Position numbers and translations under genes: made by a program. A stretch of 59,350 nucleotides of DNA from Candidatus Kaelpia aquatica (GTDB lineage: Bacteria; Omnitrophota; Gorgyraeia; Kaelpiales; Kaelpiaceae), in the NCBI GenBank assembly GCA_030765335.1, contig JAVCCU010000014.1, forward strand, positions 1 through 59,350, given 5' to 3'. Below the pieces are notes generated by a model. That model searched no databases, was not told the DNA's origin, and saw only the letters and a program-made list of their open reading frames with translations. Position 1 is the first letter of the stretch. The number at the start of each line of letters is the position of its first letter. Shown here in pieces: positions 1 through 59,350 of the stretch.

Positions 1-1
1 G

Positions 2-484
2 CCAAAGGAAGCAGCTGATCGTATAGTCCCAGGACATTGGGAAGGTGATTTAATTATAGGCGGGAGTCATGCTTCAGCTATTGGGACGCTTGTTGAAAGA
101 ACAACCCGAATGACATTTTTAGTTAAGCTGGAGAATAGGTATGCGAGGAATGTCAGAAAAGCTTTTGCTAAGGAATTTCAATATTTGCCAAAAGGGTTGA
201 GAAAAACATTAACATATGATCGGGGCTCTGAAATGGCGGAACATAAGATTTTCACAAAAGAAACAGATATAGCAGTTTATTTTGCACATCCCAGTTCACC
301 GTGGGAGCGAGGAACAAATGAAAACACGAATGGTCTATTAAGGCAATATTTTCCTAAAGGAACTGATTTTATGAAAATATCAAAGGTTCAGCTTAAAGAA
401 GTGCAAGACGAGCTTAATGACCGTCCTCGAAAGACATTAGAATGGTATACACCACATGAAAGATTTTCAGAGTTGTTGCGTTAG
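2..484 (+). CDS. IS30-family transposase, C-terminal part (cut by window edge)
   Basis: The reading frame is open from base 2 and ends at TAG 482-484, so the N-terminal helix-turn-helix part lies outside the window. The visible part is the DDE catalytic domain of IS30 transposases: the first acidic residue is in PGHWEGDLIIG, the second in TYDRGSEM, and the glutamate is in WERGTNENTNGLLRQYFPKG, all IS30 hallmarks. An ATG at 110 lies inside the domain and is not the real start. The protein ends ERFSELLR; many relatives carry about five more residues, so the TAG may be a slight truncation. The bases just after the stop (about 485-500) resemble the right inverted repeat of IS30 elements. It is the only gene of the first 42 kb on the plus strand and belongs to a mobile element. 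Confidence 0.93.
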   Translation, partial: PKEAADRIVPGHWEGDLIIGGSHASAIGTLVERTTRMTFLVKLENRYARNVRKAFAKEFQYLPKGLRKTLTYDRGSEMAEHKIFTKETDIAVYFAHPSSPWERGTNENTNGLLRQYFPKGTDFMKISKVQLKEVQDELNDRPRKTLEWYTPHERFSELLR

Positions 485-566
485 AAACTTGAATCTACCT
501 AACGTTTTTTGTTTCAAAACACAAATATAGAATTTCACCCATAGTCCCCATTATGCCCATTATCTG

Positions 567-597
567 CATAAAAATAGTACACGTTTTAGTTACACGG
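567..597. repeat. 31-bp direct repeat, left copy
   Basis: These 31 bases recur exactly and in the same orientation at 2346-2376. The copy overlaps the last three codons and the stop of the gene at 586-1188, so those codons come from the repeat. The two copies bracket the two-gene module at 586-2234. This looks like a recombination or insertion boundary (att-like site or end of a mobile unit), which is inference. Confidence 0.9.
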
Positions 598-1188
598 TAA
601 AATCTTCTCTACGGTAACAATGCTTCTAAATTTTTTAAACCAATCGTTATAAATAACATAACAATATGCTTTAGGGTCTTTTGCGCTTTCATACTTAAGC
701 CCATTGATTTTTTTTCCATAAAACAACTGAAATACTGGGTGTCTTTCTTCGGTCATATATGGCTTAGAGATTCTTTTTTCTCTACAAATTGAATCCATAT
801 CTACTATTTCAATGTCCTCTTTTAATGTTATTTTATAGCAATCTTTACTCTCGAAATCAACAACCTCCTCAGGTATAACACTTTGAACTGACACGAAACA
901 AGTTGCACCAGTACCTGCTACTGTCTCCCTACCCATGCTCATAGCTGTCTGATATTTTTCAAAAGAATAATCTGGTCTCTGGGAGACAAAACGATTTTCT
1001 GCACCAGTAGAACTCAAAGGATCGGCACCTTTATTAATCGATCTATACCATGTAGCCCCTAAGGGCACAGTTATCATGTGTACCGAAAAATCAATTTCAT
1101 CAAAATCTCTCAATAAATCATCTAAATTGTTCAACCACATACTACGCCTGATTTTTCTAACTATTTTTTGAATATTTGATTTTACCAT
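586..1188 (-). CDS. RES-domain-like protein, possible NAD-targeting toxin/effector (tentative)
   Basis: A 200-residue protein with no close family I can name securely. Residues 46-92 resemble the core of RES-domain toxins, which degrade NAD: a WYR motif with Arg49, a DPLSSTGAENRF stretch with Arg66, then Tyr79 and Glu88 in the spacing where RES proteins carry their conserved Arg, Tyr and Glu. Its start overlaps the end of the TIR-like gene by 7 bases, so the two are probably translated as a coupled pair. The last residues LPCN and the stop codon lie inside the 31-bp direct repeat. The gene looks more AT-rich than the housekeeping genes to its right, which fits recent transfer. The RES assignment is a weak motif match and could be wrong. 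Confidence 0.5.
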   Translation of the reverse strand: MVKSNIQKIVRKIRRSMWLNNLDDLLRDFDEIDFSVHMITVPLGATWYRSINKGADPLSSTGAENRFVSQRPDYSFEKYQTAMSMGRETVAGTGATCFVSVQSVIPEEVVDFESKDCYKITLKEDIEIVDMDSICREKRISKPYMTEERHPVFQLFYGKKINGLKYESAKDPKAYCYVIYNDWFKKFRSIVTVEKILPCN

Positions 1189-2234
1189 TCTAAAAATAAT
1201 TCAAACACATTCTTTAATTTAGAATCTAAGTCTATTTGAGATTTTATATTGTCTACAACTATAAGCTTCGAAATAAGATTAACTTTATAATTAACCTTAC
1301 CAACTTTAATAATCATACAACAAAAAGGTTTAGTCAAATATTTTATATTTTTATACGACTCATTGCGGTAACTACCAACTATTTCACTAAACCGTTTAAA
1401 ATTAATTTTATTAGGAGAAACTAATAAAACAGATTTATGGATATTTTCTATTTTAGAGTAATTAAAAAAATTTAAGTAATATTCATATTTAATTCTATCT
1501 CTTGAGTGTGAATTCTTTACAAAACCTATAGTTCTTAAATCATATAGCGTTGGTTTCCAACGAACCATACTTAAGACATCTATAACCGCTTTGTCTTTTA
1601 GCAGCAACCTACCTTCTAAGTCATATCTTAAAACGCCGTTATTATCAATTGCTGCTTTTGAAGATTGTTTTCTAAACTTATTTTTCTTAAAATATTTATC
1701 TAAACCCTTGACGCATATAAGTTTTTTATCTACACAAGATAGCTTTCCATATAAATCAGAGTTTTGTATTTCTGAATACATTTTTTCCTTTCTTCTTATA
1801 ATAGGAGCTATCACATGATTAACTCTTTTTTCCAATTTTTTTATAAAATCTTTATCTTTCGAATTTTTCCAAGAAATTATATTTTTACCATAAAGATCGA
1901 AATGTATACTATAATTACCATTTACATCATCAATTTTAGGTTTAAAATGATCTTTCCTTGATGTATAAACAACCGGAATAGACCGCTCTGCGAAACCAGC
2001 TTCATAATAAACACTTGGACGAGCATAAGTTAAGTCGGCTATTACAAAATCAGCTTCAACAATTTCTTCTCTAATTTTGGATGGAATTTCCTTATTATGC
2101 TCAATTTTATCTATTCTACAACAATATATATTTTTCTTTTTCAGAGATGTTTTGATTGATTTATAAATTTGATCTACATCGCTACGCTCAAAAGAAGTAG
2201 CAACAAAACACTTGAGATTCAATTTTTTATTCAT
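1182..2234 (-). CDS. TIR-like / nucleoside 2-deoxyribosyltransferase-like domain protein, possible defence effector
   Basis: 350 residues, first gene of a two-gene operon. Residues 8-145 have the pattern of TIR-like and nucleoside-deoxyribosyltransferase-like nucleotide-binding folds: FVATSF (10-15), a helix ending in REEIVEADFVIADLT (55-69), and ARPSVYYEAGFAE (71-83) with Glu78 in the place of the catalytic glutamate of these families. Such domains commonly cut NAD or related nucleotides in anti-phage and toxin systems. Residues 150-350 match nothing I know; they may sense the trigger or hold a partner. It overlaps the RES-like gene downstream by 7 bases and sits beside an IS30 copy between 31-bp repeats. 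A housekeeping nucleotide role is less likely given this context. Confidence 0.6.
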   Translation of the reverse strand: MNKKLNLKCFVATSFERSDVDQIYKSIKTSLKKKNIYCCRIDKIEHNKEIPSKIREEIVEADFVIADLTYARPSVYYEAGFAERSIPVVYTSRKDHFKPKIDDVNGNYSIHFDLYGKNIISWKNSKDKDFIKKLEKRVNHVIAPIIRRKEKMYSEIQNSDLYGKLSCVDKKLICVKGLDKYFKKNKFRKQSSKAAIDNNGVLRYDLEGRLLLKDKAVIDVLSMVRWKPTLYDLRTIGFVKNSHSRDRIKYEYYLNFFNYSKIENIHKSVLLVSPNKINFKRFSEIVGSYRNESYKNIKYLTKPFCCMIIKVGKVNYKVNLISKLIVVDNIKSQIDLDSKLKNVFELFLEW

Positions 2235-2265
2235 AATCCTTTAAACAAAACTATACTATGGTAGC

Positions 2266-2294
2266 ATTGTATTATTGCCATCGGTTTAAAACAA
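2266..2294 (-). promoter_or_regulatory. Candidate promoter of the TIR-like/RES-like operon
   Basis: On the minus strand TTGTTT and TACAAT are separated by 17 bases, with the -10 about 30 bases upstream of the ATG at 2234. The -10 matches the consensus at five of six positions, the -35 at only three, so this is a modest candidate. Confidence 0.35.
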
Positions 2295-2345
2295 TACCTA
2301 AATATGGATTTAAAGCAATATATGACCTTGTAAATCATATATTTA

Positions 2346-2376
2346 CATAAAAATAGTACACGTTTTAGTTACACGG
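2346..2376. repeat. 31-bp direct repeat, right copy
   Basis: Exact copy of 567-597 in the same orientation. The match stops at both ends, so the repeat is discrete. It lies between the start of the TIR-like operon and tRNA-Val. Confidence 0.9.
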
Positions 2377-2412
2377 CAGGAAAGTACTTCGTCGTAAGTC
2401 GTTGATATGTAA

Positions 2413-2484
2413 TGGGCGAGAGAGGGATTGAACCTCCGACTTCCTCGTTGTAAGCGAGGCGTTCTCCCACTGAACTACTCGCCC
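2413..2484 (-). tRNA. tRNA-Val (TAC)
   Basis: Read on the minus strand this folds as a full cloverleaf of 72 bases including the discriminator. The acceptor GGGCGAG pairs with CTCGCCC. The anticodon stem CCTCG/CGAGG closes the loop CTTACAA with anticodon TAC. The T arm carries TTCAATC. CCA is not encoded. It directly adjoins the right copy of the 31-bp repeat region. Confidence 0.95.
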
Positions 2485-2542
2485 TTAAAGTATGAGAGCA
2501 CCGGATCAAAAAAAACAATTAATACATCTAAAGCAGTATTGT

Positions 2543-2569
2543 TAAAAGATAATAAAGGTTTATCTTAAA
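2543..2569 (-). terminator. AT-rich hairpin after the V-ATPase operon region
   Basis: A 7-bp inverted repeat AAGATAA/TTATCTT (2546-2552 and 2560-2566) is followed on the minus strand by a short T run. It lies about 20 bases past the stop of the gene ending at 2587. The stem has only one G-C pair per arm, so terminator strength is doubtful. Confidence 0.4.
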
Positions 2570-2586
2570 AATTGCAACGCTATTTT

Positions 2587-3102
2587 CTACTTTAATATTA
2601 CTTTATCAATATAGACTGTTCCCTTATTTTTAGTTGCCCACCCACTATCAAATATGAGATTGAACTCGTTTTCAGAATTTTTCTTTGTAAAACCTTTTAA
2701 ATTTATTACTATCTTCTGCCATTTCGTAGTAATATCAACAAACTGAGAACCGCCCGAAAAACCCACAGCCGCCTTCTCCGAAAATCCAGACTTCTTATCT
2801 CCTTTTATCCAAAAAACTAACTGAGAATATTTTGATACATCAATAGAGCTAAAGTCAATATAGAATCCAGCATAGACAGCCTCTGATGATCCTAAATTGT
2901 ATTTAAGTTCATAACAACCTCCAGAAAAACCAACCTTATCCGTAGTAACAACCGAACCAGCAACTATAAGAGTTTTATCCTTAGGATTTGAAGTCCAAAC
3001 ACCATGCCCGCTCTCATCCTGTCCATTAAAATTGACCTTTTCGGAAGCAAAAGAAGCAACGGCGCAGAAGACTACAAGAAAGACCACTATACTCCGTATC
3101 AT
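2587..3102 (-). CDS. Exported galactose-binding/CBM-like beta-sandwich protein
   Basis: 171 residues. Residues 1-19 form a signal peptide (MIRSIVVFLVVFCAVASFAS), so the protein is exported. The rest has the pattern of a single jelly-roll carbohydrate-binding-like domain: GGCYELKYNLG, YAGFYIDFSSIDVSKYSQLVFWIKGD, TTKWQKIVINLKGF and the C-terminal VYIDKVILK. In this fold the last strand typically ends the domain with such a VYIDDI-like motif. No catalytic domain is attached. It follows the V-ATPase K gene by 56 bases and may be co-transcribed, although no functional link is obvious. The ligand cannot be told from the sequence. Confidence 0.65.
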   Translation of the reverse strand: MIRSIVVFLVVFCAVASFASEKVNFNGQDESGHGVWTSNPKDKTLIVAGSVVTTDKVGFSGGCYELKYNLGSSEAVYAGFYIDFSSIDVSKYSQLVFWIKGDKKSGFSEKAAVGFSGGSQFVDITTKWQKIVINLKGFTKKNSENEFNLIFDSGWATKNKGTVYIDKVILK

Positions 3103-3158
3103 ATCTTACCTCCTTTTCTTAGAAATTTACTCTCTTTGCATCTATGTAAATTCTTTTA

Positions 3159-3602
3159 TCAACCAGGCAACGCTATCATAGAGAATATCATAACAAACAA
3201 CGCCACTGTCTCTATAATTCCTAGGACAAGCATATAGTTAGCAAAACCTTTGCCGGTCTCTGCCAATGCATCACAGGCCCGTGCAGCAGCTTTACCCTGC
3301 ATATAGGCAGAGCATCCCATCGCCAATCCAGCCATTAATCCTATTGTCATCTGCATTACAGTTGACCCTAAATCATAAGGTAGATTAGCAGCCTGAATTT
3401 TATTCCTCAATATAAAACCGTAAAATATCTGAGTCAATGGCGCACCCACAAAAGCTATCATCATAAAAGGAGCTGTTTTGTTCTGAGAGAACGCCTTCTT
3501 CCAGGCTCCTATAGCTGCCATACCAGCTACACCTATACCTAAGGCAGAACCTACAGCAGTAAGTCCCAATGAAGCATTTAAATCTCCTAGACCCTGTATC
3601 AT
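3159..3602 (-). CDS. ntpK: V-type ATPase subunit K (membrane rotor ring), Na+-type signature
   Basis: 147 residues with four membrane helices, the double-hairpin form of the rotor ring subunit that carries ions through the membrane sector. The ion-carrying carboxylate is Glu131 in GIIETVALF in helix 4; the first hairpin lacks one, as is usual for V-type K. Thr57, Gln58 and Tyr61 in PLTQIFYG, Gln102 in YMQGKAAA and Glu131 line up with Thr64, Gln65, Tyr68, Gln110 and Glu139 of Enterococcus hirae NtpK, which bind Na+. This suggests a Na+-translocating ring. It is the last ATPase gene of the operon, 12 bases after subunit I. Confidence 0.93.
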   Translation of the reverse strand: MIQGLGDLNASLGLTAVGSALGIGVAGMAAIGAWKKAFSQNKTAPFMMIAFVGAPLTQIFYGFILRNKIQAANLPYDLGSTVMQMTIGLMAGLAMGCSAYMQGKAAARACDALAETGKGFANYMLVLGIIETVALFVMIFSMIALPG

Positions 3603-3614
3603 CTCTTGACCTCC

Positions 3615-5387
3615 TTATTCCTCAAACGGTTTATAACTATTTCCCTTCCACTCCAAATCAAGATGGGTTGAAAACTCAAGAACATTTAATCTCACCCCAT
3701 GGACAAGAACAGACATCAAACCTAAAACTATATTCAGAGAGTGTCCTAGCAAAACAATTGCTATAGACGATATAATAGCAGGAACACTGTTAAATCCTAT
3801 ATTTGCAGCCATACTGTTAAAAGTAATTGCAATCATTACGGTAGCATAACCAACAGCAAAAAGACGTAGGTAAGACAAGATATCGGCGAAGAAGTTTATA
3901 ATATCAAAAGGAAGATCTAATAACGACGATATTATTCTCTTTAAAATACTAGTTTTAGGCTTTGAAAATATCATTACCATAAGAGCTCCAAGAATAACAA
4001 ACATAGGCATTGTTTGTGGAATCTGAAAATTCAAAACTACACCTCGAGTCAGCAGAAACATGGACCATCCAATGGCAATCCAGCCTAAATGACTGAAAAA
4101 CTTAATAGAATTTGCAAAGCGCAGAGCTGCAACAAGATGAGCAATAGTGAGATGAGCAAACCCTAAAATAAAGCAGAGATAGATAAAATTATTTTGATTG
4201 GCATCAACAAAACTATTGAGACCAGATACCATGAAAAAATTAAAAAATGATACCTGAGAAATCCTCTCCACTCCAAACCAATTTCCTGTTATAGCTCCCC
4301 AGACAATAGTAGCAGAACTAAGGCAGTAGATAAGCTGCAGGATCTGTTTGGATATATTTTTATTTTTAATCTGAATTAAAAGAGCAGCTATTAAAAAAAC
4401 AAGCCCGTAACCCGCATCACCTATAATCATAGCAAAGAATATGCTGAAGAACATAAGGAACCAGAAGCTAATATCATACTCCTCATATCCAGGTATAGTA
4501 TCCATAAGCTTAAAGACAGGATCTATTATCCTTAACCAGCGAGGATTATGTATTAGAGTAGGTACTTCGCTAGGATTGTCTGGATCCCTCAAAAGCAATC
4601 CCCAGCTCTCCTTTTCTGCTAAAACATGTAGTATTTTAACTTTATCAATTGGAATAAATCCTTCTAAGAAACTAAAGCCCTCGCAGATATTAATCTCTGA
4701 ATTAACCTGAGCAAACTCAAGCTCTTTACCTAGAACAGATTTATATCTATTAAAGCAATTTTTAAAACCAGAGAGATGTGTCAATCTCTGACCTATCTCT
4801 TGAATCTGCTTCTCTATATCAACCCCCTCCTTCTCAAGCATGCCATACTCTCTATTTGGAATCTGCTCAGGAGTAATAGGCAGAGAACTTTTACTATCAG
4901 CAATCAAAGCAATATAGAACCTAGATTTGTCTTTTTTAATTAAATAAGTGTCTTGTTTTACAGCTATATTCTTAAACTTTTTTTTATCTACAATGTATAG
5001 CTCCAGATTTATTCCATGCTCTCTAATTTTAGATAGAGAATCTAAAGAGAATATACCCCAATCTCTATACCAATCCAAACCTCTTCTTACTGCAGCTAGC
5101 TTATTCTGCAAATCATCTCTATCTCTACCTAAAAAATTTATCTCCTCTATAAATTTAGGAATTTTGCTTTCAGAGCAATCTTTAACACTCTCGGAGTTAA
5201 AGCTAGATATCAACTCTATAGCTTTTTTAAAGAGAGAGACTTTATCTTCCAAGAAAGATACCTCTCCAGAAGAGAGAAGCTTCTTTCTCTTTATATGCAT
5301 AGCGCCTAATGATCTCAAGTTTTCAAGAGCCCTCTTTCTGTCCCTGTTTGAAATCAGCAAAGCTGCCTGCTTCATCTTAACTATCAT
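3615..5387 (-). CDS. ntpI: V-type ATPase subunit I (stator, membrane a-subunit equivalent)
   Basis: 590 residues. Residues 1-300 are a soluble, partly coiled-coil peripheral-stalk domain. Residues 305-575 contain about seven membrane helices that form the ion half-channels next to the K ring. The essential arginine of the family is Arg508 in ILSYLRLFAVGYA, followed by the family signature GHSLNIVLGLMSVLVHGVRLNVLEF near the C-terminus. The start codon is 2 bases after the stop of subunit D. Length and domain order are normal for bacterial and archaeal subunit I. Confidence 0.93.
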   Translation of the reverse strand: MIVKMKQAALLISNRDRKRALENLRSLGAMHIKRKKLLSSGEVSFLEDKVSLFKKAIELISSFNSESVKDCSESKIPKFIEEINFLGRDRDDLQNKLAAVRRGLDWYRDWGIFSLDSLSKIREHGINLELYIVDKKKFKNIAVKQDTYLIKKDKSRFYIALIADSKSSLPITPEQIPNREYGMLEKEGVDIEKQIQEIGQRLTHLSGFKNCFNRYKSVLGKELEFAQVNSEINICEGFSFLEGFIPIDKVKILHVLAEKESWGLLLRDPDNPSEVPTLIHNPRWLRIIDPVFKLMDTIPGYEEYDISFWFLMFFSIFFAMIIGDAGYGLVFLIAALLIQIKNKNISKQILQLIYCLSSATIVWGAITGNWFGVERISQVSFFNFFMVSGLNSFVDANQNNFIYLCFILGFAHLTIAHLVAALRFANSIKFFSHLGWIAIGWSMFLLTRGVVLNFQIPQTMPMFVILGALMVMIFSKPKTSILKRIISSLLDLPFDIINFFADILSYLRLFAVGYATVMIAITFNSMAANIGFNSVPAIISSIAIVLLGHSLNIVLGLMSVLVHGVRLNVLEFSTHLDLEWKGNSYKPFEE

Positions 5388-5389
5388 TC

Positions 5390-6016
5390 TTAAACCTCTA
5401 TCCTATCATCTCTGGTTTTTAATTTAGATTTTGCAATTTTACCTCTTACAACTCCAGACATAGATAGATCACCTAAAAAGACGTTTATCTTCTTTATGTT
5501 TTTTGCTGCTTCAGGAATCTTGACCTTCTCAAATAGATTGACACGTTGAGTCGTAACTCTCAGCTCCTCCTTAAGAACCTCTCTCGCCCTCTCTAAGACC
5601 AAGCTTTTTGCTTTTAAAGTAAGTACATCTCTGAAGACCCCTATGCCTCTATCAACCCAAAGAGGTGTTAGGTATAGATCGTAGGGGTGTTCTTTGAATT
5701 TTATATCTTTAAAGAGAGGGATATCAATACCAGCTATATTACCTTTTATTGCAGTTACTCTATCAACTTTAAAGAGATTCTCAATCCCAACATCTTCTCC
5801 GAAAACATCTATCCAGGCATTTAGTGATATTAAAAAAGACTCCATTTCTTCTCTGACCTTATTTAAATCTTGATGGTTTTTAATTATCTCTAACTGTAAC
5901 TGCTGCTTCTTGAGCTGCAGCATTGGAAGGTATTTATTAAAACGCTTGAACGCTTCTTTTTGTTTCTTTAATTCATTCTTCGTCAATTTTAACTTTACCA
6001 CAATCAGCCTCGCCAA
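5390..6016 (-). CDS. ntpD: V-type ATPase subunit D (central shaft)
   Basis: 208 residues, close to the usual length. It begins [16 protein letters not shown], typical of the N-terminal helix of subunit D, and ends with a second long helix. The two helices form the coiled-coil shaft that turns inside the A3B3 head and connects to the K ring. The middle (about 80-130) is the short globular insert. The start overlaps the end of subunit B by 13 bases, implying coupled translation. No separate subunit F is seen in the operon, as in chlamydial V-ATPases. Confidence 0.9.
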
Positions 6017-7296
6017 AACTCCTTAATTAATTCGGTCCGAAACGGCACCTCTTCAGGGCTAAAACATCCCGAAAGAATCTCCCAGCCCTTATCTAAGGCA
6101 GCTTCTAAAGGTATATTTACAGTTAAATCCATCAATTCCTTTTCAAAGATAACTCCATACTTAAGAAGCTTTTGATCCCAAGCACTCATCTTAAAGCCCA
6201 TATCCCTTTTCTCTTCTGTCTCCCTGTAGTCAGCATACAGCTGTATCATGCCATTCATAATAGCTCTATGATCAACACGAGTCTTATCATTAATCTGCTG
6301 CTTCAATCGGCTTAAGGAGCCAAAAGGTTCTATTCTGCCATTACGAAGATAGAGCTGACCTTCGGTAATATAACCTGTATTATCCGGCACCGGATGGGTG
6401 ACATCGTCGCCTGGCATAGTCGTGACTGCAAGTATCGTTATAGAACCGCTATCTTCAAAATCTACAGCCTTCTCATATCTGGCTGCCAATTGACTATATA
6501 GATCTCCTGGATAACCTCTATTTGAAGGAACCTGCTCCATGGTAATGGCAATCTCTTTAAGCGCATCGGCAAAGTTGGTCATATCTGTAAGCAGGACTAG
6601 TACATCTTTGCCTGATAAAGCAAACTTTTCAGCTACAGCCAAAGATATGTCCGGTATCATAATGCTCTCCACTACCGGCTCAGAAGCGGTATGTACAAAA
6701 AAAATCGACCTGCTTAAAGCACCGCTGTTCTGCAACGTGTTCTTAAAAAACATATATTGATCAAACTTTAACCCTATGCCGCCTAAGATAATCATATCAA
6801 CCTGAGCCTGTATTGCAATTCGAGCTAAAAGCTCATTGTAAGGCTCGCCGGAAACTGAAAATATAGGGAGCTTTTGAGAGACGACAAGGGAATTAAAAAT
6901 ATCTATCATAGGTATATTGGTCCTTATCATACGATTGGGTATCTTTCTCTTTACAGGATTGACCGTAGAGCCGCCTATCTCAATATTGCTTCCGGTTATA
7001 GCAGGCCCTCCGTCTTTTGGCCTGCAGCTGCCATCAAAGACTCTTCCAAGCATATCCTCTGAAAAAGGAACCTGCATAGGATGAGAGAGAAAACTAACTT
7101 CATCAGCGGTAGATATACCTCGACTTCCAGAAAAGACTTGAAGAGAGACATTATCTCTATCTAAGCTTATGACTTGAGCAAAAGACTTTCCCTTTTTAGT
7201 ATTCACCTCAGCCAGCTCGTGGTAACTAATACCTTTAGCCTTTACGGTGATGACATCTCCTACAATACTATCTATCTTGCTATACAGCCTCTTCAT
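6004..7296 (-). CDS. ntpB: V-type ATPase subunit B (non-catalytic head subunit)
   Basis: 430 residues, the regulatory head subunit that alternates with A. It lacks a Walker A loop, as expected, and carries B-subunit landmarks: [62 protein letters not shown] in the nucleotide-interface region (quoted only as a landmark from about residue 235), and [20 protein letters not shown]. The start overlaps subunit A by 17 bases. Confidence 0.95.
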
Positions 7297-9028
7297 CTCT
7301 CTTTAAAACCTCTCTTTCAATAAATTCATCTACCTCTTTCTCTTTGCTCTTAAATTCCAGAGATTCCCACTCAGTATAATTCCAGTCCAAAAACATTTGG
7401 CGTAATTTAAAAAACATACCTCTTAATTCATCTTTTGTTTTTAAATTAACTTTGACTCTAAGAATATAATCAACCTTTGAGAAGACATAATCCTGGCGCT
7501 CTAGGGGTGTAGCAGCGTCTACTTCATCATAACCATTCTGCTGCAAATAGACATAGTCTAAGAATTCAGTTTTCAGATATATTAAGAAATCCTCATTTGT
7601 CACACCTTCTTCGCCAACAACCTTCATCATCTGAGAGACTTCATCGCCTTTAAATATTGCCTCTTTGGCATAAGCTACTTTATCTTCTGATATAAAGCTC
7701 TTGTATTTAGACCAACTCTCCAAAGGAGATATAGAAGGATACTTTCTGGCATCGGACCTCTCGCGAGATAGACCATGAAAAGCTCCAACAACCTTTAATG
7801 TTGACTGAGTAACAGGCTCTTCAAAATTACCACCGGCTGGAGATACTGTCCCCCCTATTGTAAGAGACCCTCTCTCTCCACTTAGCAGCTCAACTTCACC
7901 AGATCTTTCATAAAAAGCAGCTATGCGCGATTCTAGATAAGCCGGGAAAGCCTCATCGCCAGGAATCTCTTCCAACCTACCTGAGACCTCCCTCATTGCC
8001 TGAGCCCAGCGTGAAGTGGAGTCAGCCAAAAGCAGTACATCTAAACCCATCTGCCTATAATACTCTCCAAGAGTTGCCGCAGTATATACTGAAGCATCTC
8101 TGGCAGCAACTGGCATAGAAGAAGTATTGCAGATGATTATTGTCCTGGCCATCAGGGATTTGCCAGTCCTATCATCCTTAAGCTTAGGAAACTCTCTTAA
8201 CGTCTCAACAACCTCACCCGCCCTCTCACCGCAGGCAGCAATAATTACAATATCAACCTCAGCATATCTTGAAGTTAATTGCTGTAATACTGTTTTTCCA
8301 GCCCCAAAAGGACCGGGAATACAATAAGTACCGCCTTTGGCCACAGGAAAGAAAGTATCAATTATTCTAATACGTGTAGTCAAAGACTCAGTAGTCTGAA
8401 GTTTATTCTTATATGAGGTAATAGGGGCTCTTATAGGCCAACGAAAAGACATGGTGACATCAATGCTCTTACCTAATCTATTTTTTACTGTAGCTATAAC
8501 ATCTCCTACGCTATAGTCACCCTCAGGCTTCAGGCTTTCAAGAGTATGCTCTCCGATAAAATCAAAAGGCACCATTATGTAGTGCTTAAAAATCTCTTCT
8601 TCTACATAGCCAACATAGTTTCCGGCCAATAATAAATCTCCCTCTTTAGCAAGAGGGGTAAAATGCCATCTTTTTTTAAGATCTAAAGCTGCTAGATCAA
8701 CTCCTCGAGGCAAAAAAAATCCATACTCATCAGCAAGAACATTTAAAGGGTTCTGCAAGCCGTCATATATATTACCTAGAAGGCCTGGACCAAGTTCAAC
8801 CGAAAGAAGCTGATTACTGAATTCAACCTCATCTCCTACCCTAAGGCCTTTAGTATCCTCAAAAACCTGCATATATGCCAACTCTCCCCTGATCTTAATG
8901 ACTTCGGCCTTAAGACGACCATCCCCTTTTAAAACATAGCCTAACTCATTCTGCATAATATGACTCTGTGGTTTAACCGTTATCATGTTTCCGCTTATAG
9001 ATACAATACTGCCTTTATTAACTTTCAT
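7280..9028 (-). CDS. ntpA: V-type ATPase subunit A (catalytic)
   Basis: 582 residues. The Walker A loop is GPFGAGKT at 239-246, the catalytic Glu region follows in CGERAGEV, and the [19 protein letters not shown] stretch is the A-subunit signature. The N-terminal beta barrel (1-75) and the non-homologous bulge insert (about 100-200) that distinguishes A from F-type beta are both present. Hydrolyses or makes ATP in the A3B3 head. Start ATG overlaps the DUF2764 gene by 11 bases, so the operon is translated in a chain. Confidence 0.96.
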
Positions 9029-9527
9029 AGACTATCGCCTCATAACTAATATTTGAAATCTTATCAAATAACTCTTCCCCTCTCTCTTTGTCAAACTGGG
9101 AAATCTTATCTAAAATCTGAAGCTTATAGAAATAAAGCACTGCGCTCTCTAAATCAAAATGATGGTATGATTCAAGCTGATCAACGAAGCTCCATCTCAA
9201 ATAGAATATCCCTAGCTCAATTTTAAGAGGATCTGTATCAGCTAAAATCGCCTTTAATATTTTATCGGTTATGGATTCTAGATCTCCTTCCCTAAATTTA
9301 ACAATGTTATCTCTTAGTTTATATTCAAAACTCTTGTAATCTCTAATGATACCTCTATCACTATCTTTGATATAGATATCATCTATATCGGCTTTTTTTA
9401 AAATCTTGAAATCTGCAAAGCTCAACCACTTGACTGCCTGTTCTAGGAAATAGTCACTGCTGATATAATTCTTGCTATCAAAACTCAATAGAGGAAGCTG
9501 AGCGATCAGATAATAATACTTATCCAT
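9018..9527 (-). CDS. DUF2764 family protein of the V-ATPase operon
   Basis: 169 residues starting MDKYYYLIAQLPLLSFDSKN, the pattern of DUF2764 proteins, which sit between the E and A genes in V-ATPase operons of Chlamydia, spirochaetes and Bacteroidetes. The rest is mostly helical and acidic. Its position suggests it stands in for subunit C, the collar that joins the D shaft to the K ring, because no recognisable C gene is present; that role is inference. Overlaps both neighbours (8 bases with E, 11 with A). Confidence 0.8.
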   Translation of the reverse strand: MDKYYYLIAQLPLLSFDSKNYISSDYFLEQAVKWLSFADFKILKKADIDDIYIKDSDRGIIRDYKSFEYKLRDNIVKFREGDLESITDKILKAILADTDPLKIELGIFYLRWSFVDQLESYHHFDLESAVLYFYKLQILDKISQFDKERGEELFDKISNISYEAIVYES

Positions 9528-10131
9528 TTAAGCTTTTATTCACTATCTCTGCAATCTCTTTATTGAGAAATACAGCGATAACATCGGCTATACCCTGATC
9601 TGAAAAGTCATAATGCAGGTCTTCGCCTTTTACTCCGATTCTGAAACCTTTCTCCAGCCCCGGATGAACCTTAACCTCAAAACCAGCTGCTATTTTCTCT
9701 TTAAATTCATCGATCAGCAGGTCTCTTAAGGAGTCTCTATCTTGCTCTGAAGTTAAAATCTCAATAGAGTCATCTTCCCCCGGCTTCCAATTAGATAAAA
9801 TCTGGACAATCATATCCTTAACTGCCTGAGGACTAAGAGACTTTGAAACATCTCTCTTTAGCAGGCTATCAAACACAACGATTACCTTCTCTCTTAAACT
9901 GATAATTGAATCTCTTACTGCTTGCTCTATTGCTGCCCTAGCTACATCCGCATATTTATCAGACTGAGATTTTGCATCTTGGACAACAATCTCGGATTTA
10001 GATTTTACTTCTTGTAAGATACGGACAGCCTCTTCTTTGGCTTTGGCTATAATTTTATCAGCCTCCTTCTTAGCCTCCTGAACACCCTCTTTTTTTATTT
10101 TTTCAATTAATCTATCTAATTCGACTTCCAT
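9520..10131 (-). CDS. ntpE: V-type ATPase subunit E (peripheral stalk)
   Basis: 203 residues, first gene of the operon. Residues 1-90 are a long charged helix rich in Lys, Glu and Ala (KKEGVQEAKKEADKIIAKAK), which would form the stator coiled coil. The C-terminal half is the globular domain that binds the head, with the typical end region SDQGIADVIAVFLNKEIAEIV. A good ribosome-binding site GGAGG lies 6 bases before the ATG. No G/H partner gene is found next to it. A TATAAT hexamer about 35 bases upstream, at the pyrE terminator, may belong to the operon promoter but lacks a clear -35. Confidence 0.88.
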   Translation of the reverse strand: MEVELDRLIEKIKKEGVQEAKKEADKIIAKAKEEAVRILQEVKSKSEIVVQDAKSQSDKYADVARAAIEQAVRDSIISLREKVIVVFDSLLKRDVSKSLSPQAVKDMIVQILSNWKPGEDDSIEILTSEQDRDSLRDLLIDEFKEKIAAGFEVKVHPGLEKGFRIGVKGEDLHYDFSDQGIADVIAVFLNKEIAEIVNKSLNG

Positions 10132-10167
10132 ATTAATCCTCCGATTATCTCCTTGCTTCTAAATTAT

Positions 10168-10210
10168 AAAAAAGGAGCACGCGATTATACGTTCACAATA
10201 TCCCTGCTCC
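10168..10210 (-). terminator. Terminator at the end of the pyrimidine operon
   Basis: On the minus strand GGAGCA (10205-10210) pairs with TGCTCC (10174-10179), and the second arm is followed by six T. The stem starts inside the last codons of pyrE and the loop is 25 bases, long for a terminator. Position between pyrE and the V-ATPase operon supports the call. Confidence 0.6.
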
Positions 10211-10766
10211 CTGGTTTAAACAGTGGTATCTCTTTTTTACATAGAGGGCACTCCTCCTTAGAGTACGCCGGAAGAGTATATTTCATAAGAGATGAATATT
10301 TATTCCTTATTTTAAACTCTCCATCAAAACGGTCTACAACAGAAGCAACCCCTACAATCAACGGCTGAAAGCTCTTAAGTAATGACTTTAACTCTAAAAC
10401 TGATTTCCCGGTTGTAAGCACATCCTCGACTATTAAGACTCTCTCCCTGTTTTTCACCTCAAAACCCCGCTTCAAACAGAGTTCTCCGTTAGAACGTTCT
10501 GCAAATATCGCTCTTGCACCTATAGCTCTTGCAACCTCATAAGCTAAAATAGTACCGCCATGTGCAATGCCAGCTATAACGGCAGGTCTTTCGAATCTAA
10601 AGTCTTCTATTAACGCATTGGCTATACGTGAAGTATGTTTAGGATATTGAAAAATTCGAGCCAGCTGGATATATTGCTCCGAATGCAATCCGCTGGATAA
10701 TAAGAAATGTCCGCCTTGAATAGCCCCTGTCTCACTTAGAATCTCCATAAGTTCTTTGTCATTCAT
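10185..10766 (-). CDS. pyrE: Orotate phosphoribosyltransferase
   Basis: 193 residues. Converts orotate and PRPP to orotidine monophosphate in pyrimidine synthesis. The PRPP-binding loop is VEDVLTTGKS at 113-122, with the upstream AGIAHGGTILAYEVAR loop and the ERSNGELCLKRGF substrate region. The C-terminal tail CPLCKKEIPLFKPGS with a CxxC pair is common in the PyrE subgroup that sits next to pyrF. Start overlaps pyrF by 8 bases. It is the last gene of the pyr operon and its end is built into a terminator hairpin. Confidence 0.95.
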   Translation of the reverse strand: MNDKELMEILSETGAIQGGHFLLSSGLHSEQYIQLARIFQYPKHTSRIANALIEDFRFERPAVIAGIAHGGTILAYEVARAIGARAIFAERSNGELCLKRGFEVKNRERVLIVEDVLTTGKSVLELKSLLKSFQPLIVGVASVVDRFDGEFKIRNKYSSLMKYTLPAYSKEECPLCKKEIPLFKPGSRDIVNV

Positions 10767-11451
10767 CTAATACCTCCTTAACTACCTTTACAGGATTATC
10801 TGCATTAAGTATAGACCTGCCGATAACAATATAGTCGGCCCCATTGTCAAATGCCTCTTGCGGCGAACCGCTCCTCTTCTGATCCCTATTTGCAGCACCT
10901 ATCTTTATACCCGGAACCACTGATATAAAGCTCTGACTTATCCCTTCTTTTAATTTGCTGACCTCTGCTACAGAAGAGACAACACCGTCAGCTCCAGAAG
11001 TTAAAGCTAATTCAGCAAGTTTATAAACTATGCTATTAATTTTATTTTTAAAACCTAAAAAATGCAAGTCATTTTCGTCAATGCTGGTAAGAAGAGTTAC
11101 TGCAAGCATCAGCGGTCTCTCTTTTTCGTCAAAACTATCCAAAGCCTTTCTTGAGTTTTCAATCATAGCCTTACCGCCAAAAGCATGGACTGTAAACATC
11201 TTGATTCCCAAATCTCCAATCTTTTTAACGCTCTCTACAACCTGAGTAGGAATGTCATGCAGCTTAAGGTCTAAAAAAACATCTGAACCATAGCTCTTTA
11301 TGAGATCCACTGCTTCTCTACCGTAAGGAATAAAGAGGCGGGGTCCTATTTTAAAAGTTTTCACATAAGGGGCTAACATATCAAGATAGCAGCGCATGTC
11401 ATTTATGCTATCTACGTCAAGTGCAATTATTATCTTCTCTCTCTTATCCAA
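10759..11451 (-). CDS. pyrF: Orotidine 5'-phosphate decarboxylase
   Basis: About 230 residues. Makes UMP from OMP. The catalytic Lys-Asp network is in DLKLHDIP, and the phosphate-binding end VVPGIK...FDNGADYIVIGRSI is intact. No ATG precedes the conserved IIIALDVDS. Three TTG codons are in frame at 11466, 11457 and 11451; the last has GGGAG 8 bases before it, the best spacing, and its TTGGATAA overlaps the pyrD stop, so I prefer 11451. The longer version adds five residues. Confidence 0.93.
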   Translation of the reverse strand: MDKREKIIIALDVDSINDMRCYLDMLAPYVKTFKIGPRLFIPYGREAVDLIKSYGSDVFLDLKLHDIPTQVVESVKKIGDLGIKMFTVHAFGGKAMIENSRKALDSFDEKERPLMLAVTLLTSIDENDLHFLGFKNKINSIVYKLAELALTSGADGVVSSVAEVSKLKEGISQSFISVVPGIKIGAANRDQKRSGSPQEAFDNGADYIVIGRSILNADNPVKVVKEVLDE

Positions 11452-12376
11452 TTTCAAGGCTCCCAATTAAATCTTTATACTTTATTCCTCTCTCTTTAAG
11501 ATAATTTTCTATACCTCTAACTACTTCCTCCGCCGCTCCGGGGTTTATAAAATTAGCGGTACCTATACTTAAAAGAGTCGCACCCGCAATAATATATTCC
11601 AATCCATCCTTATAATTCATGATACCGCCAGAGGCAATGATTGGCAAGTCTACGGTATTATATACATCCCAGACCCTCTTTAATGTTAGAGGCCTAATAG
11701 CAGGACCGCTCAGTCCACCCGATATATTAGCTAGTTTCGGCTTTCTCGTATATATATCTATAGCCATAGCTGAATAGGTATTTGCAACTGTTATTGCATC
11801 AGCTCCGGCATCTGAAACAGCCTGAGCAACAGAACGTATGTCCGTAACATCAGGCGAGAGTTTAGCTATTACAGGCTTAGATGATGACTCCTTAACAGCC
11901 TTTATAACGCCGTAACTCATGTGCTCATCTTGGGCAAAGACAGCCAGTCCACTCTCACTATTTTTTTCAAGGTTTGGGCAGGATATATTAACTTCAATAG
12001 CAGAAACCGCACTCTCTTTATCTAGGGCAACAGCAATCTCAGCAAACTCTTCAATCGTAAAGCCAGATATACTGGTAATAATCAAGCAATCAAGAGATTC
12101 TTTTATTTGCGGCAGGACCCTATCAAAATAATCATCTAGACCTTTATTCTGCAGACCTATAGAGTTTATTAACCCAAAATCCACCTCAGATGTTCTAGGC
12201 ATAGGATTACCAGAATATTCTTTGAGAGTAACTGTCTTTGTTACAATAGCGCCGATCTTACTAAACGGAACGATATCACTCGCAAATTGGCTATACTCTA
12301 CACAACCTGAAGAGAGAATAATAGGACTTCTCAATTTTAAGGAAGCAACCTCGATAGGAATCATAGATCTTCCCAT
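11444..12376 (-). CDS. pyrD: Dihydroorotate dehydrogenase, class 1B catalytic subunit
   Basis: 310 residues, FMN-binding TIM barrel that oxidises dihydroorotate to orotate. The catalytic cysteine lies in VNISCPNLEKNSE; FMN-phosphate contacts are in IPIIASGGIMNYKDGLEYI and GATLLSIGTANF. The neighbouring pyrK shows it is the NAD-dependent class 1B enzyme that passes electrons through an iron-sulfur flavoprotein. Start overlaps pyrK by 16 bases, with GGAGAGG about 7 bases before the ATG; a second ATG four codons on is an alternative. Confidence 0.95.
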   Translation of the reverse strand: MGRSMIPIEVASLKLRSPIILSSGCVEYSQFASDIVPFSKIGAIVTKTVTLKEYSGNPMPRTSEVDFGLINSIGLQNKGLDDYFDRVLPQIKESLDCLIITSISGFTIEEFAEIAVALDKESAVSAIEVNISCPNLEKNSESGLAVFAQDEHMSYGVIKAVKESSSKPVIAKLSPDVTDIRSVAQAVSDAGADAITVANTYSAMAIDIYTRKPKLANISGGLSGPAIRPLTLKRVWDVYNTVDLPIIASGGIMNYKDGLEYIIAGATLLSIGTANFINPGAAEEVVRGIENYLKERGIKYKDLIGSLEIG

Positions 12377-13146
12377 AGAATATCCTCTCCTTTAAAAACA
12401 GGACCTTCCTTACATACTCTTAAAGTACCATTTCTGGTCTTTAAAGCACAGCCCCAGCAGAAACCCATGCCGCAGGCAAAGTGAGATTCAAAAGAAAACT
12501 GCGTCTCAATATCTCTATCTTTAGCTATTCTATAAATATTCTTCAACATCTCAATAGGTCCGGCTGAGAATAGAACAGAGTCAGGCTCAATGATATCAGC
12601 TAGATAATCGGTTACTACTCCTCTCTTTCCTACACTGCCGTCTTCAGAGACAACTAAATAGTCAATATTTAAAGAGCTCATAGATTCAGCAAATTTTTCA
12701 CTCTCAGCCCCTGCGCTTCCAATAATAAATATCCCTTTATCTTTAGCTCTAGAGGATAGTCTCTTTGCAAGAAAACTGAGCGGAGCAAATCCTGTGCCGC
12801 CACTTACAATAATCGGCTTTCCCCGGCTTGGCTCTTTAAACCCATTGCCTAGAGGGCATATAATATCTAACTTATCTCCTGTTTTTAGCAAAGACATCTT
12901 ATAGGTTATATCACCTCTTACTTTATAAAGAATCTCAACATAATTGTCTCTCTGGTCAAAGACTCCAAAAGGTCTTCTTAAAAACTGACCTTTATCTATT
13001 AACCGTAGCTGAAGAAACTGTCCCGGATTAACAGAGAGAGTTTCTGAAGTTTCAATAGAGAGTATAAAATATCCGGAGCAAAGCTCGGAATTAGAAAGTA
13101 TTTTTACTTTTCTAAAATCTTTAGTTACTGTTGACATCCCGGACAA
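12361..13146 (-). CDS. pyrK: Dihydroorotate dehydrogenase electron-transfer subunit
   Basis: 261 residues. FAD-binding ferredoxin-reductase-type domain (1-100, RRPFGVFD for FAD), NAD-binding domain (about 100-215, IIVSGGTGFAPLSFLA), and a C-terminal 2Fe-2S cluster with four cysteines in CGMGFCWGC and RVCKEGP. It takes electrons from PyrD to NAD. Start overlaps the end of mutM by 22 bases. Normal length for PyrK. Confidence 0.95.
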   Translation of the reverse strand: MSGMSTVTKDFRKVKILSNSELCSGYFILSIETSETLSVNPGQFLQLRLIDKGQFLRRPFGVFDQRDNYVEILYKVRGDITYKMSLLKTGDKLDIICPLGNGFKEPSRGKPIIVSGGTGFAPLSFLAKRLSSRAKDKGIFIIGSAGAESEKFAESMSSLNIDYLVVSEDGSVGKRGVVTDYLADIIEPDSVLFSAGPIEMLKNIYRIAKDRDIETQFSFESHFACGMGFCWGCALKTRNGTLRVCKEGPVFKGEDILWEDL

Positions 13147-13928
13147 TAATAAATCGATCGAGAGCTCATCTTGCTCTTCATGATCTTATTAGGGCAGTGT
13201 TCACAAAAATGGCCTTCTTTTCCGTAAACAAGATGCTGATACGCATATTTACCTGGATTACCCCAGATATCCAAGTAGGTATCTATTGAAGAACCCCTGG
13301 CTTTAAGCGCCCTAAGAAGCACATCTCTGATAGAAAAATAAAGCTCCTTAATCTCAGGCTCAGTAATATCTTTGGTCTTTCTAAAAGGACTTATCTTAGA
13401 ACGATACAATATCTCGTTTACATATATATTACCTATCCCAGATATAATTTTTTGATCTAAAAGGAGATTGTAAATCTTAGTATTTTTATTATTTAAGATT
13501 TTACTTAAAACTTCAGGGGTAAACTCTTCGCTAGTAGGGTCAACACCTATGGCTCCAAGCAAAGGCACCTCTTTTATATCTTTCACTAAATACCACTCAC
13601 CAAACCTTCTTCTATCATAGTAACTGAGAGTACTTGAATCTGAGAATACAATTTTTATTTTGGCGTCATGATTATTGCCGTATATTATCTGACCTGTCAT
13701 CCTAAGATGCACAACTATCTGCAGCCCATTACTGAGTTTAAAAATTAGGAACTTACCCTTCCTGTCTACATCTTTTATCTTAGAAGATATTATCTTTTTC
13801 CAAGAAGAGACTGTTTTAGGTTTTTTAAGAAAGATTGTATCTTTAACTTCAAAATACTTAATCTTTTTCTTCTGAACTAAGCTTCTTAGCTCTCTGCGTA
13901 TTGTCTCAACTTCCGGCAACTCAGGCAT
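13125..13928 (-). CDS. mutM: Formamidopyrimidine-DNA glycosylase
   Basis: 267 residues. Removes oxidised purines such as 8-oxoguanine and nicks the DNA. The mature N-terminus PELPEVETIRREL with catalytic Pro2 and Glu3 is intact; a beta-elimination lysine lies in DRKGKFL. The helix-two-turn-helix region contains GIGNIYVNEILYRSKISP. The C-terminal zinc finger has CEHC and CPGC. It lies inside the pyrimidine operon, overlapping pyrK, and has a 188-base gap upstream, so it may also have its own promoter there, though I see no clear one. Confidence 0.96.
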   Translation of the reverse strand: MPELPEVETIRRELRSLVQKKKIKYFEVKDTIFLKKPKTVSSWKKIISSKIKDVDRKGKFLIFKLSNGLQIVVHLRMTGQIIYGNNHDAKIKIVFSDSSTLSYYDRRRFGEWYLVKDIKEVPLLGAIGVDPTSEEFTPEVLSKILNNKNTKIYNLLLDQKIISGIGNIYVNEILYRSKISPFRKTKDITEPEIKELYFSIRDVLLRALKARGSSIDTYLDIWGNPGKYAYQHLVYGKEGHFCEHCPNKIMKSKMSSRSIYYCPGCQQ

Positions 13929-14116
13929 AACCTACTCCCTTCTTATCTGTTTTATTTTAAGCCACCATTTATTAAGTTTCGTCTTTATATCATAAAAGAA
14001 GAAACAAAACAAGGAGAGTTATTTTTAAAAAATATTAACTACTTCTTATTCTCTATCTTCTCATCATCAAAAACATTAATTCTGCCGCAAAGTTATATCT
14101 AGAATGAATACGCAAA

Positions 14117-14572
14117 TCAGCTAACATTATTGATACTATCTAAATATTTCTTAGCCAATTCCTGGTGACTGCCAATCCAAAATACTTGCTTACACTTAGA
14201 ACATCTATAAAAACATCTCTTACTCTTATAACTAGACATGGGGACTTTTTCTTTGACTTCTTCTCTGGTCAACTCTTTTAATTCAAAATTACACCTAATA
14301 CAGCGTGAAAACATATTACTACTATCGATTTTTAAACCGAGCTTCTCTTTAAGGTCTTTGAGTTGAATTCTTAAATCTTGAGATTTAACTATAAAGACTT
14401 TTACCTTAGACTCAGCGGCAAAGAAGCACCTAGAAGTTACGACTACTCTCTCTTCTTCTAGAGCCTTTGCAATAAAAGCCCTGTTGCTGCCTTTAAAATA
14501 ATAGGAGTCGTAATTTAGAAGCCTTAACCATTTAGTCAATCTTCCTAATTCAGAGCTGAGTATAAACTTCAT
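14117..14572 (-). CDS. Mut7-C RNase-domain protein with C-terminal zinc ribbon
   Basis: 151 residues. The start MKFILSSELGRLTKWLRLLNYDSYYF matches the Mut7-C family (PIN-like RNase fold), with acidic and VVTSR residues typical of the fold. The C-terminal part holds two CxxC pairs (CIRC about 95 and CSKC about 132) forming a zinc ribbon, which is usual for this family. It is thought to act on RNA, but no substrate is established. Overlaps the LolA-like gene by one base and sits in the pyr operon between lolA and mutM. Confidence 0.8.
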   Translation of the reverse strand: MKFILSSELGRLTKWLRLLNYDSYYFKGSNRAFIAKALEEERVVVTSRCFFAAESKVKVFIVKSQDLRIQLKDLKEKLGLKIDSSNMFSRCIRCNFELKELTREEVKEKVPMSSYKSKRCFYRCSKCKQVFWIGSHQELAKKYLDSINNVS

Positions 14573-15330
14573 TACTCATTTAACTGAGACTCCCTTAGCA
14601 TCTCTCTGGCTTGAGGAGTCGTGTCTAAAATATTGACCCCCTCTGGAACTTTAAACTTAAAGGTTTCATCAGAAATATTAACATTGATCTCTACATTGTA
14701 AAACGATTGATAGAAGAGGAGTTTGCCGCTGGCATCATAATATTCCATCTTTCTCTGCATTCCATCTTCAAGAGAGATAAAAGCTTTGACTGTCTCAATC
14801 TTACCAATACCATCTAGAGCAGGATCGCCTCCTTCTTTGATCAACCCCTTTATTACATAGACTCTCTCTTGACCTAAATCTTCAATACCTAAAAATTCAG
14901 GCTCGATCATGTTGGACGTAACATCCTGCATATTGTTCTGATTCTTTATAAGATCTTCAGTGTTTTGGAACTCCTCTTTTAAAATGGAGAGGTCTACTTT
15001 AGAGGCAATTTTAAACAGAGGCATGTACTGCCAAATCTCTTCGCCGTCTGAGTAGATAGACTGCCTTGCATCCTCTCTCCCTTTGACTCCCATTATTACT
15101 CTCATTTTGTCTGGTTTAACATAGCTGATATCACCGCTTATAGTTGATTCAGCCTCAGAGCTTTTGAAGACCATCTCTATATCTGCTCTGTAGGAATCTA
15201 TATTTTCGACCTTGCCCTTTATATCTTCAAGCACTCCACCTAAAGATAGATCTTCAGATAAAACCTGTCCAATGCTGACTAAGACGATAAAAAGAGACGC
15301 TAAAACCACCTTATAAAACCTCATAAACAA
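14572..15330 (-). CDS. LolA-like periplasmic lipoprotein carrier / outer-membrane lipoprotein-sorting protein
   Basis: 252 residues with a signal peptide at 1-25. The body fits the LolA/LolB half-barrel: VENIDSYRADIEMVF, an SDGEEIWQYMPLF strand pair, and the C-terminal NISDETFKFKVPEGVNILD motif, typical of LolA-like proteins. Such proteins move lipoproteins across the periplasm or follow outer-membrane sorting, so the cell probably has an outer membrane. It overlaps pyrC by 10 bases within the pyrimidine operon; no metabolic link is apparent. Confidence 0.8.
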   Translation of the reverse strand: MFMRFYKVVLASLFIVLVSIGQVLSEDLSLGGVLEDIKGKVENIDSYRADIEMVFKSSEAESTISGDISYVKPDKMRVIMGVKGREDARQSIYSDGEEIWQYMPLFKIASKVDLSILKEEFQNTEDLIKNQNNMQDVTSNMIEPEFLGIEDLGQERVYVIKGLIKEGGDPALDGIGKIETVKAFISLEDGMQRKMEYYDASGKLLFYQSFYNVEINVNISDETFKFKVPEGVNILDTTPQAREMLRESQLNE

Positions 15331-16619
15331 CCTCCAATTAATTTAAAATCATCAACCAAAACTTTACCTTTTGAAACAACAGTTCTAACCCTTCCTTTTA
15401 ACTCCATATTTAAAAATGGAGTATTTCTGCTCCTAGAGCCAACCTCTTCTGAGCTAAACTTCCACTTTAAATCTGGGTCTACTATTATAATGTCGGCTAA
15501 ATAGTTTTTCAAGATATTTCCCCTATCTTTAAAGCAAACTATATTGGCAGGGTTTGAGGTAAATTTTTCTATTAAAGAAAAGATATCTATATTGCCTTCA
15601 TCGACCAGCTTTAGCCCTAATGATAGTGCTGTCTCTAGCCCTATAGTTCCGAAGCTTGCCTCAGAGAAATTACAATCTTTCTCTTCGCTTGAATGCGGAG
15701 CATGATCAGTGGCGATTGCATCTATGGTATTATTTTTTAATCCGTTAATCAAAGCTTTTCTATCTTTCTCTATCCTTAGAGGAGGATTGACCTTAGAAGC
15801 GGTATTATAACCACCAACAGCTTCCTCAGTTAAAGTTAAATGATGAGGAGTGACATCTGCAGTAACCATCAGCTTATCTTTTTTAGCTCTCTTTATGAGC
15901 TCTACAGATTCCCTGCAACTTATATGCGTAAAGTGGACCCTGGCTCCGGTTAACCTAGTGAGCTCTATATCTCTTGCAATAGCTACTATCTCAGATTCCC
16001 GCGGTATTCCTTTTAGCCCCATCTTAAGAGACAACAGACCCTCATTCATCATGCCGCCACTAGAAAGTCTCTCATCTTCGGCATGAATAATCAGAGGTAA
16101 TCCAGAGACAATAGAATACTCCATAGCTCTACGCATAAGAAGCGGATTACTAACCCAGCTACCATCATCTGAAAAACCAACAGCTCCTGCTTCTTTCATC
16201 TTAATCATTTCAGATAGCTCTAAACCAGCTCTACCTTTTGTAATAGCTCCTATCGGATAAATATCTACCAAACCTACATCTCTAGAGCGCTCTCTTATAA
16301 ATCTTACCAAACCGGAGCTATCTATGGCAGGTTCTGTATTAGGCATGCAACAGAGCGTTGTAAAGCCTCCCTTTAAAGCTGCATAAGAACCGGACTCTAT
16401 ACTCTCTTCATCTTCCCGACCCGGCTCTCTTAAGTGAGTATGAATATCAATAAGACCCGGCAAGACATAACACCCTTTAGCATCTATTGCTGAATCCGTC
16501 TTTTCTTTTATATTTTTAGCTATTTTAGATATTCTCTTGCCCTGGACTAAAATATCGGTTTTTTTAAAAACTTTCTTCTCTAAATCTATGACCAGACCAT
16601 TTTTAATCAGTAACTTCAA
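15321..16619 (-). CDS. pyrC: Dihydroorotase
   Basis: About 432 residues, the usual length for class I dihydroorotase, which closes carbamoyl aspartate to dihydroorotate. Zinc ligands are in IDIHTHLREPG (HTH at 60-62), the carboxylated lysine region and the HAED and THISC motifs, and the catalytic aspartate is in ATDHAPHS. The frame is open further upstream, but those codons only re-read pyrB. TTG at 16617-16619, five bases after GGGAGG, gives the family start [12 protein letters not shown] and overlaps pyrB by 17 bases, so I choose it. Confidence 0.94.
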   Translation of the reverse strand: MKLLIKNGLVIDLEKKVFKKTDILVQGKRISKIAKNIKEKTDSAIDAKGCYVLPGLIDIHTHLREPGREDEESIESGSYAALKGGFTTLCCMPNTEPAIDSSGLVRFIRERSRDVGLVDIYPIGAITKGRAGLELSEMIKMKEAGAVGFSDDGSWVSNPLLMRRAMEYSIVSGLPLIIHAEDERLSSGGMMNEGLLSLKMGLKGIPRESEIVAIARDIELTRLTGARVHFTHISCRESVELIKRAKKDKLMVTADVTPHHLTLTEEAVGGYNTASKVNPPLRIEKDRKALINGLKNNTIDAIATDHAPHSSEEKDCNFSEASFGTIGLETALSLGLKLVDEGNIDIFSLIEKFTSNPANIVCFKDRGNILKNYLADIIIVDPDLKWKFSSEEVGSRSRNTPFLNMELKGRVRTVVSKGKVLVDDFKLIGGCL

Positions 16620-17592
16620 CGCTGCCTCCCATACCTGCAATAAGATAGAGTATCGCCATTCTAATTGCCAGACCATTTGTAACCTGATTTAAAACAACAC
16701 TGCAAATATTCTTTTCTAATAACCCGTCATCAAGAATATCGGGGCTTAACTCAATCCCTCTATTCACCGGACCTGGATGAAGAATTAGCAATCCTGGTTT
16801 TGCATATTTTAAAAGCTTGGTTTTATCTACACCAAAAAACTCTCTATATTCAGCTACCGAAGGTATTAGATTTTCATTACTACGCTCTTTCTGTATCCTT
16901 AAGATATTTAAAACATCCGCTTTAGCTAAAACATCCTCAAGATCATATGAGACCTCTACCCCTAACTCTTTAAATTCTGGCAAAATCATTGTTGGCGGTG
17001 CACAGAGCGTAACTTTGGCCCCTAATTTTTTAAGAGCAAAGATATTAGATCTTGCTACTCTTGAATGAGAGATATCACCTAAGATAGCAACCTTTAGTCC
17101 TGCAATATTTTTTTTCTGCTCCTGAATGGTGAAAATATCAAGCAAAGCCTGAGTTGGATGTTCATGTGTCCCATCTCCAGCATTTATAATACCTGCTGAT
17201 ACAACTCTAGAGAGATAATGAGCAGCTCCAGAAGCTGAGTGCCTTAAGACTATGATATCAACATTCATAGCCTCTATATTACGAGCTGTGTCCTTAAGGT
17301 TCTCTCCCTTCTGCACGCTTGATGTCGAGACTGAGAAACTAACCGTGTCAGCTGATAATCTTTTAGCTGCAAGCTCAAAAGATATTCTGGTTCTTGTTGA
17401 AGGCTCAAAGAAAATAAAAGCAACTGTCTTACCTCTTAAAGCAGGAACTTTCTTAACTGGTCGAGTTGAGATCTCTTTAAAAGATTTGGCAAGTTGTAGT
17501 ATATAATTTATTTCCTCTATAGTCAGATCTTCAATTCCAAGAAGATGCTTCTTGCTCCACTTAATCTCTCTCTCGATAATATCCTCAACCAT
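16603..17592 (-). CDS. pyrB: Aspartate carbamoyltransferase, catalytic subunit
   Basis: 329 residues. Joins carbamoyl phosphate and aspartate. Carbamoyl-phosphate loop [13 protein letters not shown] starts at 61, with [11 protein letters not shown] and the aspartate-binding [11 protein letters not shown] near the C-terminus. No regulatory chain gene (pyrI) follows; control appears to rest with PyrR instead. Start overlaps pyrR by 8 bases and its end overlaps pyrC. Confidence 0.96.
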
Positions 17593-18142
17593 CCACTACC
17601 TCCAACATCACAACCTCATCTTTTTTGTCTACCTCTTTCAATCTTACTTCTATAGATTCACTAAGAGAGGTTGGTATGTTTTTACCTACATAATCTGCTC
17701 TTATCGGAAGCTCACGATGACCTCGATCAACCAAAACAGCAAGCTGAATAGCTTTAGGTCTGCCAAAATCAATCAAAGCATCCATCGCACACCTGATGGT
17801 TCTACCTGTAAATAATACATCATCTACTATTATTATCAGCTTACCGTTAATATCGAAGTTAAGCTCGGTCTCTTTGACTACAGGCTGCTCTGCTATCAGA
17901 GTAAAGTCATCTCTGTATAGAGTAATATCAAGAGCACCTGATGGAACCTCTACACCCTCAATTTCAGAGATATTACCTACTATTCTATCTGCCAGATAGA
18001 CCCCTCTTGTCCTTATACCTACTATTGCAATATCAGTTAAGGATTTATTTCTCTCTATTATCTCATGGCTTATACGACGAATTGTCTTATGTAACTGTTT
18101 TGAATCTAAAACTTTTGAACGTTCTATGATTTTCTTAGACAT
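17585..18142 (-). CDS. pyrR: Pyrimidine operon attenuation protein / uracil phosphoribosyltransferase
   Basis: About 185 residues from the ATG at 18142, matching the usual 180. The PRPP loop [12 protein letters not shown] is intact, and the basic RNA-binding face and [19 protein letters not shown] end are typical of PyrR. PyrR binds pyr leader RNA when UMP is high and causes early termination. An upstream in-frame ATG at 18178 lies inside the attenuator hairpin sequence, so I reject it as the main start. The 5' leader carries the PyrR-binding loop and terminator described separately. First gene of the operon. Confidence 0.94.
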
Positions 18143-18169
18143 AAAAAAATAAGCCCTCTTTAAAGGGCT
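18143..18169 (-). terminator. Attenuator terminator in front of pyrR
   Basis: On the minus strand AGCCCT pairs with AGGGCT over a six-base loop, followed by TATTTTTT and at once by the pyrR ATG. Readthrough is therefore needed for the whole operon. The first arm can instead pair with CCTTTAAGCT near the transcript start (about 18231-18241), which would form the antiterminator. Confidence 0.8.
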
Positions 18170-18215
18170 CCTCTCCATTGTTAAGAATTATATTCTTATC
18201 CATGTTTTTCACCTT

Positions 18216-18235
18216 GCCAATCTCACCGAACCAGC
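18216..18235 (-). promoter_or_regulatory. PyrR-binding RNA hairpin (anti-antiterminator)
   Basis: The leader RNA GCUGGUUCGGUGAGAUUGGC contains a form of the PyrR recognition loop (consensus ARUCCNGNGAGGYU): GGUUCGGUGAGAUU matches it at nine of twelve defined positions, and the changed C-to-U and G-to-A positions are likely stem partners. Arms GCUGGUU and GAUUGGC pair with several G-U pairs. Binding of PyrR would hold this hairpin and free the terminator. Confidence 0.7.
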
Positions 18236-18250
18236 TTAAAGGTCTTTAGA

Positions 18251-18279
18251 TTTATAGCACGAGCTTATTAAGTTGTCAA
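18251..18279 (-). promoter_or_regulatory. Promoter of the pyrimidine operon
   Basis: Perfect -35 TTGACA (18274-18279) and -10 TATAAA (18251-18256) with an optimal 17-base spacer on the minus strand. Transcription would start near 18244, giving a leader of about 100 bases that holds the PyrR switch. Confidence 0.85.
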
Positions 18280-18311
18280 GTTCAATTAAGAAAAACAACG
18301 TTGGATTTTCA

Positions 18312-18353
18312 GTCCCACGCTCTACCCTGCCTACCAGTAGATAGGCGTGGGTT
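18312..18353. other. Stem-loop between the aldolase gene and the pyr promoter
   Basis: CCCACGC (18314-18320) and GCGTGGG (18345-18351) form a 7-bp GC-rich stem, with CTACC/GGTAG-like pairing possible inside. No T run follows, so it is not a classical terminator; it may be a protective 3' structure for the aldolase mRNA or a small repeat unit. Confidence 0.45.
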
Positions 18354-18396
18354 ATCTCAAACAGTATTTATAATTAACCTTGCTTATAAAATCTTA

Positions 18397-19347
18397 TTAA
18401 TCTAGGTCTGAATCTATTATGCTTTCGTAAAACTCGCGATAATTTTCTTTTTTATCACTGTTGCGTAGAGCCATTGCTGCTCTGGGATGTTCATTTAGCA
18501 TACCTGATATAGCATATGGAATAATATAACCCCATTCTATTTGATCTCTTAAAGAAATAAACTCCTTAGATATCAGGTCTAGGATTGGGCGAATATCGAA
18601 CTTCGGATTTTTTAGAAAACCTATCAATAGCTCCAAAGGGCAATTACCTGCCGCGCGACCTATTCCGTAAACTGTTCCATCAAGGAAATTAGCGCCGTGT
18701 ATAATAGCCTCGATTGTATTACCGAAGGCAAGTTGCTGATGATTATGCCCGTGAAAACCTATCTCCTTTGTTTTTATGCTGGATTTAAATCTTTTGACTA
18801 ACTGTTCAACAGACTCCTGATATAATGAACCAAAGCTGTCTACAATGTAAACAACATCAACGTTGCTTTCCTTTTCAATCTGATCAAGCGCTTCGTCTAA
18901 ATCAGGTCCCTGATCACGTGAAATTGCCATAATATTAATAGTTGTCTCATATCCTTTTTTGTGAAAATCATTTACCATATGTATTGCCTTATCGACATCC
19001 TTAACATAGGAGGCGACTCTTATCATATCAACAGGACTTTCGTTAGCAGGTTTTATGTCATCTAACTCTACACGCTCTACATCAACCATGATAGATATCT
19101 TTATCTTGGAATCTATGCCGTCAACTACTTTTCTGATTACTGCATCGTCACAGAACTTCCAGGCACCATATTCTTTAGGTGAGAACAGTTTTTTAGAATT
19201 CCTGTAGCCAACTTCCGTATAATCAACATTCGACTCAGATAAAGCCTTATAAACCGCTCTTACAAAATTTTCTTCGAAAAAATGGTTATTAATAAGTCCC
19301 CCATCGCGAATAGTACAATCAAATACTTTAATTTGTGGTCGATACAT
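18397..19347 (-). CDS. DRE-TIM metallolyase-family aldolase (4-hydroxy-2-oxovalerate aldolase-like)
   Basis: 316 residues. The barrel starts with the metal-binding DCTIRDGG (10-17), has EVGYRNS, and the second metal site HGHNHQQLAFGN with an HxH pair; DGTVYGIGRAAGNCPLELL is the C-terminal barrel signature. This marks the HMGL-like family close to 4-hydroxy-2-oxovalerate aldolase. These proteins cleave or form C-C bonds next to a keto acid. No acetaldehyde dehydrogenase partner is nearby, so it may instead act in a lipid or surface-sugar branch; the substrate is unknown. It stands alone with its own upstream gap. Confidence 0.8.
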   Translation of the reverse strand: MYRPQIKVFDCTIRDGGLINNHFFEENFVRAVYKALSESNVDYTEVGYRNSKKLFSPKEYGAWKFCDDAVIRKVVDGIDSKIKISIMVDVERVELDDIKPANESPVDMIRVASYVKDVDKAIHMVNDFHKKGYETTINIMAISRDQGPDLDEALDQIEKESNVDVVYIVDSFGSLYQESVEQLVKRFKSSIKTKEIGFHGHNHQQLAFGNTIEAIIHGANFLDGTVYGIGRAAGNCPLELLIGFLKNPKFDIRPILDLISKEFISLRDQIEWGYIIPYAISGMLNEHPRAAMALRNSDKKENYREFYESIIDSDLD

Positions 19348-19436
19348 TTCTTCTCCTTTTATTTATTAAAAACTATTTTTTGAAAACACATTATACCAAC
19401 AAAATATATAATTATCCTTAGAAAATTATAATGTGT

Positions 19437-21125
19437 TTATATCTTATACCCGCTAGTTATAGGCATCCTCCTATCTTTACCAAAAGACTTAGGTGTAATC
19501 TTAATGCCAGGTGGAGATTGACGACGTTTATATTCATTGCTGTCTATCATCTTTATTACTTCTCTTACAACCTTTTTACTAAATCCATCTTTGACTATAT
19601 CATCAAAACTCATATCTTTCTCAATGTACTTTAAGATTATATCATCAAGCATATTATAGGGAGGGAGCGTATCCTGGTCTTTCTGATTAGGTCGCAATTC
19701 CGCAGAAGGCGCCTTCTTTATGATATTTAATGGGATAATAGGCTTTTTATCTAAACTATTTCTCCGTTTAGCCAGTTTATACGCTAAAGTCTTCGTAAGA
19801 TCCTTGATTACAGCAAAGCCACCAGCCATATCACCATAAAGAGTACAGTAGCCAACAGATACCTCCGATTTATTACCAGTAGTCAAGACTAAATAACCAA
19901 ACTTATTAGATAGGGCCATTAAAATATTGCCTCTTATTCTGGCCTGAATATTCTCCTCAGCTTTATTGAACTTTAAACCTTTAAAAAATGGCTTCATAGT
20001 TTTAAGGTAAGAACTATAGATATCGCCTATAGCAATCTCCATAGTTTTGATTCCTAAATTCGCTGCTAACCTTTGTGCATCTTTAACTGAAGATTTAGAC
20101 GAATATGCTGATGGCATTATTACTCCCAAGACAGAGCCTGCACCAAGAGCATCTCTTGCTATTGTCGCAACTAAAGCAGAGTCAATACCGCCTGATAAGC
20201 CTATGACAACTTTTGAGAAACCATTCTTTAGGACATAATCCTTGGTACCTAAGAGAAGGGCTGAATAGACCTCCTCTAATTCCCCCATAGGATTCTCTTT
20301 TGATTTTACAATAATAGGATTCTTTTTATTTGAATTTAAATTTGTCTCAATAAAACTACAGCTCTTTAAAGATCTTCTTTTCTTAATATCTTCAAAATTT
20401 AAATCTTTAAAGACAACGTCTTCTTCAAACTGTTTAGCCATGATTTCCAAAGACCCATTGTCGACAATCATGCTGGCACCATCAAAGACAAGCTCATCCT
20501 GAGCTCCAACTTGATTAACATATATAATTTTGGATTTACATTCTTTAGATATTCTCTCAAGCAACTTCTTGCGTTGATTAAACTTGCCCATATGATACGG
20601 AGAGGCTGAAACATTTATGATTGCATCTACACCACTCCAAATATTTCTAAGGCAAGAACTGTTATCGGTCCAGATATCCTCACATATTGTAATTGCAATC
20701 TTTATCCCATCTAGAGATATAACCATAGAATCTTTACCTTTAGAGAAGTATCTGCTCTCATCAAAGACCCCGTAGTTCGGCAAACAGATCTTTCTATAAT
20801 TCGCTACTATTTTTTTACCTTTTATTATGGCAATACTGTTATATATATTATTTTTGCTTTCTTCAACATAACCTATAAATGCTAGGCCTTTAAAACTATT
20901 GTTTTTAATTAGCTTATTAATAGCATCTTTACAATCTTTTCTGAAGTGAGGCTTTAGAATCAGATCTTCAGGAGGATAGCCGCAGAGAGCAAGCTCTGGA
21001 AAAACTATAATGTCAGGCTCATTAATAGCTGCCTTTTTTATGCATCTTGCTATCTCTTGACTATTTCCCTTTAAATCTCCAACTAAAGGATTAGTCTGTG
21101 CAATGGCGACTCTTAAAGATTTCAT
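19437..21125 (-). CDS. nadE: Glutamine-dependent NAD+ synthetase
   Basis: 562 residues. The N-terminal nitrilase-type amidase (1-260) frees ammonia from glutamine, with catalytic Glu44 in FPELALCGYPP, Lys in YRKICLPNYG and Cys in ICEDIW. The C-terminal synthetase (about 290-562) adenylates nicotinate adenine dinucleotide through the PP-loop GLSGGIDSALVA and makes NAD. Both halves look complete, so it does not depend on free ammonia. The gene is flanked by short gaps and may be transcribed alone. Confidence 0.96.
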   Translation of the reverse strand: MKSLRVAIAQTNPLVGDLKGNSQEIARCIKKAAINEPDIIVFPELALCGYPPEDLILKPHFRKDCKDAINKLIKNNSFKGLAFIGYVEESKNNIYNSIAIIKGKKIVANYRKICLPNYGVFDESRYFSKGKDSMVISLDGIKIAITICEDIWTDNSSCLRNIWSGVDAIINVSASPYHMGKFNQRKKLLERISKECKSKIIYVNQVGAQDELVFDGASMIVDNGSLEIMAKQFEEDVVFKDLNFEDIKKRRSLKSCSFIETNLNSNKKNPIIVKSKENPMGELEEVYSALLLGTKDYVLKNGFSKVVIGLSGGIDSALVATIARDALGAGSVLGVIMPSAYSSKSSVKDAQRLAANLGIKTMEIAIGDIYSSYLKTMKPFFKGLKFNKAEENIQARIRGNILMALSNKFGYLVLTTGNKSEVSVGYCTLYGDMAGGFAVIKDLTKTLAYKLAKRRNSLDKKPIIPLNIIKKAPSAELRPNQKDQDTLPPYNMLDDIILKYIEKDMSFDDIVKDGFSKKVVREVIKMIDSNEYKRRQSPPGIKITPKSFGKDRRMPITSGYKI

Positions 21126-21174
21126 ATTTAGATTCTAAAGGTATCTCTTAAGCTAAATCAAGCTAATATTAAAC

Positions 21175-22548
21175 CTATATGTAATGTATAGCTTTGTCAT
21201 TTAAAATCGCCAAAGCTTCTCCGATAACCTCACTTAATGTAGGATGCGGATGCACAACATCTATAAGCTCAGAGTAAGGAATTTTGAACTTTATAGCCAT
21301 AGTCAGCTCTGTTATTAGTTCTGTAACAGAAGAGCCGACAAGCCCTGCCCCCAATATCGTCTTGCTATTCTCATCTGCAATTAATTTAATAAAACCTTCT
21401 CTCTTTGATATCGCCCTTGCTTTACCTAGAGCATTAAAAGAAAATTTTGCAATCTTTACTTTAAAGCCCTGCTCTTTAGCCTCTGCCTCTTCTAAACCTA
21501 CGTAAGCAATCTCTGGGTCTGTATAGATACAATTAGGAATATAGGAATAGTCTAGTTCTTTTTTGATTCCAATTATATTTGAGACTGCAATATGAGCCCC
21601 ATAGCTTGCACTATGAGCTAACATAGGCCCGCCAATTAAATCCCCTATAGCATAAAGACCTTTAAGAGATGACTCTGTATTAGAGTTAACAGCGACGAAC
21701 TTATCTTTTAAATCAATGCCGGTATTATCTAAAACTTCTACGTTGGGATCTCTAGATATAGCAATAAGTGCAATTTGTGATGACAATCTATTCCCCGAAG
21801 AAAGATTAAATTCTAAAGACTCTTCTCTTTTTTTAAGATCAACAACTTTAGAAGAACTATATATCTTAACACCCTGCTTAACGAGACTAGACTCAACAAC
21901 CTTTGAAAGTTCACGCTCAACGTTAGGTAGGATGCTATCCATAGCTTCGACTAAAATTACCTCGCTGCCTAAGCGAGAAAAATGAGAAGCAAATTCAACC
22001 CCAATTGCTCCGGCACCTATTATCGTAATTGACTTTGGGATATAATCTAAATCTAATATTGTATCAGAGGAAAACACTCTCTTATTGTCAAACTCTATAC
22101 CTAAAAGAGGCTTAGGCCGTGAACCTGTTGCAACTATTATATTACTCGCTTCTATCTCTTCAGAACTATCCCCATCTTTAATTAGAATACGGTTTGATGA
22201 TAAGATCCTTGCCTCTTTAAATATTAAATCCACACCTCTTTTATCCAGCAGAAACTTAATGCCGCCTCGCAAAGATTCTACTAATGAGTCTTTCTCTTTT
22301 TTAAGCGACTTATAATCAAGACTTAAGGAGCCTTCTCCTAATCCAAAGTTTTTAGACTCTTTTATTTGAAGATACTTTTCGCTTTGATTTAGAAAATACT
22401 TCGTTGGAATGCAACCCCAATTAAGACAGACTCCGCCAAGATAACTCTTCTCTATTAGCAGAGTCTCTACTCCAGAAACGGCGGCAAGGAGGGCAGCCTG
22501 ATAACCTCCGGGTCCTGCGCCAATTACCGCAAGCTTTACATTTCTCAT
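21175..22548 (-). CDS. lpdA: Dihydrolipoyl dehydrogenase
   Basis: 457 residues. FAD-binding GAGPGGYQAALLAA at the start, redox-active cysteines 41 and 46 in GGVCLNWGCIPTK, a second Rossmann motif GAGAIGVEFASHFSRLG, and the C-terminal His-Glu pair in HPHPTLSEVIGEA. It reoxidises dihydrolipoamide of 2-oxoacid dehydrogenase or glycine cleavage complexes. No E1, E2 or gcv genes are in the window. The proximity to one-carbon genes makes glycine cleavage a reasonable guess. The stop lies one base from mdh start region, so the two are probably one transcript. Confidence 0.95.
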   Translation of the reverse strand: MRNVKLAVIGAGPGGYQAALLAAVSGVETLLIEKSYLGGVCLNWGCIPTKYFLNQSEKYLQIKESKNFGLGEGSLSLDYKSLKKEKDSLVESLRGGIKFLLDKRGVDLIFKEARILSSNRILIKDGDSSEEIEASNIIVATGSRPKPLLGIEFDNKRVFSSDTILDLDYIPKSITIIGAGAIGVEFASHFSRLGSEVILVEAMDSILPNVERELSKVVESSLVKQGVKIYSSSKVVDLKKREESLEFNLSSGNRLSSQIALIAISRDPNVEVLDNTGIDLKDKFVAVNSNTESSLKGLYAIGDLIGGPMLAHSASYGAHIAVSNIIGIKKELDYSYIPNCIYTDPEIAYVGLEEAEAKEQGFKVKIAKFSFNALGKARAISKREGFIKLIADENSKTILGAGLVGSSVTELITELTMAIKFKIPYSELIDVVHPHPTLSEVIGEALAILNDKAIHYI

Positions 22549-22549
22549 G

Positions 22550-23452
22550 CTAACTTAAAATCTTTTTATCTTTAAGAAAACTTAAAGATTCCTTGATCCC
22601 CTTTATTGATTCATCTAACTCTTCTTTTTGGAATTGATCTAAATCTAGTTCAATAATCTTCTCTATTCCATTAGATGATATTTCAACTGGAACACCAAAT
22701 GCTATATCGTTATAATCATACTCCCCATCCAATATAGCCACAGAAGGTATTATCTCTTTTTTATCACTTAATATAGCATCTAAAACAACTTTGACTCCGG
22801 CAGCTGGAGCAAAATAAGCGCTACCGCCCTTATAGTAAGATACAATTGTAGCCCCCGCCTCTTTTGTCTCTTCTTTAGAAAGCTCTACATTTTCTCCAGC
22901 ACCGTCAAAAATGCAGAACATATCCTTGCTATGTGAACCTATGACTTGAGGCTCAAAAACTGTGATATTCTCTCCTATATTCTTGCTTAAATAATACCTA
23001 AATCTACCCTTATCTAAAGCACCCGCCATGCCAATAAGCCTTTTTCTATCGATAGCAGTCTTATTGTAGAAATAATATGTTAAAACATCGACCGGATTAG
23101 AAACTATTATAAATATAGACTTTTCAATAAGACGTTTGTTGATACCGTTTATTATCTGATCTAATATTTTGGTATTAACCTCAAGGAGGTCAAATCTAGT
23201 CATTCCTTCTTTACGCGGCATACCAGCTGTTATCACAACAATATCTGCCTCTACTGTGCTTAGATCTTCAACTACTGTAAATTTAACATCTTTTTTTAAT
23301 ACTCCTCCGGCATGAGAGAGATCTAAAACCTTACCCTTTAAGATGTCTTTCTGAATATCATATATCAATACCTCATCAACAGAATCAGTAAATAGCATAA
23401 GATATCCTACATGAGCACCGACATTACCTGCGCCTATAATTAATATCTTCAT
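22550..23452 (-). CDS. mdh: Malate dehydrogenase
   Basis: 300 residues. NAD-binding GAGNVGAHVGYLM at the N-terminus. The substrate loop AGMPRKEGMTR (76-86) carries the two arginines that choose malate over lactate; lactate enzymes have Gln at the first selective site. The catalytic His is in IGSHSKDMF, an unusual form of the common GxHG motif. It interconverts malate and oxaloacetate. Downstream by one base lies lpdA. Confidence 0.88.
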   Translation of the reverse strand: MKILIIGAGNVGAHVGYLMLFTDSVDEVLIYDIQKDILKGKVLDLSHAGGVLKKDVKFTVVEDLSTVEADIVVITAGMPRKEGMTRFDLLEVNTKILDQIINGINKRLIEKSIFIIVSNPVDVLTYYFYNKTAIDRKRLIGMAGALDKGRFRYYLSKNIGENITVFEPQVIGSHSKDMFCIFDGAGENVELSKEETKEAGATIVSYYKGGSAYFAPAAGVKVVLDAILSDKKEIIPSVAILDGEYDYNDIAFGVPVEISSNGIEKIIELDLDQFQKEELDESIKGIKESLSFLKDKKILS

Positions 23453-23518
23453 AATAGATCAGATTTTAGCATAGAGAAGAGACTTTAACAACTCCTGTCA
23501 TTTCTATTTTGAACTAGG

Positions 23519-24448
23519 CTAAGATAAGTTTAATCTCTTGGAATCTAAATATATCTTAGGATCAAAGAAAACAGCATCAATATGTATCCCGGCATCCACT
23601 TTACCGCCAAAACTCTTATTGGTTCCAAAAGCAAAGTGAGCTGTATTGAGAACCTTCTCATCTTCTAATACATTGCCTGTTACTTTAGCTTCTGGATTTA
23701 AACCTATTCCAAACTCTGCTAAATTTAAAGCTTTATCACCAAAACTAGATATAGAATTCATAAACTTGCTAGGCTTACTCTTGATAAGTCTACCTCTCTC
23801 AATCCAGACCTTTACATCTTTGCTTAACCTGCCAAGGCCAGCAATTGAACCATCTATAACAATAACACCATTAGCTGAACCTTCAAGAGGTGCTATAAAA
23901 GCTTCGCCTGCAGGAAGATTGCCGAAGTCACCCTTATTTTTATAAATACCGTAATCTCCAAGGCCAATTCTACTCTCTATTGAAAAAGAGATATCGGTAC
24001 CTTTAGATGTTAGAACCCTGACCATTTTGGCTTTAGAGAGTTTGTCAGAAATCATTTTGACTAGACGTTTAATCTCCCTATAGTCCAGACTTAAACTACG
24101 CATTGCAACTTCATAGCTTATCCCAGGCATAGAAGCAATTCTAACCCCTGATTTAGAAGCCTCTCTTCTAGCTCTAGTATGCGAGAGTGATTTTGAGGTC
24201 ATAAGTAAAGCAACATCTGCAGTCTTAAGGATTTTAGCCACCGCAGAGGAAGGCTCTTGGCCATCTACTTCCATATCGGGTATTTTAACGAAGAGAGATT
24301 CAGGTCCTAACTTTAAAGAGATACCGTAGAAGAGATCGGCTATTGGATAAAGCAATCTATCTGTTATAAAGAGAAGGCTCTCTCCTCTCTTAAGCCCCAT
24401 GGAGTTAAACAATACATTATTTAAGAGAGCAACGTTTTTCATAGCCAA
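23519..24448 (-). CDS. M29-family aminopeptidase-like metalloprotein
   Basis: 309 residues. The C-terminal half matches peptidase family M29: GNLPAGEAFIAPLEGSANG with a metal-binding Glu, LAEFGIGLNPEA, then NTAHFAFGTN and AGIHIDAVFFD with the metal-binding His and Asp. The N-terminal half is the Rossmann-like domain of the family. M29 enzymes remove N-terminal residues from peptides with a two-metal site. At 309 residues it is shorter than the classical enzymes (about 370-410), as in the archaeal-type branch. The BatD-like gene begins 2 bases upstream of it. Confidence 0.85.
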   Translation of the reverse strand: MAMKNVALLNNVLFNSMGLKRGESLLFITDRLLYPIADLFYGISLKLGPESLFVKIPDMEVDGQEPSSAVAKILKTADVALLMTSKSLSHTRARREASKSGVRIASMPGISYEVAMRSLSLDYREIKRLVKMISDKLSKAKMVRVLTSKGTDISFSIESRIGLGDYGIYKNKGDFGNLPAGEAFIAPLEGSANGVIVIDGSIAGLGRLSKDVKVWIERGRLIKSKPSKFMNSISSFGDKALNLAEFGIGLNPEAKVTGNVLEDEKVLNTAHFAFGTNKSFGGKVDAGIHIDAVFFDPKIYLDSKRLNLS

Positions 24449-24450
24449 AT

Positions 24451-24882
24451 CTAATTTTTACTATTTTTACTCTCTAAACTATCGCTATATTTTTCAGATA
24501 AATTATTATTTTTACTCTTACCAACCTTTATCTCTACAGTTTCAACATCATATTTTATGCCCCCTGCTTCTACTTTAAATCCGGATATTTCAAGAGACCC
24601 TTCTTTAAGCGGGGCAAGCATGAAGATAAATTCTACAGAAGAGACCGCATCTCCAGTAGAGGTATTGAACTTGCTCGTCTTTCTGTTAGAGATAATATTA
24701 AAATCTTGAAGCTTAGGAATATTTAAAGTCGGCGTTGCTTTTAAGTCTCCTGCTATTAAAATCTTATACTTTAAAACCTCACCCAAAGATATACTCTCTC
24801 GATCTATGGAATATTCTATAGAGAACTCTTGAGCATAAAGACTGCTGGTTACCAAAAGCAAAAGAATCAAAAAATACTTCAT
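24451..24882 (-). CDS. BatD N-terminal-like exported protein (short)
   Basis: 143 residues with a signal peptide (1-17, cut near LYAQ). The remainder matches the first Ig-like domain of BatD oxygen-tolerance proteins: EYSIDRESISLGEVLKYKI, LPKLQDFNIIS-type and the EFIFMLAPLKEGSLEISGF strand pair. Full BatD has about 500 residues with several domains and a membrane anchor, so this is a single-domain relative or a truncated copy. The last 20 residues are Ser/Asn/Lys rich. No batA/B/C neighbours. Function unknown. Confidence 0.7.
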   Translation of the reverse strand: MKYFLILLLLVTSSLYAQEFSIEYSIDRESISLGEVLKYKILIAGDLKATPTLNIPKLQDFNIISNRKTSKFNTSTGDAVSSVEFIFMLAPLKEGSLEISGFKVEAGGIKYDVETVEIKVGKSKNNNLSEKYSDSLESKNSKN

Positions 24883-24897
24883 CGATATTTGAATAGA

Positions 24898-25764
24898 TTA
24901 GATTCTAATATTACGTCTCTTCTTAAGAGCCAGCAATAGATTCCTCATCAGCATAACTGTTGTGACTGGACCTACACCAGCAGGGACAGGAGTAATATAG
25001 CTAGCCCTCTTTTTAGCTTCCTCAAACTCAACATCTCCCACAATATTAGTGCCGACCTTATTTATGCCTACATCTATAACAATAGCACCCTCTTTTATCC
25101 ATTCACCTTTTATAAGCCCAGGCTTACCAACAGCCACAATGAGAACATCTGCTCTTTCAACATGAGCTTTTAACCTCTTGACCTTTGAGGTACCAATATG
25201 ACAAAGAGTGACGGTTGCAAGCTTGTCCGCAAGCAGCATGGCCAATGGCTTACCAACTATATGGCTATGTCCAATTACTACAACTTCAGAACCAACATAG
25301 TCTTCAACGCAGCTATCTAAAATATTCATAATAGCTGCAGCTGTAGGTGGTATCAATGCTGGATTAGAAGAGATAAGATCACCGAGATTCATAGGGTGAA
25401 TTCCTTCAATATCTTTAACTGGATCTATATCCAAAAGCAATGACCTGCAATCAAGAGAATCCGCCAGAGGCTGCATAATCATAATACCGTCTAAATTAGA
25501 ATCGCTGTTTAAGCTGGAGAGCTTCTGCTTTAAATTAGCCAGACTGAAATCTTGGCCCAATTTAAAGATCTGATATTCAACTCCTAAATAAGCTGCTAGT
25601 TTAGATTGAGCCTTTACATATATATCCGAAGCTGAATCACTACTGAAACAGAAAGCTGCCATCCTTGCTTTAACGCCATAAGATTCCTCTAACAAGAAGA
25701 ATTCCTTTTTTAAACCTTCGGTCAAAACCAAGGCTATGTTTTTACCATCTATTATATTATTCAT
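24898..25764 (-). CDS. folD: Bifunctional methylenetetrahydrofolate dehydrogenase / methenyltetrahydrofolate cyclohydrolase
   Basis: 288 residues. Catalytic Tyr and Lys lie in YVKAQSKLAAYLG, the NADP region in VIGHSHIVGKPLAMLL, and the C-terminal signature is TPVPAGVGPVTTVMLMRN. It interconverts methylene-, methenyl- and formyl-tetrahydrofolate. It is the third gene of fhs-fchA-folD and overlaps fchA by 8 bases, so formate can be carried to the methylene level by one operon. Confidence 0.95.
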   Translation of the reverse strand: MNNIIDGKNIALVLTEGLKKEFFLLEESYGVKARMAAFCFSSDSASDIYVKAQSKLAAYLGVEYQIFKLGQDFSLANLKQKLSSLNSDSNLDGIMIMQPLADSLDCRSLLLDIDPVKDIEGIHPMNLGDLISSNPALIPPTAAAIMNILDSCVEDYVGSEVVVIGHSHIVGKPLAMLLADKLATVTLCHIGTSKVKRLKAHVERADVLIVAVGKPGLIKGEWIKEGAIVIDVGINKVGTNIVGDVEFEEAKKRASYITPVPAGVGPVTTVMLMRNLLLALKKRRNIRI

Positions 25765-26344
25765 TCTCTATCTCCATCCTGATTCTTTTAAAATCTTCCC
25801 TTGCTCTTGCAATCTCCTTTTCATCAAAACCTGAAAATTCCTTAAGACTCATATCAATAGATTTTAAATTTATTTCAACGAAAATTAAAGCAGAATTAAA
25901 TGCTGCCTCTAAAAAACTGACCGCAGCTATAAGATCCGAAACAAACGTCTTTTTAATCTTACTTGCAGATCTATTTATTAGATCAAGGGCAGCTACGGCT
26001 ACTCTGATCATATCAAGGGGAACAGATGCTGCCTCACAATAAGCCTTCTGCATCTCGTCTCTATTAGCTGATTTATCTTTAATCAAATCATTTAATCTCA
26101 AATAGACCTCTCTATCTCTATCGATTAGAGCTAAAGTCTTTTCTGTGGCTTGATTTAGGAACAGCTCTATATTTTTAAGATCTTCTTTTTCGAAATTATT
26201 AAAACTATACAACAGACATTTCTTATACAGAGATACCCCGCAGCAGAGTACAGCAGCAGTAACGCTGCCTCCGCCTGGAGCTGGGATCTTCTCTCCTACA
26301 CCAACCAGATACTCCTTTAAGCTGCTGTCTATTAATCTATCCAT
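25757..26344 (-). CDS. fchA: Cyclodeaminase/cyclohydrolase family protein (FchA-like)
   Basis: 195 residues, all helical. The start region VGEKIPAPGGGSVTAAVLCCG is the folate-binding signature of the formiminotransferase-cyclodeaminase C-terminal family, and the helix with AAVSFLEAAFNSALIFVEINL is also typical. In acetogens FchA is methenyltetrahydrofolate cyclohydrolase. Since folD is also present, this could add cyclohydrolase capacity or act as a formimino-THF cyclodeaminase. Start shares one base with the fhs stop. Confidence 0.85.
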   Translation of the reverse strand: MDRLIDSSLKEYLVGVGEKIPAPGGGSVTAAVLCCGVSLYKKCLLYSFNNFEKEDLKNIELFLNQATEKTLALIDRDREVYLRLNDLIKDKSANRDEMQKAYCEAASVPLDMIRVAVAALDLINRSASKIKKTFVSDLIAAVSFLEAAFNSALIFVEINLKSIDMSLKEFSGFDEKEIARAREDFKRIRMEIENE

Positions 26345-27984
26345 TAAAAAAGCCCCTGGTATTCTCCTTTAGAAAATTTTATGTTCTCAAGCACCGGATG
26401 CTTGGGCAACCCAGGCAAAAGAAGCATATCTCCTGTAATCGGTATTAAGAAACCTGCACCACTTGATATCACAACATCTTTTATCAGCAACCTCCAATCC
26501 TCTCTAACCCCTTTAATTCTCGGATTGTGAGTCAAAGAGAACTGGGTCTTGGCTATACTCACTGGAAGCTTACCATAGCCGAGGCTCTGAAATGAATCTA
26601 TCTTCTCCTCTGCCTCTTTCGTATAATCAACCCCAGAAGCTCCATAGATATCTTCTGCTATTTTTAAAATTTTACTCTTAAGAGTCTGATTTAAACCATA
26701 GAGTGTTTTCATCTCACTCTTTCCTGAAGAGATGCTCGACAAAACCTTCTCTGCCAATTCATATCCGCCTTTAGAACCTTTAGCATACACATCAGATACT
26801 GCAACCTCAACCCCTAAAATATTAGAACAATAATCTTTCAAAGATTCAATCTCGCTATCCTTATCTTGCTTAAACCTATTTATACAGACAACGGGCTCAA
26901 GATTAAACCTACGCACAATTCCAATATGGTGCGAGAGATTGGCTAATCCCTTTTTTAAAGCAGCACTGCTGGCTCTGTTTATGTTTTCTAAATTAAGACC
27001 GCCATGATATTTTAAGGCCCGCAAAGAGACTACTAGCACAACTGAGGATATTTTAAAACCGCCCTTTCTGGCTACAATATCTATAAATTTTTCAAATCCC
27101 AGATCAGACCCGAAACCTCCTTCTGTTATAACATAATCTGCGAGCTTTAAAGCCATCTCAGTAGCTACAAGGCTAGAGTTACCATGGGCTATATTAGCAA
27201 ACGGGCCAGTATGCACAAAGACGGGGTCACCCTCTTGAGTCTGAATGAGATTAGGCATCATAGCGTCTTTTAGAAGAAGCGATATTGCAGGTACAACTTT
27301 TAGATCTTTAGCATAAACAGGAGCACCATCTTTATCGTAAGCAACCATAATGCGAGAGATCATTCTTTCGATATCTCTTCTGTTTTTAAAAAGAGCAAGT
27401 ATAGCCATCAGCTCAGATGCAGATGTAATCTTAAAACCGCTATTCCTAGGATAACCCTTATCCTTCAAGCTTAGACCAATAGAGATATCTCTTAAAGTTC
27501 TATCATTTACATCTAAAACTCTATCCCAAAGCACTCTATCTTTATCGATACCCAGCTTATTTCCCCAGTAAATATGGTTATCTATAACAGCAGCCAAAAG
27601 ATTATGAGCAGCAGTAATAGCATGGAAGTCGCCTGTTAAGTGGAGATTTACATCGGAGAATGGATAGAGGGAGGCTTTTCCGCCTCCAGCTGCCCCTCCT
27701 TTTCTACCAAAGACAGGCCCCAGCGAAGGCTGGCGCAAACAGAGTAAGGCCTTTTTACCCATTCTATTCAAACTTTGAGCTAATCCTATAGATGTTGTTG
27801 TTTTACCTTCACCTGAAGGAGTAGGGTTTATAGAGGTTACGAATATGAGCTTACCTTCTTTTCTATTTTCAAACTTCTCTCGAACAGACAATTTAACCTT
27901 GGCTTTAAAGTCTCCATAGGCTAAATAATCCTTACTACTTAATCCAATTCCGCTTGCAACATCTGTAATTTTCTTGATTTTCAT
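26344..27984 (-). CDS. fhs: Formate-tetrahydrofolate ligase
   Basis: About 546 residues. The ATP site is TPSGEGKTTTSIGL, and the family features RQPSLGPVFGRKGGAAGGGK and FGSDLGFEKF are intact. Makes 10-formyl-THF from formate. The frame can be extended four codons to a TTG at 27996, but the ATG at 27984 gives a more normal start and has a weak GAG upstream. With fchA and folD it forms the first steps of the methyl branch of the Wood-Ljungdahl pathway or a serine/purine one-carbon supply; no metF or CODH gene is visible here. Confidence 0.95.
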   Translation of the reverse strand: MKIKKITDVASGIGLSSKDYLAYGDFKAKVKLSVREKFENRKEGKLIFVTSINPTPSGEGKTTTSIGLAQSLNRMGKKALLCLRQPSLGPVFGRKGGAAGGGKASLYPFSDVNLHLTGDFHAITAAHNLLAAVIDNHIYWGNKLGIDKDRVLWDRVLDVNDRTLRDISIGLSLKDKGYPRNSGFKITSASELMAILALFKNRRDIERMISRIMVAYDKDGAPVYAKDLKVVPAISLLLKDAMMPNLIQTQEGDPVFVHTGPFANIAHGNSSLVATEMALKLADYVITEGGFGSDLGFEKFIDIVARKGGFKISSVVLVVSLRALKYHGGLNLENINRASSAALKKGLANLSHHIGIVRRFNLEPVVCINRFKQDKDSEIESLKDYCSNILGVEVAVSDVYAKGSKGGYELAEKVLSSISSGKSEMKTLYGLNQTLKSKILKIAEDIYGASGVDYTKEAEEKIDSFQSLGYGKLPVSIAKTQFSLTHNPRIKGVREDWRLLIKDVVISSGAGFLIPITGDMLLLPGLPKHPVLENIKFSKGEYQGLF

Positions 27985-28005
27985 AAAAGATCTCAATTTA
28001 AAAAT

Positions 28006-28024
28006 ATAGTTAAAACATAACTAT
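28006..28024. promoter_or_regulatory. Inverted repeat upstream of fhs
   Basis: ATAGTTA and TAACTAT (7 bp each) flank a five-base centre about 22 bases before the fhs start. It could be an operator or a weak rnhB-side terminator. Only the symmetry is seen. Confidence 0.35.
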
Positions 28025-28095
28025 AGAATAGGATATAACAATATTTCTAATTTTGGAATCTTAATCTATAAAATATACAGAATAAAAAAATATCA

Positions 28096-28710
28096 CTAAA
28101 CTTCAAAGACTCTATTCTTTAGAGGTGCAAACGTCTTTCTATGTATCGGCGATGGGCCGTTAAGACGAAGTAGCTCCATATGCTCTTTTGTGCCATATCC
28201 CTTATTTTGAACAAAATTATAATTACCATACTTATTACCTATCTCTATCATATACCTATCCCTTGTTACCTTGGCTATAATAGAGGCAGCTGAAATAGAG
28301 AAACATATTCTATCTCCTCCCGGTATCGGAATCTGAGTCAGCTTTAAATCTAGAGTTATATTCCCATCTATAAGCACTAATTCGGGATTTAAGTCCAGCG
28401 AGAGAACAGCTTCCTTCATAGCAAGCTTTGTAGCTTCTAAGATATTTACTTCATCAATCTTCTGATGGGAGATACTAGAGGTCGCAACTTTAGCAAATTT
28501 AGATATCTTTAAAAACAGCTCTTCCCTCTTAGAGGCACTTAGGAGCTTAGAGTCTTTTATCTCGTCTTTAAAGATGCTACTTCTATTCTTTAACACTTCT
28601 TTGCTGAATAATACTGCAGCTGCTGTAACAGGGCCTGCAAGCGCTCCACGCCCTACTTCATCTACCCCTACAATCAGGGAGAGGCCATCTTCTATAAGAC
28701 TATCTTCTAT
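28096..28710 (-). CDS. rnhB: Ribonuclease HII with apparent AUA start
   Basis: 204 residues if started at 28710, normal for RNase HII, which removes ribonucleotides from DNA. The active-site motif GVDEVGRGALAGP (from about residue 15) lies upstream of the first GTG at 28596, so a start there would delete catalytic residues. The frame is open back to about 28845 but contains no ATG, GTG or TTG before the motif. ATA at 28708-28710 overlaps the rplS stop as ATAG and has AAGGAG five bases before it, the spacing of a real start. CTG and ATT codons just before the motif are alternatives. The other conserved parts (AAASIIAKVTRDR-like SIIAKVTRDRYM, GYGTKEHMELL) are intact. Confidence 0.88.
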   Translation of the reverse strand: MEDSLIEDGLSLIVGVDEVGRGALAGPVTAAAVLFSKEVLKNRSSIFKDEIKDSKLLSASKREELFLKISKFAKVATSSISHQKIDEVNILEATKLAMKEAVLSLDLNPELVLIDGNITLDLKLTQIPIPGGDRICFSISAASIIAKVTRDRYMIEIGNKYGNYNFVQNKGYGTKEHMELLRLNGPSPIHRKTFAPLKNRVFEV

Positions 28711-29087
28711 TTTTTCTCCTTGACTACTTTTCTTGAACCGCCTATTTTCTCTTTGACTCTTGTTGCCTTCTTGCCTATCCTCTCTCTTAAATAGTAGAGC
28801 TTTGCTTTTTTGACATCTCCCATTTTTACAACTTCCACCTCTTCAACAGCAGGTGAGTGAAACGGAAAAACCTTCTCTACGCCTTCGCTATAACTTATCT
28901 TTCTTACAGTAAAGGCTCTTCCTATACCTGAACCACCTATAGCAATAACTATACCTTCAAAGATCTGCTTTCTACGCTTCTCTCCTTCCTGTATCTTAAT
29001 ATGGACCTTAACAGTATCTCCCACATTAAATTTAGGCAGCTGTTCTTTTCTATACTTCTGCTCTACTTCTCTGATAATATCTTTCAT
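28707..29087 (-). CDS. rplS: 50S ribosomal protein L19
   Basis: 126 residues. The fold core FNVGDTVKVHIKIQEGEKRRKQIFEG (from about 20) and RKISYSEGVEKVFPFHSP are characteristic of L19, which sits at the 30S-50S interface. The C-terminus has a basic tail. Its stop overlaps the proposed rnhB start. Nine bases separate it from trmD, the common rpsP-trmD-rplS arrangement. Confidence 0.97.
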   Translation of the reverse strand: MKDIIREVEQKYRKEQLPKFNVGDTVKVHIKIQEGEKRRKQIFEGIVIAIGGSGIGRAFTVRKISYSEGVEKVFPFHSPAVEEVEVVKMGDVKKAKLYYLRERIGKKATRVKEKIGGSRKVVKEKK

Positions 29088-29096
29088 CTCTCCTCC

Positions 29097-29789
29097 TTAT
29101 ATTTTATTACTCTTTTTAAACTTATCGTATAAATCCGGCCGCAATCTCTCTGTCTTATCCAACGACTTTTTAAGTCTCCACTGTTCTATCTCTTTATGAT
29201 CACCGCTTAAAAGAACATCCGGAACACTCCAGCCATTAAAATCAGCTGGCCTTGTATATTGAGGGTACTCTAGCAACCCTCTACTGAAAGACTCCAATTC
29301 ATTTGCATCTTCATTGCCTAAAACATCCGGCAAGAGACGTATCAGAGAATCTATAATGACCATTGCAGGCAATTCCCCGCAAGTCAATATATAATCCCCT
29401 ATAGATACCTCTTGATCTATTAAATGCTTCCTGACCCTTTCGTCCACATCTTCATAATGACCGCAGATCAAAATAATATGACTTCTAGTCTTTAACTCTA
29501 CTAAGTAGCTCTGCTCTAGTCTCTTTCCAGAGGGACCAAGAAGTATGACATGAGAGTCCTCTCTTCTTAGCTCATTTAAAGCTTTAAATATAGGTTCTGG
29601 CTTTAAGACCATTCCCGGCCCTCCGCCAAACGGCCTATCATCTACAGTACCTCTCTTATCAGATGTCCAATCTCTTAAATCATGAAGATTTATATCTACT
29701 AGTTCTTTCTCTTGAGCCCGTTTCAATATAGACTCAGAAATTACCGGCTCAAACATACCTGGAAAGAGAGTCAAAACATCTATAACCAT
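29097..29789 (-). CDS. trmD: tRNA (guanine-37-N1)-methyltransferase
   Basis: 230 residues. SPOUT-family knot methylase that marks G37 next to the anticodon and prevents frameshifts. DIDVLTLFPGMFEP-type start, DDRPFGGGPGMVLKPEP and ILICGHYEDVDERV, SIGDYILTCGELPAM are all family signatures. One base separates it from rpsP. rimM, often found between rpsP and trmD, is missing here. Confidence 0.97.
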   Translation of the reverse strand: MVIDVLTLFPGMFEPVISESILKRAQEKELVDINLHDLRDWTSDKRGTVDDRPFGGGPGMVLKPEPIFKALNELRREDSHVILLGPSGKRLEQSYLVELKTRSHIILICGHYEDVDERVRKHLIDQEVSIGDYILTCGELPAMVIIDSLIRLLPDVLGNEDANELESFSRGLLEYPQYTRPADFNGWSVPDVLLSGDHKEIEQWRLKKSLDKTERLRPDLYDKFKKSNKI

Positions 29790-29790
29790 C

Positions 29791-30069
29791 TTACTTTTTC
29801 TTCTTAATTGCTTTTTTAAATTCGTCTGGATCTATTCCGTTTTTTTTCATCAAAGACTTAACGGTCTCACTTACTTGGGCTCCTTTCTTAATCCAATCCA
29901 TAGCCTTCTCCTTGTCAATCTTAGCCTGGTCAGCCTCTTTCTTAGGATCATAGCATCCAATCTGTTCTATAAACTTACCATCTCTTGCAGCCCTAGAATC
30001 AGCTACAACTATCCTGTAATGAGGAACTTTCTTCTTACCTATTCTTCTTAACCTGATCTTAACAGCCAT
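29791..30069 (-). CDS. rpsP: 30S ribosomal protein S16
   Basis: 92 residues. Start [24 protein letters not shown] and the [12 protein letters not shown] motif are the S16 signature. The C-terminal part is lysine rich. Followed directly by trmD, without a KH-domain or rimM gene in between. Confidence 0.97.
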
Positions 30070-30110
30070 CTCCTACCTCCTTAGAATTAAAATTTACTAC
30101 ACCAATACAT

Positions 30111-31373
30111 TTATTCTTTTACCCTCTCTATTTGGGCACCCAAACTTCCCAACTTCTCCACTATTCTCTCATAACCTCTGTCTAAATGATAGACCCTAGA
30201 TATAATAGTATCACCCTCTGCAACTAATCCAGCTAAAATCAATGCCGCTGAAGCTCTTAAATCTGAAGCCATTACATCAGCAGCGCTTAAACTGCTTACT
30301 CCTTTAATTATAGCGGTAGGGCCCTCTAGAGCTATATCCGCCCCCATTCTCTTTAACTCTCCTGCATGAATAAATCTTTCAGGAAAAACTTTCTCGGTTA
30401 TAACGCTGACTCCATCGGAAACTACAAGAAGAGACATAAACTGAGCCTGCATATCAGTAGGAAAACCTGGATAAGGTAATGTTGTTATTTCAGACGAACT
30501 CAATCTGCCATTAGATTTGATGCTTATGCCATCCTCTCTTACATCAATAACACAACCTATGCTGTCAAGAGCATCTATAACAGCGCCAAGATGTTCTACT
30601 TTAGCATTCCTTATAAAAACATCCCCTCCTGTTATAGCGGCTGCAATCATATAGGTTCCTGCTTCAATCCTATCAGGTATAACACTATGCTTTGCTCCAT
30701 GCAGCTTCTGGACACCTTCTATCTGTATTATAGGAGTGCCAGCTCCTTCAATCTTAGCCCCCATCTTATTTAAAAAATCGGCCAAATCAGCAATCTCAGG
30801 CTCTGAAGCAGCAGCCTCTATGTGAGTCTCTCCTTCGGCCAAAGTTGCAGCCATCATAATATTTGCAGTTGCAAGAACAGAGGAACCAAAAGGGCCGCCT
30901 AAATATAAACGCCTACCTTTAAGAGAGTCGGCCTCAGCATTAATATAACCATGCTTGCATTCTATCTTTGCACCTAAAGATTTTAATCCCTTGAGATGGA
31001 GATCTATCGGCCTTCTCCCTATAATGCAGCCCCCTGGAAAAGAGACCCGCGCCTTTCTCTTTCTAGCCAGAAGAGGACCCAAAATACATATTGATGCTCT
31101 CATGGTTTTGACCAACTCATAAGAAGCTTCGTTACCTAAAAACTCTTTTGGCTCTATATAAAGCCTCTTATCTTCCTGCCTAACCAATACGCCCAAGCAT
31201 CCTAAAATCTGAATCATAGTCTTAACATCTTTCAAATTAGAGACATTATCTATAATGCACTCTTCGTCGCTAAGTAATGTTGCAGCAAGGATAGGAAGCA
31301 GAGAGTTCTTTGCTCCCGATATATCCACGCTGCCAACCAATCTATTAGAACCTCTTATCTTTATTTTATCCAT
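30111..31373 (-). CDS. murA: UDP-N-acetylglucosamine 1-carboxyvinyltransferase
   Basis: 420 residues. First committed step of peptidoglycan synthesis: transfer of enolpyruvate from PEP to UDP-GlcNAc. The reactive cysteine is Cys116 in FPGGCIIGRRPIDLH, so fosfomycin sensitivity would be expected. The start GSNRLVGSVDISGAKNS and PTDMQAQFMSL are family signatures. It shows that the cell makes peptidoglycan. Two bases separate it from prmC, so it is in the prfA-led operon. Confidence 0.96.
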   Translation of the reverse strand: MDKIKIRGSNRLVGSVDISGAKNSLLPILAATLLSDEECIIDNVSNLKDVKTMIQILGCLGVLVRQEDKRLYIEPKEFLGNEASYELVKTMRASICILGPLLARKRKARVSFPGGCIIGRRPIDLHLKGLKSLGAKIECKHGYINAEADSLKGRRLYLGGPFGSSVLATANIMMAATLAEGETHIEAAASEPEIADLADFLNKMGAKIEGAGTPIIQIEGVQKLHGAKHSVIPDRIEAGTYMIAAAITGGDVFIRNAKVEHLGAVIDALDSIGCVIDVREDGISIKSNGRLSSSEITTLPYPGFPTDMQAQFMSLLVVSDGVSVITEKVFPERFIHAGELKRMGADIALEGPTAIIKGVSSLSAADVMASDLRASAALILAGLVAEGDTIISRVYHLDRGYERIVEKLGSLGAQIERVKE

Positions 31374-31375
31374 TT

Positions 31376-32185
31376 TTAAAAACCTATAACCATCACTCTC
31401 TCTTTATGCTCTAGATCCTCTATGAACTCTAACTTTTCAGCCCCGCCTAACTCTCTCTCATATATAAACCTATGCTCAGGATCTATCTCTATAACCATCC
31501 TGCCGCCTTTTTTTATAACAGCAGAGGCCTCGACTATCAATTTAAGCGTAAACTCATAACCATTCTCTCCTCCAAAAAGAGCCTCCCTAGGTTCCTTTTT
31601 AACCTCAGGAGACAAAACACCCTCTTGAGAGAATGCTATATAAGGAGGATTTGAAACCAAAAGATCAAAAAAACCCTCTTTTTTAATAAATCCAACCGAA
31701 TCGCCCTTTACAAACAAAACATTTGATATAGAACCGTTTAAAACTGCGTTCTCTGACGCAACTCTAATTGCAGTAGGGCTAATATCGGTGGCAACAATTT
31801 TACAATCGCTAAATAATTTTGTCAAACATATAGCTATTACGCCAGTTCCTGTACCTATCTCCAGTATCTTCAGATTCTTATACCCGAAATACTCTTTAGC
31901 TATATAATCAACAATGACTTCGGTCTCCGGACGTGGAATAAAAACACCTTCTTCTACATTAAAATCAAACCCGTAAAAATTAACATTTGATGTTAAATAT
32001 TGTAAAGGTATACCTCTCTTTCTTTGGCTCAAAAAATAATCCATCTCACTTAAAGGAAAATTTTCAACTTCAGCCATATAGAGTTCGCTCCGACATTTCA
32101 AGTTTAAGATAGAGAGCATTATCTCCTCTACTTCTCTCTTTGAGATCTCACTGCTATATCTACTTACAATATCAACCGCTCTCAT
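31376..32185 (-). CDS. prmC: Release-factor glutamine N5-methyltransferase
   Basis: 269 residues. Methylates the GGQ glutamine of release factors. The SAM site is [15 protein letters not shown] and the substrate-glutamine motif is NPPY (in [11 protein letters not shown]). The N-terminal helical domain is present. Overlaps prfA by 14 bases, placing the modifying enzyme directly after its substrate. Confidence 0.95.
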
Positions 32186-33287
32186 CTATATTCCCTTTAA
32201 GTTTAAACTTTTTGAACATCTCCTTTCTCTCTTCTATTGTCAGAGATTCGACCACTTCATCAATATCTCCATTTAATATTCCTTCAAGTTTATACAGAGT
32301 CAAATTTATTCTATGATCTGTAACTCTGTTGTCAGGAAAATTATAGGTCCTTATCTTCTCGCTTCTATCCCCTGTCCCAACAGATACACGCCTCTTCTCA
32401 TCGCGCTCTCTTTCCTGAGTTCTTATCTGAAAATCCAATAATCGCGCTTTTAAAATCCTCATCGCCTTCTGTCTGTTCTTTATCTGTGAACGCTCGTCTT
32501 GACAGGCAACAACAATACCTGATGGAAGATGGGTAATCCTAACCGCAGAATCAGTAACATTAACATGCTGCCCTCCTGCTCCAGACGCCCTATAAGTGTC
32601 TACCTTTAAATCCTTGGTATCTATTTTAACTTCAACCTCTTCTGGTTCCGGCAAAACAACTACAGATACGGCCGAAGTGTGAATTCGACCTCCCGTCTCA
32701 GTTGAAGGCACGCGCTGAACCCTATGAACCCCGCTCTCGTACTTCATATGCTGATAGACATCTCTGCCTGAAATAGAAAAGATCAACTCTTTAAAACCGC
32801 CCAAAGGAGTAGGGCTTGAATCCATAACCTCCAATCTCCAGTTCTGCTTCTGAGCAAACCGGCTATACATCTTATATAGGTCTGCAACAAAAAGTCCGGC
32901 TTCATCTCCTCCTGTTCCTGCACGTATCTCAAAAATTATATTTTTATAGGCTTCAGAGGGTATAAAAGTATCTAGTATCAGTCTCTCTATCTTTACATTA
33001 ATACCGTCTATCTCAGCGCTAAGTCTTTCTCTCTCCTCTCCAGCCAGCTCTTTCATATCTTGAGCTACACCGCTCTGATCTAACATTTCGGTTATCCCTT
33101 TTAATTCCAACTCTTTCTCTTCTAGCAATTTAGCCGCAGCAACAACATTCTCATAACGGGCTCTCTCTTTAGCATACTCCTGGCAAATACCATAATCAGA
33201 AGCAATCTCAATCTGAGATAACTTAGAGACAATCTCGTCGTACTTCTGGCGTATCTGATCCAATGCTGACCTATACTCTTCTTTCAT
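32172..33287 (-). CDS. prfA: Peptide chain release factor 1
   Basis: 371 residues. The GGQ loop is in [18 protein letters not shown], and the stop-codon recognition part has the RF1-type PxT-like [29 protein letters not shown] region. Recognises UAA and UAG. First gene of the operon prfA-prmC-murA-rpsP-trmD-rplS-rnhB. Two tRNA genes lie just upstream on the same strand. Confidence 0.95.
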
Positions 33288-33379
33288 AGAGAAAATATTA
33301 ACAGACTTTTTTAATTACTTCAATTAGATAGAGAGGGACATAAGATTCTAAGCAGAGATTAAAAACATAATATAAAAAA

Positions 33380-33461
33380 TGGGCAGGGAAGGATTTGAAC
33401 CTCCGAAGCCGTTGGCAGCAGATTTACAATCTGCCCCCGTTGTCCACTTGGGTACCTGCCC
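33380..33461 (-). tRNA. tRNA-Tyr (GTA)
   Basis: 82 bases on the minus strand, with a long variable arm as expected for tRNA-Tyr. Acceptor GGGCAGG/CCTGCCC, anticodon stem GCAGA/TCTGC with loop TTGTAAA and anticodon GTA, T loop TTCAAAT. CCA is not encoded. Confidence 0.96.
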
Positions 33462-33484
33462 ATAAATTTAAATATCTCTTTAAA

Positions 33485-33556
33485 AGCTGGCGGAGGGATT
33501 CGAACCCCCGACCTGAGGTTTACAAAACCCCAGCTCTACCACTGAGCTACGCCAGC
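33485..33556 (-). tRNA. tRNA-Thr (TGT)
   Basis: 72 bases on the minus strand. Acceptor GCTGGCG/CGCCAGC, D stem GCTC/GAGC, anticodon stem GGGGT/ACCTC with one G-T pair, loop TTTGTAA with anticodon TGT, T loop TTCGAAT. Twenty-three bases upstream of tRNA-Tyr, so both are likely cut from one transcript, as in the common Thr-Tyr pair. Confidence 0.95.
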
Positions 33557-33625
33557 ATATTGTACGATACAAAGAACTGATGATTTATGAAATTGTACAG
33601 CAAAAAAGAAAAAAATCAACTTCTT

Positions 33626-34945
33626 TTAATTTAAATAATTGAGATACCCTGATATTTGCTCTCTCGAAACAATAGACTCCCGCATCCCTGCTAAATCACC
33701 TTGCTCACGATAAATATCATAGGCCTCTTTGTAAGCCGCCCTGGCTTCCTGATATACTTTCAACATCTCCTCTTCTGCATCTATCTCTGTAATCTCCTGA
33801 GCATGCTCTCTTAGCATATCACCCCGCATTACCCAAAGAGAGGCCTCCTTCATGCGATCTACTGCTTCTCCTGTCTGATATGCATATCTTCTTCTATTCA
33901 TTGCAGCCCAAAGAATAGACCTAGAAGCTAAGCCATACTCTCCTCTATCTCTATTGATTTCAAATGCTCTTTCAGAAGACTCTGAAGCTTTTTCCCAGTC
34001 TTTTACTAACTCATAACTACGCGAAGCTAAGGCAAATGATTTTGCAGCACTATCTCTCTCATCAATATTTTTCTCTCCACCAGCTCGATAAATCTCTAAA
34101 CATAGTTCAGCTGCCCTAAAACTTAAATCAGCGCTAGTGTAAGTCAAATCCGAATCGCCACCTCTCTCCGCTGACAAACCCTCGTATCTATGCGCAGCTC
34201 TTTTATAAAACTTAATAGCTATACCATAAGCTCCCAACTTATCATATAAAAAGGCTTCCATCTCCTCACACTGTGCTAACTGAATACCACCTTCATTATC
34301 TTGAAAATACGCCCTGGCTTTATTAAATCTGATTAAAAATTCTTGCATAAAACTACCCTCGAAAATAACCCCCTCCATCCCTTGGTAATAGAGGACCATC
34401 GAAGATGCTAGAGTTCGAAAATTATTTATATCTATATCGGCAATCTCATCACAAGTCATATCATACATAATGCTTGATACCTGAGCCATGGAGCTATTTT
34501 GACTGTTTATATCCCCCATTAACAAATAACATCTGGCTATTTTTGTAAAACAGATCGCACTAAGAATCTTATCTTCAACGCTAAGAGCGATATCCCTGCA
34601 TTGAATCAATAATTCCTGGGCTTCTTCAATGCAGATATTTACCTCACTATTATAATCTATCTTTTGATATAGTGATGCTGCTTGGACTAGTATACCTGCC
34701 CTCTCAAGAGGATCGCTAAGATAGCCTTGAGATCTAATAGCATTTTTTAAATACAATAAAGCTGCCGTATAATCTCCTGAGCCGACAACTTCCTCAGCCT
34801 GTTTTATTAGGCTGCCTGCTTCGTTGAAAATTTCAGCCTGAGAGAGCTGGAGCCTATTGACTCTACGGGCTAAGACAATCGGAGATAGAAATAGTGAAGA
34901 GATAAATATAATACTAATTGAACTTACTAGACAACCCCACCTCAT
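33626..34945 (-). CDS. Exported TPR-like helical repeat protein, function unknown
   Basis: 439 residues. A signal peptide (1-26, cut near VLARR) is followed by repeated helix pairs of tetratricopeptide type: EEVVGSGDYTAALLYLKNAI, a KFYKRAAHRYEGL repeat, ASRSYELVKDWEKASESSERAFEI and EARAAYKEAYDIYREQGD. Repeated Ala and aromatic positions every 34 or so residues support TPR/SNAP-like folding. It probably scaffolds protein contacts outside the inner membrane. No Shine-Dalgarno lies before the ATG and a -10 box ends six bases upstream, so the mRNA may be leaderless. Confidence 0.8.
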   Translation of the reverse strand: MRWGCLVSSISIIFISSLFLSPIVLARRVNRLQLSQAEIFNEAGSLIKQAEEVVGSGDYTAALLYLKNAIRSQGYLSDPLERAGILVQAASLYQKIDYNSEVNICIEEAQELLIQCRDIALSVEDKILSAICFTKIARCYLLMGDINSQNSSMAQVSSIMYDMTCDEIADIDINNFRTLASSMVLYYQGMEGVIFEGSFMQEFLIRFNKARAYFQDNEGGIQLAQCEEMEAFLYDKLGAYGIAIKFYKRAAHRYEGLSAERGGDSDLTYTSADLSFRAAELCLEIYRAGGEKNIDERDSAAKSFALASRSYELVKDWEKASESSERAFEINRDRGEYGLASRSILWAAMNRRRYAYQTGEAVDRMKEASLWVMRGDMLREHAQEITEIDAEEEMLKVYQEARAAYKEAYDIYREQGDLAGMRESIVSREQISGYLNYLN

Positions 34946-34951
34946 GGATTA

Positions 34952-34960
34952 ATTATACCA
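34952..34960 (-). promoter_or_regulatory. Extended -10 promoter immediately before the TPR-like gene
   Basis: TGGTATAAT on the minus strand fits the extended -10 (TGN-TATAAT) exactly. Its end is six bases from the ATG, so transcription would begin at or next to the start codon. No good -35 is seen. Confidence 0.55.
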
Positions 34961-34978
34961 TAAGATGTCTATAGAATC

Positions 34979-36019
34979 TTAAATTATAAACATGGCATCC
35001 CCATAAGAATAGAACCGAAACCTCTCTTCTACCGCCTTTCTATATCCGGAGAAAAGAAGATCCCGCCCGGCAAAAGCCGAGACTAAGAGTAAGAGGCTTG
35101 TCTTAGGCAAGTGAAAGTTAGTTATTAAAGCATCTATAATTTTGAATTTATACCCCGGCTTGATAAACATGTCTATCTCTCCTTCACCAGGCTTAATCCC
35201 TGACTCTCCATCTTCAGAGTATGCCTGTGACTCCAGAACTCTAACCGTTGTAGTGCCAACAGCTATAATCCTTTGGCCATCCTTTTTGGCTTTATTAATT
35301 CTAGAGGCACTCTTCTCTGATATCTTATAATACTCTCTATGAAGTCTATCTCCACTAAGACCAACCTCATCTAAAGGCTTGAAAGTCGCATAGCTAACAT
35401 GGAGTAAGAGGTCTACGATATCTACACCGATAGACTCTATCTTAGAGATTAAATCCGAACTAAAATGAAGGCCTGCAGTAGGAGCAGCAACCGAACCTGG
35501 ATTCTGAGCATAGACTGTCTGATAACGCTCTCTATCCAATGCTTCGGCTTTTCTCTTTATATAGGGAGGTAGAGGCATATTACCGTACTCTAAGAGATAG
35601 TCAAATCCAGGATCAAACATAAGCTTAATCGCATTAAAAGAATCTTGCCTGCCTAAATAGATTGCCTTTTTATCTCCGGGAAGAAATATCTCTTCATTAG
35701 CCCTCAGCTTGCCTCTCAATTTCATTAAAACAATATTCTCACCTTTAATCGGTTTATTGAGAAACAGGATCTCTATTTTACCTCCTGTACTTCTACTTGC
35801 AAACAGGCGGGCTGGAATAACTTTTGAAATATTTCTAACTAAAACATCGCCTTTCTTAAAATAACTCAGAATATCTCTAAAGATTTTAATCTCAATATCT
35901 CTCGCCTCGCGATCTAGCACCATAAGGCGAGACTCTTCTCTTTTCTGTGTTGGATAATACGCAATCGACTCTTTATCCAAGTCGTAATTATAGTCTTCTA
36001 GATCTATTTTACTTCTCAT
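34979..36019 (-). CDS. queA: S-adenosylmethionine:tRNA ribosyltransferase-isomerase
   Basis: 346 residues. Builds epoxyqueuosine on tRNA from SAM. Signatures SRLMVLDRE-type N-terminus, GSVAAPTAGLHFS and LLHVSYATFKPL, and ITNFHLPKTSLLLLVSAFAG are intact. Overlaps the SpoIID gene by 11 bases. The next queuosine enzyme (QueH) is encoded 1.2 kb upstream at 37269-37820. Confidence 0.95.
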   Translation of the reverse strand: MRSKIDLEDYNYDLDKESIAYYPTQKREESRLMVLDREARDIEIKIFRDILSYFKKGDVLVRNISKVIPARLFASRSTGGKIEILFLNKPIKGENIVLMKLRGKLRANEEIFLPGDKKAIYLGRQDSFNAIKLMFDPGFDYLLEYGNMPLPPYIKRKAEALDRERYQTVYAQNPGSVAAPTAGLHFSSDLISKIESIGVDIVDLLLHVSYATFKPLDEVGLSGDRLHREYYKISEKSASRINKAKKDGQRIIAVGTTTVRVLESQAYSEDGESGIKPGEGEIDMFIKPGYKFKIIDALITNFHLPKTSLLLLVSAFAGRDLLFSGYRKAVEERFRFYSYGDAMFII

Positions 36020-37145
36020 CCCAAATAATCTTCTTTATTTCAGAGCCTGGATAGTAATACTCCAAAATCTCACGGAAATCATACCCTTTTTTAGACATGC
36101 CGTAGGCACCCCACTGACAGAGTCCAATGCCATGGCCCCAGCCATAACCCCTAATACTTATAACGCCGTCTATCTTATCAAGCGCAAATAGTCTACTTCT
36201 TATAATATCTGCTCCTAGAATACTCCTGAACTCTTTAGCAGAGATAAGATATTCCTTGCTGTCTGCAAAAATCTCAATCGTCTTCACATAATCGTTCCCG
36301 TAACGCTCCTTAACAAATATTTTATCTATATTATTTAAGTTGTATCCAGACTTACTAAAGGCGGCTTTAAAATCTTTAACCTTTATCTTCTTGTCCCAAC
36401 GGTAATGCTTGGAGTAGCGGCAGAAATCACAGCTCACCCCACCAAGAGGAGGGGTCTCCATCTTCCAGAGGTGTTTTACATCATCCGTATGTCCGCCGCA
36501 TGTTGAATGATAGAAAGTAGGCAGAACATTACCACCGTACATCAGTATTAACCCTTCGGTAGATAAAACAGCTCTCTTTATACGCCAACGCTCACCAAGC
36601 TTGCCCCCATAGACTTGAGATAAGACATCAGATGTTAAATCATAACTCTTATTCTTGTTCATCTCTTTCATATACAATGCATAGGTACGAGCAGCTACAG
36701 CCTGAGCCTTTAGAGATTCCATCGGCCACCAATGTGCAACCTCATACTCCAAAACTCCCTTTAAATAGTCTTCAAGTGATATAATATTGACAACGGCCAG
36801 GCTCCCGTCTTTCTTTATAAACCTCATTTTCCCGCGATAAGGCCTAGAGTCTACATAAATAGCCCCATCTTTTTGCGGTAAAACTTCGACTGCAAAAACA
36901 TTGTAATAACTTCCTCCAATCCTTATACCTTTACTATTATCTACAGAGATATCTGTCTTTAAATTCCTGCCTCGATCCAGCTCTTCCTCTGTAAAAGGAA
37001 GCTGCACTCTGTAATCTCCTTTAACCAGAAGACGGCAGCTCTTAATATTTTTTTTAATGACTACTCTTAAAGAGTCTTCTAAAGAAAGACCATTTTTGGA
37101 CAATAAGAGCAACCCAACGATAAAAAAAGGTAATATCTTTTTCAT
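36009..37145 (-). CDS. SpoIID/LytB-domain protein, probable peptidoglycan lytic enzyme
   Basis: 378 residues with a signal peptide (1-22). The SpoIID domain occupies about 95-378: LEDYLKGVLEYEVAHWWPMESLKAQAVAARTYAL, with the catalytic Glu in EYE, a CGGHTDD stretch and the closing GYGWGHGIGLCQWGAYGM. SpoIID-type proteins are lytic transglycosylases that cut glycan chains without stem peptides. Such genes outside spore formers often neighbour queA and ruv genes. Own promoter at 37215-37243. Confidence 0.87.
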   Translation of the reverse strand: MKKILPFFIVGLLLLSKNGLSLEDSLRVVIKKNIKSCRLLVKGDYRVQLPFTEEELDRGRNLKTDISVDNSKGIRIGGSYYNVFAVEVLPQKDGAIYVDSRPYRGKMRFIKKDGSLAVVNIISLEDYLKGVLEYEVAHWWPMESLKAQAVAARTYALYMKEMNKNKSYDLTSDVLSQVYGGKLGERWRIKRAVLSTEGLILMYGGNVLPTFYHSTCGGHTDDVKHLWKMETPPLGGVSCDFCRYSKHYRWDKKIKVKDFKAAFSKSGYNLNNIDKIFVKERYGNDYVKTIEIFADSKEYLISAKEFRSILGADIIRSRLFALDKIDGVISIRGYGWGHGIGLCQWGAYGMSKKGYDFREILEYYYPGSEIKKIIWDEK

Positions 37146-37214
37146 TTTCTAATTAAACACCTCATATATAATAGGCCGGCAATGATTAAACATTCATCTC
37201 CTTGAAATAATGAT

Positions 37215-37243
37215 ATGATAGGTATTCTAGACAGAAAGGTCAA
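37215..37243 (-). promoter_or_regulatory. Promoter of the spoIID-queA unit
   Basis: TTGACC (37238-37243) and TATCAT (37215-37220) with a 17-base spacer on the minus strand, about 65 bases before the SpoIID start. Each box has one mismatch to consensus. Confidence 0.65.
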
Positions 37244-37268
37244 GCGTAGATAGCGCCGCTCAGCTACT

Positions 37269-37820
37269 CTAACTCTTAGATTTTACCCTCTCTTCTCTAT
37301 CGAGCTCACTGAATATGCAACCGCAATAGTTTTGCCTGTAAAGATCAATCTCTTTCGCCCTGCGTCTTCCTTCTGAATAAAACTTTCTAAAATTAGAAGA
37401 TATGAAATTTAACCCGTATTCCCGGCCCACCTCCTCACCTATCTTAGTTATCTCTTCTTGAGACTGATAAGGGCTTATCAAAAGCGTAGTAGTAAAACTA
37501 TCGAATCCTTCATTTTTTGCAAACTTAGCCGTTAATTTGAGCCTAAGCTTCCAGCAGTACCAGCATCTCTTAGGGCTTTGGTGTTCAGCAGTCAAGTTTT
37601 TGAAAAAAGAATAAGGATTATAATCTAAATATTTACAATTTAAATCAGATAACTTGCAGTATTTAAGAAGCGCCTCTTCTCTTCTCCTAAACTCTGAATA
37701 AGGGTGAATATTGGGATTAGCATAATAACCAAGAATATTATCAAAACCTATTCTTTTAGCTTCATTAACTACCTCAATTGCACATGGCGCACAACAGATA
37801 TGGATCAAGATACCGTTCAT
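37269..37820 (-). CDS. queH: Epoxyqueuosine reductase QueH
   Basis: 183 residues. Reduces epoxyqueuosine to queuosine in tRNA; replaces the unrelated QueG. The Cys-rich landmarks are CCAPCA (9-14), the SPKRCWYCWKLRL pair and NYCGCIFS near the C-terminus, which bind an iron-sulfur cluster and a second metal. TTLLISPYQSQEEI is also typical. Ten bases from ruvB, in the ruv operon. Confidence 0.9.
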   Translation of the reverse strand: MNGILIHICCAPCAIEVVNEAKRIGFDNILGYYANPNIHPYSEFRRREEALLKYCKLSDLNCKYLDYNPYSFFKNLTAEHQSPKRCWYCWKLRLKLTAKFAKNEGFDSFTTTLLISPYQSQEEITKIGEEVGREYGLNFISSNFRKFYSEGRRRAKEIDLYRQNYCGCIFSELDREERVKSKS

Positions 37821-37829
37821 AAAGATAGA

Positions 37830-38837
37830 CTAAATAACTGCTTTGTCTTTATTAGGCTTTAAATGCTTGTAAGCAAGATCGGTTGCCTCTCTTCCTTGAC
37901 GAGTCCTCTTTAGGAATCCAGCCTTTAGGAGATAGGGCTCAACAACATCTATTATAGTATCCGGCTCTTCATTAAGAGCTGCAACCAAAGCATCTATTCC
38001 AACAGGACCACCTTTATACTGTTCTATTATTGTCGAAAGCACTCTTCTATCAATGTGGCTTAAACCTAAATCATCAATCCCTTCCTTCTCCAGCGCAATA
38101 GATACAATTGAAGCGGTAATATTGCCATCGAATTTAACTTGAGCATAATCACGTACTCTACGTAAAATCCTGTTGGCTATACGCGGCGTACCGCGAGAAC
38201 ACCTTGCTATCATCAGAGCCGCCTTTTCTTCGATTGGAATATCCATCAGATTCGCAGAGCGCTTAACGATATGTGAGAGCTCATCAGGCTGATAAAAATC
38301 AAGATGATGATAGATGCCGAACCTAGCCCTTAAAGGAGCTGACAATAGCCCTGAACGCGTAGTCGCTCCAATAAGAGTAAAACGTTTAAGATGAAACTTT
38401 ATTGTCCTTGCATATGGTCCTTTATCTATGATGAAATCAATCTTGAAGTTCTCCATTGCTGAATAGAGAAATTCCTCAACAGTTTTAGATAGCCTGTGAA
38501 TCTCATCTATGAAGAATACATCGCCCTCATTAAGATTGGTGAGTATACCGACCAGGTCTCCAGCTCTATCAATGCTAGGGCCAGAAGTAGTAATAACATT
38601 TGAACCCATCTCATGGGCTATGATGTGAGCAAGGGTTGTCTTGCCTAACCCCTGGGGGCCTGAGAAAAGAACATGATCTATCGGCTCCTTCCTCTTTAAG
38701 GCAGCCCTAACACCTATACTTAAACCCTCTCTAACCCGCCCCTGGCCTATAAACTCACCTAACTTCTTAGGCCTTAAGGATATATTTAGTATCTGCTCCT
38801 CATCCTGAATGTTTTTACTTATAATCTCTTCTTTCAT
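37830..38837 (-). CDS. ruvB: Holliday junction branch migration ATPase RuvB
   Basis: 335 residues. AAA+ motor: start RPKKLGEFIGQGRV, Walker A GPQGLGKTTLA, Walker B FFIDEIHRL, sensor GATTRSGLLSAPLRARFG, and the C-terminal winged helix with FLKRTRQGREAT. Drives branch migration with RuvA. Overlaps ruvA by 4 bases. Confidence 0.97.
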   Translation of the reverse strand: MKEEIISKNIQDEEQILNISLRPKKLGEFIGQGRVREGLSIGVRAALKRKEPIDHVLFSGPQGLGKTTLAHIIAHEMGSNVITTSGPSIDRAGDLVGILTNLNEGDVFFIDEIHRLSKTVEEFLYSAMENFKIDFIIDKGPYARTIKFHLKRFTLIGATTRSGLLSAPLRARFGIYHHLDFYQPDELSHIVKRSANLMDIPIEEKAALMIARCSRGTPRIANRILRRVRDYAQVKFDGNITASIVSIALEKEGIDDLGLSHIDRRVLSTIIEQYKGGPVGIDALVAALNEEPDTIIDVVEPYLLKAGFLKRTRQGREATDLAYKHLKPNKDKAVI

Positions 38838-39448
38838 CTATCCGTTATCCTCACCCTATATATCTCATTGAGCAGCTCTTCCACGTTCTTAGGCTCTGAA
38901 TTTCTAATAAACGCTTTGTCTATCATCTCCTCAGCTTCGCTCTTTTTATACTGCAGCTGAAGCAATACATCAAGAGCCTCATCTCTAATGCCAGAATCCA
39001 CTTTTAATAATTTTCTAACCCCTTCTTGAACCAAGGCATATTTACCTACTTTGCCCTGTAGCTTTGCTATAATCAGCCTTGCTTTCTGCTGTCCTATGCC
39101 AGGGAGAGAACTTAAGAATTTCTCATCCCCTTTATCAATTGCAACAGCAAGCTGAGAGGCGGGATACTTAAGTGCTTTGATTGCAACCTTAGCGCCAATG
39201 CCTGATATCTTGATAAGATTTTCAAAAAACTCTCTCTCAACATAATTTCTGAAACCTATTAAAACAGGTATCATTTTATTGCCTTCATTCTGGTAATAGC
39301 TATATATAACAAGATCTATCTCCTGACCCCTCTCTAAACCCTGCAGCACAGAATCCGGAATTAAAATTTCATAACCAAAAGCTCCGCTCGATACAACAAT
39401 ACTGCTCTCTCTAATATCCCTTATAGCTCCTTTAAGCCTTGAGATCAT
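38834..39448 (-). CDS. ruvA: Holliday junction DNA helicase subunit RuvA
   Basis: 204 residues. OB fold at 1-62, helix-hairpin-helix pairs in LIKISGIGAKVAIKAL and SLPGIGQQKARLIIAKLQGKV, and the small C-terminal RuvB-binding domain (about 155-204). Tetramers hold the four-way junction. Overlaps ruvC by 4 bases. Confidence 0.95.
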   Translation of the reverse strand: MISRLKGAIRDIRESSIVVSSGAFGYEILIPDSVLQGLERGQEIDLVIYSYYQNEGNKMIPVLIGFRNYVEREFFENLIKISGIGAKVAIKALKYPASQLAVAIDKGDEKFLSSLPGIGQQKARLIIAKLQGKVGKYALVQEGVRKLLKVDSGIRDEALDVLLQLQYKKSEAEEMIDKAFIRNSEPKNVEELLNEIYRVRITDR

Positions 39449-39963
39449 AAGACTTGAACCTTTCTTGTCGTTATTAAGAAGTGGGCTAAGGCTGTAGCTA
39501 GAGCATCAGACTCGTGCAAGTTGCCTGCCCCTTTCAGGTCAAACCCATCTTCTATCATTTTTGCAACCTGCTCTTTTTTGGCATTTCCGCGGCCTATAAT
39601 AGTTTTCTTTACTTTTGTTGCTGTCAAATTGACTAACTTTATATTTTTCTGAGATACCGCAAGCTCCACGACTCCTTTTACATTAGCCATCTTTAAGCCT
39701 GCTTGAGGATAAGAAGAATTGGAGTATATATCTTCAACAACAACAACGTCTGGCTTCAATTCAGATAAAAGTTTCTTAAATTTTGAATGTATATACTTAA
39801 GCCGCTCTTCAAGAGATTTCTTGGAGTCAGAAGTTATAGTGCTAAAATTTAAAATATTGACGCTCTCTTTAAAATTAGATGGATTGCAGCCTTCGCTGAC
39901 TTCAATTAAGGCATGCCCGCTATTGTCTAGCCCAGGATCAACTCCTAGTATCTTCACCAGCAA
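39445..39963 (-). CDS. ruvC: Holliday junction endonuclease RuvC
   Basis: 172 residues, RNase H fold. Active-site acids are in ILGVDPGLDNSG, VVVEDIYSN and HESDALATALAH. Cuts junctions symmetrically. Overlaps the end of yebC by 26 bases, giving the frequent order yebC-ruvC-ruvA-ruvB. Confidence 0.95.
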   Translation of the reverse strand: MLVKILGVDPGLDNSGHALIEVSEGCNPSNFKESVNILNFSTITSDSKKSLEERLKYIHSKFKKLLSELKPDVVVVEDIYSNSSYPQAGLKMANVKGVVELAVSQKNIKLVNLTATKVKKTIIGRGNAKKEQVAKMIEDGFDLKGAGNLHESDALATALAHFLITTRKVQVL

Positions 39964-40702
39964 CCTCTTCTATAATCTCATCCGGTATATCGAAATTAGC
40001 GTAGACATCCTGAACATCATCGTGAGACTCTATCTCTTCCAGCAACAATAGCACCTGCTTTGCATCATGCCCGGTCAGCTTTACGGTATTAGAAGGGATC
40101 ATCGTGATATCAGCAGAGATATAATCAACATTATTGTCTCTAAGCTTGTTTTTAATATTTTCAAAATTATTGACAGAAACAATAATCTCGTAATTGCCAT
40201 CCTCAGTCTTCATATCTTCTGCTCCAGCATCTATAACCATACTCAAAAGAGTATCTTCGTCTATAATATCTACAGAGGCTACTATTAAACCTTTTCTCAC
40301 AAAAATCCAAGCTACAGAACCAGCTCCAGCCATATTTCCACCACGTTTGCTAAATATATTTCTAATATCAGACGTAGTCCTATTTTTATTATCAGTCAAT
40401 GCCTCAACAAGAATAGCAACCCCGGCAGAACCATACCCCTCATACTGCACCTGCTCATAGCTTACTCCGGGCAACTCCCCGGTTCCTTTTTTAATTGCTC
40501 TCTCAACATTATCGTTAGGCATGTTGGCTTCTTTAGCTTTATCCATAACTTGTCTCAAGTGAGGATTAGCACCTGGATCTCCGCCGCCATCTTTGGCTGC
40601 TACAGTAATCTCTTTAGCAAGCTTACTAAAGATTTTACCCTTTTTAACATCAGCAGCACCTTTTTTATATTTTATATTCGACCATTTAGAATGTCCGGAC
40701 AT
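39938..40702 (-). CDS. yebC: YebC/PmpR-family protein
   Basis: 254 residues. Starts SGHSKWSNIKYKKGAADVKKGKIFSKL (about residue 2 on), with PNDNVERAIKKGTGE and YEGYGSAGVAI, all universal in this family. Named a transcriptional regulator, and some members help ribosomes through polyproline stretches. Upstream of ruvC as in many bacteria. Normal length. Confidence 0.95.
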   Translation of the reverse strand: MSGHSKWSNIKYKKGAADVKKGKIFSKLAKEITVAAKDGGGDPGANPHLRQVMDKAKEANMPNDNVERAIKKGTGELPGVSYEQVQYEGYGSAGVAILVEALTDNKNRTTSDIRNIFSKRGGNMAGAGSVAWIFVRKGLIVASVDIIDEDTLLSMVIDAGAEDMKTEDGNYEIIVSVNNFENIKNKLRDNNVDYISADITMIPSNTVKLTGHDAKQVLLLLEEIESHDDVQDVYANFDIPDEIIEEVAGEDTRS

Positions 40703-40766
40703 TACTCTCTCTCCTTCATAAGTACAGATAAATTATATCAACCGAAATATTAAGAAGCAACATAAC

Positions 40767-42806
40767 TTATTCTTCTTTATCATCAATCTTAGACTGCCGT
40801 ACTATTTTTTCAGCTTCTTTTTGGGGCACAATCTCATAATGAGAAAATTCCATAGCATAACAACCCCTTCCGCCGGTAATAGAGCGTAGCTCAGAGCCAA
40901 ACTTAAACATCTCAGCCATAGGGACCTGCGCCTTGATATTCTCCATGCCGCCTTTAGCCTCAACCCCAGCAACCCTTCCCCTTTTTGAGCTTATATCACC
41001 GCTAACATGGCCCATAAACTCATCAGGCACAGTTATCTCAACATCCATTATAGGTTCAAGCAAAACCATCCCAGAGTTCTTAGCAGCACTTTTAAAAGCC
41101 ATAGATCCTGCAATCTGAAACGCCATATCAGACGAATCTACCGGATGATAAGAACCATCATAAAGCGTGACCCTAACGTCTACGACAGGGCATCCTGTAA
41201 AGACACCCTCTTTCATAGCTTTCTTGACACCTTTCTCTACTGCAGGTATATAGGACTTAGGAACGACACCGCCTACAATAGCATTGACAAACTCAAACCC
41301 TTTATCTCTCTCTAAGGGTTCTAGCCTAATCCAGGCATCACCATACTGACCACGGCCGCCCGTCTGCCTCTTGTACCTACCTTGCGCTTCCGATAGCTTA
41401 GTCATAGTCTCACGGTAAGGCACTTTAGGAGCGCTTAGCTCTACATCAACACCAAACCTCTCACTTAACCTGCCAACCATAACATCCAAGTGCAGATCGC
41501 CTAACCCTGATATCAAAAGCTCTTTTGTCTGCTCTTCTCTAGAAACCTTAAAAGTTGGATCTTCAAAACTAAGCCTATGCAAGGCTTCCATTATCTTCTC
41601 TTCATCCTCTCTAGATTTAGGTTTTACTGAAGAACACATCGGAGAAGCAGGGTAATCTATTGAATCAAATACAACTTTTTCCTTCTCATCACAGACAGTA
41701 TCACCTGTATTTGTGTTTTTAAGCTTCGCAACTGCAACTATCTCCCCGCAAAAAGCAGATGTAACAGCGCTCTGATCCTTGCCTTGAATTTTTAAAATCT
41801 TCGTTATCTTCTCTTTAGATCCATTGCTAGAGTTAAAAAACGAAGAGTCAGAATCAAGTTTTCCAGAAAATATTCTAAATACAGTAAGCTGCCCCACGTA
41901 GGCATCATATATGGTTTTAAAGACAAAGGCACTGAAAGGCTCCTTAAGATCCGGCTCTCTCTCTACTTCGTCATCGCTCTCAGGCTTATTACCTATTAAA
42001 ACACCTAATTCATCAGGTGAAGGAAGAAGATTAACAACGGCTTTAGTTAAGGCCTCTACTCCAATCTGGTCTTTTAAAGCAGAGCCAAAGAAAACAGGGA
42101 TTAAAGTCCCTGCTCTAACGGCTTTTTTAAGACCCTGAGATACCTCCTCTTCTGTCAATTCCACTCCTTCAAGATAACGCTCCAGTAGCGCATCGTCTGA
42201 TTCTGCAGCAAAATCAACAATACCCTTATATATCTCATCTAATTTAGATTTAATGGATTCTGGAGCATCGGCAGAATTAAATACACTATGAATTCCTGTC
42301 AACCCATCACCCATAGCATTGGGTAGATTAAATGGAATACAAATTGAACCAAATTTCTCTTTTATCTCATTTATAAGAGCATCTAAATCTGTATCTTCTT
42401 TATCACATTTATTAACGAAAATAATCGCAGGCTTATTTGCCTTGCGAGCATACTTAAAACTTCTCTCGGTACCAACCTCAACACCTGAATGAGATCCGAC
42501 TGTAAGAATAACTGAGTCAGCCGCTCTTAAAGCAGCCAACGTATCGCCTGCAAAATCGGCATATCCGGGAGCATCAAGAATATTTATTAACTTAGAATCC
42601 TGAATAATATTAAAAACCGAAGTGTTTATAGATATCCTTTTTTTTATCTCATCTGGCGCAAAATCACTACTGGTGCTACCATCTTCTACGCGCCCAAGTC
42701 TACTGATGGCTCCATTTTTATAGAGTATGGCTTCAACTAATGTGGATTTACCTGAAGAAGAGTGACCTAGAATAGCGATATTTCTAATATCCTTGACTTC
42801 CTGCAT
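40767..42806 (-). CDS. fusA: Elongation factor G-like GTPase (EF-G paralogue)
   Basis: 679 residues with all EF-G domains. The G1 loop is GHSSSGKST (14-22) rather than GHIDAGKT, G3 is DAPGYADF and G4 NKCD. This variant and the missing G' sub-domain size mark the EF-G2/EF-G-like subfamily, which accompanies a canonical EF-G in many bacteria. Domain IV (GGRGQYGDAWIRLEP) is intact, so ribosome action is likely. No ribosomal str operon genes are nearby, in keeping with a paralogue. Confidence 0.88.
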   Translation of the reverse strand: MQEVKDIRNIAILGHSSSGKSTLVEAILYKNGAISRLGRVEDGSTSSDFAPDEIKKRISINTSVFNIIQDSKLINILDAPGYADFAGDTLAALRAADSVILTVGSHSGVEVGTERSFKYARKANKPAIIFVNKCDKEDTDLDALINEIKEKFGSICIPFNLPNAMGDGLTGIHSVFNSADAPESIKSKLDEIYKGIVDFAAESDDALLERYLEGVELTEEEVSQGLKKAVRAGTLIPVFFGSALKDQIGVEALTKAVVNLLPSPDELGVLIGNKPESDDEVEREPDLKEPFSAFVFKTIYDAYVGQLTVFRIFSGKLDSDSSFFNSSNGSKEKITKILKIQGKDQSAVTSAFCGEIVAVAKLKNTNTGDTVCDEKEKVVFDSIDYPASPMCSSVKPKSREDEEKIMEALHRLSFEDPTFKVSREEQTKELLISGLGDLHLDVMVGRLSERFGVDVELSAPKVPYRETMTKLSEAQGRYKRQTGGRGQYGDAWIRLEPLERDKGFEFVNAIVGGVVPKSYIPAVEKGVKKAMKEGVFTGCPVVDVRVTLYDGSYHPVDSSDMAFQIAGSMAFKSAAKNSGMVLLEPIMDVEITVPDEFMGHVSGDISSKRGRVAGVEAKGGMENIKAQVPMAEMFKFGSELRSITGGRGCYAMEFSHYEIVPQKEAEKIVRQSKIDDKEE

Positions 42807-42903
42807 ATCTTATCCTCCTTCTAGATTTGGCTGGTTAGATAATTACAATAAATGGTATAAAAAGGAGCTTACTTTGTCAAGGAATGAAATAGGCATGCAG
42901 CTT

Positions 42904-45900
42904 CTACCACCACCAAGGGAGAAAATCATAACCGGCAGTATTAAGAGTTACAAGATCCTGATAAAGGTTGACGCTGCAGAATGACAACGAACCGCATGTT
43001 GACATATAAGTATTTAAATCAATAGTAGTCTTTTCAAAGAGAGATGCAGGCATAAAACCATCGTCTTGAGGTTCAATACATACCCAATTATTAATATCAT
43101 ATTTACCAACATCAAATGGCAGATCGCCAACATAGATAGCATTAAAAGCATGTCCTATGCTACCATCTCCCATATTACCAAGACTATTAGCCATACGTAT
43201 AGGCAGCCCATAGCTTAAGCTCTCATAATAAGGGTTAATTCCACCTTCTAAATCATAGAGCTCATCTCTACCATCAACAAAATCATCCACTTCATATATA
43301 AGAGAGTTTATCATTAACTGTTTAGCAAAATGGCGACATAGGAACCCATAGCCAAAAGATGTTATATATGTTCGTTCATCTGTAAAATCACCTTTTAAAA
43401 CCAACTTAAGATACTCTATTCTTTCACTTTTATTTTTAAGATTATACCACCAGCCTTCTTGAGACGGGATACCTGTATTTAAAATAGCAGCCATCTCTAA
43501 CTTAGAGACGCCATCACCTAGTAAAGAATCTTTCATTTTAGATCTCACTATTAAAGTATTACCGCTACTTTTAAATAAGTACTCCTTTAAAAATTCTGCA
43601 TCTTTTACATAATATAGAGCAACAGCGCGCGTTAAAGAATACCTATAATTAGAACTCAGTACATTTAAACTGTCTAAACCTCTTCTATTCTGAGATTCCA
43701 CCAAACTCTTTAAATTTCTTAAATCAATGCTAGAATCAACCTCGCTAGGATCAAAAGCTGTTATTATATCAACTGCTAAATTTTGCAAAACTCTATTTTC
43801 ATTATTCAATAATCTACTCAAAACAGGAATAAAGGAAGGGTTGCCAACTCTAATTAAAGCATTCTTTATATTATCTACATAGTAATTATTGCTTATAACC
43901 TCAGGTAACATAAGAGCATCTATTAAAGGGTTAACAGAGAGATCTTTTATTTTAGCTAGAGCTTCAATGCCTAATTCGACAAGTTCGCTGTCCCCGCTGC
44001 TTAATATGTCTTTAACAATAGGCTCTACTGCTGATTTACCAATGGAATATAGAGTTTTAAAAGCAAGTTCTCTTGCTGTTGAATCATTGCTTATCAACAA
44101 TCTTCTAATTAAAGGCTCTACCACAGAGGAACTGCCATATGCAGCCATAATATCAGAAGCTATACCAGCAGCCTCTGAGCCAGCATTATTAAACAAGAAA
44201 TCAATTAAAGAATAATCTGCTTGCAAGCCTAAATATAAAAATGCGTTTCCTAAATAAAATCTACTAACATTACCTTTATTTTCTATTGCTGCAGCAACAA
44301 AACGGTCTGTAATACTCTTTGGTAAAACCATTGCAGCCAAAGCTTGAGCAGCCATATCTCTATCTAATCCTTCTAATTCTTCAATCTCAAAACACACTCG
44401 TATTAAAGCTTCTGCTGAACGCAAATCTGCTGCATCCATCAAATCCATTGCTGCATCAAAACGAATATAGCCCTCATCAGCGTAAATAATATCAGAAATA
44501 TCCTGAGCTAACTCCAAATCGTATTCTGTACCCAATTCTCCTATTTGTTGCATAATAAAATGTCTCTGTTCACTGCTGGACTCGTCAATCATCATTGCTA
44601 TCAGCTGATTAACATTATCAGACTCTGGAATATTTGAGCTCCCCGCAGGATCTTGCTCTAAAGATCTAACAGCTGCATCTATCGTTCTACCATTAACAGA
44701 AACCTCTACTCTGCCATCGACTTCATTATATGCTAAAGAATAGTTTTTATCCCAAATTACTGAAGACAATAGGACTGTCTCTATCGTTCTAGATGCACTA
44801 TCCATGTAGTCAATCCTATTCCCATCATCACTTATAAGTATATCCATAACATTATCTAAGTGTTTCTCATAACGAGCCACTAACACTGAAGAGTCGCCAC
44901 TAACTAGCTCAATAGAGCTGTTATCTAGTTCAATCTGACTAGGAATATTACCACTAGGAAGTGTAGACCTGCTAGCCCATACTTCTTTAACAATATTATT
45001 TGTCTCTTTATTATAATAAGTCTTTTCAAAATCAACTGATCCAGCATCTACATTGAAACCTTGGGAAAGATCCCCTGCTTGCCATTCTACTGTATTTCCA
45101 TCTGAATATACTTCCAATACTAGATCCCCATAAACATCTGTAGCATATTCTACAGAATACAACCTATCCCATGCTTTTAATCTAACTACCATATCTAATA
45201 TCTCTACTGAGTTCTTGGTATAATATCCTGTTATCTTATCGGGATCATCTCTGTCATAACTAGGTGTAACTACACCATCAATAACTTTTAACTCAGTTAG
45301 AAACAAGCCGTCTACTAGATTTAAATCAAACGTTATACCGTCTACAGTAATTTTAGATGGTATCTGAGATCTGTCTATATCATCAGACAGAACCTGCCAA
45401 CCACCTATAATAATACATTGATTATCTGCATCATAATAAGGAGTAGTATTGGATGTTGCCGTAAAATCTAAAAGTAGGTCCTCAGGATCATCATCCATTA
45501 ATCTATCTATATGATTAATAATACTTGAGTGTTGTTCAGAAAATAATAGAGTAGCAACTGAATTTAAATTTAAAGTTTGATCATTTAAATCGACAAGTAG
45601 CATACCTTCTTTACTCATAATATTTCTATAATCCAAAGTATAAGACTTATCCCACTCGGTAAATTTGACAAAATTACCGCCTCCATCTGATGTACGATAG
45701 CTAACTATCTCACTGTCTCCATCTCTGTCATAGTCGCCTAATTCTATTTCAATAACATCATTTATCCTTTTCTGCTCTTTAAGTCTAAACTTATATGTCT
45801 CATCTCCTATTTTCTTTTCACGTATAACCTTATTTACTTGATCCATATTCATACCAAGCAACATCGCTTCCATCTCTACTCGCAAAGCCCATAACGGATC

Positions 45901-46191
45901 ACAACACTCCCAAATATTTTGAACCAAGCTACCGCTAAGATCATCATAATAAAGCTCATAGCGCAGATCACCCTCTATGGGAGCACTCTCGATATTCCAT
46001 TCATCATTCCATCCATCAGAGACCATGCTTAAAGTATTTTCTCCTTGATAAGATCCTATGCCCTGAGATACAGGAATAATGCCAGAACTCTGACTACCAA
46101 CAGGACCAGTAAACCCAACCACTGTTGATTGGAAGATAAATATACATATAAATGCTGTAGCAAAAATTGATTTTCTGTTTTCTATTATCAT
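42904..46191 (-). CDS. Exported HEAT-repeat protein with C-terminal transglutaminase/papain-like domain
   Basis: 1095 residues, first of three large exported proteins. Signal peptide 1-26. Residues 140-510 hold three copies of a beta unit marked by WDKSYTLDY (180), WDRLYSVEY (341) and WDKNYSLAY (480), each followed by strands; DYDRDGDSE (153-161) is a calcium-loop-like DxDxDG. About 525-860 is helical with HEAT-type repeats (SVVEPLIRRLLISND, SAVEPIVKDILSSGD, DLSVNPLIDALM). The end resembles a Cys-His peptidase or transglutaminase fold: Cys952 in GFLCRHFAKQL, His1014 in IGHAFNAIYVG and an acidic residue in WVCIEPQDD. It ends with three Trp. I do not recognise the whole protein. It probably works at the cell surface or periplasm. 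Confidence 0.75.
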   Translation of the reverse strand: MIIENRKSIFATAFICIFIFQSTVVGFTGPVGSQSSGIIPVSQGIGSYQGENTLSMVSDGWNDEWNIESAPIEGDLRYELYYDDLSGSLVQNIWECCDPLWALRVEMEAMLLGMNMDQVNKVIREKKIGDETYKFRLKEQKRINDVIEIELGDYDRDGDSEIVSYRTSDGGGNFVKFTEWDKSYTLDYRNIMSKEGMLLVDLNDQTLNLNSVATLLFSEQHSSIINHIDRLMDDDPEDLLLDFTATSNTTPYYDADNQCIIIGGWQVLSDDIDRSQIPSKITVDGITFDLNLVDGLFLTELKVIDGVVTPSYDRDDPDKITGYYTKNSVEILDMVVRLKAWDRLYSVEYATDVYGDLVLEVYSDGNTVEWQAGDLSQGFNVDAGSVDFEKTYYNKETNNIVKEVWASRSTLPSGNIPSQIELDNSSIELVSGDSSVLVARYEKHLDNVMDILISDDGNRIDYMDSASRTIETVLLSSVIWDKNYSLAYNEVDGRVEVSVNGRTIDAAVRSLEQDPAGSSNIPESDNVNQLIAMMIDESSSEQRHFIMQQIGELGTEYDLELAQDISDIIYADEGYIRFDAAMDLMDAADLRSAEALIRVCFEIEELEGLDRDMAAQALAAMVLPKSITDRFVAAAIENKGNVSRFYLGNAFLYLGLQADYSLIDFLFNNAGSEAAGIASDIMAAYGSSSVVEPLIRRLLISNDSTARELAFKTLYSIGKSAVEPIVKDILSSGDSELVELGIEALAKIKDLSVNPLIDALMLPEVISNNYYVDNIKNALIRVGNPSFIPVLSRLLNNENRVLQNLAVDIITAFDPSEVDSSIDLRNLKSLVESQNRRGLDSLNVLSSNYRYSLTRAVALYYVKDAEFLKEYLFKSSGNTLIVRSKMKDSLLGDGVSKLEMAAILNTGIPSQEGWWYNLKNKSERIEYLKLVLKGDFTDERTYITSFGYGFLCRHFAKQLMINSLIYEVDDFVDGRDELYDLEGGINPYYESLSYGLPIRMANSLGNMGDGSIGHAFNAIYVGDLPFDVGKYDINNWVCIEPQDDGFMPASLFEKTTIDLNTYMSTCGSLSFCSVNLYQDLVTLNTAGYDFLPWWW

Positions 46192-46226
46192 TATATTTTA
46201 AACAATTAAATTAACATCTATATTTT

Positions 46227-46264
46227 GTATACATAATTTATGCCATTATATATAATTTATACCA
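46227..46264. repeat. Tandem 19-bp repeat upstream of the HEAT-repeat gene
   Basis: Two adjoining 19-base units (46227-46245 and 46246-46264) agree at 16 positions. Read on the minus strand each begins TGGyATAAATTAT, so each contains an extended -10-like box. They lie 36-73 bases upstream of the ATG at 46191 and could be twin promoters or an operator pair. Confidence 0.7.
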
Positions 46265-46283
46265 TATTAAACACTTTTATCAA
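46256..46283 (-). promoter_or_regulatory. Promoter of the HEAT-repeat gene
   Basis: TTGATA (46278-46283) and TATAAA (46256-46261) with a 16-base spacer and a TGG before the -10, on the minus strand. The -10 is the first unit of the tandem repeat. Confidence 0.6.
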
Positions 46284-46335
46284 AATTTTTAAAAGCAACA
46301 ATCAATATTAATCAGTGGTACTTAAAAACTAAACA

Positions 46336-47703
46336 CTAGGGTCTGCTGGAAGCTTGAAGATGCTGCAGCTCTAACCGTCTAATCTGGTAGATCTTAAATA
46401 ACTGATCTAACAAGTGGATGCTAGGCTCAATATTTCTTCTCACATTAAGTCTCCAAAATAGAGACATAATTTGATTATGGACTATATTAGACTTCGAGCT
46501 ACTAGATAATTCTATTCCCAAATCTATATCTTTTACAGCCTGCGGACTAACGCCAAATCTTAACATTAACATCTTTTTTTGCTTATCACTAAAAGCAGAC
46601 AATGATTCTTCTAGGTTCACAACTAAGTTATTTAACTCTGCAACATAGAGCTCGTAGATGCTACTTAGAGCTTCACTTCTATCTCTGTCTCTAATTAACA
46701 TCTCAATAGGTAAAATACCTGAATCTGGATAATCAGATTTCTGCCTACCCTCTACTACCCACTCATAAGGCAAATGGACATAAATAAGATATGGCAAATA
46801 GGGCACAAACTCACCCTCTCTAAGCCTGTCATACCAATTCCCATATATGTCTCCCATAAGAGTCATCCCTATATGCAGCAAATCTCTATCTTCTTCTGTA
46901 TCATAACCTGCATATTCTACAAAAACTTCCTCAACCAACCTTGTTCTTAAATCTGGTTTTTCACCAAAAAGATTCCACAAACTATTAAAACCTGCCTTTG
47001 AAACTTCTTCCTCAGTAAGAGTTATAGAGACTGTATTTTCAGATAAATCGTAGCGAATGTCAGTCTTTTCTCCTTTTGATATTTTTATTTCCCTAAAACT
47101 TGCATATAATTCTGTCAACCCGCAAGCATGTAAAGCAGCCAAGAATTTAGCTCTAAAAAGCTCTCTGGATTCAGTTTCTAAGCTAACATCTAAAGCAATA
47201 TTTATATCTCTAAATGCATCCATGCTTAACAAGGTATTGATTTCTTGTTTTACTGTAGGAGCAACATCTATTAGTTCTTGAGATTCATACTGTGCTCGAT
47301 AAAGCTCCTTTACTGCAACTAGAAGCATTATATTATCCCTGCTATTAAAAGTATCTTTGAAATGATATTTATATGGCGACCAGCCTTTACTTCTACTGAG
47401 AAACATACCTTCTTCAACTTCTAGAACTCCAAACTCAACCAAGCATTTTAATCTCTGGTTAGCTGTTCCTTGTGCCCACCCAAACAGAGACTGCACATCT
47501 TCTCTGGTAAATTCAGTTTGATCATAATTATCAAATAGAGCTATTGCAAATCCATGCATAGTGGATGGGGTCCTAACAACCTTTATTCTTCTTGTTGTAT
47601 CTATATTTCTAAAATAAAAATTAGCATAACAATTAAATAAAAGAGGTAGAGCTAGGCAAATTAATAACCCTTCTTTAAAAAATCTATTTTTATCTATTTT
47701 CAT
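46336..47703 (-). CDS. Signal-anchored protein with winged-helix-like and sigma-region-4-like segments, unknown
   Basis: 455 residues. Residues 1-10 are basic and 11-31 form one membrane helix or signal peptide (EGLLICLALPLLFNCYANF), so most of the protein would be outside the membrane. Residues 48-105 look like a winged helix: FTREDVQSLFGWAQGTANQRL then KCLVEFGVLEVEEG. Residues about 369-428 look like sigma-70 region 4: FSDKQKKMLMLRFGVSP, KDIDLGIELSSSSKSNIV and a final basic helix. The middle part is not recognised. It lies 37 bases after the XRE-repeat gene, so the two probably share a transcript. Whether it reaches DNA is unknown. Confidence 0.65.
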   Translation of the reverse strand: MKIDKNRFFKEGLLICLALPLLFNCYANFYFRNIDTTRRIKVVRTPSTMHGFAIALFDNYDQTEFTREDVQSLFGWAQGTANQRLKCLVEFGVLEVEEGMFLSRSKGWSPYKYHFKDTFNSRDNIMLLVAVKELYRAQYESQELIDVAPTVKQEINTLLSMDAFRDINIALDVSLETESRELFRAKFLAALHACGLTELYASFREIKISKGEKTDIRYDLSENTVSITLTEEEVSKAGFNSLWNLFGEKPDLRTRLVEEVFVEYAGYDTEEDRDLLHIGMTLMGDIYGNWYDRLREGEFVPYLPYLIYVHLPYEWVVEGRQKSDYPDSGILPIEMLIRDRDRSEALSSIYELYVAELNNLVVNLEESLSAFSDKQKKMLMLRFGVSPQAVKDIDLGIELSSSSKSNIVHNQIMSLFWRLNVRRNIEPSIHLLDQLFKIYQIRRLELQHLQASSRP

Positions 47704-47740
47704 TTTAAATATTAAAATATAGCTACCTAAAACACCATCT

Positions 47741-50005
47741 CTATGGTTGCAGCTGAAGAGGATCTAAATCTAAAATTGAACTTAAAGCCTCCACCAATGT
47801 CTGTGGCAAAGGAACAACACCTCTTTCGTATACTCCAGAAATTAAACGAGAAGCATGGCTACCGATATCAAATTCGCTATCTACTATTATTCTCCCAAGC
47901 TCTATCAGTGAATACCCTTTAACCAGGCGAGCTAATCTCAATCTTTCTCCAATAATAACTTGCTTACCCCACCTTTTAAACTCTAAAGGCGATATAAGTA
48001 TTTTTAAATTTTCTGTTTCTAAAGCCATATCCTTTTCACTGCCAGTAAGTAATTCCCATGCATCCATATTAAGCATCTCAGCAAAGGTTGGAAGATTAAT
48101 TCTGATATCAAACTCTCCTCTTTCTAAACTCATCAGGGTGTAGGAACTCCACCCCACTAAATCTGCTAAATCTTTAGACGATAACCCTAACTCTTCTCTC
48201 CTAGACTTAATTCTAGCTCCTATAAAACTTACCGGTCCAATATGCTCTATCTCTAATATTGCTACATCTGGAATTATTACTTCCTGCAATAGCTCGATGT
48301 TGATATTAATTTCAAAAGCTAAATCAGCTATATTGTCTTGAGGCACATTTTTTCTTCCTCTCTCCCAAGCACTAAGCTCTGAAGGACTAACACCTAACGT
48401 TTCTGCTAGCTCTTCCTGTGTTCTTCCCTGTGCAATCCTACTTAAAATAATCCTTTCTCCAATAATTCTGTTCTCTCCCCATAAAGCAATCTCTATAAGT
48501 GGAATCCTTGGAATAATATTTTCTACCTCTAAAGCCTCTTCTCTAAGCATGCCTTGAAGCAAATACCAAACATCTATATCAAGCGCCTGAGCAATAACAG
48601 GAGCATTGCGAGGAGAATAAATATTCTGATCACTTTCCAGTCCATAGACAGTATTTAATTGATTACTTGCCATCTGTGACAATCGCTCCGGAGTTAACCC
48701 TCTAAATTCCCTTACTAAAGTTATTCTTTCACCAAAAGTTAAAGAATTTCTTAACTGCAACAGAAGATCAGAATCATCCGCTGAGACTATAAAAATAGGA
48801 GTTTTAATCTCTTTAAAACTATCTGCTTCTTGGAATATACCTAATTGTCTAAAAAGCTTGGTAACTATAGCTTCTTTTTCTACCAAAGAAGCTACGTCCG
48901 ATCCACTTAGTTCTTCTTTTAGCTGTCCCCAAAGCAAGTTAGCAGCCTTAAGCCAATCTCCTTCTTGATTATAAAATTCCCAAAAACTTCTATTAATACC
49001 TGAAACTCCACCATTAAAAGCTTGACATATTTTTCTTGGATTCTCCAATGAAGATACTGATTCTCCAAAAAATTTAGTTAGTACACTATAAGCTGTAAAC
49101 TCAGAACTTTCAAATAAACCAATATAAGCCACAAATGTTGGATTAGCATATAAAGAACTGAAGTCTAGATCTAAGAAATCTGGCAATACCATTGATTCAT
49201 CACTCAATCTTTCTTGTAATGCAATTGTATTTCTAATAAAGTTAGTGGCTAAATCTTTAAAAACAATAAATGCATCCTCTGTTTTCTTGTCAGCTTGAAA
49301 TTCTAGAAGACTATTCATTATTTGGGCTTTATATCTATCAAATCTCTCTAAATAAAGAGCTATCTGCCTATCTTCATTAGCTAAAACTGTCAATATTTCT
49401 CTTTGGCTAGCAACCTCTTCCATTTTGGTTGAAATATAACCATAGCCATAAGTTAATACTTTTTCCATTGCCTCTACTTTCTTCTGATGAAGTAAAACTC
49501 CAGCCTTATATTTCTCTAAGCGATTATAATTACTAATATGATGAGTTAATTCTTCGTTAAAATCACCGCCTATCAATTCTATTTTTCCTTTTAAAAGATC
49601 TAAAATTTGTAAACAACTATAAGTGAAAGTCCCCTTATAACTAGAAGCATATCTTAGCATTTGACCGTTTTTGCTTGGGAAAAACACCATATAAGCCTGA
49701 GCTTGGCCTGTTACTTCATCGCTCATCCTTAAGGTAAGAAATATTTTAGATTCTTCCAAGTAAGGGTTAGATAAATTTTGCTCAAAATGAACTGCTTCTA
49801 TTACAATTTGACGCCCTTCTTCTATGAACTTAATAGTTGGTATTGATGCTCCGTTTAATATCGCTTCGACATTAGCCAAAGCTACTTCTGGTGTAACATA
49901 AACTTCCATTATTCTTCTGCTAAAAGCAGTTTCAGGATAAAATAAAACTAACCCCATTATTGCAAAATAAAAGAATGTAATATTTTTTAACCTAAGATAC
50001 TTCAT
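47741..50005 (-). CDS. Exported protein with four tandem XRE-type helix-turn-helix domains, unknown
   Basis: 754 residues. Residues 1-29 look like a signal peptide (MGLVLFYPETAFSRR cut region). Residues 30-400 are mostly helical and unrecognised. Four XRE/Cro-like domains follow, at about 424-486, 515-575, 595-655 and 685-752; each starts (F/I)G(E/A)R(I/L) and contains the classic helix pair, clearest in the second: RTQEELAETLGVSPSELSAWERGRKNVP, and in the third: LSSKDLADLVGWSSYTLMSLERGEF. The fourth has a short insert. DNA-binding domains behind an export signal are contradictory unless the signal is an anchor with the domains inside, or the domains bind something else. The promoter contains a palindrome. 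Confidence 0.75.
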   Translation of the reverse strand: MKYLRLKNITFFYFAIMGLVLFYPETAFSRRIMEVYVTPEVALANVEAILNGASIPTIKFIEEGRQIVIEAVHFEQNLSNPYLEESKIFLTLRMSDEVTGQAQAYMVFFPSKNGQMLRYASSYKGTFTYSCLQILDLLKGKIELIGGDFNEELTHHISNYNRLEKYKAGVLLHQKKVEAMEKVLTYGYGYISTKMEEVASQREILTVLANEDRQIALYLERFDRYKAQIMNSLLEFQADKKTEDAFIVFKDLATNFIRNTIALQERLSDESMVLPDFLDLDFSSLYANPTFVAYIGLFESSEFTAYSVLTKFFGESVSSLENPRKICQAFNGGVSGINRSFWEFYNQEGDWLKAANLLWGQLKEELSGSDVASLVEKEAIVTKLFRQLGIFQEADSFKEIKTPIFIVSADDSDLLLQLRNSLTFGERITLVREFRGLTPERLSQMASNQLNTVYGLESDQNIYSPRNAPVIAQALDIDVWYLLQGMLREEALEVENIIPRIPLIEIALWGENRIIGERIILSRIAQGRTQEELAETLGVSPSELSAWERGRKNVPQDNIADLAFEININIELLQEVIIPDVAILEIEHIGPVSFIGARIKSRREELGLSSKDLADLVGWSSYTLMSLERGEFDIRINLPTFAEMLNMDAWELLTGSEKDMALETENLKILISPLEFKRWGKQVIIGERLRLARLVKGYSLIELGRIIVDSEFDIGSHASRLISGVYERGVVPLPQTLVEALSSILDLDPLQLQP

Positions 50006-50042
50006 AATATTGATTTAGCCCCCGCCTAATTTTCTTTTACTA

Positions 50043-50071
50043 TTTATACCAGAAAACTGGAAACATTACAA
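50043..50071 (-). promoter_or_regulatory. Promoter of the XRE-repeat gene with an internal palindrome
   Basis: TTGTAA (50066-50071) and TATAAA (50043-50048), 17 bases apart, with TGG before the -10. The spacer holds the palindrome CCAGAAAACTGG (50049-50060). A repressor bound there would block RNA polymerase; self-control by the XRE protein is an inference. Confidence 0.6.
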
Positions 50072-50093
50072 ATAAAATAGTGTTTTTATATTA

Positions 50094-50984
50094 TCAAGAA
50101 CGATTAAGGCTTGTATGTTCAAGCTCTTTAAACGCAACTGGCAAAAAATCAACAATATCTGATGCTAATAGAGATATTTCGGTCTTTTGCTCTCTAGTTA
50201 AATCACCTGCTCGCCCATGAACATAGACTCCTAAACAAGCAGCCTCATAATCAGAGAGACCCTGGGCTCTTAAAGAAGCTGCTATACCTGATAAAACATC
50301 ACCACTTCCGGCTGTTGCCATACCAGGATTACCGCTATCGTTTACATAGCTATCGCCATTAGGACTGACAACGAGAGTATTATGACCTTTAAGAATAAGT
50401 GTAAGATTAAATTTTTTAGCGAAATCTTTAGCAATAGCATCTCTATTATTTTTAATCTTATCTATCTTTATATTCGAGATTCCTGAGAACTCACCAAGAT
50501 GCGGTGTTAAGATGAGAGATCCGCTCTTTCTCTTTTTTAACAATCTAGTTCTTCCTGCAAAAGAGTTAATGCCATCTGCATCAAGTATAACAGGGATGCT
50601 AATCTCAGTTAAAAGCTTTTGCGTTAAACTCTTGGTCTGCTTATCTTTTGACAAACCAGGCCCTATTAATACTACATCAGATTTTTTTAACAGCAACCTA
50701 ATCTGCTTTAATGCAGCAAGACTAACACTGCCACTCTTTGTCTCTTTCAAAGGAACTGTAATAACCTCGGTCAATCTCTCTTGAACTATACTACTTAAGC
50801 TTTGTGGTATCCCTAGGTAGGCAAGACCAGCTCCGGATCTTAGAGATGCTAGTGATGCTAATATTGCTGCACCGCTCATGCCCTTTGAACCTGCGAGAAT
50901 TAAGACTTTACCGTAATCACCTTTATGGCTATCTTTTTCCCTAGGATATATCTTCTTGAAATAACTTAATATCTTATCCTGCAT
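50094..50984 (-). CDS. nnrD: ADP-dependent NAD(P)H-hydrate dehydratase
   Basis: 296 residues. Ribokinase-like repair enzyme that turns hydrated NAD(P)H back to NAD(P)H. YGKVLILAGSKGMSGAAILA near the start, the phosphate loop NPGMATAGSGDVLSGIAASL and KGHNTLVV are typical. The epimerase half (NnrE), often fused, is absent here. Shares a base with acpS at its start. Confidence 0.92.
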   Translation of the reverse strand: MQDKILSYFKKIYPREKDSHKGDYGKVLILAGSKGMSGAAILASLASLRSGAGLAYLGIPQSLSSIVQERLTEVITVPLKETKSGSVSLAALKQIRLLLKKSDVVLIGPGLSKDKQTKSLTQKLLTEISIPVILDADGINSFAGRTRLLKKRKSGSLILTPHLGEFSGISNIKIDKIKNNRDAIAKDFAKKFNLTLILKGHNTLVVSPNGDSYVNDSGNPGMATAGSGDVLSGIAASLRAQGLSDYEAACLGVYVHGRAGDLTREQKTEISLLASDIVDFLPVAFKELEHTSLNRS

Positions 50985-51358
50985 CAGTCTTCCTGCAACA
51001 ATATAGCATTGGCAACTGCATAATTGTCTGTATGGGAGATACTGAGTACTATCGTTACTCCAAAATCAAGGCTAAAACTTAATCTCACACCCGGAGAACC
51101 ATTCTCCTGATTATATATTGAGATATCTTTCCACTCGGGAATGATTCTAGGATCATAGGAGTTTAACGCCTTATAGATTGCTTCTTTTGCTGCAACTCTA
51201 GCTGCAAGAGATTGATAGTAACTCTTACCTTTACTCTCTAATTCACCAGTCTCTTCTAAGGTTAATATCTTCCTTAAAAACCTATCTTTAAATCTCAGAT
51301 AGATCTCCTTTACCCTCTTAACTTCGACTATATCTATACCAGTGGCCAATATCTTCAT
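50984..51358 (-). CDS. acpS: Holo-[acyl-carrier-protein] synthase
   Basis: 124 residues. Loads the phosphopantetheine arm on ACP. GIDIVEVKRVKE with the metal-binding Asp, AARVAAKEAIYKAL with the Glu/Lys pair, and VVLSISHTDNYAVA-type end are intact. Four bases overlap with pdxJ. Usual length. Confidence 0.95.
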   Translation of the reverse strand: MKILATGIDIVEVKRVKEIYLRFKDRFLRKILTLEETGELESKGKSYYQSLAARVAAKEAIYKALNSYDPRIIPEWKDISIYNQENGSPGVRLSFSLDFGVTIVLSISHTDNYAVANAILLQED

Positions 51359-52065
51359 TTTATAAGTTTAAGCATCTCTACTACCGCAGATTCAATTCCT
51401 GAAAAGATTGCTCTTGATATTATTGAATGTCCTATATTTAAGGACTCAATTCCTTCTATTTTAACGATCTCAGATACATTCTCATAGTTAAGACCGTGCC
51501 CAGCATTAACTTTAAGATTAAGATATTTTGCAATCTCAACCCCTGTCACTATTTTGTCTAGCTCCTCCCTATAAAAACCTTTCTTAAAAGCCTCAGCAAA
51601 AGAACCGGTATGGATCTCTATATAATCAGCACCGACTTTAGACGAAACCTCTATCTGCTCTCTATCCGGATCTATAAAAAGACTTACTCTTATATTGTTT
51701 TTCTTAAATTCCGGAATAATATCGGCAAGCCTATTCTGGTGAGCTAAGACATCAAGACCTCCCTCTGTTGTCAACTCCTCTCTCCTCTCAGGAACAAGAG
51801 TCACTTCATCAGGCTTAACATCTAAAGCCACCCTAACAATATCTTCTGCGATTGACATTTCCATGTTGAAAGTTGTCTTAACATTGATCTTTATCTCTCT
51901 TATGTCAGAGTCATTGATATGCCTTCGGTCTTCTCTTAGATGCGCTACTATAGAATCACAGCCGGACTTCTCGGCTATCAGAAGAGCTTTGATAGGATTT
52001 GGTTCGTCTCCTCCCCGCGCCTCTCTAACTGTTGCAACATGATCTATATTTAAACCTAACCTCAT
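51355..52065 (-). CDS. pdxJ: Pyridoxine 5'-phosphate synthase
   Basis: 236 residues. Makes pyridoxine phosphate from deoxyxylulose phosphate and amino-oxoacetone phosphate, so the cell uses the DXP-dependent vitamin B6 route. LNIDHVATVREARGGDEPNP, AHLREDRRHI and NAGHGLNYENV are family motifs. Followed by acpS, a frequent pairing. Confidence 0.96.
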   Translation of the reverse strand: MRLGLNIDHVATVREARGGDEPNPIKALLIAEKSGCDSIVAHLREDRRHINDSDIREIKINVKTTFNMEMSIAEDIVRVALDVKPDEVTLVPERREELTTEGGLDVLAHQNRLADIIPEFKKNNIRVSLFIDPDREQIEVSSKVGADYIEIHTGSFAEAFKKGFYREELDKIVTGVEIAKYLNLKVNAGHGLNYENVSEIVKIEGIESLNIGHSIISRAIFSGIESAVVEMLKLIK

Positions 52066-52070
52066 TGATT

Positions 52071-52493
52071 TTACCGTAATGACACAATAGGAATCTCTAC
52101 AGTTACTGTTTTAGAACTTATTATGATAGCATTCTCTAAAGCCAGGAGCGGAACTGATAACACCTGGGTATGAGTAAATTTCCGCACATCTATCTCTTGA
52201 GTTGCAACCTCTGCAATATTCATAATATCATCTTTCTTGCCCATAATTATCACTCTCTCTGGAGTAAGACTTATATTCGATTTTAAAACTTTATATCCTT
52301 CAGGAGGCTCTCCTTTTATAGAGGCCTTAATCGGAACTACCTTTGAAATTACATCTTCTAGGAGCTCTTTCTCTCCAAATCCAATACCTTTAATTCCTAT
52401 CTCTCCTTGGACATAGAGGTAGGTAGTTACAGCGAGCAGTAAGGCTATTAGCTTGTATCCAAAATTGCTTTTAATTGCCGCTATCAGCTTCAT
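52071..52493 (-). CDS. cdaR: YbbR-domain protein, likely regulator of the diadenylate cyclase (CdaR-like)
   Basis: 140 residues: an N-terminal membrane helix (about 12-28, GYKLIALLLAVTTYLYVQG) and one YbbR beta domain. Larger CdaR proteins have up to four such domains. It overlaps cdaA by 23 bases, the usual partner order, and is expected to face outside and modulate CdaA. Confidence 0.85.
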   Translation of the reverse strand: MKLIAAIKSNFGYKLIALLLAVTTYLYVQGEIGIKGIGFGEKELLEDVISKVVPIKASIKGEPPEGYKVLKSNISLTPERVIIMGKKDDIMNIAEVATQEIDVRKFTHTQVLSVPLLALENAIIISSKTVTVEIPIVSLR

Positions 52494-53271
52494 ATGAAGA
52501 TGCTATTCTCTCCTCTTCTTCTTTTGTTATTTTTTTACTGCATAGAGCCAGCAATTTACCTCCTAACTCTTCAGCGCTTAGATTCTGGTACAACTCTCCT
52601 CTCAATGCCAAAGATACGTCTCCGGTCTCCTCGGAGACAACCACGATAACCGCATCAGTCTCTTCACTTAAACCTATAGCAGACCTATGGCGAGTACCTA
52701 CGCTTTTAAGCAGATTTTGATTTTGAGTCAAAGGAAAAAGACATGATGCCGTTTTTATTTTACTAGACTCAATAACAACTCCCCCGTCATGTAGAGGATT
52801 ATAAGGAGTAAAGATAGCCACTAACAACTCTGAGCTTATAGCGCTGTCTAAAGAAACACCCGACTCTATAAAAGGATCTAAATTTACCTGGCGTTGTATT
52901 GCAATAAGTGCACCGATATTTCTTTTTGCTAAAGTATAAGATGCTTTTACTATTTCATCTATTGCCCTCTCTTCTCCTACGACAAGAGTAAATGGTGAAT
53001 ACTCCCCCAATCTTGCCAATCCACGCCTAAGTTCAGGCTGAAATATTACTATAAATGCCAATATAGAGATAGTGAAAAGCTTTGTTAAAAGCCAATGCAT
53101 AACCTCTAAATTGAATACCTGTGAAACCAAAAAAAGCACTAATACTAACAATAATCCTTTAAGAACCTGCTTACCGCGCGTTGTCTCTATAAAACGGAGA
53201 GCCTTATAATAGATAACCCACAGTACAGCAATTTCAATTAAAAAAATCGATAGAGGCGCTATATATTTCAT
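52471..53271 (-). CDS. cdaA: Membrane diadenylate cyclase (c-di-AMP synthase)
   Basis: 266 residues. Three membrane helices (5-22, 38-52, 60-78), then the DAC domain with HDGG (161-164, where most have DGA) and RHR (194-196) in GTRHRSAIGLSEETDA. Makes c-di-AMP from two ATP. The DGG form is seen in some relatives. Neighbouring cdaR supports it. Overlaps folP by 4 bases. Confidence 0.93.
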   Translation of the reverse strand: MKYIAPLSIFLIEIAVLWVIYYKALRFIETTRGKQVLKGLLLVLVLFLVSQVFNLEVMHWLLTKLFTISILAFIVIFQPELRRGLARLGEYSPFTLVVGEERAIDEIVKASYTLAKRNIGALIAIQRQVNLDPFIESGVSLDSAISSELLVAIFTPYNPLHDGGVVIESSKIKTASCLFPLTQNQNLLKSVGTRHRSAIGLSEETDAVIVVVSEETGDVSLALRGELYQNLSAEELGGKLLALCSKKITKEEEERIASSYEADSGN

Positions 53272-54461
53272 CTTCTAATCCTGTCTATTACTCTTACTAA
53301 ATCTCTTGTTTCACTAACATCGTGGACTCTTAAAATGTCCGCTCCATTTATAATAGCACAGGCATAGCTACCTAGTGAACCATATAATCTCCCGTCGATA
53401 GATTTTTTTAAAATATCGCCTATGAAAGATTTTCTGGATAACCCTATCATAATAGGTCTGCCTAAAGATTTAAACTCTCTCAAACGTTTGACTATCTCTA
53501 TGTTATCCTCCACTCTCTTGCCAAAACCTATACCGGGATCTATTATGATCTTATCCCTTCTGATACCTCTTGCAACAGCTAAAGAGATCTTTTTCTCAAA
53601 GTATTCATAGATATCAGATATTACATTTCTATACTCTGGAGCTCTCTGCATCGTCTTGGGAGTTCCTTTTATATGCATAAGAACAACCGGAGCTTCATAC
53701 TCCGCTAAGACTTTAGCCATTTTAGGATCATGGCCGAAGGAGGAGATATCATTTACAATATCAACTCCAGACTCAAGAGCCTCTCTTGCAACTTCTGACT
53801 TGCGCGTATCAATCGATATAGGTACTTTGACCCTTTTGCGAACTTTTTTTATTACCGGAATAACCCTCTTAAGCTCCTCATCTACCCTAACATTGCTAGA
53901 TCCAGGCCTTGAAGATTCACCGCCTATATCAATAATATCAGCTCCTTGATCTACTAACCTATATACCTGATCAATAGCGCTCTTGGAATCTAAGTACCTA
54001 CCTCCATCGCTGAAAGAATCAGGAGTAATATTAACAATACCCATAATACGGGTTCTATTACCAAAAGACATCTTGCTATTACCTAAGTCCAGACTAGATA
54101 CCTTGCTATTAAATCTACTTAAAGACTCTTTGATTTTATCTGAAACCTCAGATAGCCCCCAAGGCTGAAGTCTTAGCTTCTTTATCAACTCCTGGTACTG
54201 CTTCTCCGTGCCCATAATGATACAGTCTGTCTTCTTCCTGCTTCCATCGATAGAACCCTTGCTTACTGCAGCATCTCCGCCATTAGACAACATCTGCTGC
54301 TTTATCACATTTGCAGAGACCGAAGCAATGCTATCTATCTTAACGATGTAAAAACTCCCCTTAGGAAGCATGATCTTAGAACCGTAAGTATCTACATTAA
54401 GCCTGGCAAACTCACTCTTGAGTTCATTAAAACTTAAATCAAGAACTCTTATCTTGCTCAT
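53268..54461 (-). CDS. folP: Dihydropteroate synthase with N-terminal extension
   Basis: 397 residues, about 120 more than usual. The DHPS barrel covers about 130-397: MGIVNITPDSFSDGGRY, DIIDIGGESSRPGS, PISIDTRKSEVA and the closing HDVSETRDL. Residues 1-125 have alpha/beta character and end in a predicted helix; such extensions occur in folP of many anaerobes and its role is not established. Joins pterin to p-aminobenzoate in folate synthesis. Overlaps ftsH by 23 bases. Confidence 0.93.
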   Translation of the reverse strand: MSKIRVLDLSFNELKSEFARLNVDTYGSKIMLPKGSFYIVKIDSIASVSANVIKQQMLSNGGDAAVSKGSIDGSRKKTDCIIMGTEKQYQELIKKLRLQPWGLSEVSDKIKESLSRFNSKVSSLDLGNSKMSFGNRTRIMGIVNITPDSFSDGGRYLDSKSAIDQVYRLVDQGADIIDIGGESSRPGSSNVRVDEELKRVIPVIKKVRKRVKVPISIDTRKSEVAREALESGVDIVNDISSFGHDPKMAKVLAEYEAPVVLMHIKGTPKTMQRAPEYRNVISDIYEYFEKKISLAVARGIRRDKIIIDPGIGFGKRVEDNIEIVKRLREFKSLGRPIMIGLSRKSFIGDILKKSIDGRLYGSLGSYACAIINGADILRVHDVSETRDLVRVIDRIRR

Positions 54462-56301
54462 CTTTCTTTTTATCTTTGATACCCAGAAGTTTTCTTATAC
54501 TATCCCCCTCCAAAGTCTCCTTATCAAGAAGAGTATTGGCTAAGAGATATAACTTTTCACGGTTCTTTTCAAGCAGCTGCTTTGAGATATGATAACATTG
54601 ATCTATTATGGTCTTTATCTCTTTATCAATATCCTCGGCTGTCTTCTCGCTGTAATGCTTCTCTGTAACGAGATCTCTGCCTAAAAAGACAGGCCCTGAA
54701 TGCTTATCCAGCGATACATTGCCCAGTTTCTCACTCATCCCAAATACGCAGACCATATTCCTTGCAAACTTCGTTGCATTCTCAAGGTCGTTTCTGGCAC
54801 CTGTTGAGATCTCACCCAATGCAAGCTCTTCTGATACTCGTCCTGCTAAAAAGACAGTGATTTTATCCAGTATATCGCCTTTGGTGTTAAAGTTTTTATC
54901 TTCACTTAAAAGTTTTGTATATCCTCCTGCCATGCCCCTTGGAATAATAGAGACTTTATGTAGCGGCTCAACATTAGGAAGAAGCAGCGACACTAAGGCA
55001 TGTCCGGCTTCATGGAAAGCAGTAAGCTTCTTCTCATGCTCATTTATCACCCTTGATTTTCTCTGCGGACCTGCCATAACTCTATCTATCGCCTCATCCA
55101 TCTCATCCATCGTAATCTCGTCTTTGCCCCGCCTTGCAGCCAGAAGAGCCGACTCGTTACAGAGATTAGCAAGATCAGCGCCTGAAAACCCTGAAGTCTG
55201 ACGGGCAATCTTATCTAAATTAATATTATCTGAAACTTTTTTATTTCTTACATGGACTTTTAAAATATCCTCTCTCCCTTTCACGTCAGGGCTATCAACA
55301 ATAATAACCCTATCAAACCTACCCGGCCTAAGCAATGCTGAGTCTAGCACATCTGGCCTGTTAGTTGCCGCAATCACTATAACACTCTCATCGGTACCAA
55401 AACCATCCATCTCAGCTAAAAGAGCATTTAAAGTCTGTTCTCTCTCATCATGCCCCCCGCCTATACCTGAAAATCTCTGACGGCCAACAGCGTCTATCTC
55501 ATCTATAAATATAATACAACCCTTGCCGGTACTACGAGCATGGCGCTTAGACTGCTCAAATAAGTCTCTAACTCTTGCAGCACCTACACCAACAAACATC
55601 TCAACAAAATCTGACCCCGATAAAGACGAAAAGAGAACTCCAGCCTCCCCGCTAACAGCTTTTGCAAGGAGTGTCTTACCTGTTCCAGGAGGCCCTGTCA
55701 AAAGAACGCCTCTTGGAATCTTCCCTCCCAAGCGCTGAAATTTCTTTGGATCTGTAAGAAAGTCTATTATCTCTTTTAACTCTTCTTTTGCTTCTGTAAC
55801 TCCAGCAACATCATTAAAAGTAATCTTGTCCTGCCCATCTGTCCCAAGCCTGGTTTTTATCTTTCCAAACGAGAATATCCTACCTGCTCCCCCTCTTGAA
55901 CCACGGTGCAGAAACCAAAGAAAAGCGATGAAGAGTAAGATTGGACCAACAGAGAAAAGAACCTGTAATAGCAATGTTTTAGGAGGTTCTACTCTAAAAT
56001 CAGATATATTCTCCCGCATAAGAGCTATGAAATCCCTATCTTCATCAGGAATCATTACTCTAAATCCGGTCCCATCTTCTAATTCACCCCTTATTAAATT
56101 CTCAGTCTTAACAACTAATCTTATATCACCAGGGCTATCTCTTAAAATCTTGTAAAACTCTGAGTATTTAAGCTCGATCTGACTTAACCCCTGGTCTACA
56201 TTACCCTGCCAGAACATATAAAATAAGACCATAAGCAGAAGCCAAACCAAAAGGCTCCTGGTGCGGAATTCCATCTTTTTATCTTTTTTCTTCTTCTCCA
56301 T
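54439..56301 (-). CDS. ftsH: ATP-dependent zinc metalloprotease FtsH
   Basis: 620 residues. Two membrane helices (16-32, 107-131) flank a small periplasmic domain. AAA+ ATPase with Walker A GPPGTGKT (203-210), Walker B IIFIDEID and SRH arginines in RPGRFDR, then the zinc protease HEAGH (430-434). Degrades membrane and regulatory proteins. Follows tilS by 6 bases, the usual tilS-ftsH order. Confidence 0.97.
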
Positions 56302-56307
56302 ATCTAT

Positions 56308-57297
56308 CTACCTCCCTACGGTTATCCAAGATTTTATTTTCTTAACCCTTATCCCTCCAGGTAAATCTACTACAGAATTATCCGGACGCTCATAGATTAA
56401 CGACTCTATCTCTTTCCAGTGAGAATATTCAAGCCTCTTTAGATCCCCCTTAACTACTTCAACTGCTCTCCTCGTAAGCTCAGCCATTATGTAAGGATGG
56501 AATCTTTTTAATCTATCAGTTTTTATTTTAACATAAGAAGATTCTTTTTTCACACACCTTTTGAAAGCATCTTCAATTTCAACCTCTATAAAGCCATGCA
56601 ACTGCGACATATTGGAGGCAGTCTTACAGAGAAGCTCTTTGATATTTGGATTAAATTCCTTCTCAATATAAGGTATCAGCTCATGCCTCACCTTATTGCG
56701 GTTAAATTTAATATCGAAGTTACTCTTATCTATGCATGGAGATATTTTATTTTTCTCTAAATATTTTTCTATCTCTTTTCTTGAAGAAGCAAGCAAAGGC
56801 CTTACTATCTCTACTCCATTCATGTCCATCTTAAAAGATATACCCTTAAAACCCTTCAACCCCGAACCTCTGATTAGCCTCTGCAGTAAGGTTTCAGCCT
56901 GATCATCACTATTATGAGCAACAGCTATCTTGTTAAAACTTTTTCTTTTGGCTGTCGATACTAAAAACTTATACCTCTCTCTTCTTGCAATATCTTCAAG
57001 AGACCTCTTCTCTTTTTTTGAAATAAGAGGTACGTCAGATTTTTTAGTATAAAAATCGATTTTAAAATTAGATGCTAAGCTCCCTACGTATTCCTGCTCT
57101 CTATCAGACTCTCTGCGTATTCCATGATGAAAATACCCTAGAGCCATATTAAATCCTAATTCAGATCTTAACTCATTTAGGATATAGGTCATAGCAACAG
57201 AATCAGGACCACCTGATACTGCTAATAAAATACTCTCTTTCTTTTTTATAAGAGAATACTCAAATATAGTACCTCTAATCTCATCTCTTAGTTTCAT
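56308..57297 (-). CDS. tilS: tRNA(Ile)-lysidine synthetase
   Basis: 329 residues. PP-loop SGGPDS (28-33), HHGIRRESDREQEYV and HNSDDQAETLLQRLIRGSG are the family core. It changes C34 of the CAT tRNA that reads AUA, which matters here since an AUA start is proposed for rnhB and a CAT tRNA lies at the window edge. Compact form with a short C-terminal part. Confidence 0.95.
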   Translation of the reverse strand: MKLRDEIRGTIFEYSLIKKKESILLAVSGGPDSVAMTYILNELRSELGFNMALGYFHHGIRRESDREQEYVGSLASNFKIDFYTKKSDVPLISKKEKRSLEDIARRERYKFLVSTAKRKSFNKIAVAHNSDDQAETLLQRLIRGSGLKGFKGISFKMDMNGVEIVRPLLASSRKEIEKYLEKNKISPCIDKSNFDIKFNRNKVRHELIPYIEKEFNPNIKELLCKTASNMSQLHGFIEVEIEDAFKRCVKKESSYVKIKTDRLKRFHPYIMAELTRRAVEVVKGDLKRLEYSHWKEIESLIYERPDNSVVDLPGGIRVKKIKSWITVGR

Positions 57298-57416
57298 ATA
57301 ATAAAGATTGTTTTACTAAAATTCATGGAGAAATAAAGCTGATAAAGAACTCTCATTTTACACTATAAATACAGTTAAATTTATCAAACAATAAAACAAA
57401 CTATTTACAATCTAGA

Positions 57417-57773
57417 TTATTCTTTTTCCCTCAATACTTTCCAAACATAATGAAGGATAAAATCACGCTCGCAATCTTCAATCTCGGTAAATTTAACACC
57501 TACAATATAAGGATAGCTTTTATCCTCTCTTCTCTGCGACCAAACAACACTACCTTTAGTCTGAATACTCTTATTTATCTTCTTAATATAGATACCTACT
57601 TCTAATAAAGTCTCCTGCTGTATGCCCTCTCCGGCAGAAAAACATATCCCTCCTGCGCTAATATTTTGACATAGAGCATTAATCGAAGAATCGTCTCGAC
57701 CTAATACTCTATAATTAACGCTGAGAAAATCATCTAATCTTGGATACTCACGACGTTCAACCATAGTATTCAA
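57417..57773 (-). CDS. PilZ-domain protein, probable c-di-GMP receptor
   Basis: 118 residues, a single PilZ domain. The c-di-GMP site is intact: RxxxR at Arg8-Arg12 in ERREYPR and the NISAGG (37-42) form of (D/N)xSxxG. SVVWSQRREDKSYPYIVGVKF is the usual last strand set. Stand-alone PilZ proteins pass the signal to motility, pili or matrix systems; the partner is unknown. It has 120-base gaps on both sides. Confidence 0.9.
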   Translation of the reverse strand: MNTMVERREYPRLDDFLSVNYRVLGRDDSSINALCQNISAGGICFSAGEGIQQETLLEVGIYIKKINKSIQTKGSVVWSQRREDKSYPYIVGVKFTEIEDCERDFILHYVWKVLREKE

Positions 57774-57948
57774 TTTACACTTTACTAGAAAAGAATCAAT
57801 AAAAAAATCTAAAGACTACTAATAGTAAACAGGCTCTCCTATTGAAATTAAACTACGGATATTTTATCTCGGGATGCTCGCTAAACCAGTAACTCTACTA
57901 GTATACGCCACGACTAACTCATAAAACGACTACTAATATGCTTCCCTG

Positions 57949-57969
57949 CTTAGCCTTCATCTCCTCCTT
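57949..57969. repeat. 21-bp direct repeat, copy A
   Basis: Identical to 58238-58258 and in the same orientation; weaker similarity continues for about 20 bases past it. On the minus strand it contains AAGGAGGAGATGAAGGCTAA, coding for the last residues of the micro-protein. Confidence 0.8.
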
Positions 57970-58099
57970 CTTTATTTTTATTTTCTTCTCTTTTCTTTTT
58001 TGACCAATATACCCTTCCAAGCCAAATAATTCCTATATGTAATATTGCTACACCAATATAAAAAACAACCAGTGCAGTCATGCTAATATTTTTATACAT
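57950..58099 (-). CDS. 49-residue membrane micro-protein
   Basis: A small ORF starting at ATG 58097-58099, with GGAAGG about 7 bases upstream. Residues 7-31 form one hydrophobic helix (LVVFYIGVAILHIGIIWLG), followed by a strongly charged Lys/Glu tail ending KEGGDEG. This sorting of charge and one helix is typical of real small membrane proteins. No family is recognised. Its last seven codons lie in a 21-bp block that recurs at 58238-58258. It could be chance, but start, Shine-Dalgarno and composition support it. Confidence 0.5.
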   Translation of the reverse strand: MYKNISMTALVVFYIGVAILHIGIIWLGRVYWSKKKREENKNKEGGDEG

Positions 58100-58163
58100 C
58101 CTATCCCTTCCATACTTTAATTATCTTGTCCTCTTAACTATCTATTGCCTCCTAAGCGAGAAT

Positions 58164-58213
58164 TGGCGGTGAGTGGGCTCGAACCACTGACAATACGGGT
58201 ATGAGCCTGTAAA
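58164..58213 (-). pseudogene. tRNA-Met-type (CAT) 3'-half fragment
   Basis: On the minus strand this holds an intact T arm (AGTGG/CCACT, loop TTCGAGC), acceptor 3' strand CACCGCC with discriminator A, the variable region, and the loop with anticodon CAT. The 5' side of the anticodon stem has an extra base and no D arm or 5' acceptor strand can be found, so it is a fragment. 42 bases (58166-58207) match the tRNA at the right edge with one difference. Confidence 0.8.
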
Positions 58214-58237
58214 AACCTTATTACTAGTGCTTTCTTA

Positions 58238-58258
58238 CTTAGCCTTCATCTCCTCCTT
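58238..58258. repeat. 21-bp direct repeat, copy B
   Basis: Second copy of 57949-57969. Here it is not within an evident ORF, since a TAG lies a short way upstream and no start follows. It runs into the tRNA fragment. Confidence 0.8.
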
Positions 58259-58311
58259 TTGGGGTTAAGTGGTTAGTATTTATAGTATTATTATACTACG
58301 GAATTAAATAG

Positions 58312-58354
58312 GAAAGTATAAAAAGAAAAGCCCGCCAAGCTAATAGCAGGCTTT
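58312..58354 (-). terminator. Terminator after the exported unknown gene
   Basis: AAAGCCTGC (58346-58354, read on the minus strand) and GCGGGCTTT (58327-58335) form a 9-bp stem with one mismatch and a ten-base loop, followed by CTTTTCTTTTT. Located about 40 bases past the stop at 58391. Confidence 0.8.
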
Positions 58355-58390
58355 AATCAACAAGCTAACTACGAAACACTACCTATTGTT

Positions 58391-59077
58391 TTACTCAGGC
58401 ATTATAGCGAATTTATCTTGGTATGTCTCTATCTGACCAGATTCAAAGAAATCAAAAGAGCTACCACCAGGATTCATATAACGCACAACAAGTGTACCAG
58501 TTAAAATACCAGCATGCTTTACAGCAACGTATTCATCAAATCGTATTTTAAGCGTACTCACGAAATCTCTATCGCCCCTTTCAACTGCTTCTTCAAGTGT
58601 AACTGACGTAACTTCTCCATTAGCCCAGTTCCACCCCGACCCCTCATAGAAAACAAGATGGCCTATAGCCTCTACAGTCAACTTGATGTCGTCACCAATT
58701 CTTAATTCATTTCTAAAAATCTTATTTCCCTCTTTGTCGCAGGTCTCTGTAATGGTCGATACCACCTCTCCACTACTAATCATCTCTTCTAATCCATAGG
58801 TGTTTAATAGGTCCATGATTGGGTTTAATGCTAGCTCCCCAAAAAGCCCTGAAGCTCCTCTAATTTGATGCTCTTTTCCTGCCATACGAACTATATTTTG
58901 CAAACTGTCTTCTAGTTCATCTCTGCCTTGAATCACTGCTTCTCTCATTGGAACATCTTTATTAGCTAAAACAGATGTTATGTTTTCAATAGGCGGTGAT
59001 AATACTGCTGCAATCGCCAAATTTAATACACTCACTACTAACCCTACTACTACTAAAACTATTGCTAATTTCTTCAT
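58391..59077 (-). CDS. Exported protein of unknown function
   Basis: 228 residues. Signal peptide at 1-23 (LAIVLVVVGLVVSVLNLAIAA). The mature part has a helical region (30-100) and a beta-rich region (115-225) with GDDIKLTVEAIGHLVFYEGSG and GILTGTLVVRYMNPGG. One pair-less Cys is in ETCDKEG. I recognise no family. It has its own promoter, a strong AAGGAGG site before the ATG, and a clear terminator, so it is a single-gene transcript. It lies between the two tRNA-Met-like copies. Confidence 0.75.
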   Translation of the reverse strand: MKKLAIVLVVVGLVVSVLNLAIAAVLSPPIENITSVLANKDVPMREAVIQGRDELEDSLQNIVRMAGKEHQIRGASGLFGELALNPIMDLLNTYGLEEMISSGEVVSTITETCDKEGNKIFRNELRIGDDIKLTVEAIGHLVFYEGSGWNWANGEVTSVTLEEAVERGDRDFVSTLKIRFDEYVAVKHAGILTGTLVVRYMNPGGSSFDFFESGQIETYQDKFAIMPE

Positions 59078-59165
59078 CTTTCTACCTCCTTGTTTTACCT
59101 TTTACTTTAATCTATTTCAATTCCCCCTCCCAAGAGAAAATTATTTTCAATATATCTATATCATA

Positions 59166-59193
59166 TTTGTACCATCAAATCAATGTTTGTCAA
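59166..59193 (-). promoter_or_regulatory. Promoter of the exported unknown gene
   Basis: Perfect -35 TTGACA (59188-59193) and -10 TACAAA (59166-59171), 16 bases apart, on the minus strand. It gives an untranslated leader of about 80 bases with an A-rich run before the start. Confidence 0.55.
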
Positions 59194-59306
59194 ATAAATT
59201 TTACAAAGTTTTTAAATTGTGGGGGTAAACTATTTTTATCTACTAATAATGTTCAAAATAAAACAAGAACCAAACAATACAAAGAATTAGAAACAAAAAG
59301 TGGAAA

Positions 59307-59350
59307 TAGCGGTGAGTGGACTCGAACCACTGACAATACGGGTATGAGCC
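59307..59350 (-). tRNA. tRNA with anticodon CAT (Met/fMet/Ile2), cut by window edge
   Basis: Only the 3' part is inside the window: acceptor strand CACCGCT with discriminator A, T arm AGTGG/CCACT with loop TTCGAGT, and anticodon loop CTCATAC. Acceptor and T arm look intact. The 5' half lies outside, so the amino acid cannot be settled. Confidence 0.8.

What the first reader, a model, noticed from the sequence alone, without database searches (positions are those of the whole stretch)
47741..50005. Exported protein with four tandem XRE DNA-binding domains
Seen: a clear N-terminal signal-like segment and four XRE-type helix-turn-helix domains in the C-terminal 330 residues. XRE regulators normally carry one such domain and stay in the cytoplasm. 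Possibilities: a membrane-anchored regulator, a nucleoid tether, an envelope DNA-capture protein, or XRE folds reused for protein contacts.
Basis: partly seen in the sequence, partly recalled or inferred. Interest (0 to 1): 0.8.

Follow-up and report, generated by a model that had tools for sequence, protein, structure and literature searches.

The report
Exported protein with four HTH domains
A bacterium (probably an uncultured Omnitrophota) makes a protein that carries an export signal and four folds normally found in gene regulators inside the cell, and it belongs to a set of some two dozen exported proteins in that genome that share one type of export leader but carry unrelated, mostly cell-interior-type domains.

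Summary
ORF 47741-50005 (-), 754 aa, starts with a signal peptide (AFS|RRIM) and ends with four XRE (Cro/C1) units. Three units match Pfam separately; the most divergent, U4, models as a lambda-repressor-like fold (pLDDT 88). The start is certain: an in-frame stop lies four codons upstream. 'XRE regulator' is misleading, because the units are acidic where ordinary XRE domains of the class are basic. The N-domain (residues 34-414) has no relative in 384 class genomes.

Two wider findings explain it better. (1) The lineage has a set of exported proteins (about 25 here, 17 and 13 in two relatives, about 1 chance hit elsewhere) with one junction, AxA|RR[IV]K, and unrelated mature parts. Several leaders are near-identical in DNA up to the junction, then unrelated. 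Mature parts include GAPDH, 6PGDH, HATPase, GNAT and methyltransferase domains with intact motifs, plus sigma-r4, TPR and HEAT. (2) In class and phylum, tandem XRE arrays sit almost only in giant frames; one 753-aa protein in another class repeats this exact layout.

Best reading: a secreted protein of a modular, leader-sharing secretome, probably aimed at other cells, with the XRE array as a multivalent binding module. Destination and ligand are inferred, not shown.

The parts
47741..50005 (-). ORF, 754 aa: exported protein with four XRE units
49919..50005 (-). signal peptide, residues 1-29 (MKYLRLKNITFFYFAIMGLVLFYPETAFS)
   Evidence: sequence; charge and length; blind leader profile E=0.0028
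49907..49918 (-). RRIM, residues 30-33: the lineage's junction motif RR[IV]K directly after the predicted cleavage site
48764..49906 (-). N-domain, residues 34-414, acidic, no detectable relative
48545..48742 (-). XRE unit U1 (residues 422-487)
   Evidence: PF12844 8.9e-5 on its own
48281..48466 (-). XRE unit U2 (residues 514-575), the most canonical (WERGRKNVP)
   Evidence: PF12844 8e-8, over cut-off
48035..48229 (-). XRE unit U3 (residues 593-657)
   Evidence: PF12844 3.2e-5; 434 repressor match
47744..47959 (-). XRE unit U4 (residues 683-754), divergent, 9-residue insertion in the aligned HTH region
   Evidence: structure, Foldseek
46336..47703 (-). neighbour, 455 aa: signal-like N-terminus then TT|RRIK; homologue in the sister species (G001:C43:144573) is an RR-leader protein with a sigma-70 region 4 domain
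   Evidence: its own leader is not recovered by the blind profile
42904..46191 (-). neighbour, 1095 aa: exported-looking, HEAT repeats; not an RR-leader protein; part of the same variable slot
33626..34945 (-). 439 aa RR-leader protein (SPIVLA|RRVN) in the same window

Best explanation
The protein is exported by the Sec route, its leader is removed at AFS|RRIM, and the mature 725 residues (a lineage-orphan N-domain plus four XRE-fold units) act outside the producing cytoplasm. It is a divergent member of a lineage-specific secretome in which one type of leader ending in AxA|RR[IV]K is joined to unrelated mature parts, many of them cytosol-type domains. Because several of those domains have intact motifs and need NAD(P), ATP, acetyl-CoA or SAM, the proteins most likely act in or on another cell (prey or host) rather than in the periplasm. 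In this protein the XRE array most likely works as a multivalent binding module for a partner molecule, probably protein, since the DNA-facing side has lost its positive charge. Shown: ORF, four XRE folds, junction motif, swapped leaders, charge. Inferred: cleavage, destination outside the cell, action on another cell, ligand.
For: ORF and four XRE units. Leader profile A5: 24, 17 and 13 hits in G000, G001 and G003 (all family f1) against 0-4, mean about 1, in 24 genomes of other families. In the 50 ORFs collected, position -1 is Ala in 44 and -3 is Ala in 28, with S/N/P at -6 to -4 and K or R at +4 in 35 (+1 to +3 and -1 were part of the search pattern). Leaders up to 23/26 identical between proteins with unrelated mature parts; only 16 of 1225 mature pairs match. 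DNA identity runs at 21-30 of 30 per block over the leader and drops to about 10 of 30 right after the junction. Cytosol-type domains behind the leader: GAPDH, HATPase_c, 6PGDH, GNAT, methyltransferase, sigma-70 r4, TPR, HEAT; their signature motifs are present by inspection, and the housekeeping GAPDH is a separate gene. Acidic XRE cores: -2, -4, -3, -2 against +4.2 +/- 2.5 in 29 single XREs of the class, p=0.0013. The slot between 50094 and 42806 holds one different RR-leader gene in all three nearest relatives.
Against: No signal-peptide predictor, proteomics or localisation data. Basic residues right after a cleavage site are unusual for Sec export. This protein's own leader is divergent (best identity 29%) and its blind score is modest (E=0.0028), so it was not itself recently leader-swapped. 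Exported enzymes can be surface-bound and inactive; intact motifs do not prove activity. XRE units of comparable proteins are not acidic (G424: 0, +5, +2, +4), so DNA binding may persist in relatives. Lifestyle is inferred from a phylum assignment that was not confirmed by a named record.
Confidence: 0.5

Rival explanations
1. Cell-surface or periplasmic scaffold: the protein stays on the producer's own envelope (coat, adhesin, S-layer-like) and XRE units serve as generic helical binding or packing units, like TPR and HEAT in sister proteins.
For: TPR and HEAT are among the commonest domains of the set; tandem XRE arrays also occur in giant frames, and giant proteins of Omnitrophota have been proposed as coat or adhesins (PMC10066038).
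Against: Does not explain intact cofactor-dependent enzymes behind the same leader.
Confidence: 0.25
2. Exported DNA binder: it captures extracellular DNA, or binds DNA of a neighbouring cell, through one or more XRE units.
For: U2 keeps a canonical recognition region (TQEELAETLGVSPSELSAWERGRKNVP); four linked HTHs would give avidity; the same-layout protein in G424 has neutral to basic units.
Against: All four units here are net negative, over the core and over the HTH itself (p about 0.001-0.002), and the C-terminal 342 residues carry -18.
Confidence: 0.12
3. Membrane-anchored cytoplasmic regulator: the leader is an uncleaved anchor with the C-terminus inside, held in by RRIK.
For: RR[IV]K right after the hydrophobic core resembles a cytoplasmic retention signal; over the set the n-region averages +2.4 and the first 15 mature residues +1.5, so charge alone does not fix topology.
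Against: Short uncharged core (mean 16, here 17), helix breakers and an AxA site conserved at the junction; acidic XREs.
Confidence: 0.1
4. Artefact: wrong start, decayed gene or assembly chimera.
For: No orthologue in the same genus; orphan N-domain.
Against: Intact 754-codon frame with a stop four codons before the ATG; flanks syntenic with three relatives.
Confidence: 0.03

Closest known systems
XRE / Cro-C1 helix-turn-helix domains (434 and lambda repressors, C.AhdI, BldD, SinR)
   Same: Fold and sequence signature of the four units
   Different: Four in one protein, behind an export signal, acidic; known XRE regulators are cytoplasmic with one basic domain
Giant ORFs of Omnitrophota (PMC10066038)
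   Same: Tandem XRE arrays (up to 9 units) and other cytosol-type domains occur in very long frames of the same class and phylum
   Different: 754 aa, not giant; arrays of XRE in them are not mentioned in the passages I read
Exported 753-aa protein of G424 (other class of the same phylum)
   Same: Signal peptide, about 360-residue N-domain, four XRE units in the C-terminal half
   Different: N-domain is DUF7790 and unrelated; no RR junction; units neutral to basic
Secreted repertoires with conserved leader and diverged mature part in eukaryotes (gall-midge salivary proteins, PMC2955719; oomycete effectors, from memory)
   Same: Conserved leader, variable mature part
   Different: Eukaryotic; paper seen only as an abstract; no evidence here of shared machinery

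Membership tests
XRE/Cro-C1 HTH fold | Sequence match and five-helix fold | tested here: met
XRE transcription regulators | Cytoplasmic (no export signal) | tested here: not met
   signal peptide and junction motif
XRE transcription regulators | Basic DNA-binding surface | tested here: not met
   net charge by sequence
XRE transcription regulators | Operator binding | not testable with these tools
   needs a binding assay
RR-leader secretome of this lineage | Signal peptide ending at a small-x-small site followed by RR[IV] | tested here: met
   AFS|RRI; blind profile E=0.0028, rank 42 of 339
RR-leader secretome of this lineage | Leader nearly identical in DNA to that of an unrelated paralogue (seen in several members, not all) | tested here: not met
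   best leader identity 29%
Tat (twin-arginine) substrates | RR before the hydrophobic core | tested here: not met
   RR lies after the core; n-region is MKYLRLK (sequence)
Omnitrophota giant ORFs | Frame longer than 20 kb | tested here: not met
   2.3 kb

The most novel reading that the evidence does not exclude
A bacterial lineage runs a modular secretome in which a recombining leader cassette ending in AxA|RR[IV]K is moved onto unrelated cytosol-type genes (enzymes, sigma-like and XRE regulators, repeat scaffolds), and RR[IV]K marks them for a second, unknown delivery step into other cells; the four-XRE protein is a secreted regulator mimic or decoy acting there.
Probability: 0.2. Interest if true: 0.92.

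Novelty: new variant of a known kind. Interest (0 to 1): 0.72.

Why it matters
XRE domains are among the commonest regulator folds; finding them in tandem, acidic and exported shows the fold moved to another job. The leader-sharing set gives a handle on how host-dependent or predatory uncultured bacteria may build an effector repertoire, and the RR[IV]K junction is a short, testable signal. The parallel protein in another class suggests that exported XRE arrays arose or were kept more than once.

Tried and rejected
Single-sequence AlphaFold2 of the whole array failed (pLDDT 35.9), so only U4 was modelled, with its three sisters as alignment. A six-row alignment of overlapping array windows (A1) was misregistered and was dropped for A2. 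Named genome scans found nothing, so the phylum is an inference from the giant frames. The slot's 320-aa gene in relatives is not homologous to the 754-aa protein beyond the leader. Weak N-domain hits in G106 and G070 are chance: one is the end of an isoleucyl-tRNA-synthetase-like frame, one a repeat protein. A second leader motif (ALSPESRL of G173) was not found to recur. The 70,450-aa frame of G230 runs through masked N stretches at its start, so its length is unreliable. Promoter and terminator scans gave nothing clear. Tat export was rejected because RR follows the hydrophobic core.

Full report
What is there. The ORF at 47741-50005 on the minus strand encodes 754 aa. Its frame is 757 codons long and an in-frame TAA lies four codons before the ATG. 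The N-terminus is a textbook signal peptide by anatomy: n-region MKYLRLK (+3), 17 uncharged residues, then ETAFS and RRIM. No predictor was on hand.

The four units. Pfam gives HTH_3 at 1e-19 and HTH_19 at 6e-18. Three units score separately in a search of the whole genome, where only three other XRE domains were found. U3 matches 434 repressor. U4 is the most divergent; modelled with the other three units as its alignment it gives five helices at pLDDT 87.9, and its best PDB matches are XRE repressors (high probability, weak E-values).

They do not look like DNA binders. Over the aligned core the units carry -2, -4, -3 and -2, against +4.2 +/- 2.5 for 29 single XRE domains of the class (Mann-Whitney p=0.0013); over the HTH itself p=0.0016. 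The controls are top-scoring family matches, which may favour canonical, basic domains. U2 keeps a canonical recognition region. Net charge is a proxy, not an assay.

The N-domain (34-414) has no relative in the PDB or in 384 class genomes (two weak hits are chance).

The locus. In the three nearest relatives the same slot, between the NAD(P)HX-dehydratase-like gene (50094) and the EF-G-like gene (42806), holds one different exported gene of about 320 aa; here it holds three exported-looking genes. The flanking order is conserved.

The leader set. A profile of six N-termini found six further exported ORFs in this genome, all with the same junction, even at weak E-values. A 28-residue junction profile then gave 24, 17 and 13 hits in G000, G001 and G003, 1-2 in two incomplete relatives and 0-4 in 24 genomes of other families. 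Reading selected stretches gave 50 such ORFs, often in runs of three to six genes. A regex scan of 373 kb of other families gave six hits, none convincing. The junction consensus is S-N-P-A-x-A|R-R-[IV]-K; the regex fixed -1 and +1 to +3, so the free evidence is at -6 to -3 and +4.

Leaders move independently of what follows. Sixteen of 1225 pairs of mature parts are similar, yet leaders of unrelated proteins reach 88% identity. In DNA, identity of 21-30 per 30 bases covers the leader and often some upstream sequence, then falls to background directly after the junction. The 754-aa protein is a divergent member: its leader is at most 29% identical to any other, but with the window left out of training it still scores E=0.0028, above every ORF without the junction. 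Its neighbour (46336-47703) is not recovered by leader alone, but its homologue in G001 is an RR-leader protein with sigma-70 region 4.

What the set carries. GAPDH, HATPase_c, 6PGDH, GNAT, methyltransferase, TPR and HEAT domains. By eye, signature motifs are present: SCTTN in GAPDH, VKSVHNGIEY in 6PGDH, N and G boxes in HATPase, the GNAT loop, methyltransferase motif I. The housekeeping GAPDH is a separate 342-aa gene. Such enzymes need cytosolic cofactors, which is the argument for action in another cell's cytoplasm. It is an inference; Omnitrophota are described as host-dependent or predatory (PMC10066038; PMC13153191), and this genome's phylum was not confirmed by name.

XRE arrays elsewhere. 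A two-unit profile over 384 class genomes found strong tandem arrays (E<=1e-14) in eight: ours and seven with frames of 1,762 aa or more, the two shortest cut by contig ends. One frame of 57,756 aa has nine units. Giant frames are mosaics of cytosol-type domains. In the phylum at large, G424 of another class has a closed 753-aa frame with a signal peptide, an unrelated DUF7790 N-domain and four XRE units in the same place, and G393 has about five units in a 7,637-aa frame whose N-terminus looks exported. G075 has a 1423-aa frame, signal peptide first, then HTH domains of several types. So exported multi-HTH proteins recur, with different leaders.

Conclusion. Exported and XRE-folded: about 0.93. 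Member of the leader set: about 0.8. Array used for contacts other than operator DNA: about 0.65. Directed at other cells: about 0.5. The most useful open question is what RR[IV]K does after cleavage.

Noticed in passing
G000:C7:8530-14844; G000:C26:791-5053; G001:C2:3272-9590; G003:C20 and C71: Runs of three to six consecutive RR-leader exported genes, often near contig ends, look like effector-type islands.
   Followed up: partly
G000:C26:57498-60107 and G000:C46:487-2793: GAPDH and 6-phosphogluconate dehydrogenase domains behind an RR signal peptide and about 300-380 extra residues, signature motifs intact by eye.
   Followed up: partly
window:42904-46191 (-): 1095-aa exported-looking protein with HEAT repeats; its C-terminal part (GFLCRHFAKQL ... 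GHAFNAIYV) resembles a transglutaminase-like Cys-His pattern by eye; Pfam did not confirm this.
   Followed up: no
L098 (G358:C2:150001-170000) and L049 (G041:C5:20001-40000): Nine and seven tandem XRE units with similar linkers (GTxEPD, NPPD) in giant frames of two genera of one family: a conserved array.
   Followed up: partly
L091:3975-8243 (-), G075:C176: 1423-aa exported-looking protein with HTH_23, HTH_8, HTH_50 and HTH_31 matches directly after the signal peptide.
   Followed up: partly
L172:77-2194 (-), G424:C16: Second exported-looking 706-aa gene directly downstream of the same-layout four-XRE protein, no Pfam match.
   Followed up: no
window:3159-10131 (-): V-type ATPase operon in the same window.
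   Followed up: no
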